IMG/VR virus record: IMGVR_UViG_3300047508_000187 | Location: 1 to 48,326 of that record | DNA: 48,326 nt | Strand: one strand, 5' to 3' | DNA from: a virus | Part shown: positions 1 through 48,326 of the stretch, piece by piece | Layout of the letters: every line of letters starts with the position of its first letter | Numbering within the stretch: the first letter of the stretch is position 1 | Notes under the pieces: generated by a model | Told to the model about the DNA's origin: nothing | Databases searched by the model: none | The model's input: the letters and a program-made list of their open reading frames with translations, nothing else | Translations under genes and position numbers: made by a program

Positions 1-127
1 CCGTCACGACCAACTCAATCTGGTTCACTTAACGAGAAGCCGCCGCCGCTGAAGACGCGCGGCCAGCGCGATACGAGCGCGCGCGAGTGGAGGACGGAAT
101 GACCACCGTGCTGGCCCTCGACCTCGC
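1..127. repeat. Terminal direct repeat, left copy
   Basis: Identical to the last 127 bases of the window (48200-48326). An exact overlap of this length at both contig ends is what a de Bruijn assembler leaves on a circular or circularly permuted molecule when the largest k-mer is 127. It is less likely to be a true phage direct terminal repeat. The repeat includes the start of the homing endonuclease gene. Confidence 0.95.
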
Positions 128-962
128 GACTGTGCCGCAGCGCAAACGATATATCTATGCGCTTTACGCTGGTCGGCAGTTGCTACCTTGTTACGTTGGA
201 ATCGGTACCGGCGATCGTATGCATCGCCACCTATCGGAAGCAAAGCGCGCGGATCGAAAAGAGAGCCGGAAATATCGAGTCCTACGGGCCTGCATAAAAC
301 GCGGGATTCCCATAAAGGCGTTCAAACTTGCGTCGAATTTAACCATAGACGAGGCGTGCGCGTTCGAACGGTTTTTGATCAACGTCTTCGGGCGACGTGA
401 CCTTCAAACCGGTTGCCTTTTGAATTCTTGTGCCGGGGGTCTCGGTGTTCGAAACGTGGCGCCGAGCACAAAGAAGAAATTGGCGGAGGCTGGTCGTCGT
501 CACATGGCGCGACCAGAAATCCGGCAAATGCTCAATGAACGGAAAAACACGCCAGAGGCGCGCGCTCGTCAGGCGGCAGGGGTTACAGGCAAGAACCCAT
601 CGGATGAAGCGCGCGCGAAAATGTCCGATGCGCGACGAAGACGCAATGAGCAATTTCCCGAAGAGATGCTATGGCGCAGCAGTTTTTTGCATCCTCCCGC
701 CAAGGGCAGCTTCAAGCATTCGGAGGCAACAAAGCATTTAATTGCCGAAGCCTCTCGCGATCAATGGAAAGACTCGATCATTCGTGAACAACGATCAGCT
801 TTCCTTCGAAACCCCCCACCCGAGGTAAAGGCCAAGATTGATGCCGCTCGTTTCGGTCGCAAGACTACGCTCGGGAAAAAGTGGTCCGCGGAAACGCGTG
901 CTAAAATGTCTGCATCGCAAAAAGAAAGACGAGCAAATGAGCGCGCTGGTGTTGGCCCTTGA
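99..962 (+). CDS. GIY-YIG homing endonuclease inserted in the resolvase gene
   Basis: A 287-residue protein. Residues 18-36 carry the GIY-YIG-like pair YIYALYAG and YVGIG, followed by Arg40. Residue Glu in AFERFLIN fits the catalytic acid and NSCAGGLG the family's N-GG motif. The C-terminal half has two NUMOD3-like DNA-binding repeats (SDEARAKMSDARR and SAETRAKMSASQK). The first 12 residues (MTTVLALDLATV) match the start of the downstream resolvase, so the reading frame appears to be the original resolvase start fused to the endonuclease. The ATG at 99 follows GGAGGA at 89-94; an in-frame GTG at 87 is a weaker choice. Base composition is more AT-rich than the neighbours, as expected for an incoming mobile gene. 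The family makes site-specific nicks or breaks that drive copying into uninterrupted alleles. Confidence 0.85.
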   Translation: MTTVLALDLATVPQRKRYIYALYAGRQLLPCYVGIGTGDRMHRHLSEAKRADRKESRKYRVLRACIKRGIPIKAFKLASNLTIDEACAFERFLINVFGRRDLQTGCLLNSCAGGLGVRNVAPSTKKKLAEAGRRHMARPEIRQMLNERKNTPEARARQAAGVTGKNPSDEARAKMSDARRRRNEQFPEEMLWRSSFLHPPAKGSFKHSEATKHLIAEASRDQWKDSIIREQRSAFLRNPPPEVKAKIDAARFGRKTTLGKKWSAETRAKMSASQKERRANERAGVGP

Positions 963-1488
963 TTTAGCGACTGTCACGGGGTGGGCAAGAGGCGTCGTCG
1001 GCGGCACGCCCATCGCCGGCTCGATCCGCTTTGGCACGCGCGAGGCGAGCGACGGCGAGGTCTTCGGCCAGGCCATCGGCTGGACGAGCAAGCTGCTCGA
1101 GATGGCGCCGCGGCCGGACATCATCGTGGTCGAGGCCATGCTGCCGCCCGGCGCCAAGGTCGGGCAGACCAATTCCTCGACGCGCGACCGGCTCGCGGGC
1201 CTGCACGCCATCGTCCGCGGCGTCGCGCACATCCGCGGCATCGGCGAGATCGCCTGCTATTCGGTCGGCGACATCCGGCATCATTTCATCGGCGACCGCA
1301 GCTTGCGGCGCGTGCAGGCCAAGCAGGCCATCGTCTTGCGCTGCGAGATGCTCGGCTGGCAGGCCGTGGATAATAACGCCGCAGACGCGTTGGCTGCGTG
1401 GAGCTATGCCTGCTCGATCATCGACCCGACGCAGGCGCTCAAGGTGTCGCCATTGTTCAACAAGCAATTGCGGGTGCATGTGCAATGA
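937..1488 (+). CDS. RuvC-like Holliday junction resolvase
   Basis: A 183-residue RNase H-fold protein of the phage RuvC type, which cleaves four-way or branched DNA formed in replication and recombination before packaging. Acidic residues sit where the family needs them: Asp9 in VLALDLATVTGWA, Glu66 in IIVVEAM, and Asp145/Asp150 in VDNNAADALAAW. The gene starts inside the 3' end of the homing endonuclease gene in another frame (26-base overlap). Its first 13 codons look like a synonymously rewritten copy of the sequence at 99-134. The body of the gene from about 976 onward has the GC-rich codon use of the phage. Its stop overlaps the next start (ATGA). Confidence 0.85.
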   Translation: MSALVLALDLATVTGWARGVVGGTPIAGSIRFGTREASDGEVFGQAIGWTSKLLEMAPRPDIIVVEAMLPPGAKVGQTNSSTRDRLAGLHAIVRGVAHIRGIGEIACYSVGDIRHHFIGDRSLRRVQAKQAIVLRCEMLGWQAVDNNAADALAAWSYACSIIDPTQALKVSPLFNKQLRVHVQ

Positions 1489-1682
1489 GAATTATTGATT
1501 GGCTCGTCGATAAGTGGATGCAAACTTGTGCCCATGACGACACGCACGTTGCTGCGGACATTCTTGAGGGTGGCTGCAATGACACTCAAGTAAAATACTG
1601 CCGCCGCTGCGGTGCTGTGCGCCCCTCGTACAGCAAGGAGTGCCGGCGGCCCAGACCATTGTGGTTCAGGAATGTCCAATGA
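1485..1682 (+). CDS. Small protein with a C-x2-C zinc-ribbon-like motif
   Basis: 65 residues. The N-terminus is hydrophobic and charged (MRIIDWLVDKWMQ). The middle has Cys and His residues (TCAHDDTH), and the C-terminal half has YCRRCGAVRPSYSKEC, a pattern that could bind one zinc ion. The ATG overlaps the resolvase stop by ATGA and the stop overlaps the next start the same way, so translation is probably coupled. No function recognised; small Cys-pair proteins of this kind are common in phage early regions. Confidence 0.65.
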   Translation: MRIIDWLVDKWMQTCAHDDTHVAADILEGGCNDTQVKYCRRCGAVRPSYSKECRRPRPLWFRNVQ

Positions 1683-1891
1683 CCGATTTCGAATTGCCCG
1701 AGCCGTTGGTCGCATATACCAGGCGCGTGCAGGAGCGCATCGGATGGATCCTCGACGGCAATTATGCCGAGCCCGATGATGTGTTCAAGCCGTTCGTCAT
1801 TGCGCTGTTGCGCCGCGCGATCGATGGCGACGACGAAGACGTAGACCGCGCCCTCGAGGCGCTGCGCAAGCTGTTTCCGCCGCCGGCCTAG
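1679..1891 (+). CDS. Small acidic protein, unknown
   Basis: 70 residues, rich in acidic and Leu/Arg residues, with predicted helices (PLVAYTRRVQERIGWILDG and DVDRALEALRKLF). It is linked by ATGA to the gene before. No signal peptide, membrane segment or known motif. Position between the resolvase and the RepA-like helicase suggests an early accessory role, but nothing in the sequence defines it. Confidence 0.6.
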   Translation: MTDFELPEPLVAYTRRVQERIGWILDGNYAEPDDVFKPFVIALLRRAIDGDDEDVDRALEALRKLFPPPA

Positions 1892-1906
1892 CCGGGAGAG
1901 GATGCA

Positions 1907-2113
1907 ATGAGCGAGCGATACGAATGGACCTATGCCTACGCTCAGCGCAACGAAGGGACCGGGACGAGCCGGCTCGACGACTTCCTAGCACTCGGCTGGT
2001 TGCCTCACGACAGCCTGGCGAACACCGCACACGAGCAACATGCCGTTCTCGTCGAATGGCTATGCGATTGCCATTGCCCATTTCCGCCCAAAGTAGAACG
2101 GAACACTCGATGA
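1907..2113 (+). CDS. Small hypothetical protein
   Basis: 68 residues. A purine-rich ribosome site (GGGAGAGG, about 1891-1898) precedes the ATG. The sequence has aromatic residues at the N-terminus (YEWTYAYAQ) and a Cys-rich C-terminus (WLCDCHCPFPP). The stop overlaps the next ATG. Function not recognised. Confidence 0.55.
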   Translation: MSERYEWTYAYAQRNEGTGTSRLDDFLALGWLPHDSLANTAHEQHAVLVEWLCDCHCPFPPKVERNTR

Positions 2114-2319
2114 CCACATCAGCCGCAACAACGGGACGCCTACGGCCGGCCTATCACCGGTGGCGCAAATGTCCCATCCGCATCGAAGCCGACGACTTTG
2201 CGCGGCTCTGCCACGCCGCCGGCATGCGCGGCATCGGGCCGAATGAACTGCTCGAGCGCATCATCTCGACCACGCTGCGCGCCAACCTGATCAATGCGGT
2301 ACTCGATGACGACCGATGA
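2110..2319 (+). CDS. Small hypothetical protein, possible DNA-binding fold
   Basis: 69 residues, starting at an ATG overlapping the previous stop. The middle (IRIEADDFARLCHAAGMRG then GPNELLERIISTTLRANLI) reads as a short strand followed by two helices, the order found in ribbon-helix-helix proteins. This is only a fold guess from residue pattern. The gene is one of a chain of five short genes between the resolvase and the helicase. Confidence 0.5.
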   Translation: MTTSAATTGRLRPAYHRWRKCPIRIEADDFARLCHAAGMRGIGPNELLERIISTTLRANLINAVLDDDR

Positions 2320-2519
2320 CCGGCAGCGTCGCGCCAATGCTGGTTTTGCGCGCCAGGGCCGAGGCGCGCGCGCTACTCTTCGTCGCCGGTGAGTTCACTC
2401 TAGGCGAAGCCATAGATCCGTTGCTCGCGTATGCCGAGAGAAGCGGACTGCTTGCGTTGCTCGGCAGAGAGCCTATCGACGAAATCATATTCGACGCTTT
2501 CGGGATCAAACCAGCCTAG
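2316..2519 (+). CDS. Small hypothetical protein
   Basis: 67 residues, ATG overlapping the previous stop. It is mostly helical and hydrophobic (RAEARALLFVAGEFTLGEA, LLAYAERSGLLALLG) but has no convincing membrane segment. It ends 12 bases before the helicase gene. No function recognised. Confidence 0.5.
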   Translation: MTGSVAPMLVLRARAEARALLFVAGEFTLGEAIDPLLAYAERSGLLALLGREPIDEIIFDAFGIKPA

Positions 2520-2531
2520 CTGGGGACCGGC

Positions 2532-3917
2532 ATGACAGAACTTGGTCAATTCGCCCAGGCATTTGCTTCATGGAAGGTCATTCTGGCCCCCGTGAAGGAT
2601 GTCGATCGGCGAATGACAATCTTCGGAAAGATGGCGCAGGACGTCGCCGGCTATATCGTCAAAGGGCTCGACCGCGCCAGTGCCGTCGACGAGCTGCACG
2701 CAACCGCGCAGGCTCATGGGTTGGTCGGGCATTTCGGCGAGGACGCCGTCCAGCAACGGATCGCCGAGGCTTTCGCGCACGCCGAGGCGCAGCCGAAAAA
2801 GAAGGCAAACGGCAAAGCGCGGGCGCCGTCGATCTCGATCCTATGCAAGGCGGATTTCATCAAAGGCTTCGTCCCGCCTGACTATCTGGTCGACGGCATC
2901 TTCCAGCGCCGGTTCATCTATGCGCTGACCGGCCAGACCGGCCACGCCAAGACCGCAGTCGCGCTGCATCTCGCCGAGCTCGTCAGCTCGACCGACTACA
3001 ACGCCATGTTTGGATTGCACCGCGTCGAGAAAGGCCGCGTCCTCTATCTGGTCGGCGAAAATCCCGACGACGTTCGCATGCGCGTCATCGGCAGCGACAG
3101 TTTCCGCAAGGACGACCCGACCAAGGACAACATCACATTCATCCCCGGCGTCTTCGACATCGCCCAGATGTGGGCCACCATCGAGGCCGACGTTAAGGCC
3201 AACGGCGAAGCCAGTTTGGTTATCATCGATACCAGCGCGGCGTACTTTCTCGGCAACGAGGAGCTCAGCAATACCCAGATGGGCGGCTACGCGCGCACCT
3301 TGCGCCGCCTCACCACCTTGAGCGGCAAGCCGTGCGTCCTCGTGCTCTGCCACCCGATCAAATACGTCACCGATCCTTCCCAATTACTGCCACGCGGTGG
3401 TGGCGCCTATCTCGCCGAAATGGACGGCAACCTGACCCTCTGGCGCACCAGCGACGACGTTGTCGAGCTGCATTACAACAAAATCCGCGGACCCGGCTTC
3501 CAGGCCATGTCGTTCAAACTCGAGCCCATCAAGTCGGATAAGCTGCTCGACCAAAAAGGCAGGCAGATCAGTACGGTACGCGCCGTCCCCATCAGCCAGC
3601 GCGAGGAAGAGCAGCACGACTACAAGGCCGAGGAAGACGAGGATCGAGTGCTCGCCGCCATGCTCAACGTGCCGGCCGACCACGGCGGCTCGTTCGCCAA
3701 TTGGGCAACCGATCTCGGCTGGACGTCCGAAACCGGCGAGGCCTACAAAAAGAAGGTCGAGCGCCTGGTCACCGGCATGGAAAAGAAAAAGCCGAAGCTC
3801 ACCACCAAGATCCGCAACAAGTGGCAGCTCACCGACGAGGGCAAGGACGCCGCCCGCCAGGCCGTCCTGCGCTTCAATCGGCGCAAGGATTCCGACAGCC
3901 AAAAGGCCCTGTTTTGA
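2532..3917 (+). CDS. RepA-like AAA/RecA-fold replicative helicase
   Basis: 461 residues. After a helical N-terminal region of about 105 residues comes a RecA-fold ATPase core. Its P-loop is GQTGHAKT (134-141), followed by VLYLVGENPDD (170-180), Walker B LVIIDT (229-234) and a sensor-like VLVLCHPIKY. The C-terminal 90 residues, rich in Lys and Glu, resemble a winged-helix or regulatory tail. Proteins of this layout in phages and plasmids are hexameric helicases or replication initiators. The P-loop is unusual in having Ala where Gly normally precedes the catalytic Lys. The downstream gap is full of CGGGACA repeats, which would suit an origin served by this protein. A DnaB/RadA-like role is the main alternative. 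Confidence 0.75.
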   Translation: MTELGQFAQAFASWKVILAPVKDVDRRMTIFGKMAQDVAGYIVKGLDRASAVDELHATAQAHGLVGHFGEDAVQQRIAEAFAHAEAQPKKKANGKARAPSISILCKADFIKGFVPPDYLVDGIFQRRFIYALTGQTGHAKTAVALHLAELVSSTDYNAMFGLHRVEKGRVLYLVGENPDDVRMRVIGSDSFRKDDPTKDNITFIPGVFDIAQMWATIEADVKANGEASLVIIDTSAAYFLGNEELSNTQMGGYARTLRRLTTLSGKPCVLVLCHPIKYVTDPSQLLPRGGGAYLAEMDGNLTLWRTSDDVVELHYNKIRGPGFQAMSFKLEPIKSDKLLDQKGRQISTVRAVPISQREEEQHDYKAEEDEDRVLAAMLNVPADHGGSFANWATDLGWTSETGEAYKKKVERLVTGMEKKKPKLTTKIRNKWQLTDEGKDAARQAVLRFNRRKDSDSQKALF

Positions 3918-3930
3918 GGCTGCCTTAATC

Positions 3931-4129
3931 CGGGACAGGTAGGTGTCCCGAAAGCAAATCGACAACCAGTTGAATTCACAATTTCGCCACACGGGACAAC
4001 GCCATTTGTCCCGATTGTCCCGAAATCAACTAAGCCTCGCAAACACAACAAAAAAAGCCGGGACAATTGTTGTCCCGACGCCCACGCCGGAATCCATACC
4101 CGGCAGGGGAGCGAAATCGGGACGGGACA
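3931..4129. repeat. CGGGACA repeat cluster, candidate origin iterons
   Basis: Eight exact copies of the heptamer CGGGACA or its complement lie in about 200 bases: forward at 3931, 3992, 4059 and 4123, reverse at 3944, 4007, 4016 and 4071. A ninth near-copy (CGGGACG) is at 4118. Three forward/reverse pairs form inverted repeats with 3-8 bases between the arms. No gene fits here. The placement directly after the RepA-like gene makes an iteron-type origin or a binding array for a regulator the best readings. Confidence 0.6.
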
Positions 4130-4134
4130 AGGTC

Positions 4135-4149
4135 TAGTCCTATATAGAA
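4135..4149. promoter_or_regulatory. Operator-like half-site upstream of the NusG-like gene
   Basis: TAGTCCTATATAGAA here is nearly the same as TAGTCTATATAGAA in the palindromic operator at 34549-34564 beside the ribbon-helix-helix gene, differing by one extra C. It lies 109 bases before the NusG-like gene. It could be a second binding site for that regulator. Only one half-site is evident here. Confidence 0.4.
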
Positions 4150-4152
4150 GAA

Positions 4153-4196
4153 CTCTGAGTCAGAGGATTTTTCGATCAGAATTCGAGATCGAAAAA
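4153..4196. repeat. Two perfect inverted repeats in the NusG leader
   Basis: CTCTGA-G-TCAGAG (4153-4165) is followed by TTTTTCGATC (4168-4177) and its exact complement GATCGAAAAA (4187-4196) with a 9-base loop. No U-tract follows, so this is not a standard terminator. The structures could be protein sites or an RNA leader structure for the gene starting at 4258. Confidence 0.5.
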
Positions 4197-4257
4197 CGAG
4201 CGAGTTCCCGAGCCCAAATTTGACGACCACGCCGCCGCCGCGCTAAAGGCAATGGCC

Positions 4258-4785
4258 ATGACCTTTTGGGCCGTGGCGCAAACCGTCTCGCAGCGGGAAA
4301 ACTCCGCCGGCATCCGGCTCGCCGAGGAAGGCTTCGAGATCTTCGCCCCGCGAATCCGCATCCACCTCAACGGCACCCCGCGCGTCGTGGCGCTGTTTCC
4401 CAGCTACCTGTTCGTGCGGGTCGTCGACCGCTGGCGGGTGATAACCAAAACCATCGGCGTGCTTGGCCTGATCATGGCCGGCGACCATCCAGCCTGCTGC
4501 CCGGACGCCGAAATCGATAAAATCAAGGGCGCAACCATGCGCAACGGTTTGGTAAGGCTACCGAAACCACCGAAATCGCGGGCCTTCAAGCCGGGCCAGA
4601 GCGTGCGAATTAACTCAGGCTCGTTCTGCGGCTTCACCGCGATCTACCAGGGCATGAGCCCCCGCGACCGCGAAATCGTCCTGCTCGAGATGTTCGGCCG
4701 CGAGACCCGCATCGAGCTCGGCGCCGGCGATCTCGTCGAGCCGGCGGGGCTACCTATTGCGGTTTCGGCCAATCAGAGCTACTAA
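4258..4785 (+). CDS. NusG/RfaH-like transcription antitermination factor
   Basis: 175 residues with the NusG order. The N-terminal NGN-like domain has TFWAVAQTVSQRENSAGI, then ALFPSYLFVRV and a turn with IGVLGLI. The C-terminal KOW-like domain (FKPGQSVRINSGSFCGFTAI to GAGDLVEPAG) covers the last 60 residues. The family binds RNA polymerase and modifies pausing or termination, so this protein may let polymerase read into the long rightward structural region. An ATG at 4252 is also in frame, but AAAGG at 4245-4249 lies only 2 bases before it and 8 before the ATG at 4258, so 4258 was chosen. Confidence 0.75.
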   Translation: MTFWAVAQTVSQRENSAGIRLAEEGFEIFAPRIRIHLNGTPRVVALFPSYLFVRVVDRWRVITKTIGVLGLIMAGDHPACCPDAEIDKIKGATMRNGLVRLPKPPKSRAFKPGQSVRINSGSFCGFTAIYQGMSPRDREIVLLEMFGRETRIELGAGDLVEPAGLPIAVSANQSY

Positions 4786-5127
4786 TCGAAAACCGCGATC
4801 AATCAAAGTTCCATTTATCGCGTGCATTGGTTGCTACGCATTGTTGTTGGTTTCTATTCCTCGCATCTATTGAGGGCCGAAATTCACGTCCCTCGACCGC
4901 GCGGCGCGCGTTTCCAAATAATCCCCGAATTCCTGTTTCACGTGAAACGCCCACAAATGGCCGCTGGTGCGTTTTGCCCCTCGGCGGCTAGTGGGGTAGC
5001 GGCCCAACGCGGAATAACGCATGGGCGCGCGCCGCTTGCCGCGGTGGTGACTTTCGTAGCATGACGGAAGTATCCGATGCGGCCAACGCACGTTCATTCG
5101 AAAGACCGCCGGGTATAGGATAACCCG
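4786..5127. other. Intergenic region between NusG-like and terminase genes
   Basis: 342 bases with no convincing gene. It contains the parS site at 4934-4949. Close to the terminase start there is AGGATA at about 5116, a likely ribosome site. Short reading frames here lack ribosome sites and were not called. The region is the natural place for a late promoter, but no clear -35/-10 pair stands out. Confidence 0.6.
4934..4949. promoter_or_regulatory. parS: Orphan chromosomal-type parS site
   Basis: TGTTTCACGTGAAACG contains the perfect 14-base palindrome GTTTCACGTGAAAC (4935-4948), the core of the bacterial chromosomal parS sequence bound by ParB/Spo0J. It differs from the 16-base consensus TGTTTCACGTGAAACA only in the last base. 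It lies in a noncoding gap, so codon use does not explain it. No obvious parA or parB partner gene is present in the window, so any binding would be by host ParB. A chance 14-base palindrome match in 48 kb is very unlikely, but function is untested. Confidence 0.75.
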
Positions 5128-5655
5128 ATGGAACAACGACTAAAGGATCTCGCGGAACCAACCGGCGCGCCAAAGCGAAAGCGCAAATCTGAGGCCAAAG
5201 ACCCAAACAATCCAAGTAAGGGCGGTCGACCGGTTGGCTCGCTGAACAAGCGAACCATAGCGGCGATCGAGAAGGCCAAGGCAGATGTGGCCAGGGCGCC
5301 CAAGCTCTCGCTCACCAGCCTGCGTGAGACGGCGCGCTTTCTCGGAAGCGCCATGGCGTTCAAGCAGCCGTGGGACAATGACGGCGCAGATCGCAAAGGT
5401 GGCGACTACCGCATGTTCATGGAGCTCGCCGTGCTGCAGTTGCGATACCTCGAGGCGATCACGCCGTATGAGGCACCGCGGTTGGCGGCGATCGCGATGA
5501 TGCCGCAGGGCGAGCAGCGGCGGACCATCGTCAATTGCACGATCCTCGATGAGCGCGGCGGCAAGGTGTACAGCGACGCGGTGATCGATGGCGATGCGAC
5601 GGCGGTCGAGGAGCAGCCTCCCGGCGGTGATGGTGACGAAGCGGCGGTGGCGTGA
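5128..5655 (+). CDS. Probable small terminase subunit
   Basis: 175 residues directly before the large terminase, which is the standard place for the DNA-recognition subunit. The N-terminal part is very basic (APKRKRKSEAKD, then GGRPVGSLNKRTIAAIEKAK), typical of phage DNA-binding or terminase small proteins. A helical middle (RMFMELAVLQLRYLEAI) could form the oligomer, and the tail is acidic. AGGA about 8 bases before the ATG supports the start. The call rests mainly on position and the basic N-terminus. Confidence 0.6.
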   Translation: MEQRLKDLAEPTGAPKRKRKSEAKDPNNPSKGGRPVGSLNKRTIAAIEKAKADVARAPKLSLTSLRETARFLGSAMAFKQPWDNDGADRKGGDYRMFMELAVLQLRYLEAITPYEAPRLAAIAMMPQGEQRRTIVNCTILDERGGKVYSDAVIDGDATAVEEQPPGGDGDEAAVA

Positions 5656-6923
5656 TGCTCGACCAGGCGGCGCAAGAGATCATCTATCAACGGCCGCCGC
5701 TGTATTCCAAGCAGATGGCGGCGATGTTCGATCCGCGCCGCATCTCCGTTATCGAGGCGAGCAGCAAGAGCGGCAAGACCGTCAGCGGCATCATCTGGCT
5801 GTACGAGAAGGCGCTGCAGGGTTCCCCCGGCCAGAACTTCTGGTGGGTTGCGCCGGTGAGCCTGCAGGCGCGCATCGCGTTCAACCGCATGCGGCAGCAT
5901 TTCGTCGACCAGGACGGCTTGCCGATCTTCGCCGTCAATCTCAGCGATCACACGCTGACCAACGCGCGCGGCGCCGTCATTGCGTTCCGCAGCGGCGATC
6001 ACTCGGACTCGCTCTACGGCGAAGACGTGTATGCGGCGGTGATCGACGAGGCGTCGCGCTTCAAAGAGGAAAGCTGGCACGCCATCCGCTCGACTCTCAC
6101 CGCGACGCGCGGGCCGATCCGCATCATCGGCAACGTCAAAGGACGAAAGAACTGGTTTTATCAGCTCGCGCGCAAGGCCGAGGCGGGCTTTCCCGAACTC
6201 GGATATCACAAGCTCACGGCCTATGACGCGGTCGCGGCCGGTGTCCTGGCCGATGCCGAGATCGAGTCGGCCAAGTCCATGCTGCCGGATCATGTGTTCC
6301 GCGAGCTGTATCTCGCCGAGCCCAGCGACGACGAAGGCAATCCGTTCGGCGCCGATCACATTCGCGCCTGCATCGCGCCGCTGTCCGGCAAGCCGGCGGT
6401 CGCTTGGGGTTGGGATCTGGCGCGCAAGCAGGACTGGACCGTAGGCATCGGGCTTGATGCCGAGGGCTGCGTCGCCATTGCGCTACGGTTTCAGAAGCCG
6501 TGGTCGGAACAAGTCAAGATCATCAAGAAGTTTGTCGCCAGGACGCCGGCTCTGATCGATGAGACCGGCGTCGGTGACCCGATCGTCGAGGCGATCAAGC
6601 GCCCGGATCACAGCAAGAGCGGCAATGGCGCGGACGTCTACGAATTGTCGTGCCCGCGGCTCGAGGGTTTCCGGTTCACCAGCGCATCCAAGCAGATGCT
6701 GATGGAAGGTCTGGCGCTGGCGATCCACGAACGCAAGGTGCGATTCCCGCAAGGGCCGATCAGCATCGAGTTGTCCGAGTTCGAATATTCCTACACCGCG
6801 CTCGGCGTGCGCTATTCAGCGCCACCCGGGCAGCATGACGACTGCGTATGCGCGCTGGCACTTGCCTGGGCGTGCTTCGAGCGCAAGAAGCGCGGATACA
6901 ATCTCGACGCGATGGCGAGTTGA
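5655..6923 (+). CDS. Large terminase subunit
   Basis: 422 residues, the packaging motor that cuts concatemers and pumps DNA into proheads. Walker A is ASSKSGKT (35-42) and Walker B VYAAVIDEA (125-133). A coupling motif (TATRGPIRIIGNVKG) follows. The C-terminal RNase H-fold nuclease has its acidic residues in WGWDLARKQDWT, LIDETGVGDPI and QHDDCVCALALA. The start overlaps the previous stop (TGATG); an in-frame GTG at 5652 is possible. Length is normal for compact alphaproteobacterial phages. Confidence 0.93.
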   Translation: MLDQAAQEIIYQRPPLYSKQMAAMFDPRRISVIEASSKSGKTVSGIIWLYEKALQGSPGQNFWWVAPVSLQARIAFNRMRQHFVDQDGLPIFAVNLSDHTLTNARGAVIAFRSGDHSDSLYGEDVYAAVIDEASRFKEESWHAIRSTLTATRGPIRIIGNVKGRKNWFYQLARKAEAGFPELGYHKLTAYDAVAAGVLADAEIESAKSMLPDHVFRELYLAEPSDDEGNPFGADHIRACIAPLSGKPAVAWGWDLARKQDWTVGIGLDAEGCVAIALRFQKPWSEQVKIIKKFVARTPALIDETGVGDPIVEAIKRPDHSKSGNGADVYELSCPRLEGFRFTSASKQMLMEGLALAIHERKVRFPQGPISIELSEFEYSYTALGVRYSAPPGQHDDCVCALALAWACFERKKRGYNLDAMAS

Positions 6924-7065
6924 TGCTGGGCGAGGGCCTGCGCTCTCCGGGTGTCCCCGGCGCATTTAATTTTCCCTCATGTGTCTCGAATGATCTAGTC
7001 CGCGGTCACCGGATCAATCGTCAAGCCCGTCCCGATTATAGTCAGATTTCTTAGGATCTCAATCG

Positions 7066-8541
7066 ATGGGCGTCGTCACAAAACTGCGCGACGGCATGCA
7101 AAACCTGCTCGCCGGCCTCGGCGTGCCGGGTCGCGACAAGTTTGCCTCGCAGACCTACATCTTCAATCCGATGTCGCTGGCCGAGTGCGAGATCGCCTAT
7201 CGCGGCGACTGGATCGCGCGCAAGTGCGTCGATATTCCGGCCTTTGACATGACGCGGGAATGGCGCGCGTGGCAGGCCGATCAGGATCAGATCACCAAGC
7301 TCGAGATGTGCGAGCGAACCCTGTTCGTCCAGATGAAGGTCCAACAGGCGCTTGTCAAAGCACGGCTGTACGGCGGCTCGGTTATTGTCATTGGTGTCGA
7401 GCCCGGCAATCCAGAAGAGGAACTCGATCCTGAATCGGTCGGCGAGGGCGATCTCAAGTTCCTGCATGTGGTCCCGTGGCACTATTTGTCGATGGGAGAT
7501 ATTGTTTGGGACGTGACGTCGCCGTACTGGGGACAGCCGAGCTGGTATCAGTTGCGGGCGACCGCGCCGCGTTTTGGCGGGATGAATACGGCAAGCGCCC
7601 GCGCTGCATCGTTCGAGAAAAATCCAGGCTCGCAAGTGCAACTGCATCCGTCGCGGGTCGTGCGCTTCGTCGGACTGCCGCCGCCGGACATCCTGCGGTC
7701 GTCGACCATGTCGTTCGGCGACAGCGTCCTGCAGCCGATCAACGACACGATTAAAGCCTGTGGAATGATAGCTGGCTCGTTGGCGACGCTGATCTCGGAG
7801 ATGAAGCTCGACGTCGTCAAGGTGCCGAACCTGAGCGAGGAGTTGTCGACGCAAACCGGGACCGACAAGATTATCAGTCGGTTCAGCAACGCGAACGTCG
7901 CCAAGTCGATCATCAACACCATTCTGCTCGACTCGAGCGAGGAGTGGCAGCGCATCGGGACCAATTTGGCCGGGGCTGAGTCATTGCTCACGGCGTATCT
8001 GCAGATTGCGTCGGGTGCCGCGGATATTCCGGCATCGCGCTTTCTTGGGTTACCGCATCGGGGCCTCAACACCACCGGCGAGGCGGATTTTCGCAACTAC
8101 TACGATCGGTTGGCCAGCGAGCAGTCGGTGAACCTGACCCCGGCGCTGAACATTCTCGACGAGGTGCTGATCCGCTCGTCGTTGGGCAACCGGCCGGACG
8201 AAATCTATTACGAGTGGAATTCGCTCTGGCAGCAGACCGACAGCGAAAAGGCCGATCTCGCTCTCAAGAAGGCGCAGACCTACAAGATCGACGCCGACGA
8301 GGGCCAGATCCCGCCGACCGCGCTGGCGCACGCGCGCATCAATCAGTTGATCGAGGACGGGTTCTATCCGGGGCTCGAGCAGGCGCTGGAGGATGCCGAA
8401 GCTGAAGGCGACACGGTCGAGGAGCAGAACGCGCCCGCACCACCGCCTCCGCAGCTCGCTCCGTTCACGGGACAACCGCCAGATCCGAATGCGCCGCCGG
8501 CTGATCCAAACGCTGGCTTACTGCCGGCACCGAACGCTTGA
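7066..8541 (+). CDS. Portal protein (DUF1073 type)
   Basis: 491 residues. The protein makes the dodecameric ring at the capsid vertex through which DNA enters. Recognised by overall pattern (RDKFASQTYIFNPMSLAEC, YRGDWIARKCVDIPA, ARLYGGSVIVIGV, SRFLGLPHRGLNTTGEAD) typical of DUF1073 portals. The last 50 residues are Pro/Ala-rich and probably flexible. AGGA at 7053-7056 precedes the ATG. Databases sometimes label this family anti-CBASS Acb1-like; position after terminase supports portal. Confidence 0.85.
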   Translation: MGVVTKLRDGMQNLLAGLGVPGRDKFASQTYIFNPMSLAECEIAYRGDWIARKCVDIPAFDMTREWRAWQADQDQITKLEMCERTLFVQMKVQQALVKARLYGGSVIVIGVEPGNPEEELDPESVGEGDLKFLHVVPWHYLSMGDIVWDVTSPYWGQPSWYQLRATAPRFGGMNTASARAASFEKNPGSQVQLHPSRVVRFVGLPPPDILRSSTMSFGDSVLQPINDTIKACGMIAGSLATLISEMKLDVVKVPNLSEELSTQTGTDKIISRFSNANVAKSIINTILLDSSEEWQRIGTNLAGAESLLTAYLQIASGAADIPASRFLGLPHRGLNTTGEADFRNYYDRLASEQSVNLTPALNILDEVLIRSSLGNRPDEIYYEWNSLWQQTDSEKADLALKKAQTYKIDADEGQIPPTALAHARINQLIEDGFYPGLEQALEDAEAEGDTVEEQNAPAPPPPQLAPFTGQPPDPNAPPADPNAGLLPAPNA

Positions 8542-8576
8542 GCAACAACTACCTTCAATCAACGGAGAATAAACCT

Positions 8577-9359
8577 ATGAAGAGAGTTTTGGCTACGACC
8601 GCCATCCTGGCGGCGCTTACCTGTCCTGGCGCGGCCAGCACCGTCACGCTAGGCGGTGTGACTTGGGATACCACCAACTCGGGCAGCCTGAGCCTCGGAA
8701 ACGTGGTGCCCGCCGGGAATCAGCCGCAGAACGCGCCGTGCGTCATCTGCGGTGCCAACCAGCCGCAGCAGCCGGCGAATTTCGGCTACAACGACTACAG
8801 CAACAACGGCAGCGTGTCTTCGATCACTGCGTTCTCCGATCAAGGCAACGGCGGCCGCAACACGCTTGCCGACAACACGTTCGCCACCGGCTACACCGTC
8901 GGCGCTGGCTCACCCTTCCTGCTCTTTCTGCTCGCCCACGGCGACACCAGCCTCGGCTTCAGCATCGGCGTTGACGTCAACGACACCAACCAGGCGCAGA
9001 CGCTGAACTCGTTCTTCTTCCTCGACTTCACTACGCATACCGTGCTGGCGTCGTTCACTGGCGGAACTCCTGGCAACGTGCCGTCACTCAACAATGGAAC
9101 AGGCTTCCCGGACTACTCTATCACCGGAGCTCTCCTCAACCTCAACGATGTCCATCTGGGCGACACGATTGGCTTCGTGGCTCTCATGTCCGGGTTGAAC
9201 GACGGGCCGGACTCGTTCTTCATTGAGGCCGCACCGGCGGCAGTGGTGACCCCGTTGCCAGCAAGCCTGCCGTTCTTCGCCGCCGGCTTGCTGGGCTTGG
9301 CCGGGCTGACGCGGTCGCTGCGCCGGCAGTGCCGAGGCGATGCTACGGCATCAGCATAG
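8577..9359 (+). CDS. Secreted protein with VPLPA/PEP-CTERM sorting signal
   Basis: 260 residues. An N-terminal signal peptide (MKRVLATTAILAALTCPGA) is followed by a Gly/Asn/Thr-rich beta-type body. The C-terminus has the three parts of an exosortase sorting signal: TPLPAS, a hydrophobic stretch (FFAAGLLGLAGL) and a basic end (RSLRRQCR). Such proteins are exported, anchored and then processed by host exosortase and are usually linked to extracellular polymer or surface layers. A GGAG at 8563-8566 sets the start. It sits between portal and head genes in the same direction, which is odd for a structural protein; it may be a host-surface cargo gene. Confidence 0.75.
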   Translation: MKRVLATTAILAALTCPGAASTVTLGGVTWDTTNSGSLSLGNVVPAGNQPQNAPCVICGANQPQQPANFGYNDYSNNGSVSSITAFSDQGNGGRNTLADNTFATGYTVGAGSPFLLFLLAHGDTSLGFSIGVDVNDTNQAQTLNSFFFLDFTTHTVLASFTGGTPGNVPSLNNGTGFPDYSITGALLNLNDVHLGDTIGFVALMSGLNDGPDSFFIEAAPAAVVTPLPASLPFFAAGLLGLAGLTRSLRRQCRGDATASA

Positions 9360-9486
9360 GAAGCGGCGGCACGAGGTTCACGCCTACTGGCGTGTAATTC
9401 GTAATAAGGACGGCAGCGTCAAAAAGCGTATTCGAGTTGATAGCTACAAGCGCGGAAACGCAAACCTGAGGCCTAAAGCGAAATAG
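9340..9486 (+). CDS. Small basic protein
   Basis: 48 residues, strongly basic, with the pattern YWRVIRNKDGSVKKRIRVDSY, which reads as a beta hairpin. It overlaps the end of the gene before by 20 bases. GAGG lies only 2 bases before the ATG, so initiation would be weak or coupled. Short Arg/Lys-rich proteins of this sort occur next to phage portal genes; the function is unknown. Confidence 0.45.
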   Translation: MLRHQHRKRRHEVHAYWRVIRNKDGSVKKRIRVDSYKRGNANLRPKAK

Positions 9487-9531
9487 AGTCCCGCCCCGCT
9501 GATCCATCCATCAATGCTCAGTAGGCAGGAA

Positions 9532-9582
9532 GGCCCACCGGGAGCATCCCTGTGTACCATCACCATGTCTCTCCGGTGGGCC
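9532..9582. repeat. Inverted repeat in the leader of the 9609 gene
   Basis: GGCCCACCGG (9532-9541) and its exact complement CCGGTGGGCC (9573-9582) are separated by 31 bases, ending 26 bases before the next start codon. No T-run follows, so it is probably a leader RNA structure rather than a terminator. Confidence 0.4.
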
Positions 9583-9608
9583 ACCAAATTTGATGCAGAG
9601 GTAACACG

Positions 9609-9980
9609 ATGACCTTGCAGGTTTTGAACGGCCCTTTCATTGACGCCGGCGAGTCGCTCTCGACTGAAATGGACTGCACGCCAGGCGAATTGGTGCGTCT
9701 CACCATGCCGGGTGCCTGGTCGGAGGCGGCGCCGCTGACGTTCCAGATCAGCACGGACGGCGTCTTCTACAATGATTTGTTCACGCTCGACGGCCATGAG
9801 CTCACGTTGCCTGTGGTGGTGCCGGGCGCGGCGGTGCTTGTTTCGCATGATGTCGGGCGCGCCGTTGCGTTCATCAAGTTTCGCTCGGGTACGCGGGCCG
9901 CGCCGGTGCCGCAGCAAGACCTACGCGAGTTTGCGGTGGCGATCGATGTACCCGATGCTGCGGGAGGCGCCGTTCGGTGA
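9609..9980 (+). CDS. Hypothetical head-region protein
   Basis: 123 residues of mostly beta type (FQISTDGVFYNDLFTLDGHE, VVVPGAAVLVSHDVGRAVAF). Placed between portal and MuF-like protein, and linked to the latter by a GTGA overlap, so it is probably a minor virion or assembly protein. AGAGG before the ATG supports the start. No known motif. Confidence 0.6.
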   Translation: MTLQVLNGPFIDAGESLSTEMDCTPGELVRLTMPGAWSEAAPLTFQISTDGVFYNDLFTLDGHELTLPVVVPGAAVLVSHDVGRAVAFIKFRSGTRAAPVPQQDLREFAVAIDVPDAAGGAVR

Positions 9981-11314
9981 GCGACCCAACCGGCACCGCG
10001 GGCCTCCGGCGATCGTTCCTGGCCGAAGGCAATCGCCGCCTGGCGCGAGTACGCTCGCTGACGCACACCATGCTGGTCGAGCACGACGTGATGGCGGCGC
10101 GCGGCGACCCGCTGGCTCAATTGTTGCCGCATCCGGGTAATCGGCTGGCGGCGTTCATGCAGTGGTTCGAGCAAACGGTTAATGCCCAGTTGCTCGGCGG
10201 CCGCTGGTGGGAACGGTTCCTCGAGCGTGCCTATCGCTCCGGTTTTGAGGCTGGCAGTGCGCTGACACGCACGCCTCCCTGTGCCGCGCCACTGCCGGCG
10301 GTGTTCCGCGAGCTCGCCGGTCGCGAGTTCGCGGGCATCGCGGCTGCGCTTGTGCAGCAGGTTACACGGCAGGCCGCCGGTGCCGCGCTTGGCCGGCGCA
10401 AGCCGCTGCCAATGTACCGGCGAGTCCTGCCGGTCCTGCGGAAGGTCGGTGACGCGCGCGTGCGGATGGCGACCAACACCTTAACGGTCAAGGTGCATAA
10501 CTCCGGGCGGCTGGCCCAATTCCGCGCCGCCGGCATCACCCGCGTCGGCATCACGCCGGAACGCCTGGAGCCGCGCAAGCCCTCGCGGTTCTTGAAGCGG
10601 GATCATTTGCGGCACGATCATCGTCTGCACGATCGCGAGACGCAAAAGGAACGAACAGAACGGGCGGCGAACGAGTTGCTTGCGGCCCAACAACGCCAGC
10701 GGGAAGCCGAGCAAGCGGTGGCGCAAGCGGAGCTCGAAGCCGAACAAGCGCGCGTGGCGGCCGAGGTTGAGGCCCATATGGCTGGCGCCATGCTGGGACT
10801 GAGCCGGGCGCAGGCTCAAGTGGGATTGGCGGCGTCGCGTGCTCAGGCCACCGAGGAAGTAGCGGCGGCGAAGGCTGCGACGGCGGCGAGAGAAAAAGAA
10901 GCGGCGGCAGCGTGGCAGAAAGTCCTTGCTGCCAGAAAAGAGGCGCGCGCCGCCGAGTATGCGGCGAAAGCGGCCGAGCAAGCCGTCGAGCAGGAGGCTG
11001 CACAGGCGGCCGAAGCGGCCACAGCGGCGGAGGCGGAGGCCGAGCAAGCTGCTGCAGCCGAGGCCGAGCAAGCTCTTGCACTGGAGCCTGCGCCCGAAGA
11101 AGGAGCGGCGGCGGAAGAAGTGAACGTGCAGACCGCGGGCGATGATCGCGTCTGTGACGAATGCAACGACATCGCTGATGCTGGACCCTATACGCTCGAT
11201 GAGGCAGACTTCATTCTTCCCGTTCATCCAAATTGCCGCTGCTCGCCTGTGCCCGTGCTCGCCGATCCTTCCCAGCTTTCACTCCTGGGTTTCGGCGCGA
11301 CGGAGGCGAGTTGA
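9977..11314 (+). CDS. MuF-like head morphogenesis protein with long Ala/Glu coiled coil
   Basis: 445 residues starting at GTG. The last 60 residues carry the phage Mu gpF-type signature: VCDECNDIADAGPYT, then HPNCRCSPVPV, a Cys/His set typical of this minor head protein. The N-terminal 210 residues are helical and basic. Between them, about residues 215-375 are an almost pure Ala/Glu/Gln/Arg heptad stretch predicted to form a long coiled coil. The family is packaged with or attached to the portal and helps head assembly. The coiled coil is unusual and could be a spacer or an ejected component. Confidence 0.75.
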   Translation: MSDPTGTAGLRRSFLAEGNRRLARVRSLTHTMLVEHDVMAARGDPLAQLLPHPGNRLAAFMQWFEQTVNAQLLGGRWWERFLERAYRSGFEAGSALTRTPPCAAPLPAVFRELAGREFAGIAAALVQQVTRQAAGAALGRRKPLPMYRRVLPVLRKVGDARVRMATNTLTVKVHNSGRLAQFRAAGITRVGITPERLEPRKPSRFLKRDHLRHDHRLHDRETQKERTERAANELLAAQQRQREAEQAVAQAELEAEQARVAAEVEAHMAGAMLGLSRAQAQVGLAASRAQATEEVAAAKAATAAREKEAAAAWQKVLAARKEARAAEYAAKAAEQAVEQEAAQAAEAATAAEAEAEQAAAAEAEQALALEPAPEEGAAAEEVNVQTAGDDRVCDECNDIADAGPYTLDEADFILPVHPNCRCSPVPVLADPSQLSLLGFGATEAS

Positions 11315-11865
11315 TGGCGATCGGCATTCGCGTTGTTGGACCGCCGTTGGATGCACAACTCGATCGCAATCTGGAAAAGTATCGGCTGAAGGTCCAAGCC
11401 GCGATCGACTCGGCCACCGATCAGCTAGCGGAGACGATGGTCGAGAAAGGCCGTGAAGACATTGCATCGGCTGGCAATTTTGGCTCGCGCTGGACGACCG
11501 AGGGATTGACGTCTGACGTCAGCGGCAGCGGCACTATCCGCACCATCACGATTCGGGAAGCGGTGCCGTATTGGCGGGTCTTTCAGAACGGCGCCATCAT
11601 CCAGGGTAAGCCGCTGCTTTGGATTCCGTTGAGTTTTGCGACCGAGGCACAAGGCGTTTCCGCAAAAGATTACCCCGGTCGTTTGTTTCGTGTGGACCGT
11701 AAATCCGGTGGCGCACCCCTGCTGATGTCGGCGGACGACAAGCAAGCAAAGTATTCCGGGCACGAGAGCGTCCGCATTCCGAAGAAATTCCATCTGGTGG
11801 AGATCGTGACCGCCGAAGCCAAGACATTTGGCGCTCTCTACCGGGTCGAGATGACCAAATCCTAA
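11314..11865 (+). CDS. Hypothetical head/connector protein
   Basis: 183 residues; the ATG overlaps the MuF-like stop (TTGATG). An N-terminal helix (LEKYRLKVQAAIDSATDQLAE) is followed by a mixed domain with WRVFQNGAIIQGKPLLWIPL and a C-terminal strand region. The plan is similar to phage HK97 gp10-like or minor tail/capsid proteins, but no sure family was recognised. Position suggests a virion role. Confidence 0.6.
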   Translation: MAIGIRVVGPPLDAQLDRNLEKYRLKVQAAIDSATDQLAETMVEKGREDIASAGNFGSRWTTEGLTSDVSGSGTIRTITIREAVPYWRVFQNGAIIQGKPLLWIPLSFATEAQGVSAKDYPGRLFRVDRKSGGAPLLMSADDKQAKYSGHESVRIPKKFHLVEIVTAEAKTFGALYRVEMTKS

Positions 11866-11879
11866 CGGAGGGTAGTCAC

Positions 11880-12125
11880 ATGAGCCTGAGCGGACTCGTT
11901 CTTGGCATCATCAATATAGCGATCGTCATCGTCATCCTGCTCCTAGTCGGGGCGGTCATTCTCTGGTTCTGCAGCTGGCTGAACTTCCCGGTTCCAGCGA
12001 TGGTGCAGAAGCTCTACATCGCGGTCGTCGCCCTGATTGCGCTCTACATGCTGGTGGCGCTGCTGCTAGGCATCCCGTCGATCCGCATCATTTCGCATGC
12101 GGGCTTGACCGCGGTTCTGACCTGA
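11880..12125 (+). CDS. Small membrane protein, two transmembrane segments
   Basis: 81 residues. Two strong hydrophobic helices (about residues 5-32 and 45-66) are joined by a short loop (SWLNFPVPAMVQKLY). GGAGG precedes the ATG at a normal distance. The stop overlaps the start of another small membrane gene. Such pairs in phages can be holins, but this place, between head genes, is not the usual lysis position. Confidence 0.65.
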   Translation: MSLSGLVLGIINIAIVIVILLLVGAVILWFCSWLNFPVPAMVQKLYIAVVALIALYMLVALLLGIPSIRIISHAGLTAVLT

Positions 12126-12259
12126 TGCCCAGCGACCGGCAGTTCTTCTTTTCCGTCTTTGTACTGGCCGTGGCTGCAATGCTCGCGCTGGCGGCTTACG
12201 GCTATTTCAGCGGCGCGTGGGACCGCAATCCGATCGCGCCACCAGCCATAGTCGACTGA
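12125..12259 (+). CDS. Small membrane protein, one transmembrane segment
   Basis: 44 residues, overlapping the previous stop by one base (TGATG). After a short hydrophilic start (MPSDRQ) there is a single hydrophobic segment (FFFSVFVLAVAAMLALAAYG) and a short tail. Too short for standard gene finders but coupled to a good upstream gene and followed by the protease gene after 12 bases. Confidence 0.55.
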   Translation: MPSDRQFFFSVFVLAVAAMLALAAYGYFSGAWDRNPIAPPAIVD

Positions 12260-12271
12260 AAGGTCACGCCC

Positions 12272-13468
12272 ATGAACATGCTCGACAGGATCGAGGTCGA
12301 GGAGCGCTGCGACCTCAACGACGCCGGCGCCAAAATGCGGATTACTGAAGACGGCTATCTGGTGGCGTCGCCGCGCATCGCCCGCACCGGCATCCAGCTT
12401 TACAGCGGCCACGAGGTGGGCCGCGACGACCTCGAGGTGGTGCGGGTCTATCGGCCAGCCGAGCAGGTGTTCGACAAGGCGGCAATGGCATCGCTGGCCT
12501 GGCGGCCGGTCACGCTCGATCATCCTGACGACGCAGTCACCGCGAAGAATTGGAAGCAGCTTGCCGTCGGGTATGTCACCGGCAAGGTCGCCCGCGACGG
12601 TGAATATGTCGAAGTGCCGCTGGCGCTCATGGATCACGATGCGATCACCGCGGTGCAGAACGGCCATGCGCAGTTGAGCGTCGGCTATGGGGCGAAGCTC
12701 GTGTGGGGCGACGGTGTCACGCCGGCCGGCGAGCCTTATCACGCGGTGCAGACCGACATTCGCGCCAACCATGTGGCCGTCGTCAAGTTCGCCCGCGGCG
12801 GCGATAAGCTCAAGATCGGGGATAAGACCAGCGGCAAAGGGCGCGCCAAAAGGGCGGCCACCACCACGCATACCAGGGGCGACGCCCCGAGAAAGGAGAC
12901 CAACATGACCGTGAAGACTATTGATGGCGTGCAGATCGAACTTGAGGACAAGGACGGTCAGATTCTCGACCGTTACCTCGGCGGTCTGCAGAGCAAACTG
13001 GCCGACAACGAAAAGAAGGTCGGTGAGCTGACTACGCAAGTCGTAGCACTCGGCAAAACCGTCGAGACCAAGGACGGCGAGATCATTGGCCTCACCAAGA
13101 AACTCGCCGACGCCGAATGGACGCCGCAGAAACGCGACCAGGCCATTCGCGACAGCATGGATGTCTTCGATCGCGCTCGCCGCGTGCTCGGAGACAGGCT
13201 GGTCACCGATGGCAAGACCGACACCCAGATCAAGCGTGAAGTCGTTGCCGCCGAGATCGGTGACGAGGAAGCCAAAGCCATGTCGGACGAGGCCATCGCC
13301 GGCGTGTTCAGCGCCGTAACTAGGCAGATCAAGAAAGACGGCTTCCAGCGCACGGTCAGTGCGTTGTCCCAGCCTCCGTCGGCGTCCTCGATGTTGACGC
13401 CGTCCCAGACCGCCTATGCAAAGTACGTCGACAGCCTAAACAACGCCTACAAGGCCAAGAGCGCGTAA
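12272..13468 (+). CDS. Head maturation protease with fused scaffold (DUF2213)
   Basis: 398 residues. The N-terminal 190 residues match the DUF2213 prohead protease pattern: ASPRIARTGIQLYSG, WRPVTLDHPDD, QLSVGYGAKL, RANHVAVVKFARGG. Candidate catalytic residues include His in LDHPDD and Ser in LSVGY. A linker rich in Lys/Arg/Thr leads into a C-terminal scaffold region with coiled coil (LGGLQSKLADNEKKVGELTT). The protease cleaves scaffold and capsid during head maturation. An internal start at 12905 probably makes the scaffold alone. Confidence 0.8.
   Translation: MNMLDRIEVEERCDLNDAGAKMRITEDGYLVASPRIARTGIQLYSGHEVGRDDLEVVRVYRPAEQVFDKAAMASLAWRPVTLDHPDDAVTAKNWKQLAVGYVTGKVARDGEYVEVPLALMDHDAITAVQNGHAQLSVGYGAKLVWGDGVTPAGEPYHAVQTDIRANHVAVVKFARGGDKLKIGDKTSGKGRAKRAATTTHTRGDAPRKETNMTVKTIDGVQIELEDKDGQILDRYLGGLQSKLADNEKKVGELTTQVVALGKTVETKDGEIIGLTKKLADAEWTPQKRDQAIRDSMDVFDRARRVLGDRLVTDGKTDTQIKREVVAAEIGDEEAKAMSDEAIAGVFSAVTRQIKKDGFQRTVSALSQPPSASSMLTPSQTAYAKYVDSLNNAYKAKSA
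12905..13468 (+). CDS. Nested scaffold protein from an internal start
   Basis: 187 residues, in frame with the protease gene. AAAGGAG at 12892-12898 lies 6 bases before the ATG at 12905, a better ribosome site than most real starts here, yet it is inside a coding region. The product is a Lys/Glu-rich helical protein with a coiled coil (about residues 20-62) and no protease domain. This is the arrangement of lambda C/Nu3. The finding rests on sequence only. Confidence 0.65.
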   Translation: MTVKTIDGVQIELEDKDGQILDRYLGGLQSKLADNEKKVGELTTQVVALGKTVETKDGEIIGLTKKLADAEWTPQKRDQAIRDSMDVFDRARRVLGDRLVTDGKTDTQIKREVVAAEIGDEEAKAMSDEAIAGVFSAVTRQIKKDGFQRTVSALSQPPSASSMLTPSQTAYAKYVDSLNNAYKAKSA

Positions 13469-13501
13469 CCCCAAACCCGTAACAGCGAAAGGAGGCAGCA
13501 C

Positions 13502-13972
13502 ATGCCTGCTGTTCAAACTACTTATTCCGCGACGCTTCAGCCTGGCCTGGAAGGTCAGATCGCCAGCATGCTTGATGACGATGATGTAGAGACTCGCCTC
13601 TGCGAAACTGCCGCTGGCATCGCATTCGGGCGGGCGGTGTCGGAAGGCACCAACGCGCGCGGCGCGGTGCTCGGCGGGGCTACAAAATTCATCGGCATCA
13701 CGATCATTGACACCACCCTGATCATCAAATCCGGCCAGACCGTCGATCTATATCAACAGCGCGACAGCATGGCGGTGTTGAATGAGGGTGATGTCTGGGT
13801 GCGCCCGGTAGCGGCCGTCACGCACGGCTCGCCGGCGACCTACGACTCAACCACCGGTCAGCTCAACCCTGTCGCTGCCGGCGTGGCCATTCCGGCCTCG
13901 CGCTACATCACATCGGCCAGCGCCGGCCAACTCGCGCTGTTGCGCCTGACCGCAACCGCTCCGGGTGCGTAA
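13502..13972 (+). CDS. Capsid decoration/cement protein
   Basis: 156 residues between protease/scaffold and major capsid, the usual place for decoration proteins. The pattern (RLCETAAGIAFGRAVSEGT, GITIIDTTLIIKSGQTVDLY, GDVWVRPVAAVTHGSPATY) resembles the DUF2190/gp24-like structural cement family, which binds the capsid surface to stabilise it. AAAGGAGG precedes the ATG. Confidence 0.7.
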   Translation: MPAVQTTYSATLQPGLEGQIASMLDDDDVETRLCETAAGIAFGRAVSEGTNARGAVLGGATKFIGITIIDTTLIIKSGQTVDLYQQRDSMAVLNEGDVWVRPVAAVTHGSPATYDSTTGQLNPVAAGVAIPASRYITSASAGQLALLRLTATAPGA

Positions 13973-13998
13973 CCCAGCATAAGGATGGAGACACCGAG

Positions 13999-14952
13999 AT
14001 GAATTACCAATTCGGCGATGCTGCCCAGCAGGCGCTCAGCTTTGTGGTGCAGCAGGCGCAATACATCGAACCTCAAGTTTATGAGGTAGCCTATCCCGAG
14101 ATCCAATATCCAAATCTGGTCCCGATCGACTCGTCAGGTAACGAGTGGATGAAATCGATTGCGTTCCTGTCCCTCGACAAGGTTGGCCAGGCAAACTGGT
14201 TCAATCACCTTGCCGCGGATGTTCCGTTTGCAGATGTCATGCTCAACAAATTCGAGCAGGGCATCGAAATGGCGGCAATCGGCTACTACTGGACTCTCGA
14301 GGAGACAGGCCAGGAAGCGATGATTTCCGGCCCCACCATCAACAGAGTCATGGAACGCGCCAAGGCTGCACGGCGCGCCAGCGAGGAAATGATCGATCGC
14401 ATCGCCTTCTTCGGCGATACGACCAAGGGCTGGACCGGCCTCACCAACGATCCGAACGTTACGATCACCGGCGCGCCTGCGGATGGCACTGGCTCGTCGG
14501 CTTTGTGGTCCACCAAGACCGCCAACCAGATGGCCCGCGACATCAACCTGATCTTGTCCGGGGTCTACACCGCATCGTTGACCACCGAGATTGCCGACAC
14601 GCTGTTGCTGCCACCGGATCGGTTCACCGCGCTGGCGCAATCGCTGGTCACCAATACGGCGGTGACCGGGCTCAATCTCGTGCAGCAGGGCAATGCCTAC
14701 ACTGCGTTGTCCGGCAATCCGCTGATGATCCGCACGGTGCGCGGACTGGAGACGGCCGGCGCCGGTGGCGTCGCCCGTGCGATCGCCTACCGCCGCGATC
14801 CGCAGATCCTCAAACTGCATCTGCCGATGCCGTTCAACTTCCGCTCGCCGATGCAGGTCACGGCGCTCCGGTTCGACGTTCCCGGCATCTTCCGCACCGG
14901 CGGCGTTGAGGTCCGGCGGCCCAAGTCAATGCAATATCTAGACGGCATTTGA
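13999..14952 (+). CDS. Major capsid protein (DUF2184 type)
   Basis: 317 residues. The pattern (IEPQVYEVAYPEIQYPNLVP, FFGDTTKGWTGLTNDPNV, PDRFTALAQSLVTNTAVTG, QVTALRFDVPGIF) is typical of DUF2184 capsid proteins with the HK97 fold. It has no obvious N-terminal delta domain, which agrees with a separate scaffold being made upstream. Strong start with GATGGAG before the ATG. Confidence 0.85.
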   Translation: MNYQFGDAAQQALSFVVQQAQYIEPQVYEVAYPEIQYPNLVPIDSSGNEWMKSIAFLSLDKVGQANWFNHLAADVPFADVMLNKFEQGIEMAAIGYYWTLEETGQEAMISGPTINRVMERAKAARRASEEMIDRIAFFGDTTKGWTGLTNDPNVTITGAPADGTGSSALWSTKTANQMARDINLILSGVYTASLTTEIADTLLLPPDRFTALAQSLVTNTAVTGLNLVQQGNAYTALSGNPLMIRTVRGLETAGAGGVARAIAYRRDPQILKLHLPMPFNFRSPMQVTALRFDVPGIFRTGGVEVRRPKSMQYLDGI

Positions 14953-14963
14953 GGAGAACTTCT

Positions 14964-15422
14964 ATGACCGAGCACAAGGAAGTCGCGAAGCAGGCGATCA
15001 AAGTCAAGAACACCGGCAAGGCCCCGCATGTCCTGCATGCCGCCAGCGGTGAGGCAAAGGTGATTGGCCCTGGCCAAGAGGCCGAGGTCGAAGTCGCGGA
15101 GCCTCAGGCCAAGATACTGCAGGAGGCGTCGAAGCGCGGTAGCCATCTCACGGTGTCGGGGCACGAGCCGGAGAAGGAAGAACCGTCCGAGGTCGAGACT
15201 GCGACCCCGGAAGAGCAGAAGTCACGCCATGCATTGGCCGAGAAAGAGACGGAGCTGATGCAGGCCGGCCAGGAGGCCGGCAAGGACGCGCGCGAGAAGA
15301 TGGCCAAGAAGGATTGGCAGAAACTCGCCGCCGAGACCGGCATCGGCATCATGGGCCGTGGCGGCGTGGATGCGCTGGACACGGTCGCCGAGGCGCCGGA
15401 CGCACCGGCTAAGAAGAAGTAA
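14964..15422 (+). CDS. Charged head-associated protein
   Basis: 152 residues. GAGGAG at 14951-14956 precedes the ATG. The N-terminal half has an immunoglobulin-like or beta pattern (VKNTGKAPHVLHAASGEAKV, GPGQEAEVEV). The C-terminal half is a Lys/Glu-rich helical tail. It lies right after the major capsid protein; such proteins are often head accessory or completion proteins. Not assigned to a family with certainty. Confidence 0.6.
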   Translation: MTEHKEVAKQAIKVKNTGKAPHVLHAASGEAKVIGPGQEAEVEVAEPQAKILQEASKRGSHLTVSGHEPEKEEPSEVETATPEEQKSRHALAEKETELMQAGQEAGKDAREKMAKKDWQKLAAETGIGIMGRGGVDALDTVAEAPDAPAKKK

Positions 15423-15501
15423 GCGCCTGCGTTCCGTTTGGGGTGCCTGCGCTCGCCCCGTCTTTCCTTATCCCCTCACATCGTCATAGGAGGCCAGCGT
15501 C

Positions 15502-16131
15502 ATGGCTAACGCCGTGTACCCACTTTTCAAGCAGTCGCTTCTCACTGAAGCCGACGCCAACAAGTCGCTCAACCAGACCGGCAGCAATGCGCCCTACGCG
15601 GCATTGATCACCACCTCGTCCGGTTACACCTACTCGGCCGCGCATCAGTTCTATTCGTCGCTGTCGAACATCGTCGGCACGCCGCAACCGATCACCACGC
15701 CGACGGTGGTCAACGGTACATTTGACGGTGACGACGTCACCTTCACCGCGGTTTCTGGCACGGTGGTTGGGGCGATCGTCATCTATCGACAGAACGCTGG
15801 TGCCAACACCACGTGGCGTCTGACACTGTTCGAAGACACATCCGTCACGGGTCTGCCGGTCACGCCAAACGGTGGCAACATCGTCATCACGTGGAACGCC
15901 TCCGGGATATTCACTCTGAGCGACGCCGAAGCAAAAGAAGACATCGTTCGCATTGGTGAGCTGCCGGACGGGTTGCCGCTGTACCGCTACAACTACCGCC
16001 GCTCTCACACGCCGTCCATTGGCGTGCTGGCGCACGAGGCCGAGCAGCAATACCCAGATTGCGTCGGTCGGCTCGGCGCGTTCCAGGCCGTCGACTATGC
16101 AAAGGTCATGGAGCGCGCGCTGCATGGTTGA
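15502..16131 (+). CDS. Decoration-type protein fused to an S74-like self-cleaving chaperone domain
   Basis: 209 residues. The first 140 match a widespread phage structural family (MANAVYPLFKQSLL, YTYSAAHQFYSSL, VVNGTFDGDDVTF, TGLPVTPNGGNIVITW). The last 70 resemble the intramolecular chaperone of peptidase S74: SDAEAKEDI, with the candidate Ser-Lys pair, then LPLYRYNYRRS, GVLAHEAEQQYPD and VDYAKVMERA. S74 domains usually end tail fibers and remove themselves after trimer folding. The fusion to a head-region protein is uncommon. AGGAGG at 15489-15494 sets the start. Confidence 0.65.
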   Translation: MANAVYPLFKQSLLTEADANKSLNQTGSNAPYAALITTSSGYTYSAAHQFYSSLSNIVGTPQPITTPTVVNGTFDGDDVTFTAVSGTVVGAIVIYRQNAGANTTWRLTLFEDTSVTGLPVTPNGGNIVITWNASGIFTLSDAEAKEDIVRIGELPDGLPLYRYNYRRSHTPSIGVLAHEAEQQYPDCVGRLGAFQAVDYAKVMERALHG

Positions 16132-16450
16132 CGACCCGCTCAAGCACCTGCCGCGGCAAGAAAGGGTGCTGTTCGACATGATCACGCACGCATCTACCGG
16201 CATGCCTGTCGAGGTGGTGATGGGCGCCGCCGTCAACATGCTGATCAATGCGATCCGGCAGAATTATGTAGTGATGAAAGATGCCGAAGAGAAATTTAAC
16301 GAGCTGTTTGGCCGCGGCAAGCAAATGTTGCTGGCCAATCACTATGACAGCACAACAGGCAGGCGGCGGACAGTGATCCCACACACCCAGGTTCTCCGCA
16401 TGCCCTATGTCATGGATCCGGACGCGACCAGGAAGCCGAATGGACGTTAG
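16124..16450 (+). CDS. Small hypothetical protein
   Basis: 108 residues, overlapping the previous gene by 8 bases and the next by 11. Helical in the middle (VEVVMGAAVNMLINAIRQNY, DAEEKFNELFGRGKQMLL). No membrane or signal segments. It may be a minor head protein or a chaperone for its neighbours; nothing specific recognised. Confidence 0.5.
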   Translation: MVDDPLKHLPRQERVLFDMITHASTGMPVEVVMGAAVNMLINAIRQNYVVMKDAEEKFNELFGRGKQMLLANHYDSTTGRRRTVIPHTQVLRMPYVMDPDATRKPNGR

Positions 16451-17666
16451 TAGCGAACCCCGAAAGACGAACCAGACCGTAGGGCCGCCGTCCCTCGTCG
16501 TGGATGGCGAGAACTTTCACACACCAAATGGCATCAGTGTGGTCCTGGTCGATGCTATCTTCCACGATCTCGGGGATTTGTTTCCTGCCCCGATTGCCAG
16601 TGCGGTTAATGTTCAACGACCGACACTGTTCAATGACGCGAGTATATTTTGGGTGCCGGCGCTGCTGGGCACTGCTTGGGCTACACCGCAGGATTGGATC
16701 GACAATGACGGGGTGGGCAGCGCGGCTCTTGTCAGCCTGACGACCTTGCAGCCGGAATCTTACGATGATTCTGTCGGTGGGTCGTATGACATACAAACGA
16801 CCTTCATTGTCTTTGCGCCGATTGTCGGTCCTACCGATTTCATCTGCAAACCGTCCATGAGTGTCGGTGCCGTTCAAATGGCACCCTCGCTGGTCAGTGA
16901 TATTGAAATTGTCATTGAGCCAGAGCTCGTCGGGTCATACGGGGTGACGGCGACGACCGTGCTTGATGACGATCAAATCATGTCATCGGCTGTCTTGCTG
17001 ATGATCCAATATTTGACACCATCGACCCATGTCGATGTCGAGGACACGTTGGACCCGGACGGTGTTGCGGCGTTTGGGCATTTGATGCCAGAGTTGGGCA
17101 TCATGGACGCGGACGTGTTTTCGACCGCTGTCATGACACCGGGGGACGTGACGTTGTCGGCTGGCTTCATCGCCACGCCGGAAGCCGATTACCCACCCGA
17201 TCTGCAGGCGAGCGCCGCGTTGCTTGCTTCATTGGTGACCGATAACGATCAGGCCCATGATGCCATCAGCGAACCGGGCGATGTACTATGGCAGGATCCC
17301 GACACGACGCATGACGACGCGTTCAGCGGTTCGGCCATGTCTCCGGGGCCGGTCGGGATGCAAGTCGATTGGTTCGGGGACACCGATTTGTTGAACTCAT
17401 CGACATGCATTCGGGGTGACGCAAATATTGGGCCGTACCCTTACGAGGTGTTGGATGTTGTTTTCAGGGCGACGTTCAATCAGATTTCGATCTTCACCAT
17501 GCCGAGGTTCATCGACTTTGACCGTTTTTTAGCCGCCCGTGTCAGCGGTGGGCATTATCATTCGACACAGCCACCTCACCTTGTCGGTTCGATGTCTGGC
17601 CCGGCCTATATGGTAGGTGGGACGAAAACACATTCTCTCAAAGGTTCGATTGAGACCGCCGCATGA
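16440..17666 (+). CDS. Asp-rich repeat structural protein
   Basis: 408 residues, start at the ATG at 16440 preceded by AGGAAG. Most of the protein is made of degenerate beta-type repeats with an Asp cluster before an aromatic and a Pro, as in LFNDASIFWVPALLG and GIMDADVFSTAVMTPG. The same repeat is much clearer in the 27797 gene product. The composition (many D, few K) is unusual. Probably a virion surface or tail-related protein; calcium binding by the Asp clusters is only a guess. Confidence 0.6.
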   Translation: MDVSSEPRKTNQTVGPPSLVVDGENFHTPNGISVVLVDAIFHDLGDLFPAPIASAVNVQRPTLFNDASIFWVPALLGTAWATPQDWIDNDGVGSAALVSLTTLQPESYDDSVGGSYDIQTTFIVFAPIVGPTDFICKPSMSVGAVQMAPSLVSDIEIVIEPELVGSYGVTATTVLDDDQIMSSAVLLMIQYLTPSTHVDVEDTLDPDGVAAFGHLMPELGIMDADVFSTAVMTPGDVTLSAGFIATPEADYPPDLQASAALLASLVTDNDQAHDAISEPGDVLWQDPDTTHDDAFSGSAMSPGPVGMQVDWFGDTDLLNSSTCIRGDANIGPYPYEVLDVVFRATFNQISIFTMPRFIDFDRFLAARVSGGHYHSTQPPHLVGSMSGPAYMVGGTKTHSLKGSIETAA

Positions 17667-18382
17667 CCGAGCTTCGGCAAAACTTCAGCTTGATCGCTGG
17701 TGACGACACCGATGTTGACTACGGCATTGTGCCTGCACCCGACCCGCCGTTCGACATGCTCCAGGTCAACATGACTTGGACCGCCTACCCGCAAGTCCGC
17801 GGGGTTGCCGACAAAACCATGTCGGTTGTCATCAAGACCTCGGCCGACGGAAGCATCGTTGTCGAGGACGCGCCATCCTATGCCTTCTCGGTGCTGCTTG
17901 CTTCGGCCGATACCGTGGCTCTATCGGGCAACTATTACTACGAGATCGTCATTATCGATCCGTTGAATGACAACCGGCGCTCGACGCCGACCATCGGCAC
18001 GATGACGGTGATCGACACCGGCAATCCGATCAATGTCGTCGCCTTCAAATCCATGTTCCCGGAGTTCATGAACATGGATGACAGTGTGGTGCAGACGGCC
18101 CTAGACGAGGCCGCGTTGTTCGTCGGTGAGGGTTGGAGTGACGCAGATACTCAAGCTGCGACCTTTTACCTCGCCGCCCATTTCCTGTCGCAAGCCCAGG
18201 CGGCGGCTGGTGGGGCGGGTCGGTTGGTCACGTCCGAGCACATCGGACCGATTTCAGTGCAGTTCGCGGCTGCGTCCAGCACTTCCGGCGGATCGGCCTA
18301 CCCCTCATTGGCCAACTCATCCTATGGGCTGATGTTCCTCGCGGTGATGCGGCGCAACAGTCCGGGCATTGCGGTGGTGTAA
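17663..18382 (+). CDS. Head-tail adaptor (DUF4054) fused to an N-terminal beta domain
   Basis: 239 residues, ATGA-linked to the gene before. Residues about 125-239 match the DUF4054 adaptor pattern: FKSMFPEFMNMDDSVVQTAL, then EGWSDADTQAATFYLAAHF and a Ser/Gly-rich loop before SYGLMFLAVMRR. This protein joins the portal to the tail. Residues 1-115 form a separate beta domain of BppU-like or Ig-like look (VIKTSADGSIVVED, YYYEIVIIDPLNDNRRST). Most DUF4054 proteins lack this extension. Confidence 0.65.
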   Translation: MTELRQNFSLIAGDDTDVDYGIVPAPDPPFDMLQVNMTWTAYPQVRGVADKTMSVVIKTSADGSIVVEDAPSYAFSVLLASADTVALSGNYYYEIVIIDPLNDNRRSTPTIGTMTVIDTGNPINVVAFKSMFPEFMNMDDSVVQTALDEAALFVGEGWSDADTQAATFYLAAHFLSQAQAAAGGAGRLVTSEHIGPISVQFAAASSTSGGSAYPSLANSSYGLMFLAVMRRNSPGIAVV

Positions 18383-18724
18383 ATGGACTACTCGCGCGAG
18401 CGCGCCATTGCCAATGCCATGATCGCTAAATACGGGTCGCCGGCGATCCTGCGGCGCGAGAATGGCGGGGACCGGTCATGCATCGCCTTCATCTCGGAGT
18501 ACACGCCGCATGAGCGGGTCGGGAAGCTGATCAATCAGACGGATCGCAAGGCGTTGTTGTCGCCGGTTGGGTTGACGCTTGAGCCGGACTCGGAACAGGA
18601 CACGTTGGTGACGCTAGACCCAGCATCCGGCGCCGAACTCGAGACGTTGCGCATCGTTTCGCCCATCGGCAAATTAGCGCCGGCGAACATCATCGTGTAT
18701 TGGGAACTGCAGGTCAGGCGTTGA
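18383..18724 (+). CDS. Probable head-tail joining/stopper protein
   Basis: 113 residues, directly after the adaptor and before the tail terminator. Helical start (SRERAIANAMIAKYGSPAIL) then a beta domain (FISEYTPHERVGKLI, LRIVSPIGKLAPANIIVYWE). The C-terminal pattern of a last strand with IIVYWELQVRR resembles head-closure proteins that check the DNA channel. Assigned by order and fold pattern. Confidence 0.6.
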   Translation: MDYSRERAIANAMIAKYGSPAILRRENGGDRSCIAFISEYTPHERVGKLINQTDRKALLSPVGLTLEPDSEQDTLVTLDPASGAELETLRIVSPIGKLAPANIIVYWELQVRR

Positions 18725-18725
18725 A

Positions 18726-19199
18726 ATGCAGGACAAGCGCGAAATGATACTGGAGCGCATGCTCGCCTTGCTGGGGACGGTGAACGGGACCGCCGATCCC
18801 TTGAACGTGTTTCGCAACCGTGCCGAAATCCCGACCGACAAGCTGCCTGCGCTTGTTTTGTTGGACGGCAATGAAGTCCTCAAAAATCCGCAGGCGGTAC
18901 ATACCCGCGGCGGCGCACGCGCGCCCGGCATATTTGAACTGTCCCCGCAGGTGTTCATCGTATTGCGTCCACGTAATACCATCGATAATCCCGGCGTTGG
19001 AGAGGAGCTCTCCGGCTTGCGGATGCAGGTGCTAAAGGCGTTCACCAACGATGATGAGTTGTGGGCCTTGCTCGGCTCAAACGGCGAGCTGATACATTCT
19101 GGCCACATTACGGATTTGCAAACCGGGTCGACCGTGGTTGGTCAAATGCAAATGCGATTCCAACTCACTTACGTTTTGGACCCTAACGATCTCAACTGA
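18726..19199 (+). CDS. Probable tail terminator/completion protein
   Basis: 157 residues. Pattern of an N-terminal helix (DKREMILERMLALLGTV), strand IPTDKLPALVLLDGNE, then FELSPQVFIVLRP, helices, and a final strand region (GQMQMRFQLTYVLDPN). This matches minor tail/terminator proteins that cap the tail tube. It is placed just before the tail tube gene. Confidence 0.6.
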   Translation: MQDKREMILERMLALLGTVNGTADPLNVFRNRAEIPTDKLPALVLLDGNEVLKNPQAVHTRGGARAPGIFELSPQVFIVLRPRNTIDNPGVGEELSGLRMQVLKAFTNDDELWALLGSNGELIHSGHITDLQTGSTVVGQMQMRFQLTYVLDPNDLN

Positions 19200-19218
19200 A
19201 AGAGCAGGAGAATCAAAC

Positions 19219-20070
19219 ATGGCTTACGGTGTCAGCAGTCCGGATGTCAGTAACCTTGCAGTTGGCAAGGGCTTCATCCTGTTCAAGCCGGTCGATCAGC
19301 TTAGCTTCTTTCATGTCGGCAACGTGCCGACGTTTACCTTCACGCCCAAGGTGACGTTGCTCGACCATTACAGCTCGATGGCGGGCTCGCGCATCAAGGA
19401 TCTGACCATCATTACCGAGAAGTCCGGCGAGGTGAAGATGGATCTGGAGGAATTGACGGCGCAGAATTTGGCGATGTTGCTGATGGGCGACGTCGGCAAC
19501 GATGGTGGTACGCCGCCAAATCCGCAGGTGCAGATCTTCTCGCGCAGCTCGTTTATTGGCGAGTTGAAGTTCTATGCCACCAACGAGGTCGGCCCGCGTT
19601 GGTACGTCGATCTGCTGAGCGTCAACTTGACGCCGAGCGGGGATTTCTCGCCTATCATCGACAATGCCTTCGTCAAGATGGTGGTCAGTGGCTCGGTACA
19701 GTCGATTGATGGCGTATTCGGGACGATGACCTTGATGCCGCCGGTGAACTCCATTGCACCGGCAAATGTGTTGCTTCCGACGATCACAGGTGGCACGTCG
19801 GTCACTTCGCCGGGTGCGCCCAAGACGGGGGATGTCTTGACCGCGACCATCGGTGGTTGGACTGGAGCGCATAGTTACACCTATGCGTGGCAAAGCGTTA
19901 CGGGAACTACTGGCCCGTGGGTGCCGATCAGTCCGCCACAGACCGGCAAAACTTATACGGTGGTCGCCGGGGACACCGGCAAATCGTTCAAGGTAATAGT
20001 CACCGGCGTCAATCCGATTGGCAGTACGCCGGCGACCAGCACGAATACGCTCGTAGCGGCGGCAACGTAA
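19219..20070 (+). CDS. Tail tube protein with C-terminal Ig-like domain
   Basis: 283 residues. The first 185 form the tube-type beta domain (KGFILFKPVDQLSFFHVGN, VDLLSVNLTPSGDFSPI). Residues about 195-283 form an immunoglobulin-like domain with the usual PTITGGTSVTSPGAP, YTYAWQSVTG and YTVVAGDTGKSFKVIVTG blocks. Such decorations on tail tubes are thought to bind weakly to the cell surface or polysaccharides. AGCAGGAG before the ATG at 19219 supports the start. Confidence 0.75.
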   Translation: MAYGVSSPDVSNLAVGKGFILFKPVDQLSFFHVGNVPTFTFTPKVTLLDHYSSMAGSRIKDLTIITEKSGEVKMDLEELTAQNLAMLLMGDVGNDGGTPPNPQVQIFSRSSFIGELKFYATNEVGPRWYVDLLSVNLTPSGDFSPIIDNAFVKMVVSGSVQSIDGVFGTMTLMPPVNSIAPANVLLPTITGGTSVTSPGAPKTGDVLTATIGGWTGAHSYTYAWQSVTGTTGPWVPISPPQTGKTYTVVAGDTGKSFKVIVTGVNPIGSTPATSTNTLVAAAT

Positions 20071-20088
20071 ACAAAGGAGCAAGGGCAA

Positions 20089-20562
20089 ATGTCTAGTCTT
20101 TTGGACCTCGGCCCGCTGACCGAGGAGGTCGAGGTGCGCGGCGTCAAATTGACGGTGCGAGGGTTGACGGCTGCCAGTCTGTTCAAACTGTTTTCCGAGT
20201 TCCCGAACCTGCAACAAGCGCTCGCGCAAATGGGCACTGCCAACACCGATATGTTGGAGTTGGCGCCTGATCTGTTCGCGAAGGTGATCGCGATTGCGAC
20301 CGGGTCGCCGGACGATGCGGCCATTATTGCCAAGGCGAGAGAACTCGGGGCAGCCGATCAAATGGCGATCTTGTCAGTGGTGCAGAAGCTGTCGTTTCCG
20401 CAGGGCTTCGGCCCTTTCGTCGATCAGATCACCCGGTTGATGGTAATGGATACGCCGATCCCGTCGAGCGGGCAGGGGAACTCGTCGCACGCGCCATCCA
20501 ACGCAGCATTGCAGACGGACTCTCCTGGTCTGACGCGTGGGGCCTCACCCTCCGCCAATTAG
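20089..20562 (+). CDS. Tail assembly chaperone, short form
   Basis: 157 residues, between tail tube and tape measure, the standard place of the G-type chaperone. Helical, with LTVRGLTAASLFKLFSEFPN and AADQMAILSVVQKLSFPQG. The last 25 residues (Ser/Pro/Gly-rich) look unlike structured protein, while an open -1 frame with a coherent helical product runs on from here to 20696. The long form is made by frameshifting (see next entry). Confidence 0.75.
   Translation: MSSLLDLGPLTEEVEVRGVKLTVRGLTAASLFKLFSEFPNLQQALAQMGTANTDMLELAPDLFAKVIAIATGSPDDAAIIAKARELGAADQMAILSVVQKLSFPQGFGPFVDQITRLMVMDTPIPSSGQGNSSHAPSNAALQTDSPGLTRGASPSAN
20412..20418 (+). promoter_or_regulatory. Candidate -1 slippery heptamer
   Basis: C CCT TTC in the zero frame fits X XXY YYZ exactly. 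A second candidate, G GGG AAC at 20475-20481, lets the P-site tRNA re-pair but the A-site poorly; its fused product would keep more of the zero-frame domain. Which one is used cannot be told from the sequence. Confidence 0.5.
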
Positions 20563-20696
20563 AATGTTGGATCCGGCTGTCCGAACGCAATCGTCAAATC
20601 AACCTCGCGCATGACTTCGCCAATCTGTGCAATGCGCAGGGGGACAATAAGCATATGCAGCAGCACATGACAAAATTGTTGCAGGGAACGGAATAG
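20418..20696 (+). CDS. Tail assembly chaperone, -1 frameshift extension (GT-like)
   Basis: The -1 frame relative to the 20089 gene is open from 20271 to 20696 and has no ATG before the last few codons, so it cannot easily be translated by itself. It encodes helical, clearly protein-like sequence: ELVARAIQRSIADGLSWSDA, LTLRQLECWIRLSERNRQ, DFANLCNAQGDNKH. Ribosomes would enter by a -1 slip at CCCTTTC (20412-20418) or near GGGGAAC (20475-20481). The fused product corresponds to lambda gpGT, which binds the tape measure. Confidence 0.65.
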   Translation, partial: RRSDHPVDGNGYADPVERAGELVARAIQRSIADGLSWSDAWGLTLRQLECWIRLSERNRQINLAHDFANLCNAQGDNKHMQQHMTKLLQGTE

Positions 20697-20701
20697 GTAA
20701 C

Positions 20702-22288
20702 ATGGCCGAAGACGACATTGTCCAGAAAGTAGTTATCGAGGTCGATGACAAGGAGCTCGCCAAGGTTGGCGAGACCGCGCAGACGTCGTTCAACCAGGTG
20801 GAGAAGGCCGCCGGCAGCGCCGGGCAGTCGCTGCAAGGGATGCAGGCGGCGGCGGGCCAGGTGGGCAGCGGCGCACAGAAGATCGGCGTTGGATTAGCGG
20901 ATGTTACGGCGAAAACCGTCATCACGACTCGCGAAATGCGCTCGCTCGGCGCTGTCATGCGCACTGTCGGCGAGGGGGCGGCGGCCAGCGCCGCTGTTGG
21001 ATTTGTAAAGATCGGGGCGACACTGGGGCCGATCGGCATCGCGCTGTTCGCGGCGGCCGAAGCTTTCTCCTACTTCAAAGGCAAGATGAAGGAGGCGGAG
21101 GAGCAGGCGAAACAGACCGTCGCCTCGATGGCCAACATCGCAAAGATCAGCGCGGAAATGCATTTGGAAAAAGATGGATGGACAACTGCGTTTACCTTAA
21201 TTGCAGGCGATTCGGCTGCAATGAAGGAGGCCGCAAATAATGTCGGTCAGGTAGCCAATCAGCTTAAGAAAATAGCAAGCGGGGCAAGAGAGGTCATCAG
21301 CCCGATGACCTCGTCGGATACGTTGCTGAAGGGCCTCATCCTGAACACCGAGAAATTGACTGGCGTGCGCTTCGACAAACTCAAGGGCGGCACGCAAGAG
21401 ATGAATGCCGCGCTGTACCAACTCCAGCTCGTAGCCGCGAAGACATATGAGAAGATGGACTTGATCCAAAAGTCAAATCTTGAAGAAGCAATGAAGAAAG
21501 CGAAATGGCCGGACGACGTCATCGCCAGCATCGAGAAGGGGTCGACGGCATTCAAGCAGGCGCACGTCGAAGCCGCGAAGCCGTTCTTCACGCCGGAGCA
21601 GCAGACGTCCATAGATAATTTGGCGAAGGGATGGGATGCATTTGCCGTGGCATCCAAGAAGGCCTGGGCACAGGTCGCGGGCGATGCCGAGACCGGCACG
21701 CGCGGCTGGGCGCAAACGATTGCGGCGGCCTTGGCGACGGGGTTTGCCGACTTCATGGTCTACGTCGGGCAATTCGCGCACGCCGTTGTCGATGCCTTCA
21801 ACGCGATGCTGGGGCCGATCAAATCCGTGATTGACAAGATTGGCGGGTGGCTCAATGGGCTGTGGGCCGCTGCGAAGTCCCTGTGGTCGGCGCTGACGGG
21901 CGGCGGCGGGTCGGTGTCGCCATCCGAGGTCGAGGGCCATGCGGCGGGCGGGGTGGTGCGCGGCGCGCCCGGGGTCGATGCCAACCTCGCCTACCTGTCG
22001 GCGGGCGAGTTCGTGATGCGGGTGGCGGCCGTGCAGAGATTTGGGCTGCCGTTCATGCACTCCATCAACGCGGGGCTTGCACCGCATTTCGCCGCGGGTG
22101 GCTTCAACGCCGGGGGAATGTTGCCGGCGCTCGCCAGCTCATCCGGCGGCCGGCCGATCCACCTGCACATCGACGGTCGGAGCTTCGGCCCGATGACAGC
22201 CTCGGAGGGCGTTGCCTCCGCACTGGAGCGCTTCGCGGTCAGCAGTCAGATCGCGAGCGCTGGTCGAAAGCAGAGTTGGAGGCGATGA
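20702..22288 (+). CDS. Tape measure protein
   Basis: 528 residues, short for the family, which would suggest a tail of modest length (about 0.15 nm per residue, near 80 nm). The first 100 residues are helical and Ala/Gln/Gly-rich, followed by a hydrophobic segment (VGFVKIGATLGPIGIALFAA). A second hydrophobic part lies around residues 340-375. The C-terminal end (GGVVRGAPGVDANLAYLSAGE, HLHIDGRSFGPM) is typical of many tape measures and of their processed tails. It follows the chaperone as expected. Confidence 0.85.
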   Translation: MAEDDIVQKVVIEVDDKELAKVGETAQTSFNQVEKAAGSAGQSLQGMQAAAGQVGSGAQKIGVGLADVTAKTVITTREMRSLGAVMRTVGEGAAASAAVGFVKIGATLGPIGIALFAAAEAFSYFKGKMKEAEEQAKQTVASMANIAKISAEMHLEKDGWTTAFTLIAGDSAAMKEAANNVGQVANQLKKIASGAREVISPMTSSDTLLKGLILNTEKLTGVRFDKLKGGTQEMNAALYQLQLVAAKTYEKMDLIQKSNLEEAMKKAKWPDDVIASIEKGSTAFKQAHVEAAKPFFTPEQQTSIDNLAKGWDAFAVASKKAWAQVAGDAETGTRGWAQTIAAALATGFADFMVYVGQFAHAVVDAFNAMLGPIKSVIDKIGGWLNGLWAAAKSLWSALTGGGGSVSPSEVEGHAAGGVVRGAPGVDANLAYLSAGEFVMRVAAVQRFGLPFMHSINAGLAPHFAAGGFNAGGMLPALASSSGGRPIHLHIDGRSFGPMTASEGVASALERFAVSSQIASAGRKQSWRR

Positions 22289-22289
22289 C

Positions 22290-22745
22290 GTGCCCGCACT
22301 GTATCCGGGTCCGCCAGCAAACAGTCAGACCGTACTGAACATCAGCGTCATGGGTGTGACCCTGTACTCGGCGCGCGGGTTGTCCCAACTGATCCAGCCA
22401 ATCGACGCGGCCAAAAACCAACGCCGTTCGATCAACGGCATCATGACGGATGTCAACAATCCCCAATTCCTCAAATACAAGTCGAAGATCACGTGCACCG
22501 ATTTACGCACACCAGCCATCGACGGAATATTTCCTGGCCTGACCGTCAATGTCGATTGCGTCTCCTATTTGAGCTACCCGGTCGGAGGCACCCCGCGCCG
22601 GCCGGTCATTTCAGGAAGCACGTTCACGGAAGGTAGCTTCGTGTTCTATCTGCCGCGTTTGCTCATGATGGTTACCGATTATCAGGTTCAGACCGACGAG
22701 TGGGCCGGTACGGTTCCTTGGGAACTCGATCTCGAGGAACTCTGA
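22290..22745 (+). CDS. Tail protein, probable distal-tail component
   Basis: 151 residues from a GTG one base after the tape measure stop. Beta-rich (VLNISVMGVTLYSARGLSQ, KYKSKITCTDLRTPAIDG). Position straight after the tape measure suggests a distal tail protein that starts the baseplate. Contains the pattern DLRTPAIDGIFPG seen around similar positions in compact alphaproteobacterial phages (memory-based, not checked). Confidence 0.55.
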   Translation: MPALYPGPPANSQTVLNISVMGVTLYSARGLSQLIQPIDAAKNQRRSINGIMTDVNNPQFLKYKSKITCTDLRTPAIDGIFPGLTVNVDCVSYLSYPVGGTPRRPVISGSTFTEGSFVFYLPRLLMMVTDYQVQTDEWAGTVPWELDLEEL

Positions 22746-22746
22746 C

Positions 22747-24654
22747 GTGGCGCTCTATTTTGCCTGGGTCGATGCCAATGTTCCTTTCAACAACAGTCTC
22801 TTGCGAGAGGACGAAATCGTACTGACGTTCGACTTGGCGCATGGTGAGGGACAGATCCCAACGCTAAGCGTCGAGATCAAAAATCCGCATATTGGTTTGT
22901 TGGCACCGGGGCGTAAGCAGTGGGTGTGGTTTTCGTGGGTGTCACAAGTGGGTCAGGTCGTTCCATTGTTCAATGGATGCTTGACCGCGCTTCCGAGCAA
23001 TGTGTTTGGCGAGACCGTGACCTTGCAATTTTTGGCACGTCCATCCAATTATCTTGCTCAGAAGCAGGCGATCGCCGAGACACTGAAAGTGTCACCGTAC
23101 TACGATCAGATTTGGATCGACAAGACGAAGATAGATGACCCCGATGCGATCCTTGAACCTTATACGAGAGCATGGCACGTTGATCGGGTGTCACTCAATG
23201 TCACGACCTCCGACATGGTTTTAGGGGAGGACGGCACGGAAGAGTTCAATCCGGAGGACTCTTTCTATGACAGTGTCTCGCTCAGCTTTGCCCAGTCACC
23301 TCAAACCACGGTCACTTTCACTGGCAGCGTCACATGGACACAAGAAGGTGGTGGTGTAATTGAATTGCCTACATTGAAATTCTCGGCCTACAACGGTGAT
23401 GCCTGGTTATCCGGTTGGCCAAAACAAGGATCATCAATTGGTGATGGTTGGGTGGTTGCGAAATCCGAGATTATCGATCTTTTTAACGCTGGCAATGCAA
23501 CTACATATCCTCTCACCGGTAGCTACCAGAACAATGAAAGTAAGCATAGTGACGGCGACACACTGTCGGTGAACGTCAACGAGACAGTGTACAACGGCAC
23601 CGTTTCATACGGTAATCTTGTTTATTCCCAAGGAAGTGGTACTTCAGGATCCGGGTCGGCTGGACGGGAGGATGTTTACCTCGGACTCGTCCCATATTTT
23701 TTGCAAGCCAGCATGACATTGCAGTACGGTATGTCGCGTGGCCGTACCGAAATAGTTTCCTTCACGATGAACAGCGCGCTGCAGAACATCGTGACCACGC
23801 CGACGGATGAGGTGACGGCTCCTATTGCATTGACGATGAGCGGTGTCGATGTCGGATTGCCATTACCGTCCGGTGAAATACCACTCACCGATCCTGTGCG
23901 TTCATCGTTCTTTCCCACCGACCGTGGCATTCAGGCATTGCAATATCCGTTGCTGGTGGCACGGGGGCATTTGTTGCAGTCGGCACGGGCAGTCAAGGTC
24001 GGGTTCGATTGTGCGCTGGAACGTGCGGTCAACCTGTCGTGTCGCAAAACCGCCCTGATCCATGATGCCCGGTTACCTGGTGGCCAGGCGTTTGGTAAGA
24101 TCACTGAATACCATATCAAGGGTGATGGCAGCAGTGGTCAGTTGATCGGCACCGTTCAGATCGAGTGCATGATCGGTGAGGGCGGGACCATCACGGTCAT
24201 TGAAGGCACACCCGTTTATGCCAATGATGGTTATGTTGCCGTCGGTTACCAGTTCTATGCTAACGCGGCCGTTGGCCTTCCCAGCAATGATGTGACATTT
24301 TCCATACCGGTGGGTGGCGTGACTGATGACGGTCTGGTGTGGCCCTTGGATTTTGGCCAGGCGATCAGTGGATACAATTTGCACAACGGCGCGCCTCCAG
24401 GCACACCGGCTACACCGGCTTCCTCACCTCCCGCGAATTCCATCCCGCTCGATGCGCAGACCCAGGCGGACAGAAACAATGCATTGATGGAACATGCGCA
24501 GGCGACCTTCGATTGGTTCGTTTCACTCAATCAAACTTGGCTCGAAATGGATATTGTGTCGGTGACGGGGACCAATTTTGCTGCCGAGTATGATATTTCG
24601 GTTGGAACATTGATTGTGCCGAACATGATCGATCTGGAAGCGCCCAGTGCCTAG
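22747..24654 (+). CDS. Tail hub/baseplate protein
   Basis: 635 residues from GTG. Beta-rich throughout. The start (TFDLAHGEGQIPTLSVEIKN, NGCLTALPSNVFGETVTLQF) resembles the first domain of tail hub proteins. A Ser/Gly-rich loop region lies at about residues 285-320, and the last 130 residues contain a separate domain ending in helices (DAQTQADRNNALMEHAQATF). Together with the previous gene it probably forms the tail tip. Confidence 0.6.
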   Translation: MALYFAWVDANVPFNNSLLREDEIVLTFDLAHGEGQIPTLSVEIKNPHIGLLAPGRKQWVWFSWVSQVGQVVPLFNGCLTALPSNVFGETVTLQFLARPSNYLAQKQAIAETLKVSPYYDQIWIDKTKIDDPDAILEPYTRAWHVDRVSLNVTTSDMVLGEDGTEEFNPEDSFYDSVSLSFAQSPQTTVTFTGSVTWTQEGGGVIELPTLKFSAYNGDAWLSGWPKQGSSIGDGWVVAKSEIIDLFNAGNATTYPLTGSYQNNESKHSDGDTLSVNVNETVYNGTVSYGNLVYSQGSGTSGSGSAGREDVYLGLVPYFLQASMTLQYGMSRGRTEIVSFTMNSALQNIVTTPTDEVTAPIALTMSGVDVGLPLPSGEIPLTDPVRSSFFPTDRGIQALQYPLLVARGHLLQSARAVKVGFDCALERAVNLSCRKTALIHDARLPGGQAFGKITEYHIKGDGSSGQLIGTVQIECMIGEGGTITVIEGTPVYANDGYVAVGYQFYANAAVGLPSNDVTFSIPVGGVTDDGLVWPLDFGQAISGYNLHNGAPPGTPATPASSPPANSIPLDAQTQADRNNALMEHAQATFDWFVSLNQTWLEMDIVSVTGTNFAAEYDISVGTLIVPNMIDLEAPSA

Positions 24655-24865
24655 CCTTGAGCAGATCATTCGTCCCTTTGTAGTATTGGACACGACACCG
24701 CCGCGCGTACCTGTCTCTTCGACGACATCCACACCTGAATTGAGATACACCACAATCATTATTGGGCAAGGTGGCAAAGGGAAAACCGTTTCGACCAGTT
24801 ATTCGATTTCAGTTACGATTTACCGTGATAAACATTACAAAGAGACTTCCCAGGGTACAAAGTAA
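24647..24865 (+). CDS. Small tail-region protein
   Basis: 72 residues from GTG, overlapping the previous stop by 8 bases; GGAAG lies upstream inside that gene. Mostly beta (LRYTTIIIGQGGKGKT, YSISVTIYRDKHYKET). Unknown role. The start codon and overlap make it less certain than its neighbours. Confidence 0.45.
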   Translation: MPSLEQIIRPFVVLDTTPPRVPVSSTTSTPELRYTTIIIGQGGKGKTVSTSYSISVTIYRDKHYKETSQGTK

Positions 24866-24896
24866 GAAATTCCAACCCGTTGAGTTTGGATGACAT

Positions 24897-25715
24897 ATGG
24901 CAATCATCTATCGGACGGCAGGACCGTGGGGTGCCGGCAAAGGCGCAAACCTTGTTGCCGCCGAAGTCGATGGCAACTTCTACGACATCAACAACAGGCT
25001 GACTGTCACCGAGGATACGCTTCCGACGTTGGTTTCTATTGATCATTTCGCGGTCAGTGGGAATGCATTCTACATCTACATGACCGACGGCACGATCCAA
25101 GGGCCCTTTGCTCTGCCGGTGACGACGTGGAACTTTCGCGGTACGTGGCGCCCGAATACGAACTACATGGTCAACGATGTCATCGATTACAACGGTGCCG
25201 TCTACATGGTGCTGTTCAGCCATATCAGTGCCACCACATTCGATCCGGGAGCGACCGATGGCTCCGGGCATTCCTATTACGGGTTGATGCTGGAACAGCC
25301 GTCGAGCATCATCCCGCCGGGCGGACTCACAGGGCAGCTCTTGGCGAAGGCCAGCGATGCGGATTATGTGGTCAATTGGCAGACGCCGGCGATATTCCCG
25401 GCAATGGTGTTACGTTCGGCTCCGGACCCGACCTATTCACTCACGCTTGCCGACATCGCTGGTTACGTGCGCTGCGTCAATGCGTCCGGATGTTCCATCA
25501 CTGTGCCGAGTGACGCCACATTGAACTTCCCACTTTCGGCCGAAATATCATTTCGGCAATGCACCGATTCTCCGGTGACCTTGGTGCCGGACCCTGTTGT
25601 TACCATCAATCCGATTGTCGGATACAGACCGGTGACCAGTCGCAAGGGTGCGGTCATCACGGTGAAGAAGATCGATATCAATTTGTGGGATGCGTTTGGC
25701 TACCTGGCAGTATAA
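24897..25715 (+). CDS. Tail tip/fiber protein with carbohydrate-binding-like module
   Basis: 272 residues. Residues about 75-125 look like a CBM5/12 chitin-binding type module (WRPNTNYMVNDVIDYNGAVY). A Gly/Pro-rich hinge (SSIIPPGGLTGQLLAK) leads to a small beta C-terminal domain (TLADIAGYVRCVNASGCSIT, VTINPIVGYRPVTSRKG) often seen at the end of phage tail proteins. Likely role in contact with the cell surface. Confidence 0.6.
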   Translation: MAIIYRTAGPWGAGKGANLVAAEVDGNFYDINNRLTVTEDTLPTLVSIDHFAVSGNAFYIYMTDGTIQGPFALPVTTWNFRGTWRPNTNYMVNDVIDYNGAVYMVLFSHISATTFDPGATDGSGHSYYGLMLEQPSSIIPPGGLTGQLLAKASDADYVVNWQTPAIFPAMVLRSAPDPTYSLTLADIAGYVRCVNASGCSITVPSDATLNFPLSAEISFRQCTDSPVTLVPDPVVTINPIVGYRPVTSRKGAVITVKKIDINLWDAFGYLAV

Positions 25716-25720
25716 TTTAC

Positions 25721-26485
25721 ATGGCAGTTGTTCGAGTTTCCCATGTCTTCCGGGTTTATCAGGACGATGACCAGACCAGTGACACGTGGATTGATATCGA
25801 GCGGATCGACAAACTTGTTTTTGAGACAGGTTCTGGGCTTCTCTTCGAGAGGTACATCTTCGAATACGATTGGAAGTCATTTGATTCGAAGAAGGCGGTG
25901 AAGAAGGAAATCAAAAACCCATCTGACGAAAAAGACGTAGTCAAGGTTCCGATACGCAGGTCCATCACACTCGAGGCTAACGGCGGGCAAACCTACCAGA
26001 AGGCCATCCACGATTACGCCAACGATCCCGAAAATGTTACGCGTGTCTCTCACACCAGGCAGGTTGATCATTATGATCTTGACGACAGTTTCCTCGATGA
26101 GCAAGGACAGCCGCCACGCGATCCAAATAATTACATTAATGCCGTGCAGAAGGACAGCAAGGAGGACGGTGGAGACAATCCATTCAAGGTTGAGATCATC
26201 AAAGAATTCATCAGCACGTCCGGTACGGGTTTCACTTGGCAGAAACATATTTGGTCGCTTGATTCGGACAAGGATGAATTGCTGCAATTCGGCAACAAGG
26301 ATTGGCTGGGGTCATTCGGATCCGACTCGTCGCATATGTCGGATATCGATCCACCATGGCGCCTAGACCCGTTGCAGAACATCATCAATATCAGTTGGGG
26401 CGATAGCTTGGCCGTCGAGTTTGGTGACCAGGACCAGGATGCTCCTGGATATGTAGCTCCGAAAGACCAAGCGGAGGCGCCCTGA
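25721..26485 (+). CDS. Hypothetical tail-region protein
   Basis: 254 residues, highly charged and Asp/Lys-rich, with a start (VVRVSHVFRVYQDDDQT) that reads as strands. ATG at 25721; no strong ribosome site. No recognised motif. It is followed without gap by the 26486 gene, so both may form part of the same tail structure. Confidence 0.55.
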   Translation: MAVVRVSHVFRVYQDDDQTSDTWIDIERIDKLVFETGSGLLFERYIFEYDWKSFDSKKAVKKEIKNPSDEKDVVKVPIRRSITLEANGGQTYQKAIHDYANDPENVTRVSHTRQVDHYDLDDSFLDEQGQPPRDPNNYINAVQKDSKEDGGDNPFKVEIIKEFISTSGTGFTWQKHIWSLDSDKDELLQFGNKDWLGSFGSDSSHMSDIDPPWRLDPLQNIINISWGDSLAVEFGDQDQDAPGYVAPKDQAEAP

Positions 26486-27790
26486 ATGAGTTACCTGTAT
26501 ATGCCGACCGGCATGCCAGATTTGGCCAAGGCGGTGATCTCGTTCTGGTTCCGGGTGCCGCAGGCGTCAGTAGACGCATGCACTGCAACTTTAACCTCAT
26601 CCGGTTTGTGGTCCGGCAAGCTACCGCTTGTCTGCCTGGGGCCACAGGGATCGTCAGCTGGCTATTCTTCCGGAGGAAGCGTAATCGGAGGTAACTGGTA
26701 CCTTATGCTTGGCGAAGCTGGGACGTTTTCCCAAGAGGACCTTGGGCTTACTCCTTATCGGATGGCTATAGCCGGACCACCAACAGCAGACCCGACGCTA
26801 CCTACTTTCATAGGAGTGTTGTGCAAAAGTAGTGACGACGTGACGCTGTTTATAAATTTGGAAACTAACCAGCAAGCGGCTATCGAAAACATGGATTTAG
26901 TAATGACCGCTTATTCCCCTGCAACTACCTACGCGGCCGCCAACGGTGTGGATGCGCCTGACAATATTCCCGGAACGGCTACTTGGAGTACATTGCGCGG
27001 TGACGAGACGGAACACTTTTCTGCGTCCAACAGCATAAAGATCACACCGGATCAATGGCACCATCTCTTATTGTCTTTTAGTCTTGAGGATGTTGCAACT
27101 CACGGCAGCGACGACCCCGATCCGCCCGCGAATATAGGGAGTGCTTCACATATGTGGGTTGCGCTGGACGATAAAAACTATACCGGTGACGATCTAAGTG
27201 ATTACTGGCCTGGAGGGTCAGACGAAAATGCCATGGTGACACCCAACGCATATCGCGTTGCGAGCTCAGCGTTACAGAAGGGTGGGATGATCACCTACGC
27301 TAACTCCAACCCAGACGCGTGGGGTAATTTTACTTATAACGCCCCCCCCGCCGGGACCCCATCATTTTCTCTCCGGGAACCGAAAATACCCAATGGTGCA
27401 ATTGGGATACCAGCGGCAGCCGATTTCGTTAAGAACATCTATCAGGTCGAGCTGGGCGAGTTTCAGTTTTTCAAAGATGTCACTATCGACACTGGCGTCG
27501 AAGCTAACCGTCGCGCCTTCATCGACTACAAGCGTGATGCAGAAGGCAATCCGATTGCGGACAAGGATGGGAATACGGCATTGCAGCCGGTCCCCCCCAA
27601 ATCAGGTGGCCCGGCGGAACTCCTGCTTGGCAAGCCCGATATTTTACTGCATGGAAGTCAACATTGGATCAAAGGTAAGAACACCGGCAGTACTGGTGTC
27701 GATGATAACGGGAATGAAATCCCCGATGGGCAATTTCAGCCGGTCGCCGGCATCGTGAAATACAAACCTGATCCTAGCTTATCGCAGTGA
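26486..27790 (+). CDS. Concanavalin/LamG-like tail protein
   Basis: 434 residues. The pattern ISFWFRVPQ near the start and ITPDQWHHLLLSFSLED in the middle is typical of LamG-type lectin domains, split by long loops. The C-terminal third has LGEFQFFKDVTIDTGVEAN, as in the same family. Codon use is more AT-rich than in the neighbours, which points to separate acquisition. Possible sugar binding on the host surface. Confidence 0.6.
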   Translation: MSYLYMPTGMPDLAKAVISFWFRVPQASVDACTATLTSSGLWSGKLPLVCLGPQGSSAGYSSGGSVIGGNWYLMLGEAGTFSQEDLGLTPYRMAIAGPPTADPTLPTFIGVLCKSSDDVTLFINLETNQQAAIENMDLVMTAYSPATTYAAANGVDAPDNIPGTATWSTLRGDETEHFSASNSIKITPDQWHHLLLSFSLEDVATHGSDDPDPPANIGSASHMWVALDDKNYTGDDLSDYWPGGSDENAMVTPNAYRVASSALQKGGMITYANSNPDAWGNFTYNAPPAGTPSFSLREPKIPNGAIGIPAAADFVKNIYQVELGEFQFFKDVTIDTGVEANRRAFIDYKRDAEGNPIADKDGNTALQPVPPKSGGPAELLLGKPDILLHGSQHWIKGKNTGSTGVDDNGNEIPDGQFQPVAGIVKYKPDPSLSQ

Positions 27791-27796
27791 ACATGC

Positions 27797-29101
27797 ATGA
27801 TCGTAGGAGTCGTTGCAGAGGAATTGTTGCTGCCACTGGCAATTCCGCCATTCGACACCTATGTCGATCCAGATGTCTTCCCGTTCGCGACGATCCGTGT
27901 CCCAGGCTTCCTGTTGCTCGAAGGTTCGTTCGATGAAGGTGACACGTTCTATCAGGCCTATGTCGGCGATGTCAGTCTCAGTATCTACCCGCCGTCGATT
28001 GCCGATCCTGACACCGTCTACGCCTTTACCACGTCGCGCAGCGCTGCGATCGTCAGCCCGCCGATCACCGACGCCGATGTGTTCTATTCACCGCTGGTTC
28101 TCAGCAAGGTGCTGGGACCGCAACTCTTCGTTGATATTGATGTCTTCGGCGGTGTCAAGAAGGTTACGCTGGGCAAGGCCACAATCAACCAGACCGTCCC
28201 CATCGACTCTGTCTTCGATGTTGACATCATTTACGGCGCGGTCATCGGCCGCGCCGGTATCACGCTCATCATCAGTCAGTCAGCGCTGCCAACGGAAATC
28301 GAGCTCGTTCACATCAGTGAGACGACAGCCAATGTCATCCCGTTGCTGGGATCGTTCCTCGAGGAAACTGCCTCCTACACTGCACCTAGTACGCTGTTGC
28401 CGCATCAACTCGTCGATGCCGACGCATTCCAAGTACCGGACCTGCGCGGACCAATCGCCCCAGCATTGTTCACCGATGTCGATACCTTCTACAGTCCGAC
28501 CAGGCTCAGCTATATCTTTCCCGGTATCGTTATCGACAGTAACGTATTCTTCGTTCCGTCCGCTGGTTGGAAATTGCTTCCTGGCATCGTGCTCGATCAG
28601 GACATCTTCATTGGGCCGGCCTTCGCTCAACCCGGTTCGTTTGCCCTCTATGTCGATGCCGGCGAGTTCATCCCGGCACCGACCGTCACGGCGCAAGCGG
28701 CAACATTGTATCCGCCCTCGTTCGCTGCGACCGATGCCTATTATGCGCCTGTCGTCAATCCCGCGATCGTCCCGTCTTACATGCTGCCGGATGATGTCGC
28801 GGGCGCCCCGGCTATCGGCTTCGGCCCACTGCATCCGGTTGTCTCGGTCATCGATCCCGAACCGTTCTTCGCGCCCGTCATCGGCGAAGGGCCGCGTGTG
28901 CCGAGCTTCGTTGTCGATACGGACCTTTTCTATGCACCAATCCTGAGCATCACGCAGACGCTCGTGCCAGGCGTCATCACCGATACCGACGTCTTCTATG
29001 CGCCAAACGTCAGCACGGCAGGTTTTGACGGCACGCTCGCACTTGACGGGCCGATCATGCCAGCAACCCCGCAGCCTACCGTGATCTACATCGAAGGTTA
29101 A
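27797..29101 (+). CDS. Protein of about a dozen LxPx-DxDxFYxP repeats
   Basis: 434 residues built almost wholly from repeats of about 19-23 residues with the consensus L-x-P-x-(F/I/V)-x-D-x-D-x-F-Y-x-P. Clear units are IAPALFTDVDTFYSPTRL, RVPSFVVDTDLFYAP and LVPGVITDTDVFYAP. Each unit reads as a short strand pair with an acidic turn, so the whole may be a beta-solenoid or fibrous shaft. There is no signal peptide or enzyme motif. A weaker version of the repeat is in the 16440 gene. Probable virion fiber or tail protein. Confidence 0.6.
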   Translation: MIVGVVAEELLLPLAIPPFDTYVDPDVFPFATIRVPGFLLLEGSFDEGDTFYQAYVGDVSLSIYPPSIADPDTVYAFTTSRSAAIVSPPITDADVFYSPLVLSKVLGPQLFVDIDVFGGVKKVTLGKATINQTVPIDSVFDVDIIYGAVIGRAGITLIISQSALPTEIELVHISETTANVIPLLGSFLEETASYTAPSTLLPHQLVDADAFQVPDLRGPIAPALFTDVDTFYSPTRLSYIFPGIVIDSNVFFVPSAGWKLLPGIVLDQDIFIGPAFAQPGSFALYVDAGEFIPAPTVTAQAATLYPPSFAATDAYYAPVVNPAIVPSYMLPDDVAGAPAIGFGPLHPVVSVIDPEPFFAPVIGEGPRVPSFVVDTDLFYAPILSITQTLVPGVITDTDVFYAPNVSTAGFDGTLALDGPIMPATPQPTVIYIEG

Positions 29102-29107
29102 GCCACA

Positions 29108-30937
29108 ATGTCCTACTACGACACCACCTGGTATTGTAACGCAGGGGATCAATCGACCACTGGCTATTATGCTGTCGCCAAGTGGGCAGCCACCACGGCG
29201 ATTGCGGCTGGTGCGCTGCGGCGACAGCTGGCTGCTCCCGCTGTCAACAGCGAGCGGGTGTTTGTTTGCATCGTGGCTGGCACCACCGGGTCAACTGAGC
29301 CGACTTGGGTACTGACGCGCGGGGCTAAGACGACGGACGGCACTGTCACCTGGATGGAATGCACGGGTGTCGCCGCCGTCAACGGTGATGTTACCAACAC
29401 CGTCAACTGGACGGCTGCCAAGGCAATCGGCACGCCGACGCTTGGCACCATCATCAAGCGCGCCAACGCTGCGAGCTACTGGATATGCACAACGGCGGGT
29501 ACGATGGGGGCGAGCGAGCCGTCGTGGCCGAACGACACCGCAGGAACCACGCAGGCTGATGGAACGACAACGTGGACTTGCATGGGTGTGGTCGGCAATT
29601 TCACTGGCGGGCAGGCACCACACGCACGGTTGTTTACGGCTTGTGCGCCGAATTGGTTCGCAGCCTTCAACACGATTTATGTCGGTGACAACCACGCCGA
29701 GTCGCAGACGACTACGCTTTCGCTAAATCCGGCGGCTGGGCTTTCCAATCAAATTGGCAGAATAATTTGTCACGATCATTTGGGGCCATACCCTCCCGGC
29801 AGTGGAAATTTGAAGAATACAGCGACTATTTCGACAACTGCCAACGCCGCGATCAACATATTTTTCTCGTCTGCTGGAGCGTTCTATGTTTATGGGTTGA
29901 CGTTTAAGGCCGTGGTGGGAACGACTGGCAATTCAAACATTGTTATTGGGTTCGACAGCAGCGGACAAAATTGGTCGTACTTTGATAACTGTTCTTTTTG
30001 GTTGGCATCGACAAGTGGATCGAGCGCTATACAAATAATAGGTCAAGCCGTCTTTGCTGGTACTGTATTCTTCAACAACACGTCGGTTAAGTTTGCTAGT
30101 ACAGGACAAAGTATCAACATCTTTGGTGCGGTGTTTGTCTGGCAAAATACGGCCCCGGCATTGGTTTCCGGTTCTACTGTGCCGAACTTTCTTCTGTCCG
30201 GGGACAATTTTGTGATGAATATTTTGCTGGAGGCGCTTGATTTGAGCCTGTTCAGCGGCACGCTTTTCCGTAGTACGGGAGGCGTAAACAATCCATACGG
30301 AACTGTGGTGGTCAAGGATTGCAAGTTGAATGCGTCGGTGACCCCTTATTCTAGTGCGCTTGCAAATTCCGGGATGACGGCTCAGTTTGTTCGTTCCGAC
30401 AGCGGTGCGACAGCTTACAAGTCTGCGCGCTATCAATATGAGGGCACCGAGACCACCGAGACATCGATTACCCGTGTCGGTGGTGCTGCTGACCCGACCG
30501 GACAGGCGCAGTCACGCAAGCTCGTCACTACGGCAAATTCGCAATGGCTGATGCCGTTCAAGGTCGAGCCCTATGCGATCTGGAATCCGACCACTGGTGC
30601 GAACGTCACGGTGACGGTGTATGGCACCATCAACGCGGGCGCGCTGCCGAATAACGACGACATCTGGCTCGAGGTCGAGTACCTCGGCTCGTCGGCGAGC
30701 CCGTTAGGCACGATCGTCACCACGACCAAGTCCAACGTGCTTGCGGCGAATGCGGCTGTGGCGTCGGACGGCTCGACCTGGAACGGAGGCGGGTCGGGAG
30801 CGGGCTGGTCGCCGTTCAAGCTGACGACCACGCTGGCCGCGCCGCAGCCCGGCATGGCGGGCTATCTGCACGCCCGCGTCCGTGCCGCTAAGCCGTCCAC
30901 GACCTACTACATCGACCCCAAGATCGTTCTGAGTTAA
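29108..30937 (+). CDS. Tail spike/fiber protein
   Basis: 609 residues. Near the N-terminus two related segments (about residues 50-88 and 121-160) share VCIVAGTTGSTEPTW and ICTTAGTMGASEPSW, each ending in TWxC; these look like carbohydrate-binding repeats. The middle (about 190-420) is rich in Asn/Ser/Thr and small hydrophobics as in right-handed beta-helix spikes. The last 150 residues form a beta-sandwich-like domain (WLMPFKVEPYAIW, VTVTVYGTINAG). No catalytic set was identified. Probably the receptor-binding protein. Confidence 0.65.
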   Translation: MSYYDTTWYCNAGDQSTTGYYAVAKWAATTAIAAGALRRQLAAPAVNSERVFVCIVAGTTGSTEPTWVLTRGAKTTDGTVTWMECTGVAAVNGDVTNTVNWTAAKAIGTPTLGTIIKRANAASYWICTTAGTMGASEPSWPNDTAGTTQADGTTTWTCMGVVGNFTGGQAPHARLFTACAPNWFAAFNTIYVGDNHAESQTTTLSLNPAAGLSNQIGRIICHDHLGPYPPGSGNLKNTATISTTANAAINIFFSSAGAFYVYGLTFKAVVGTTGNSNIVIGFDSSGQNWSYFDNCSFWLASTSGSSAIQIIGQAVFAGTVFFNNTSVKFASTGQSINIFGAVFVWQNTAPALVSGSTVPNFLLSGDNFVMNILLEALDLSLFSGTLFRSTGGVNNPYGTVVVKDCKLNASVTPYSSALANSGMTAQFVRSDSGATAYKSARYQYEGTETTETSITRVGGAADPTGQAQSRKLVTTANSQWLMPFKVEPYAIWNPTTGANVTVTVYGTINAGALPNNDDIWLEVEYLGSSASPLGTIVTTTKSNVLAANAAVASDGSTWNGGGSGAGWSPFKLTTTLAAPQPGMAGYLHARVRAAKPSTTYYIDPKIVLS

Positions 30938-31116
30938 TGCGTACCGCCCTCGAAATCTATCTCGCGATCGGCGCCGTCGTCGGGTTGGTGGTGGTCTACT
31001 ATCACGACAAGACGTTCCCGGCCCTGGTCTTTGCCCTTGCCATGTTGTTCCTGATCCTGTTCTGGCCGTTATGTATCGTCATCGGGATCAGGCGAACAGC
31101 AAGGGCAAGGTCATGA
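30937..31116 (+). CDS. Small membrane protein, two transmembrane segments (holin candidate)
   Basis: 59 residues. Its ATG overlaps the fiber stop (TAATG) and its stop overlaps the next start (ATGA). Two hydrophobic helices (LAIGAVVGLVVVYY and ALVFALAMLFLILFW) with a short charged loop, and a basic tail (RRTARARS). This is a class II holin plan, but the amidase is 4 kb away, so it may have another membrane function. Confidence 0.6.
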   Translation: MRTALEIYLAIGAVVGLVVVYYHDKTFPALVFALAMLFLILFWPLCIVIGIRRTARARS

Positions 31117-31679
31117 AGATCGAGATCACAACGGGACGCGAGTGCGGGAAATGCTCCCTCTGTTGCAAGCTCCTGCGCGTGCTCGAGCTCGACAAGCCCG
31201 CCAATCAATGGTGCAAACATTGCAAGCCCGGTCAGGGGGGCTGCACGATCCACGAAAGTCGCCCGCAAATCTGCCGCGGCTACTTCTGCGGATGGATGCT
31301 GTCGCCCGGCGTCGGCGACGACTGGTATCCGCTGACCTGCCACATGATTCTGTCGCTGGCGAAGATCGGCGGCGTGCAGACGGTGACGGTGACGGTTGAC
31401 GGATGTTACCCGTTGGTGTGGCGCGAGCCACCTTACCATCAGCAACTGCGTGCGCTCGCCCTGCGAGGTCTCAAAGTTGACGACCCGGATCGGGTTCACG
31501 TCGTGCAGGTGCGGGTCAATAACCGGGTGTGGGTGGTGCTGCCCAACCGGGACGTCGAGATCACCAGCGGCTCCTACATCGTGAAGATTGCCGCGCCCGG
31601 CGAATGGGAGGTCGAGCAGTTCCCCGACAGCGCTGCGGCGGCGTGTCGGGTTCAGGTGCTGACCGGCGTCGATGCCTGA
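31113..31679 (+). CDS. YkgJ-family Cys-cluster protein
   Basis: 188 residues. The N-terminal 75 residues hold the Cys cluster CGKCSLCCKLL, then WCKHCKPGQGGC, RPQICRGYFC. This is the zinc or iron-sulfur chelating signature of the YkgJ/UPF0153 family. The rest is a mixed domain with beta strands (VTVTVDGCYPLVWRE, VHVVQVRVNNRVWVVLP). The function of the family is not known. It is coupled to the small membrane gene before it and is the last rightward gene before the convergent immunity gene, so it may be a cargo gene. Confidence 0.7.
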   Translation: MKIEITTGRECGKCSLCCKLLRVLELDKPANQWCKHCKPGQGGCTIHESRPQICRGYFCGWMLSPGVGDDWYPLTCHMILSLAKIGGVQTVTVTVDGCYPLVWREPPYHQQLRALALRGLKVDDPDRVHVVQVRVNNRVWVVLPNRDVEITSGSYIVKIAAPGEWEVEQFPDSAAAACRVQVLTGVDA

Positions 31680-31969
31680 GCGGACTCAACTTTTGTGTAC
31701 GACCAGACCAATGCGATTACCCATCCAATGAACGTCCATCCAAGGAAAATGTTGAGCACAAGGATTGCCGTTGCGTTGTGGTGGCGTCTTTCGCGCGCGT
31801 TGAGATACGGCAGGAAGTAAAACAAAAATCCCATGCATGGAAGTAGCACGAATATGGCGGCAATTAGTGCGCTTTGCCATATGGAAATTTCTGCGCTTTG
31901 CCCTATCATGGCGAAGAGCATGATCACGAGGATCATCACCCAGATAGTTACAATTGTACTGAACTTCAT
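31652..31969 (-). CDS. Superinfection immunity protein (Imm-like)
   Basis: 105 residues with three hydrophobic segments: VTIWVMILVIMLFAMI, ALIAAIFVLLPCMGFLFY and LVLNIFLGWTFIGWVIALVW. The last, with the LN-x-GWT-x-GW core, is typical of the superinfection immunity family related to T4 Imm, which blocks DNA entry of related phages at the inner membrane. GGAGAG lies before the ATG. It overlaps the end of the convergent 31113 gene by 28 bases. It is the last gene of the leftward operon controlled from 34521-34550, so it may be expressed in the prophage state or early. Confidence 0.75.
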   Translation of the reverse strand: MKFSTIVTIWVMILVIMLFAMIGQSAEISIWQSALIAAIFVLLPCMGFLFYFLPYLNARERRHHNATAILVLNIFLGWTFIGWVIALVWSYTKVESAQASTPVST

Positions 31970-32054
31970 TTTATCTCTCCGTGCCCATCATCCCGTATAA
32001 ACCTTGCGGCTGGCTTGCTCGTCTCGGCCAAAGACTTGCTCCTTGGTGCCATTG

Positions 32055-32864
32055 CTACTCTGATGATGCGAGCCGCTTCCGTGCGGCGGCGACGTTCGCC
32101 TCGATCCGGGTATGGATTTTCGCCGCGTTCGTCTTGATATCGGCCAGCGTGGTGTCGTTGAGCTTTTGCCACGTGTCGATTTCGGCCGCCGTCTTGGCCG
32201 TGCCGATGGCCGCGATGTAGGTGCTGCCCCAACCCACATACCGCCGCCATTGGGTATCGGCCTTCGGCACCGCGATAGCGTGCGGGCTGGTTTCGCCAGT
32301 CTTCGGATGGTGCGGCGGCTCGACCACCGCCGCCTTGATGGTGACCGCCGGCGGGGACGGCGCAGGATCGATGCGGACGGCTGCCGGCGGGATGGTTTCG
32401 ACCTCGCTTTCGTCCAGGAACCCGAGGCCGCAAATCGATAGCGTCGCGCGCCGCTTGCTTTTAGTTTCCGCCTTCATCATGGCATTGGCGAGCGCGTCGC
32501 CTTTGAGATTGGCAATGCTGACGGCACCCTTGGCGACATCGGTGCGACCGTGCTTGTTTCTCACTTTGGTCGTAACGATGAATACCCCGTCACGCTCGCT
32601 TTCGCTCATCTCGTCGACCGAAACGCCGTGGATGGTCCGCAGTTGCTCGGTGCAGTTGCGCAACGCGTAAAGCGTGAGCTTGCCGTTCAACTCGATAAAC
32701 TCGAACGGCTTGGTCAGCGCATTGAGGCCGACACTTTTGCAGACTTCCACATAGAAGCGCGTGCGTTCCTGTGGCGTGAGTTGCGCGAGATTGCCCTTGG
32801 TGATGACCGCATCGATGATCTCGCGACCGCTGTCCGGCGCGCCGGTGGTGACGACCGTTTTCAT
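32055..32864 (-). CDS. Putative single-strand annealing protein (Red beta/RecT-like role)
   Basis: 269 residues; its start overlaps the stop of the exonuclease gene (ATGA). The N-terminal 150 residues follow a pattern common in phages: LTPQERTRFYVEVCKSVGLN, LTKPFEFIELNGKLTLYA, LANAMMKAETKSKRRATLSI. The C-terminal part is Pro-rich then helical (TTLADIKTNAAKIHTRIEAN). The role is inferred chiefly from pairing with an exonuclease, as Red beta and RecT are with Red alpha and RecE. The sequence itself does not show a known RecT or Rad52 signature. Confidence 0.55.
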   Translation of the reverse strand: MKTVVTTGAPDSGREIIDAVITKGNLAQLTPQERTRFYVEVCKSVGLNALTKPFEFIELNGKLTLYALRNCTEQLRTIHGVSVDEMSESERDGVFIVTTKVRNKHGRTDVAKGAVSIANLKGDALANAMMKAETKSKRRATLSICGLGFLDESEVETIPPAAVRIDPAPSPPAVTIKAAVVEPPHHPKTGETSPHAIAVPKADTQWRRYVGWGSTYIAAIGTAKTAAEIDTWQKLNDTTLADIKTNAAKIHTRIEANVAAARKRLASSE

Positions 32865-33655
32865 GCTCGTTGTTCCTTGAGTGAGAGACGCCCGGCGCGA
32901 TCGCGCCTGATTTCGATGCCGTGGCCGTGGCAGCGCACGGCGTCGAGCGGGACGAGGCCTTTGAGATCCTTCTCGGCGGCCATCGCCTTGCGGGCGGCGG
33001 TGCGGTTCTCGAGCCACGTGATGGCCTCCGAGGCCCAGAGATTGTCGCCGGTCATGTCGTAGGTCTTCGCGGGCTTGACCGGTGGAGCGACCGGCGCTTG
33101 CGTCACCGGCTCGGTCAGCGTCTCGACGCAATGCCAGAATTTGTCGACCCGCTCCCACAGCGCGCGTTCGTAATCGGCTTCCCATTCGACCGCATGCTCG
33201 ACCGGCTCCTGCCCGCCATGCACGATCAAGAGCGCGGCCCGGTCCGCTCCCAGGCAGGCACGCTGGCCGATGAGCTGTGGCGTGTAATAGGACTCGACCT
33301 CGTCGAGCTTGCGCCACGGTCCCGGCGCCTTGCAGTCGATCACGGTGGCGTCGTCGGCGCGGAACGCATCGAGCGTGCAGCAAAAATACGGCCGCTCGGG
33401 ATGGTGCACCACGTCGCCGCGGTGCGAGAGAGCGCGGCCGGTTTTGCGTTCGTGCCAATCGAGTGCGAACGGCTCGATCCACGAGCCTAATTGCACCGCC
33501 CATTTGTCGTCGAGGTCTTCCGGCTCCCAGGCCGGATCGCCGACGAGGCGCTGCCACTCGCGCAGGATTTCCGGCTCGTCCCAGGTCATGAGCTTGGGCA
33601 GGAACGAGGCGGTCAGGCAACCCTCGCGGGCCGCGAGCTGGAGGGGGCTTAACAT
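32861..33655 (-). CDS. YqaJ-like (lambda exonuclease fold) nuclease
   Basis: 264 residues. The PD-(D/E)xK core is visible: Glu61 in LGSWIEPFAL, Asp96 in CTLDAF, then VIDCKA with Asp107-x-Lys109, and a Gln-containing helix (YYTPQLIGQRACL). Such 5'-3' exonucleases resect DNA ends for the partner annealing protein. The start overlaps the previous gene's stop by 7 bases. This is one of two YqaJ-type genes in the genome, the other being at 46804-47757. Confidence 0.75.
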   Translation of the reverse strand: MLSPLQLAAREGCLTASFLPKLMTWDEPEILREWQRLVGDPAWEPEDLDDKWAVQLGSWIEPFALDWHERKTGRALSHRGDVVHHPERPYFCCTLDAFRADDATVIDCKAPGPWRKLDEVESYYTPQLIGQRACLGADRAALLIVHGGQEPVEHAVEWEADYERALWERVDKFWHCVETLTEPVTQAPVAPPVKPAKTYDMTGDNLWASEAITWLENRTAARKAMAAEKDLKGLVPLDAVRCHGHGIEIRRDRAGRLSLKEQRA

Positions 33656-33900
33656 GTGCCGTCCTCCAAAGGATAATTTTCGATCAGGTCAGTGATCGCT
33701 TCGGCTTCGGTGCGGCCGTGGCCGACGGCCATGCTACCGGCATCGTTAGGCTCGTCGCCGTCGTAGGAGGCTTCCCAATCGAATTGACGGAGCGGGAACG
33801 GCTTGGCCCAATAACGGGTGACGATCTTGCTTTGGTTTGCGTGGGCGTTGCCCAGCTCGGCATCGGCCGGATTGGTGGTCTTCCAATGATCGTAGGTCAT
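33649..33900 (-). CDS. Small hypothetical protein
   Basis: 83 residues, ATGA-linked to the gene before and overlapping the exonuclease start. It contains aromatic and acidic stretches (YDHWKTTNPADAEL, RQFDWEASYDGDE) and the ending EAEAITDLIENYPLEDGTC, which resembles small phage proteins of the RecB-associated or HicB-like size class. Function unknown. Confidence 0.55.
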   Translation of the reverse strand: MTYDHWKTTNPADAELGNAHANQSKIVTRYWAKPFPLRQFDWEASYDGDEPNDAGSMAVGHGRTEAEAITDLIENYPLEDGTC

Positions 33901-34232
33901 CGGGCGAACCTCATCGGCGCGTAATGATCGCGCAGCTCCTCGCGCAGAGCCGCGGCCGCGTTCTCGATCTCGAAAAATGCATTGCCTTCGATGGTCGCCA
34001 GCAGCGGGGCGGCGAACAGGCTCAGGTCGATCTTGGTCGTGGCATTCTCGGCCACGTGGTCGCCGATGGCGGTCATGTAGTCGTCGACGACCTCGGCGAC
34101 GTCCAGCATGTGCTGGCCCAGGGCGTCGAAATGCGCCGGCTCGTTATCGGCGGGGATGACTGGGACGACGAGGCGGGCGAGCCCCGCGAGCATCGCGGCA
34201 TGGGCGATCTCGATAGGTGTTGTCGCGGTCAT
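33897..34232 (-). CDS. Hypothetical helical protein
   Basis: 111 residues, almost all helix (IAHAAMLAGLARLVVPVIPA, LGQHMLDVAEVVDDYMTAIG, IENAAAALREELRDHY). It is coupled by ATGA on both sides within the operon. No recognised motif. Confidence 0.55.
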   Translation of the reverse strand: MTATTPIEIAHAAMLAGLARLVVPVIPADNEPAHFDALGQHMLDVAEVVDDYMTAIGDHVAENATTKIDLSLFAAPLLATIEGNAFFEIENAAAALREELRDHYAPMRFAR

Positions 34233-34450
34233 CGACGCCCCTCCAGCCCGAGGACAATACGGCTCGCATTGAACACTGCCATTGCCCTGACTTTGGCGGC
34301 GTCCACTTCGGCGCGGTATTGGGCGAGGGTGACGGTGCGCTTATTGCTGCCGTCGATGTCGTAGATTTCCCAAACCCTTGGAGCGGCGGGTGTCCCGGCT
34401 GACGGGGCGGTCGGAATCGTAGTACGGCTAGGGGTAGCCTGGGGTGCCAT
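34229..34450 (-). CDS. First gene of the leftward operon, hypothetical
   Basis: 73 residues. The first 25 are Pro/Thr/Ala-rich and probably disordered, then VWEIYDIDGSNKRTVTLAQY and a helix. GGAGG lies before the ATG. It is 70 bases from the divergent promoter/operator at 34521-34562 and so is the first gene read from it. Confidence 0.5.
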   Translation of the reverse strand: MAPQATPSRTTIPTAPSAGTPAAPRVWEIYDIDGSNKRTVTLAQYRAEVDAAKVRAMAVFNASRIVLGLEGRR

Positions 34451-34519
34451 GGGAAACCTCCTTGGCGGTCTGGGTTAGGGATGGAGCGAGGTGGAGGCCT
34501 TGCTTCATCCCGACATTTG

Positions 34520-34562
34520 CTATATAGACTATTCGCCATGGCAAAGTCAATAGTCTATATAG
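34520..34562. promoter_or_regulatory. Palindromic operator with divergent promoters
   Basis: CTATATAGACTATT (34520-34533) and its exact complement AATAGTCTATATAG (34549-34562) form a perfect 14-base inverted repeat with a 15-base centre that includes the RHH start codon. On the minus strand TTGACT (34550-34545) and TATATA (34526-34521), 18 bases apart, make a likely promoter for the leftward operon. On the plus strand TTGCTT (34500-34505) and TATATA (34521-34526) may drive the RHH gene. A protein bound here would cover both promoters. Confidence 0.7.
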
Positions 34563-34750
34563 AAAAAAGACGAGGCAGGGGGCGCCCAGCCACCTTTTCG
34601 ACCCATGTTCTCACGGCTTTAAGGCCGGAATTGCTGGCCGATCTCGACGCCTGGCGCAGCCAACAGGGCGACAGCCCGTCCCGCCCCGAGGCGATCCGGC
34701 GGCTGCTCGTCCAGGCGCTGTCCGGGCGGCGGCGGCAACGGAAGGTTTAA
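34538..34750 (+). CDS. Ribbon-helix-helix regulator
   Basis: 70 residues. The plan is a basic start (KSIVYIEKRRGRGRP), a strand, then helices (LLADLDAWRSQQGD, SRPEAIRRLLVQALSG), the standard CopG/Arc-type ribbon-helix-helix. RHH dimers bind direct or inverted short sites, and the palindrome at 34520-34562 that spans its own start codon is the obvious target. No Shine-Dalgarno is present, and the possible -10 box ends only 11 bases before the ATG, so the mRNA may be leaderless, as lambda cI is from PRM. A near-copy of the half-site is upstream of the NusG-like gene. Confidence 0.7.
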   Translation: MAKSIVYIEKRRGRGRPATFSTHVLTALRPELLADLDAWRSQQGDSPSRPEAIRRLLVQALSGRRRQRKV

Positions 34751-34752
34751 CA

Positions 34753-34950
34753 ATGAGCACGATCGACTATGGGACAAATCCCGTCGAGCTGCGCGAGAAA
34801 CTTGCGCATATCGATCGGATGTTGGCGCAGCATGACCGCGCTCGCCAGGAAATCCGCTATGCGCCATTCCTCGCCGTCATCAGCGGCATGACCGCGGGCG
34901 CGGCCCTGTTCGCCGCAGGTGCTGCTCTGATGAAAATATACGGCGGCTAA
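34753..34950 (+). CDS. Small membrane-anchored protein
   Basis: 65 residues. GGAAGG precedes the ATG. A charged helical N-terminus (ELREKLAHIDRMLAQHDRAR) is followed by one hydrophobic segment (FLAVISGMTAGAALFAAGAA). It sits between the RHH regulator and the lysis genes. Could be a holin-type or spanin-type part; not certain. Confidence 0.55.
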   Translation: MSTIDYGTNPVELREKLAHIDRMLAQHDRARQEIRYAPFLAVISGMTAGAALFAAGAALMKIYGG

Positions 34951-34981
34951 CGCAAGGCGTGGCGGTCAGCGCGCGTGAGGG

Positions 34982-35002
34982 TGGGCACTTCCCTGGTGCC
35001 CA
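34982..35002. repeat. Hairpin between small membrane genes
   Basis: TGGGCAC and GTGCCCA separated by 7 bases (TTCCCTG) form a perfect 7-base stem in the 143-base gap before 35094. No T-run follows. It could be a processing or attenuation structure. Confidence 0.35.
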
Positions 35003-35093
35003 GGTGGCGATTCCTCCCCTCGACAAGGTCGGGTTCGGGTGGTCAGACCTGTAAACTCGGCAAGATCGCCTTCTCAAGTTCGGCCGGTCGAAA

Positions 35094-35369
35094 ATGATGA
35101 CTTCCGTCAAATCGTGGTTTCACGATAACCAGGCGCTGGTCTATTTTCTGGTGGCGCAGGGCATCGCCATCGGCGCCGCGGTCCTGTCGATCACTGCCTA
35201 CATGGTCGAGCTGGAGGCGCGGGTGAACATTCTCGAAGTGCGCGGCTCGCCGCACCTCGCTGAGATCAACAATCGCTTGACCGTCACCGAGAAAGAGACG
35301 CAGGCGAACAAGGATCGGCTGGACAAGGTCGTCGATATCATGACGCGCGAGCTCGGCAAGAAACCTTGA
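35094..35369 (+). CDS. Membrane-anchored coiled-coil protein (spanin/holin-like)
   Basis: 91 residues. One transmembrane segment (VYFLVAQGIAIGAAVLSITA), then a helical, charged periplasmic-type part (EINNRLTVTEKETQANKDRL), the plan of an inner-membrane spanin (Rz-type). It ends just before the amidase, overlapping its possible TTG start. ATG 35094 or 35097; neither has a strong ribosome site. Confidence 0.55.
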   Translation: MMTSVKSWFHDNQALVYFLVAQGIAIGAAVLSITAYMVELEARVNILEVRGSPHLAEINNRLTVTEKETQANKDRLDKVVDIMTRELGKKP

Positions 35370-35383
35370 GAGGGATCCACCTA

Positions 35384-36337
35384 ATGGCATATGGACGCAT
35401 CGTCATCTCATCCGGCCACGGCAAATACGTGCGCGGCGCCAGCGGCCTGCTTGACGAGGTTGAGGAGGCCCGCAACGTGGTCAACCGGCTTGCCGACCGG
35501 CTGCGCGACCGCGGCGTGAACGTGAAAATATTCCACGACGACACGTCCCGATCGCAGGACGAAAATCTCAAGACCATCGTCGAAGCGCACAACGCGCAAC
35601 AGCGCGATCTCGACATCTCGGTGCATTTCAACGCCTATGTCGAGACGGCGAAGCCGATGGGGACCGAGGTGCTGTACATCACGCAGAACGCGCTCGCCGG
35701 CCAGGTGGCGGCCGCGATTGCCTCGTGCGGATTCGTCAACCGCGGGCCGAAGAAGCGCACCGATCTCTATTTTCTCAACAACACCGCAATGCCGGCCATT
35801 CTGATCGAGACGTGCTTCGTCGACAGCGCTGCCGATGCGGCGATCTACAACGAGGAATTCGATGCGATCTGCCGCGCTATTGCCGGCGTCCTGGCCGGCG
35901 GCGAGGATGTGCAAGCGCCGGAAGCATCGTCGGTGTGCGGCAAGGTTTCATGGTTTGGCGGCCCGAATGACAAGGGAGTGGCATCAGATGAGGGATTGGC
36001 TTTTATTGATGAGGTCGAGGATGCACCGCATCTCTTTCTTCCTCGACAGCCTCCGCAAACTACGGGCCTCGCGCGTCGATTGGATCCCCACGCCCACTAT
36101 ATCGCTTGCCGATGGGACTACGACGTGACGCCGCGGGCTATGCTGCTCGAGCAAGTCGCGCTCGTGCGCGCGCTGCCGAGCGGACGGTCGCTCACCGCCT
36201 TCCCGGCGGATTGGGGGCCGCACGAGAGTACCGGCCGCGTCGCCGACATCAGCCCCGGCTTGATGGAGTCGCTTGGCATTCAGACGGACGACGAGGTCGA
36301 AGTCATTTTCCCTTACGAGAAATTAGCGATAAGGTGA
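35384..36337 (+). CDS. N-acetylmuramoyl-L-alanine amidase endolysin with C-terminal extra domain
   Basis: 317 residues. The N-terminal Amidase_3 domain has the zinc ligands His12 (SGHGKY), Glu25 or Glu28 (LDEVEEAR) and His81 (SVHFNAY), and the catalytic Glu142 (LIETCFVDS). It cleaves peptide stems from the peptidoglycan. The last 125 residues (SWFGGPNDKGVASDEG, YIACRWDYDVTPR, WGPHESTGRVADISPG) form a separate domain with a double-psi beta-barrel-like pattern, perhaps for binding. GAGAGGG precedes the ATG. A terminator follows after 23 bases. Confidence 0.8.
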   Translation: MAYGRIVISSGHGKYVRGASGLLDEVEEARNVVNRLADRLRDRGVNVKIFHDDTSRSQDENLKTIVEAHNAQQRDLDISVHFNAYVETAKPMGTEVLYITQNALAGQVAAAIASCGFVNRGPKKRTDLYFLNNTAMPAILIETCFVDSAADAAIYNEEFDAICRAIAGVLAGGEDVQAPEASSVCGKVSWFGGPNDKGVASDEGLAFIDEVEDAPHLFLPRQPPQTTGLARRLDPHAHYIACRWDYDVTPRAMLLEQVALVRALPSGRSLTAFPADWGPHESTGRVADISPGLMESLGIQTDDEVEVIFPYEKLAIR

Positions 36338-36360
36338 GGACTGTTACCCCCCATGACTTG

Positions 36361-36384
36361 GCCCCGCCTTGCGGGGCTTTTTTT
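36361..36384 (+). terminator. Intrinsic terminator after the endolysin gene
   Basis: GCCCCGC-CTT-GCGGGGC (36361-36377) is followed directly by seven T residues (36378-36384). Standard rho-independent shape, placed 24 bases after the amidase stop. On the minus strand no T-run follows, so it acts rightward. Confidence 0.9.
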
Positions 36385-36667
36385 ATTTCTTCGGCTTGGA
36401 ATTCCGGTGGTCGTTCAGCAATCCCTTCCGCATGGCGATGGCGACGGCGTTGGGTCGATCGACGGCGCCGAGATTTTTCAAGATGCGCTCGATGTAATCG
36501 CGAACGGTGGTCGTGCTTATGCGCAGCTCCCTGGCGATGGTCTTGTTTCTCTTGCCGTCCGCGATCATGCGCAGCACCAAGCGCTGGCGCTCCGTCAGTT
36601 GTGGTAATTTGGTGTGCGGCCGGTGTGGTCGGTGGGGCATTCCAACCCCATCGTAATGTTGAATCAT
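36383..36667 (-). CDS. LuxR-type HTH regulator without sensor domain
   Basis: 94 residues. Residues 20-85 are a GerE/LuxR helix-turn-helix: LTERQRLVLRMIADGKRNKT, IARELRISTTTVRDYIERIL, GAVDRPNAVAIAMRKGLL. There is no receiver or autoinducer domain, so it is a solo DNA-binding protein. It is divergent from the Xre-type gene at 36933, and its stop touches the amidase terminator. Start 36667 is used; an internal Met at 36640 is possible. Confidence 0.75.
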   Translation of the reverse strand: MIQHYDGVGMPHRPHRPHTKLPQLTERQRLVLRMIADGKRNKTIARELRISTTTVRDYIERILKNLGAVDRPNAVAIAMRKGLLNDHRNSKPKK

Positions 36668-36932
36668 TCAGATAGACGCCCCTCCAAATGGAGGGGTCAA
36701 ATTAACGTGAAATTCGCGAAAAGGAATCATAATTGACACAACTCGTTGATGGCGGGCGCCGGCGGGGCCGCTAGCGGCGGCGGCTATAAGAGGAAATGGG
36801 GGTCATATAGCTACACGTTTTGGTGGCAATGCGTGTCATCCTGGCTCCATATTGGATCGGGGCGGTAACGACGGCTGGAGAAAAACACCGGGGATCAATC
36901 ACACGCAACTTAACTCAAGAGGAGCGACGGTG
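36668..36932. other. Divergent intergenic region between LuxR-like and Xre-like genes
   Basis: 265 bases with no gene. Contains a perfect 12-base palindrome GCCGCTAGCGGC (36767-36778), a candidate operator, and a TTGACA at about 36733 without a well-spaced -10 box. GAGGAG before 36933 is the ribosome site of the Xre-like gene. Confidence 0.5.
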
Positions 36933-37259
36933 ATGGGCCAGGTAATCAGCGAGAGAGATGCGGTCATTGGCAAGCGGATCGCGCAGATCCGCGAGCACCG
37001 GTTGATGACGCAGGCCGCGCTCGGCCAGGCGATCGGGGTCTCGAAGCACGCCATTTATCATTTTGAGAACGGCCACCGGCGGATCACCGTCAAGGTGCTC
37101 GAGCTGCTGGCGCATGCGCTGCGCTGCAAAATGAAAGATATGCGCATGGACCCGGTGGAGGCGGGGCCGCCGCGCGTGCGGGCCGCGCCCATGCCGCGCA
37201 TCCGGTCGAAGTCGTGGGGGGACAATGGACCGGCGCGACCACCCGACGACCAGAGCTGA
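36933..37259 (+). CDS. Xre-family HTH regulator
   Basis: 108 residues. The HTH_3 core is GKRIAQIREHRLMTQAALGQ then AIGVSKHAIYHFENGHRRI, residues about 13-60. The C-terminal tail is Pro/Arg-rich and probably disordered. Proteins of this type include lambda CI/Cro-like lysogeny regulators. GAGGAG precedes the ATG at 36933. No protease or LexA-like cleavage domain is present, so it is Cro-like in plan. Confidence 0.75.
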   Translation: MGQVISERDAVIGKRIAQIREHRLMTQAALGQAIGVSKHAIYHFENGHRRITVKVLELLAHALRCKMKDMRMDPVEAGPPRVRAAPMPRIRSKSWGDNGPARPPDDQS

Positions 37260-37401
37260 GCCCACCGACGGCGCTCCGCGCCTGCGCTGCCCGCACGCCG
37301 CCGACGGGGAATGCCGCTATCGGTGCGCCGCCCGCGTTTGCCGCTGCCTCATCGCGGATGTCATCGCGGTGGCGGTCCTGGCCGAGAACGAGGAAACTTA
37401 A
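37225..37401 (+). CDS. Small Cys-rich protein
   Basis: 58 residues, overlapping the end of the Xre-like gene by 35 bases and abutting the next start (TAAATG). Cys and His residues cluster in the middle (LRCPHAADGECRYRCAARVC), enough for one zinc site. Short and not certain, but the exact stop-start contact with the next gene favours it. Confidence 0.4.
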   Translation: MDRRDHPTTRAEPTDGAPRLRCPHAADGECRYRCAARVCRCLIADVIAVAVLAENEET

Positions 37402-37743
37402 ATGATGCCGGTCAAAATGCTGGAAATTCGGGACGCCGGGACCTTCATCCCGGTGATGTGCATTCGGCCGCTGCCCGACAACGAAGGACAGCGATACCTC
37501 TTGCGGCGCGACGGCTACTCGTGCGATCCGGGCGACCCAATCGTGATCATGATCGATGCTCAGTGTCGCGGCGTTTCCTATGACCCGTACGATTGGCGTT
37601 CGACGACCCACAGGGTAGCCCACGACCACATCCGACAGCATTGGGACGAGCTGCGCGACGGGGATGTGATCGATGTGGAATTTATCCTCGGCCGAAGTAG
37701 CGCGCCGAAGATGTCAGAGCGATTCGACGAGAACGGGCTCTAG
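37402..37743 (+). CDS. Hypothetical protein
   Basis: 113 residues; GAGGAA lies 6 bases before the ATG and the previous stop directly precedes it. Beta-rich N-terminus (EIRDAGTFIPVMCIRPLP, QRYLLRRDGYS), then YDWRSTTHRVAHDHIRQHWD and a final strand (DVIDVEFILG). Proteins of this pattern are widespread in Rhizobiales prophages, without known function (memory-based). Confidence 0.6.
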   Translation: MMPVKMLEIRDAGTFIPVMCIRPLPDNEGQRYLLRRDGYSCDPGDPIVIMIDAQCRGVSYDPYDWRSTTHRVAHDHIRQHWDELRDGDVIDVEFILGRSSAPKMSERFDENGL

Positions 37744-37915
37744 GCCGGCCCGTGACGCGCCCACGCCGGCCGGGCGGCATGGGTAGCGGCCGCGTCCGGG
37801 ATGCGCATGGGCGGCCGCCTGTGGGGCGCTGCCATGGCGGGCCGACGCACACCAACGCATTTATGTGCGTCGAAAAATGCGTCGCCTGGCCCAGCGTGGT
37901 CTATCTGCGCAAAAC

Positions 37916-37954
37916 CCTACCCAGGCCCTACCCAGCCGCCTTTCCTGGGTAGGG
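37916..37954. repeat. Arm-type repeat cluster, left
   Basis: CCTACCCAGG (37916-37925) and CCTACCCAGC (37927-37936) are direct repeats 11 bases apart; CCTGGGTAGG (37944-37953) is the inverted copy of the first. They match the units at 38168-38209 apart from one C. Confidence 0.6.
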
Positions 37955-38167
37955 AGTCACAGGCTAAACCATTGATAGATTGAATGTATTAACAGCGCAT
38001 CAGCCGCGAATCTGCACATGTATTGTGTGATTTTTACGCTTGCAATGCATGGCGAGGAAGCGCTAAGGTTGGAAACCTGATGCAGAAATGCTCGATGTAT
38101 CAATGACTAACCGCACACTAGCGTGGCAACCAATGGAAATGGGTGGAAGCCGAGTGCCGATCTCGGG

Positions 38168-38209
38168 CCTACCCCAGCCCTACCCCAGCCCTACCCCAGC
38201 CCTACCCCA
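38168..38209. repeat. Arm-type tandem repeat, right
   Basis: Four tandem units of CCTACCCCAGC, the last missing two bases: 38168, 38179, 38190 and 38201. Period 11 bases, about one helical turn, so proteins bound to each would lie on the same face of the DNA. Confidence 0.75.
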
Positions 38210-38222
38210 AACGGAGGACGAA

Positions 38223-38408
38223 ATGGAAATGCTTTGGATCAGAACACCAGAACATGACCGCCGCTTTGCCTGGGGCGACGACTATGCCGGCGACGGCTGG
38301 CAACATCGCCACACTGGTGAAATCCGCTGGACCGTCGTGGGTTTCGATCTGAACGGTGTTGCCTCTCCCGCGCTAAAAACACACAAAGACAAAGGCCCAT
38401 ACGAATGA
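38223..38408 (+). CDS. Small protein before the integrase
   Basis: 61 residues. GGAGG (38213-38217) is 5 bases from the ATG at 38223; the reading frame is open further upstream through the tandem repeats but those codons are unlikely to be used. Sequence LWIRTPEHDRRFAWGDDYAG and IRWTVVGFDLNG. The stop overlaps the integrase start (ATGA). It could be an excisionase-like or DNA-bending helper by position only. Confidence 0.55.
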   Translation: MEMLWIRTPEHDRRFAWGDDYAGDGWQHRHTGEIRWTVVGFDLNGVASPALKTHKDKGPYE

Positions 38409-39643
38409 AGCTCTCCGACAAGACGATCCGCACCCTGGCCTGCCCGGCCGGCAAGGCCGAGAAGACGTTCTGGGACGAGGACGTGACCGGCTTCGGGCTT
38501 CGCGTCCGCGCCAGCGGTGTCCGTACCTGGACCGTCATGTACGAGGTCGACGGCCGCGCCCGGAAGATATCGCTCGGCTCGCCGGCGATCGTCCCCGCGG
38601 CCGCGGCGCGCGCGAAGGCCAAGGACTTGCTGGCGGTCCGCCAGCTCGGCGGCGACCCGGCGGCCGACCGATCGCGTGCCAGGGTCGAGGCGGCCACCAC
38701 GATCGGCGCCCTGCTGCCGCGATACTTCGACTGGAAGCGCCCGCGGTTGAAGCCGGCGACACTGCGCGAGGTAATCCGGCACCTCAATAAGCATTTGCTC
38801 CCGCTGCACCGCGAGGCGATTACGGCCGTGACCCGCGCCATGGTCGCCCGGCGCCTCACCGAGGTCAGCGCGTCCAGCGGCGCGGCGACGGCCACCAGGT
38901 CGCGCGCTTCCTGGTCCGCATTCTTTATGTGGGCCTGCCGCGAAGGGCTCATTGAATCGAACCCGGTCGCCTTCACGAATCTGCCGTGCGAACCCTTCGT
39001 CCGCGACCATGTCGTCACCGATCCCGAGATCGGCGCCATTTGGCGCGCGCTCGGCGATGACGTGGACGACGACTATGCGGCCATCGTCCGGCTTCTCATC
39101 CTCACCGGCGCCCGGCGCGACGAGATCGCCAGCCTGCGACGCGGCGAGATCGATATCGGGGCGGCGTTGATTACCCTGCCGGGCGCCCGCGTCAAGAACA
39201 GCCGCGAGCATGTCATCCCGCTCTCGCCGCCCGCGCGCGCCATCCTCGCGGCCCGGCTACAGCACCGGCCCGATCGGGATCTGGTCTTTGGCTACGGCGA
39301 AGGCCCGTTCTCCCAATTCACCGCGCCCAAAAAACAGCTCGACGCCAAGCTCGGCTCCGCGGTCGCGCCCTGGCGCCTGCATGACTTCCGGCGCTCGATA
39401 TCGACCGCCTTGCACGAGCGCTTTGACGTACCGCCCCATATCGTGGAGACGATCCTCGGCCACGTCGGCGGCCACAAGAGCGGGGTTGGTGGCGTGTACA
39501 ACAAGGCCCTTTATCTCGACCAGCGTCGCGCCGCGCTCGAGCGATGGGCCGCGCATGTCCTGCAGCTCGCCGGCAACCGAATTGGGCGTCCGCGCCGCGC
39601 GGCGCTCGCGGACAACGTCGTCGCGCTCACCACCGGAGTTTGA
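38405..39643 (+). CDS. int: Tyrosine integrase
   Basis: 412 residues. N-terminal DUF4102-type arm-binding domain (residues 1-90, WDEDVTGFGLRVRASG), core-binding SAM-like domain (about 95-195) and catalytic domain (200-390). The catalytic set is Arg237 (TGARRDE), Lys264, His326-x-x-Arg329 (HDFRRS), His353 (ILGHVGG) and Tyr365 (GVYNKA). It catalyses recombination between attP and attB for lysogeny. Its arm domain would bind the 11-base repeats upstream. Confidence 0.93.
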   Translation: MKLSDKTIRTLACPAGKAEKTFWDEDVTGFGLRVRASGVRTWTVMYEVDGRARKISLGSPAIVPAAAARAKAKDLLAVRQLGGDPAADRSRARVEAATTIGALLPRYFDWKRPRLKPATLREVIRHLNKHLLPLHREAITAVTRAMVARRLTEVSASSGAATATRSRASWSAFFMWACREGLIESNPVAFTNLPCEPFVRDHVVTDPEIGAIWRALGDDVDDDYAAIVRLLILTGARRDEIASLRRGEIDIGAALITLPGARVKNSREHVIPLSPPARAILAARLQHRPDRDLVFGYGEGPFSQFTAPKKQLDAKLGSAVAPWRLHDFRRSISTALHERFDVPPHIVETILGHVGGHKSGVGGVYNKALYLDQRRAALERWAAHVLQLAGNRIGRPRRAALADNVVALTTGV

Positions 39644-39645
39644 AA

Positions 39646-39846
39646 ATGGCTATCATGATGGCGAAGCTCTACGACGCGCTGCGGGCCGGCAATGTCCCGG
39701 ACGAAAAGGCGCGCGCCGCTGCTGAAGAGGCCGCCGGTTATGAAAATCGAGCCGCAAAGATCGAACTCGATCTGACTGTGTTGAAATGGATTGCCGGCAC
39801 TAATCTCGCTATGACGACCGCAATCCTGTTCAAGACGTTTCTATAG
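39646..39846 (+). CDS. Small protein downstream of the integrase
   Basis: 66 residues; CGGAG precedes the ATG. Helical N-terminus (MMAKLYDALRAGNVPDEKAR), an amphipathic middle and a C-terminal hydrophobic segment (GTNLAMTTAILFKTFL) that may sit in the membrane. This plan, with DEKARAAAEEAA, is the DUF1640/CCDC90-like type often found beside alphaproteobacterial integrases. Confidence 0.65.
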   Translation: MAIMMAKLYDALRAGNVPDEKARAAAEEAAGYENRAAKIELDLTVLKWIAGTNLAMTTAILFKTFL

Positions 39847-39912
39847 CCTGGCTGGGCGAACCTGGGTGGTTCATGGGGACGTACAGGGTATCGCGCTCGC
39901 CGGTCTCGTCCG

Positions 39913-40086
39913 TCATCCGGTTAGCTCATCCGTATGTGGGCGCCGGGCATCGAGTGCCTTGAATGCGGCGACCGCATCTATTAACTCGCTCTCGCTGTCG
40001 GGAGACAGAAAGCCGTCCGGCAATGCCATCTTGATGTAATGCACCAAGATTTCCGCAGCCTCCCCAAGCGATATTTCTCTTGCCAT
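39913..40086 (-). CDS. Small hypothetical protein, last gene of the leftward operon
   Basis: 57 residues. GAGGGG lies before the ATG at 40086, inside a junction sequence shared with other genes in the operon. Helical (ISLGEAAEILVHYIKMALPD, SESELIDAVAAFKALDAR). Ends with PHTDELTG, similar to the tail (PHTECANQK) of the 40882 product. Converges with the plus-strand 39646 gene. Confidence 0.55.
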   Translation of the reverse strand: MAREISLGEAAEILVHYIKMALPDGFLSPDSESELIDAVAAFKALDARRPHTDELTG

Positions 40087-40088
40087 CT

Positions 40089-40409
40089 TTATCCCCTCTG
40101 GTGCGCAGAACTCTCGGGCGCGGGTTCCGTATCTGCACACCGCGCGGCGGATGCCCGCACCAAGCGGTCAACAGCGGCCGGAACTTCCGGGCCGTTTGGA
40201 ACAATCTCAATGGCGATATCTTGCTCCTCGCCATCGATCTCTTTGACCGCCGTCAGGCTCGCCTCCCCGGTAGTTAGGTGCTCGCATTCATAACGGCCGC
40301 CGCTTTCGATGAATTGACGCGCCAAGGCCTCGATGTCAGACGGCCGATCAATTTCCACATCCCGCGGCCGGCCATCGGGGCGTAGGTACTGCGTGAAAGG
40401 TATCGCCAT
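40089..40409 (-). CDS. Hypothetical protein, small phage type
   Basis: 106 residues, starting at the third Met (MAIPFTQYLRPDGRPRDVEI); upstream in-frame Met codons are at 40412 and 40415. The sequence pattern (DIEALARQFIESGGRYECEH, LTAVKEIDGEEQDIAIEIV) is frequent in prophages of Rhizobiales, without known function (memory-based). The C-terminal end contains PAPESSAHQRG, part of a repeated junction sequence. Confidence 0.6.
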   Translation of the reverse strand: MAIPFTQYLRPDGRPRDVEIDRPSDIEALARQFIESGGRYECEHLTTGEASLTAVKEIDGEEQDIAIEIVPNGPEVPAAVDRLVRASAARCADTEPAPESSAHQRG

Positions 40410-40435
40410 CATCATCCCCCCTGGTGCGCAGAAGC

Positions 40436-40885
40436 TCACCGCGTCGTTTCGAAAAGTAGCTTTGCCTGCGTCGGATGCTTATCGACGCGCGGCCGCGATG
40501 GGCATGACCAAGAGCGCCCGCGGACTTCGCCAATTTGGCGCCATCCGGCCGCCGAGAGTGATGTTCCGGGCTCGGTCGCCAGAATGTAGGTTCCGATGCG
40601 CTTGAAGCCGAGAGAGAATGCTGCACGCGCACTTGCGCCATAGAGGAACGAGCAGGCGTTGCGGGTGCCGTCCGTAGCGAGCCGGGTGATCTCAGCCGTC
40701 ACGCCGTCATCGCGCTCCCGAGCCACCGGTTGCCCAACAATGGCCACTCCGACGATGACGCCATCGAGTGCGGCGCCGATCGAGAAAAGATGCCCGATGA
40801 CCGGCTTGTGGTGCCGGTGGTGCTCGCGCACAAAGGCATTTGCCTCCCCGAGATCCAATCGCTCTATGACCATCTTGCCGCTCAT
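40436..40885 (-). CDS. GNAT-like protein of the XF1762 type
   Basis: 149 residues. Pattern AFVREHHRHHKPVIGHLFSI, GVIVGVAIVGQPVARER, EITRLATDGTRNACSFLYGA, YILATEPGTSLSAAGW is typical of the XF1762 group within the acetyltransferase fold. Acetyl-CoA binding would be around the RNACSFLYG turn. The target is unknown. The ATG overlaps the previous stop (AAATGA). Confidence 0.7.
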   Translation of the reverse strand: MSGKMVIERLDLGEANAFVREHHRHHKPVIGHLFSIGAALDGVIVGVAIVGQPVARERDDGVTAEITRLATDGTRNACSFLYGASARAAFSLGFKRIGTYILATEPGTSLSAAGWRQIGEVRGRSWSCPSRPRVDKHPTQAKLLFETTR

Positions 40886-41474
40886 TTCTGGTTCGCACAT
40901 TCCGTATGTGGGGCGCGATCATTAGCCACGGGTTGCTCGTGAGCGGTGCAAGTCAGTTCGAAGCTTGGAACGGCGGTTGATCCGATCCATTTCTGCCATG
41001 CCGCTTGCACGGCTCCGGTGCCCGGAAAGACGTCAACGAACTCGTCCTCGGCGCGTAGGTTCATTATCGAAAAGAGCCATCGGCAAAAGTTGCGCGGTTT
41101 CACTCCAGTCAGGCCACGTTTAAGCGTTATGCTTTCCGCAACCCAATCACGGACCGTGTCCTGGTCGCGCCCACGCGGTCGGCCGCCGCGCCAGATTACT
41201 GGCTCCCAAGCGTAGGCCACGCCGACATTTGGCTTGAAAACGGCAAAGGCTTAACCCACGCCGAAATGCGAACATCGGCCGGACAGAACTGCAAGATCGT
41301 TTGCAGGGACGGGGAACTCCCCGATAGCGCCCACCCGTCTGGAAACTCCTGGTGAAGTCGCAAAATCAGCCGCCTATGGTTTTCAGGGTCGTCATAGTCG
41401 AGCGCATCGACATGGTGCGCCTCATACAGTTTTCCGCAGCCGAGATAGGGCGGGTCCGCATAGGCGATCTTCAT
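40882..41474 (-). pseudogene. Frameshifted N6-adenine-type DNA methyltransferase
   Basis: Two reading frames together match one protein. The first (41196-41474) begins KIAYADPPYLG, the DPPY motif of N6-adenine methyltransferases, and contains FPDGWALSGSSPSLQTIL and DVRISAWVKP. The second (40882-41220) continues with YAWEPVIWRGGRP, RDWVAESITLKRGLTGVKP and DVFPGTGAVQAAW, the SAM-binding part. The frames join if one T is restored in the run at 41245-41247 (minus strand TTT, expected TTTT). The second frame has no ATG and would start at GTG. Either a real inactivating indel or a sequencing error in a homopolymer. Confidence 0.65.
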
Positions 41475-41503
41475 GTCTGGTTCCCACTACTCTCGTGTGC
41501 GGG

Positions 41504-41719
41504 TCAGTACCCTCGCCTCGGATTGTCGCAGTACCCTTTGCTGTCATAATGTCGATCTCTCTCGTGCCTCTGCTCTGGCCTGTGATAAATTGCCGAAACA
41601 GCCTTCATGATCTTGTCGGCCGCTTGTCGCATTTGCTCTTCAGTGGGTGGATTGATGATCTCTTTGTAACAATCACGAACGAGTTCTAGGGCTTTTGCAT
41701 AAAGCTCATTTTGGGTCAT
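41504..41719 (-). CDS. Small hypothetical protein
   Basis: 71 residues; ATG overlaps the previous stop within the repeated junction AACCAGAAATGA. Helical (TQNELYAKALELVRDCYKEI, TEEQMRQAADKIMKAVSAIY) and then a charged tail. After its stop at 41504 the same frame stays open and encodes PAHESSGNQT up to another stop at the next start, which looks like a former C-terminal tail cut off by a stop codon. Confidence 0.55.
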   Translation of the reverse strand: MTQNELYAKALELVRDCYKEIINPPTEEQMRQAADKIMKAVSAIYHRPEQRHERDRHYDSKGYCDNPRRGY

Positions 41720-41925
41720 TTCTGGTTTCCACTATTCCCGTCTGCGGAACGATTTTTGCGTGGAATCCAAATTGCCCACAGTCCGCAGCCCGCGCATTTG
41801 ATCTGCCGATGGGTTCGGTTCATCCGCTTCGCCCAAGCGTGCCATTGAATGTAGCCTTCGGGGGCCAGCGTGTGGTCGTGAAAGCGCGAGCAGTCAGCCG
41901 AGCGCCAGATCGAATCCTTGATCAT
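41716..41925 (-). CDS. Small zinc-finger-like protein
   Basis: 69 residues. Start at 41925 overlaps the stop of the Acb2-like gene by ATGA; a longer frame to 41973 would overlap it further and is less likely. Has Cys/His residues (WRSADCSRFHDH) and CAGCGLWAIW, a C-x2-C knuckle. Its last residues ADGNSGNQK belong to the conserved junction sequence. Confidence 0.6.
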   Translation of the reverse strand: MIKDSIWRSADCSRFHDHTLAPEGYIQWHAWAKRMNRTHRQIKCAGCGLWAIWIPRKNRSADGNSGNQK

Positions 41926-42143
41926 TCTCGCGGCGTTCCATCCGGCAGGCGAGTAATCGCGACGTTCGCCCACATGGTGTTGGAACGGTGCGCGCGGATT
42001 ACGAACGTCTTGTCCGGTCCTTCTGGTAGCATCTGCTCTAGGACTTCGCTGTAAGCCTTGGCTGCGGCGCGAACCTGGGCCATCGCAGCCATCTGTGCGT
42101 CGGTCGGCTTGAGATATTCATATGTAGATGCGTGCATTTTCAT
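41922..42143 (-). CDS. Acb2/Tad1-like protein, candidate cyclic-nucleotide sponge
   Basis: 73 residues (start at ATG 42143 or the next ATG at 42137; GGAGA is better spaced for the latter). Plan: STYEYLKPTDAQMAAMAQVR, a helix, then a second helix with KTFVIRAHRSNTMWANVAIT. The MWANVAITR ending resembles small phage proteins of the Acb2/Tad1 domain, which bind cyclic nucleotides or cyclic ADP-ribose isomers and so block CBASS or Thoeris defence. The match is by pattern memory; other small helical proteins could look alike. Position among small early genes fits an anti-defence role. Confidence 0.5.
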   Translation of the reverse strand: MKMHASTYEYLKPTDAQMAAMAQVRAAAKAYSEVLEQMLPEGPDKTFVIRAHRSNTMWANVAITRLPDGTPRE

Positions 42144-42189
42144 TCTCCGTTAAAATCTCCCGGTGCGCTCACCTGCTGTCTGCGCCCCA

Positions 42190-42573
42190 CTAATCGCTGC
42201 CGTTTCCCTTCTTGGGCGCGGCGTCGAGGCGCTCCTGCAGCTCGCGCATGCCTCCGATCACAGTGGTGGCGCGGGTGCAGAAGTCCCCGACGTGCTCGCT
42301 GGCGATGCGCGAATGCTCCCGCATGGCGGCGGCCAACTTGCGCAACCTCTCACCGATCTCTGCGGCCTTGGCTTCGAGCGCATCCGCCGCGTCCTCGATC
42401 TCGTGCGCCGCGTGCGCGCCGATCTGATCGACAGCTTGAACAGTGACGCCGGCGAGCGCGAGCGGGTCGCGAGCTCGAGGCGGCGCGTCGTTTTTCCCGT
42501 GCTCGCCGACTTCCTGGGCTTGGTCGCGGATTTTCAGCGGGCGGACGCGGTCGTGCTCTTGCTCGATGGTCAT
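42190..42573 (-). CDS. Coiled-coil protein
   Basis: 127 residues. Strong ribosome site (AGGAGG) before the ATG. After a charged N-terminal part, residues about 40-110 are an Ala/Glu/Arg-rich helix with heptad pattern (EDAADALEAKAAEIGERL, RKLAAAMREHSRIASEHVGD). No other motif. May be a structural or DNA-associated early protein. Confidence 0.55.
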   Translation of the reverse strand: MTIEQEHDRVRPLKIRDQAQEVGEHGKNDAPPRARDPLALAGVTVQAVDQIGAHAAHEIEDAADALEAKAAEIGERLRKLAAAMREHSRIASEHVGDFCTRATTVIGGMRELQERLDAAPKKGNGSD

Positions 42574-42581
42574 GCTTCCTC

Positions 42582-42779
42582 CTATTTCTGTTGATTGGCG
42601 CGCTCGTTCAGAATTCTATTCATTTCGTGCGCCGCGCGATTTTCGTTGATGCCAAATGCGACGGCGATTGCGGTCAAGTTTCTGCCAGCCATCCACATCG
42701 CGAGCATTTGCTCGTCTCTGTTTGTTTTGTCGGATGCAAACAAATCCGGCTGCATCATCGGCGTCGTCGTTTGGTTCAT
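42582..42779 (-). CDS. Small helix-turn-helix-like protein
   Basis: 65 residues, ATGA-coupled to the gene before. Residues 22-60 (DEQMLAMWMAGRNLTAIAVA, then FGINENRAAHEMNRILN) read as a helix-turn-helix of the sigma or resolvase type. Probably binds DNA; target unknown. Confidence 0.55.
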   Translation of the reverse strand: MNQTTTPMMQPDLFASDKTNRDEQMLAMWMAGRNLTAIAVAFGINENRAAHEMNRILNERANQQK

Positions 42780-42985
42780 GCGGATTTCTGCTCCAGGCCC
42801 GCCAGTAACTGCGCCTGTAGCGTTACCAAAGTAGGATGGTAGTTCTTGACGTTAAATAGCGCCAATGTTGACCATCCGTCCGTAAGCACCGCCCGCAACC
42901 GTTCGATCTCCGCCGCCAAGCAGATTGGGCACATTCCGTCTGCGACCGCTGCCTCGGATTCCCAGTGCGCGTGCCTGCATGTCAT
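42776..42985 (-). CDS. Small zinc-finger-like protein
   Basis: 69 residues. The N-terminal CRHAHWESEAA and MCPICLAAEIERLR give C-x-H and C-x2-C ligands for one zinc. The rest is helical (LVTLQAQLLAGLEQ). Its start overlaps the stop of the 17-residue gene before it by ATGA. Confidence 0.55.
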   Translation of the reverse strand: MTCRHAHWESEAAVADGMCPICLAAEIERLRAVLTDGWSTLALFNVKNYHPTLVTLQAQLLAGLEQKSA

Positions 42986-43035
42986 TTGGAATTCAACCCA
43001 AATGAACGGATTTCGATGGCGGTGGTCGTCGTCAT
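42982..43035 (-). CDS. 17-residue micro-gene linking two operon genes
   Basis: MTTTTAIEIRSFGLNSK. The ATG overlaps the stop of the 43032 gene and the stop overlaps the start of the 42776 gene, both as ATGA. This double coupling is the only reason to call it. It may serve to pass ribosomes across the gap rather than to make a functional peptide. Confidence 0.4.
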   Translation of the reverse strand: MTTTTAIEIRSFGLNSK

Positions 43036-43229
43036 TTCACCGCCTCGACCAGCTTGCGCCGGTTCTCGAGCGACAGTGCCAGATAGACTTCTAGAAACAG
43101 GTTGCCTTTGTTCTGACTGGTGGCGCGGAATATGACCAAGGGCACATCGTCTTTGTTGTAATTAATCGTGACGTTGCCGTGCTGGTCAACAGCGTAGACG
43201 TTCAGCCTATTCTTGCTCATCGCCGTCAT
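43032..43229 (-). CDS. Small hypothetical protein
   Basis: 65 residues (start 43229, ATGA overlap with the gene before; 43217-43220 is another Met). Beta-then-helix pattern: NRLNVYAVDQHGNVTINYNK, VPLVIFRATSQNKGNLFLEV, ALSLENRRKLVEAV. No recognised family. Confidence 0.5.
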   Translation of the reverse strand: MTAMSKNRLNVYAVDQHGNVTINYNKDDVPLVIFRATSQNKGNLFLEVYLALSLENRRKLVEAVK

Positions 43230-43567
43230 CTTACGCATTTCCAGTACCTCCATCCGTTGGCTTTCGTGTACCAAGTGCGTCCGCGCGGGCCGCAGACCGG
43301 ATCCCCGCCTTCGCGGGGACTGGGCTGCTTCAGCGGCAGCGCGATTGACGGCTCGGCCGCGGGCGCAACGATCGCCACCGGCTTCGGCGCCGGCGGCTCG
43401 ACTATTGGCTCGGCCGCGCGTAGTAGGAGCCGATCGGATTTGCCTTCCGCGACGATAGGCGCCTGGCGCTCGACCAGGACCGCCGATGGCGCGGGCCAGC
43501 CGATGTAGACGACGAGCAGCGACACGGTCGCCGCGATCCCGAACGTCGCCGCGCCGAGATGGGTCAT
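43226..43567 (-). CDS. Membrane-anchored protein with Pro/Ala linker and C-terminal Cys domain
   Basis: 113 residues. One N-terminal hydrophobic segment (AATFGIAATVSLLVVYIGW), a Pro/Ala/Glu-rich linker (VEPPAPKPVAIVAPAAEP), then a short C-terminal part with CGPRGRTWYTKANGWRYWKC. The linker and Cys module would be outside the membrane. The gene contains the host-like palindrome at 43302-43319. Confidence 0.6.
   Translation of the reverse strand: MTHLGAATFGIAATVSLLVVYIGWPAPSAVLVERQAPIVAEGKSDRLLLRAAEPIVEPPAPKPVAIVAPAAEPSIALPLKQPSPREGGDPVCGPRGRTWYTKANGWRYWKCVR
43302..43319. repeat. REP-like palindrome inside a gene
   Basis: TCCCCGC-CTTC-GCGGGGA forms a perfect 7-base stem. The same kind of palindrome is abundant between genes of many alphaproteobacteria. 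Here it lies inside a coding region and encodes part of the SPREGGDPV segment. Confidence 0.5.
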
Positions 43568-43752
43568 GGCACCGGCGTGTCCCACCGCCGCCGCGTCAGG
43601 GCGGCGGCGATCGCGACTTGCATCTGGCCAACCCCGAATGCGGTGGCCAGCAGCGCGGCGAGGTCCATGACGTCCTGCTCATCGCGCAGGCGCTCGATGC
43701 GGCTCTCCGGCATCAAGGCGGCGATCTCGTCGGGGAAGATCTTGGAGGTCAT
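43564..43752 (-). CDS. Small hypothetical protein
   Basis: 62 residues, coupled by ATGA on both sides. Helical (PDEIAALMPESRIERLRDEQ, VMDLAALLATAFGVGQMQ). No known motif. Confidence 0.5.
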   Translation of the reverse strand: MTSKIFPDEIAALMPESRIERLRDEQDVMDLAALLATAFGVGQMQVAIAAALTRRRWDTPVP

Positions 43753-43961
43753 GGCTCGTCACTCCGATCTTTGATCCGCAGGGCGTCGCGCAGGCGCATG
43801 CCGATCCGGCCAGGGCTGATCTGAATCACCTTGTCGGGGTGACTGTCCTTGAGCGTCCGCTCGCTGATGCCGGCCAACTGCGCGGCCTGCTTGATGCTGA
43901 CGATCCGCATCATATACACGGCATCCGGCAGCTCTATGTCCTCGACCCGTTTTCTGCTCAT
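43749..43961 (-). CDS. Small HTH/excisionase-like protein
   Basis: 70 residues. VSIKQAAQLAGISERTLKDS is the helix-turn-helix of MerR/excisionase-type proteins, followed by VIQISPGRIGMRLRDALRIK, which fits the wing with basic residues. It is coupled to the annealing-type gene before it. It could act in excision or in transcription. Confidence 0.55.
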   Translation of the reverse strand: MSRKRVEDIELPDAVYMMRIVSIKQAAQLAGISERTLKDSHPDKVIQISPGRIGMRLRDALRIKDRSDEP

Positions 43962-44797
43962 CTCGGCATATCCTCTGCCGCCCCTGTCTCGGCGGTCGGC
44001 GCCGCCGACTCGATCGGCGGGAACACTTCTTCGGTGGTTGCCATGCCATCGGCGATCGACTTCATCATCGCGATCGCCTGGGCGATATCCGGCGCCAGCC
44101 AGTCCTTGGCGGCGCGGCCGATGACGCGCTCGACGCGGTTGAGCGCAACGGGAATGCGGCCGAGCCCCTCGACCGCGCGCTGGCGGTAGTTCGCCAAGTC
44201 CTTGCCGATCTTGTCGACCAGCGAATTGCGGGCGTGCTCGAAGGCGTAGTCAGCATAAATCTGGAGCGCATTGACGATGCAATTGCGAATGGCTTTGCTC
44301 TGGCCGATCTGATAGGCGATGTCGAGCTGACGATCGGCGTCCCTTGTTTTCATGGAGCCTTGCGACTTGCGCTGCCGGTAGGCGCGCTCCATGCTGAAGC
44401 CAGTTTCGATATCACTGAAGCGCGCGTAGAACACCCAGGCATCGCCGACGTCGATTTCTCTGATCTCGTTGATGTTGTTGCCGAAGATGCGGGCCACGTC
44501 ATTGGCGAGCTTGATGGACGGACCTTCGATCCAGTCTTGACCGCCATCCTTCTTCTTGACGGGGAAGCGATAAAACCAGTCCGTACCGGCGGCGGCGGCG
44601 AGTGTGACCAGCTTCTGCAGGATCTTTCCTTCGTCGCGATGCACGGCGACGATCTGCGCGCCGATGACGCGATCGGCGAGGCCCGTGGTGGGCCGCACGA
44701 GCGAATGGCCGGGCGCGACCGGCTGCTGCACCTGGCCGGCGGCGTTGGCAAATTCGGCGAGATCGCGGCGGCGGTCCTCGACGTCTGGATTGGTCAT
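43958..44797 (-). CDS. Putative single-strand annealing protein, second recombination pair
   Basis: 279 residues. The pattern (QDWIEGPSIKLANDVARIFG, ARFSDIETGFSMERAYRQRK, QIGQSKAIRNCIVNALQIYA, RVERVIGRAAKDWLAPDI) matches a group of phage proteins often found beside YqaJ-type exonucleases and taken as single-strand annealing or DNA-binding proteins. AGGAG precedes the ATG. The role is inferred from the family pattern and the YqaJ gene upstream. Confidence 0.55.
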   Translation of the reverse strand: MTNPDVEDRRRDLAEFANAAGQVQQPVAPGHSLVRPTTGLADRVIGAQIVAVHRDEGKILQKLVTLAAAAGTDWFYRFPVKKKDGGQDWIEGPSIKLANDVARIFGNNINEIREIDVGDAWVFYARFSDIETGFSMERAYRQRKSQGSMKTRDADRQLDIAYQIGQSKAIRNCIVNALQIYADYAFEHARNSLVDKIGKDLANYRQRAVEGLGRIPVALNRVERVIGRAAKDWLAPDIAQAIAMMKSIADGMATTEEVFPPIESAAPTAETGAAEDMPR

Positions 44798-44829
44798 CAG
44801 TCAAACTCCTGTTGAGAAAGGGAGATGCA

Positions 44830-46209
44830 TCATGCCGATGCTTCCTCTTTCGCAAACTCCTGTAGAGACAAGAGATGCGATATCTGCCGCCCAAAATCCA
44901 AATTAAGCTGGAGCTGGGTGCTTCCCGGCGCCGCCTGAATCAACAATACGATCGCCAAAGCATATAACGCTCGGCGCCCGATCTCTTTGTCACGATAATG
45001 CAGGAAAGATCCGATATCGGGATCATCCGGCGAGAGGTGGACTCGATTCGGTCTTCCCGATTCAAATCGTCCAACTCCGTCATCGGCCGCGCGCCCGTCG
45101 AAATCGATCACAAGCTGATTACGCGGTTTGCGCTTCGTCACCGGCCCGGTGGGCGATGGGTCCGCGTCTTCGGTCGACCGCAACGATGGCGGTCCCGGTG
45201 GCTTCGGTGGTCGCGGCTCGGGCTTCTTCTTTCGTTTCGGTCGCGCCGGAACCATCTCCGGAGGCAGCATTGCATTCAACATTTCAGCCATGGTGTCGAG
45301 ATTTGCGGACATCGAGGCAGATCGGCATTTTGCGAGAATCGGTTCGAAGATAACAGCGAGTGCGGCATCCAACTCGTCACGTTCCTCGTCGTCAGTCAGA
45401 TCGTCTTTGAATCTCGAAAGCTCCCAAGGTCCGGAAAGCGCGACACGCGCAAACATCTTCGACAATCCGCCAATGCTGTCGCAGCCAATCGAACAGCGCG
45501 GCATGATCACCCGATGTTTGTAGCCGACATGAACCTGATAAAGAGGCGACGTTTTGTCGTTTATGAGCACCCCGGCTCTAACATGAGCCGACCGTCCCTC
45601 GCTCAATGGAACCTCGCAATCAACAATATCAGACATCGCCGGTTCATCAGCCGCGATCACTTCCTTTCCATTGAGAATTATCTTTCGGCCGGCGGCGAGC
45701 GCGGGATGAAACCGCTGTGCTAGGGCCGCGCACATTTTGTCAAAATCGAACGGCCGCGATCGTCGCAATTCGGATATCGCGATACGAGTACCCGTCGCTG
45801 CATTCGGCAAGACGGAAATCCATTGCGGATCATCGCCGGTCCATGCTCTGCGTCGAAGCATCTCGTTCCAATCGGTGTCTAAGATCACGCGACCGTCCCT
45901 CGACGTGGAATCGACCGTCATGTAGTCACCCGCATTGAATGCCTGATGTTTGATGCCGATTCCGAACCGCCCCAGCTGAGTTGTGGCCATTTCCCCATGC
46001 AAACCAAGTTTGACCATCGCTGCCAGCCGATCGCGCGTAATCCCAGCGCCATCGTCTTGAAAGCTTATGCGTTCCTTAGCGAAATCGATTACGATCGTTC
46101 TTGCGTCGGCGTCGAACGCATTGTCGGTCGCTTCGCTCGCAAGAACGATAGGATCAAACCGTTCTGCCCTCATCGAGCGAAGTAGATTGACGTCCGGCGT
46201 GTAGTCCAT
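44830..46209 (-). CDS. GHKL ATPase (Hsp90/MutL/MORC-like)
   Basis: 459 residues. The Bergerat fold motifs are all present in the first 150 residues: N-box Glu26/Asp29/Asn30 (EATDNAFDADA), DDGAGI (52-57), GRFGIGIKHQAF (80-91) and GTRIAIS (about 140). A second domain follows (residues about 170-310), then a Pro/Lys-rich linker (KRKKKPEPRPPKPPGPP) and a short C-terminal domain. GHKL ATPases close around substrates or DNA on binding ATP. None of the MutL endonuclease motifs is evident. It overlaps the next upstream gene by 56 bases and has GGGGAG before its ATG. Lying between recombination genes it may work in DNA repair, anti-defence or prophage-borne defence. Confidence 0.75.
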   Translation of the reverse strand: MDYTPDVNLLRSMRAERFDPIVLASEATDNAFDADARTIVIDFAKERISFQDDGAGITRDRLAAMVKLGLHGEMATTQLGRFGIGIKHQAFNAGDYMTVDSTSRDGRVILDTDWNEMLRRRAWTGDDPQWISVLPNAATGTRIAISELRRSRPFDFDKMCAALAQRFHPALAAGRKIILNGKEVIAADEPAMSDIVDCEVPLSEGRSAHVRAGVLINDKTSPLYQVHVGYKHRVIMPRCSIGCDSIGGLSKMFARVALSGPWELSRFKDDLTDDEERDELDAALAVIFEPILAKCRSASMSANLDTMAEMLNAMLPPEMVPARPKRKKKPEPRPPKPPGPPSLRSTEDADPSPTGPVTKRKPRNQLVIDFDGRAADDGVGRFESGRPNRVHLSPDDPDIGSFLHYRDKEIGRRALYALAIVLLIQAAPGSTQLQLNLDFGRQISHLLSLQEFAKEEASA

Positions 46210-46807
46210 CGTCTTCTCCCCGTTCTAGTTCATCAAGTTGATCGCGGAGCATCTTAAATAGCTCGGCGCGATGGTCACCAGCCTCTTCGAGAGTTGCCTG
46301 AATCCGCTTACGAACTTCGAGAACGCAGGCATTTATGGGGCCGAAGAATTCGCGCCGAGTGTTTGCTCGGCTTGGTTTCTTCTTGCGTTCTTTCCTTGAA
46401 GTGCCGTCGAGTGCCGTGACTGCCTTACCGACTGCCCGCACAACCTTCTCGTCGAAGTCATCTTCAGTCAGCTCAGCGAGTTTCTGCCACCGGCTCGATT
46501 GCGTCTTGCTGACGCCGAGATCGGAGAGCTTGGGCGGAATCACGGTAGCGGGACGCGACCGTGATTTTCGGTCGCCGCCTTTTCCGGCTTCGCGCGCCCC
46601 GGTATCCTTCATCTCCCGCAGTAGCACGCCGGCACGGCGCTCGGCCCGCAGTCGGATGTCGGTCGCATACTCGATCAGTTTGATATCCTTGGCTTGTGCG
46701 GCGTATGTCTGCATTGCGACGGCTTTGTCGCGGATGCTCTTCACTTCATCGACCCTCACCGCTTCGGCGAGCGCCTTGTGGGCGGCGTCGTATTTAATGA
46801 GTTTCAC
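46154..46807 (-). CDS. Putative DNA-binding protein with HTH, ParB-like in part
   Basis: 217 residues. The start pattern (ALAEAVRVDEVKSIRDKAVA, then AAQAKDIKLIEYATDIRLRA) and LSDLGVSKTQSSRWQKLAEL, an HTH, belong to a common phage/plasmid family with unclear function. The C-terminal part is charged and helical. Its ATG overlaps the exonuclease stop (ATGA). A role in DNA partition or recombination is possible but not shown; it lacks the ParB GERR CTP-binding motif. Confidence 0.55.
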   Translation of the reverse strand: MKLIKYDAAHKALAEAVRVDEVKSIRDKAVAMQTYAAQAKDIKLIEYATDIRLRAERRAGVLLREMKDTGAREAGKGGDRKSRSRPATVIPPKLSDLGVSKTQSSRWQKLAELTEDDFDEKVVRAVGKAVTALDGTSRKERKKKPSRANTRREFFGPINACVLEVRKRIQATLEEAGDHRAELFKMLRDQLDELERGEDDGLHAGRQSTSLDEGRTV

Positions 46808-47757
46808 GTCCGCGCTTCCTTGAGCACGCGAAACACTCGGAACGTTGATGCCTCGACGGCGTAGGCCTTACGCTGTTGTTGCTTCCACGACAGCCGGCGG
46901 CCGTCCGCCAGGCGCCCGTAGGTCGCGGTGCCGAGCTTGCCGGTCAGCTCGGTCTTTAACGCCGTTTCGGTCGCGTTCAGGCGCTTGAGCGCGGCCTGCG
47001 TCTCGACCAACTCGTCCACAGCAACGAGTGCGCGGCTGTCGCCGGTGAGATCGATCTCGGTGCCGTCGTCGTGCGGATAGAGCAGCTTGACTAGCGCCTC
47101 GTCGCGCTGCGGCTCGAACGGCGGCATAATTCCCTGATCCAGATGATCGCGCCAAAAGGCGGCGACGTCATAACAAATGCGACCCTCAAGCACCGGATCG
47201 GGCTCGATATCAAACAAACGAAATGACCAGTCATATTCGCCATTGACCAGCACGGCGAGGGCCGCCCATGGGCAGCGATCGGCGGTGAGCATGCGCTCGC
47301 ATACGGTCTGCAGCCGGAAATGCGCGGGCGGCGACGCCGGCCCATCGAACGGCCCTTCGGGATCATCAAGCCATTTCTGCCGATAGACCGAGCGGCTGAC
47401 GACCTTGGCCTGCACGAGGCCGAAGCCTTTGTGGTCGGGTGCCGTGGCAAATCCATCCGGCGTGCAGGCGATGCGCCTCTCGCGATCAATCACATGCACG
47501 CGGGCGCGCTGCACGTTCCATTCCGGCCGCTCGTCGGCAAGAGCCTGGAACACCGCGGATTCGCCCCATCGCCCGCGACGCAAGACGCCGCTGTCGGCGA
47601 GTGGCGGGCGCAAACCTTTCTTTTCTGCGTAGAGTTCGGCGAGCGAGCCATAGGCGGCCACACCGCAGACGGTGGCGACTTCGGATGCGCCGATGTACCG
47701 CTGGCGCTCGGCGAGCCAGTTGTAGCTATCGGTGATCTCGATGCGCTCGATCGTCAT
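46804..47757 (-). CDS. YqaJ-like viral recombinase nuclease, second copy type
   Basis: 317 residues. YqaJ features: YIGASEVATVCG (residues 21-32), Glu66 in GRWGESAV, Asp101 in CTPDGFA, and GLVQAKVV in which Gln116 stands in place of the usual acidic residue of the (D/E)xK motif. A His/Gln-containing helix follows (AHFRLQTVCERMLT). The last 80 residues (ELVETQAALKRLNATETALK) form a helical tail typical of the family. It differs clearly from the shorter nuclease at 32861. The Gln change could reduce activity. Confidence 0.7.
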   Translation of the reverse strand: MTIERIEITDSYNWLAERQRYIGASEVATVCGVAAYGSLAELYAEKKGLRPPLADSGVLRRGRWGESAVFQALADERPEWNVQRARVHVIDRERRIACTPDGFATAPDHKGFGLVQAKVVSRSVYRQKWLDDPEGPFDGPASPPAHFRLQTVCERMLTADRCPWAALAVLVNGEYDWSFRLFDIEPDPVLEGRICYDVAAFWRDHLDQGIMPPFEPQRDEALVKLLYPHDDGTEIDLTGDSRALVAVDELVETQAALKRLNATETALKTELTGKLGTATYGRLADGRRLSWKQQQRKAYAVEASTFRVFRVLKEART

Positions 47758-47867
47758 CGCGGGCAGCTCCAGTCAAAGTGCGCGCCCGACCGCCGCCATG
47801 GTAGGGTCGGGCGCGCGGCGATCGCGGCAGACAGGTCGTTTGTCAGGTTCATCCGCGGCGAGCGCAT
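47754..47867 (-). CDS. First small gene of the long leftward operon
   Basis: 37 residues with the ending NLTNDLSAAIAARPTLPW then RRSGAHFDWSCPR; the stop overlaps the exonuclease start by ATGA. The start is uncertain: ATG at 47867 follows GTGGAAA, while ATG at 47882 and 47852 are also in frame. A longer open frame reaches beyond the candidate promoter and is not believed. Confidence 0.4.
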   Translation of the reverse strand: MRSPRMNLTNDLSAAIAARPTLPWRRSGAHFDWSCPR

Positions 47868-47871
47868 CAGG

Positions 47872-47914
47872 TTTCCACTCATTGTTAGTGGTTGCTTCTT
47901 ATTTCCACTCATTG
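47872..47914. repeat. Two direct repeats of a 13-base sequence, candidate operator
   Basis: TTTCCACTCATTG occurs at 47872-47884 and 47902-47914, 30 bases apart (about three turns). CCACT and AGTGG elements make further partial symmetry. They lie between the candidate promoter and the first gene, where a repressor would block the leftward early operon. Confidence 0.5.
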
Positions 47915-47929
47915 CCACTATTCGCAGCC

Positions 47930-47957
47930 TATTTAGCGCTGCATTTCCATCAATCAA
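47930..47957 (-). promoter_or_regulatory. Candidate promoter of the long leftward operon
   Basis: On the minus strand TTGATT (47957-47952) and TAAATA (47935-47930) are 16 bases apart, in an AT-rich patch of otherwise GC-rich DNA. Transcription would start just before the 13-base repeats. Confidence 0.45.
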
Positions 47958-48199
47958 CTTTCGCCAATGAAAATAAATAGTCAAGGCGCGAGCGGCGCGG
48001 CGCAGCGGAAAGCGCGATGACGGCGATACGCTCTCGTAGTTATTCCGACTGAAATTCTGCAATGATCGCCGCGAGATGGCGCGCGGCGCAGTAGCCAAAA
48101 CCACCACAAACAAATTCTTTGCGGCCCGAAATGTACCAGCACGCCTACGTCTTGACGCACGCAAGCGAGCGGGACCAAGGTGGGTGCTCGCGAACATTC
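47958..48199. other. Intergenic region between the leftward operon and the homing endonuclease
   Basis: With the terminal repeat this makes a gap of about 340 bases on the circle, from the leftward promoter to the rightward start at 99. It should contain a rightward promoter, but no convincing -35/-10 pair was seen. Nothing else was recognised. Confidence 0.5.
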
Positions 48200-48326
48200 C
48201 CGTCACGACCAACTCAATCTGGTTCACTTAACGAGAAGCCGCCGCCGCTGAAGACGCGCGGCCAGCGCGATACGAGCGCGCGCGAGTGGAGGACGGAATG
48301 ACCACCGTGCTGGCCCTCGACCTCGC
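48200..48326. repeat. Terminal direct repeat, right copy
   Basis: Exact copy of positions 1-127, including the ribosome site and first codons of the homing endonuclease gene. Should be removed once when the circle is closed. Confidence 0.95.

Follow-up and report, generated by a model that had tools for sequence, protein, structure and literature searches.

In a soil phage, the gene for a RuvC-like Holliday-junction resolvase is interrupted after its twelfth codon by the gene for a GIY-YIG endonuclease, which uses the resolvase's original start and leader as its own, and the resolvase reads on from a replacement 5′ end that overlaps the endonuclease gene in a different frame. From the sequences compared here, we think it fairly probable that this arrangement arose by insertion of a homing endonuclease at codon 12/13 together with the 5′ end of a foreign resolvase, and that its spread is driven by the nuclease.

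The window analysed is a stretch of 48,326 nucleotides, a circular virus record whose ends carry an exact repeat of 127 bases (1–127 = 48200–48326). Such a repeat is typical of the overlap in a circular contig assembled with k=127. It ends inside the leader, 7 bases short of the insertion joint, perhaps because co-existing empty and filled alleles made the assembly graph branch there. The phage encodes an integrase (38405–39643), a terminase and a YqaJ-type recombinase, and is therefore probably temperate and tailed. A NusG-like protein (PF02357, E 5e-12) is also encoded, at 4252–4785.

All features of the interrupted locus lie on the plus strand. The endonuclease open reading frame (ORF), the first to read rightward, occupies 99–962, is preceded by a Shine-Dalgarno-like sequence (AGGACGGA, 91–98) and encodes 287 amino acids, leader included. 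It begins MTTVLALDLATVPQRKRYIYALY; the leader MTTVLALDLATV (99–134), which represents the first 12 codons of the original resolvase, is followed by PQRKRYIYALY. The restored resolvase (937–1488; 183 amino acids; phrog_159, E 9.3e-9) begins MSALVLALDLATVTGW, also given as MSALVLALDLATVTGWARG, and its replacement 5′ end of foreign spelling (MSALVLALDLATVTGWAR) extends over 937–990. The two genes overlap at 937–962, where the CTT-GAT spelling of the restored resolvase creates the TGA stop of the endonuclease (960–962); on paper, both appear intact. Both 108–134 and 949–975 spell the peptide VLALDLATV, and the 6 differences among their 27 bases are all silent. On these ORF coordinates, codons and silent differences, an earlier sequence-only reading of the locus was correct throughout.

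The endonuclease combines a LEM-3-like GIY-YIG domain with NUMOD3 motifs. The Pfam NUMOD3 model (PF07460) matches three stretches of the protein at 31.7 bits (cut-off 20.4), the GIY-YIG model PF22945 matches at 26.9 bits, just under its cut-off of 27, and comparison with the phrog_314 homing endonuclease gives an E value of 7.5e-16; searches of solved structures returned no matches. Residues Y20, Y32, R40, E90 and N109 are invariant in an alignment of nine sequences (the endonuclease and eight relatives), and both the catalytic GIY-YIG motif, whose fold these residues (Y, Y, R, E, N) define, and a NUMOD module for sequence-specific DNA binding are present. Most homologues in named phages start only 2–7 residues upstream of the YxY motif, which marks the 12-residue leader as foreign to the endonuclease family. 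The endonuclease has no conventional start of its own and is joined instead to the original resolvase leader. Given where its homologues start, the GTG codon at the left junction (132–134), which is GTC in uninterrupted genes, is possibly the endonuclease's own former start codon. None of the nine annotated relatives in named phages carries a copy of its neighbour's N-terminus. Five of the nine named-phage GIY-YIG regions (L279, L280, L284, L287 and L288) show a 4-base ATGA-type overlap with the next gene, which suggests that GIY-YIG genes are routinely coupled in translation to the phage gene downstream. One relative, at 2480–3238 of L281 (Synechococcus phage S-SRM01), is labelled 'translation initiation factor 2', probably a misannotation.

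Close relatives of the resolvase, 83–93% identical, were found on about a dozen viral contigs, and none was found in named phages. Uninterrupted relatives include L009 and L015, with starts ATGACCAAC/ACC-GTGCTCGCCCTCGACCTCGCGACCGTC; codon by codon such genes read ATG ACC AAC/ACC GTG CTC GCC CTC GAC CTC GCG ACC GTC ACC GGC TAT GCG CGC GGC. This ancestral spelling is found in the window at 99–133 and again from 991 on, and 937–990 deviates from it. The earlier proposal that the element entered after codon 12 and took over the original start and leader is borne out by alignment with these relatives, which read straight through the junction and carry the spelling of 99–133. The match of the leader, with 99–134 differing from L009 and L015 at 3–4 of 36 bases, excludes chance. 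That the resolvase is restored in a frame overlapping the endonuclease is likewise evident from the two ORFs. The MSALVLALDL start and the codons of 937–975, whose presence in insertion-free relatives would have refuted the proposal, occur in no such gene among the resolvases retrieved.

The restored copy departs from the uninterrupted genes over a short distance only. Compared with L002, L003, L009 and L015, its first 14 codons from the shared valine are 31–36% different and the next 11 codons 3–6% different. Beyond codon 25 from that valine, the resolvase differs by about 7–12% from L002, L003 and L009, and by up to 23% from L015, which is more diverged across the whole 3′ part of the gene. 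Because divergence is confined mostly to the first codons, the foreign part comprises the codons lost to the insertion and about six more, reaching 990 (through TGWAR). The restored start, MSAL, differs from the ancestral MTN and is one residue longer, and the copy carries W for Y in TGYARG. The suggestion that the 3′ copy is a rewritten version of the lost codons thus holds in so far as it restores the gene, but not in its extent, its new N-terminus or its Y-to-W change.

The same endonuclease–resolvase composite occurs in a second phage, at locus L006 on a contig from another metagenome; these two are its only carriers. As the second example is independent and lies far from the contig ends, the composite is not an assembly error. 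The window and L006 share a unit of low divergence (132–1007), with 15 differences in 876 bases (1.7%), as against 58 in the 514 bases of its flanks (11%; Fisher P = 3e-14), which here are the leader and the remaining resolvase; the leader alone differs at 3 of 33 bases. Codon changes in the endonuclease number nine silent and nine replacement, so strong purifying selection does not explain its low divergence. The contrast between unit and flanks points to a unit that has probably been exchanged recently between different phage backgrounds. L006 lies on a 55-kb contig (IMGVR_UViG_3300047471_000544) that carries the empty locus L009 at its other end, the two being about 91% alike downstream; this may mean that the assembly merged two strains, or that the locus is genuinely duplicated.

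Genes other than endonucleases can also occupy the slot. At locus L008 the leader, identical to that of L009 over 36 bases, is fused at codon 12 to an MT-A70 methyltransferase (PF05063, E 6e-25), the joint reading LATV-GIPAAGAILADPPW. Viral-contig homologues of this methyltransferase begin differently, often with M-x-DPFAGLPRGHYGAILADPPW, and the fused protein must therefore have lost its own start. The resolvase of L008 begins with a respelled ATGACCAATGTATTGGCATTGGATTTG, and host spelling resumes within codons 10–12. The left junctions of the endonuclease and methyltransferase inserts lie 1 base apart, a coincidence that is suggestive only: if some 19 codons could tolerate an insertion, we put the probability of a chance match at about 5%. 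L008 was the sole further fusion in a scan for other LALDLATV leaders that lack a T immediately after the motif.

Two further alleles have altered starts and no insert between leader and gene. L011/L012 show the low-GC spelling of the restored start in L008 after four ancestral codons. In L007, which matches L006 in its upstream region, six codons are ancestral and a foreign patch then extends to about codon 25. Only the contigs of L006 and L007 gave hits to a degenerate pattern built on the window's respelled segment. In sequence, these alleles look like scars of lost inserts, left by recombination between leader and restored copy, or else like products of plain gene conversion. Upstream of the resolvase in L003, L008, L010, L011 and L013 lies a 68-amino-acid ORF that starts MTDILALAQFTAEEKH, like the resolvase start MTDILALDLAT, and this is possibly an older copy of the resolvase leader. 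Between the 68-amino-acid gene and the resolvase of L003, whose start is GTG, is an ORF (3974–4609) that has no Pfam match and looks HNH-like by eye; it would be another gene captured at the resolvase start.

A homing insertion of this kind could proceed as follows. A free-standing GIY-YIG gene would enter the resolvase in frame at codon 12/13, bringing with it a foreign 5′ end derived from a related resolvase. Uninterrupted resolvase genes would then be cut near codons 12–18 by this endonuclease or one related to it, and repair of the break from a phage carrying the composite would copy the gene along with its foreign 5′ end; the altered sequence at 937–990 would presumably be a poor site for cutting. 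Other genes, such as the methyltransferase of L008, might be captured at the break, and an insert could be deleted when the leader recombines with the restored copy, leaving a respelled start, as perhaps in L007 and L011/L012. In favour of homing are the uninterrupted relatives with the spelling of the leader, the catalytic and DNA-binding motifs, the non-native leader, the recurrence of the composite in L006 with far lower divergence than in its flanks, the concentration of divergence in the first codons, the second insert at the same codon, and the precedents of Glomus mORFs (PMC3630166) and Tremella N-terminal duplications (PMC7315562). It is also possible, although we advance this more tentatively, that the resolvase 5′ end is a recurrent docking site for a home-and-rescue drive: a homing endonuclease would cut there, its own gene or passenger genes would be captured in frame with the native start, restored ends would be proof against cleavage, and respelled scars would persist after loss.

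The main rival remains an accidental crossover, since the methyltransferase of L008 indicates that such insertions can occur without an endonuclease, and no phage was found that could have served as donor, its endonuclease still unfused and lying upstream of an MSALVLALDL resolvase. In viral contigs the endonuclease had few relatives, and those were remote; a search, made with no positive control, of 392 genomes from the family of Bradyrhizobium valentinum (G001) gave none. Ordinary illegitimate recombination would join a donor carrying some gene and a resolvase in tandem to a resolvase phage, with no nuclease involved; the left joint would fall by accident in the leader, the right joint would form by homology within the resolvase, and the gene could be endonuclease or methyltransferase. 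In keeping with this, other relatives have MT-A70-like genes upstream of the resolvase, in a region of highly variable gene content, and methyltransferase genes of this type often end GAATGACC, which could supply an ATGACC start. We nevertheless consider such an origin somewhat unlikely, as it would have to place the left junctions of two unrelated inserts within 1 nucleotide, and it sits poorly with two further alleles bearing foreign 5′ patches at the same place and with a unit that has probably moved between different backgrounds.

Compatibly with homing, the silent spelling of the restored copy could have been selected, either to prevent cutting or to keep the two copies from recombining and deleting what lies between them, as the sequence-only reading suggested. 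All restored copies found beside inserts are respelled, and that of the window uses the rare codons TTA and AGA (each 3% of the codons for its amino acid in this phage). However, random synonymous codons drawn at this phage's usage would give a mean of 6.7 mismatches to the leader, as against the six seen, so the copy differs by as much as one would expect of an unrelated resolvase. Changed residues and an altered N-terminus come along with the silent changes, and a foreign allele would suffice without selection. Purposeful recoding is for these reasons unlikely, and given the altered N-terminus, the Y-to-W change and a divergence equal to random synonymous choice, 937–990 is best read as a foreign allele that arrived with the insert. 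It is possible, all the same, that only diverged copies survive.

It is very improbable that the respelling was favoured because it keeps the mRNA open at an internal, coupled start. Restored starts do contain less G+C than the ancestral spelling, but the respelled start of L008 folds more stably than the ancestral spelling in its place (-22.1 versus -17.0), and L007 likewise folds more stably when respelled. A group I or II intron or an intein, spliced out of the conserved gene that the endonuclease gene interrupts, is scarcely credible, as the ORF occupies nearly the whole insert, splicing is not needed where the whole 5′ end has been restored, positions 1–2000 gave no Rfam intron match, and the differing frames of 99–962 and 937–1488 rule out protein splicing. 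An integrase-borne element of the kind that restores a gene end was rejected as well: the insert (132–990) holds the endonuclease ORF only, and the integrase of the phage lies outside it, at the coordinates given above.

Free-standing homing endonucleases are for the most part believed to do no damage because they lie between genes. The endonuclease described here instead enters a coding start, borrows that start and repays the lost codons, and so can occupy a needed gene without splicing. We know of no phage precedent for a terminus-restoring insert, within a limited full-text search, and to that extent the earlier impression that an N-terminal version is little described still stands. It does not stand for fungal mitochondria, where such a version is already on record (PMC7315562).

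Fungal mitochondrial mORFs, found in atp6, atp9, cox2 and nad3 of Glomus and in atp6 of Allomyces, restore the C-termini of the genes that they enter (PMC3630166). Like them, the phage composite places an endonuclease gene in a protein-coding gene and completes its target with a diverged copy of the terminus, the differences being largely silent and the native terminus staying behind as a remnant (PMC3630166). In mORFs, however, the C-terminus is restored and the native piece lies downstream (PMC3630166). In the present case, carried by a phage and not an organelle, it is the N-terminus that is rebuilt, with the native piece upstream as part of the endonuclease; the composite thus works like an mORF without being a member of that class. 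Inserts in Tremella mitochondria do carry N-terminal duplications that swap the host terminus for a foreign one, and their gain and loss has been proposed to replace the start and so change the gene (PMC7315562). Those inserts are described as introns (2.1–2.2 kb in nad4, for example), with the insert present in cDNA in some cases (PMC7315562), whereas the phage insert has no ribozyme, amounts essentially to one ORF overlapping the restored gene, and shares its slot with an unrelated gene.

Among phages, the endonuclease resembles the free-standing Seg-type GIY-YIG enzymes of T4-like phages in having a DNA-binding part and no intron (PMC2988022). T4-type free-standing endonucleases spread with co-conversion of their flanks and are usually intergenic, apart from the site that they cut; they are not known from that account to restore a terminus, and here the gene is fused to the first codons of its target and rebuilds them (PMC2988022). 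Synthetic HomeR drives also combine a homing nuclease in an essential gene with a re-coded piece that restores it, but they are engineered, Cas9-based and restore the 3′ coding part, (PMC7968924); in the phage, a natural case, resistance of the restored end to cleavage is putative. In function, the composite would be akin to a naturally occurring homing element that carries its own rescue sequence. What appears new, within the search made, is a free-standing, N-terminal and multi-occupant version in a phage, with close precedents in fungal mitochondria at both gene ends. It offers a phage counterpart of the mitochondrial terminus-restoring elements and parallels, in nature, the gene drives built with a recoded rescue. 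The small series of alleles (empty, occupied by either of two genes, and possibly scarred) allows the order of events and the site of the nuclease to be tested directly.
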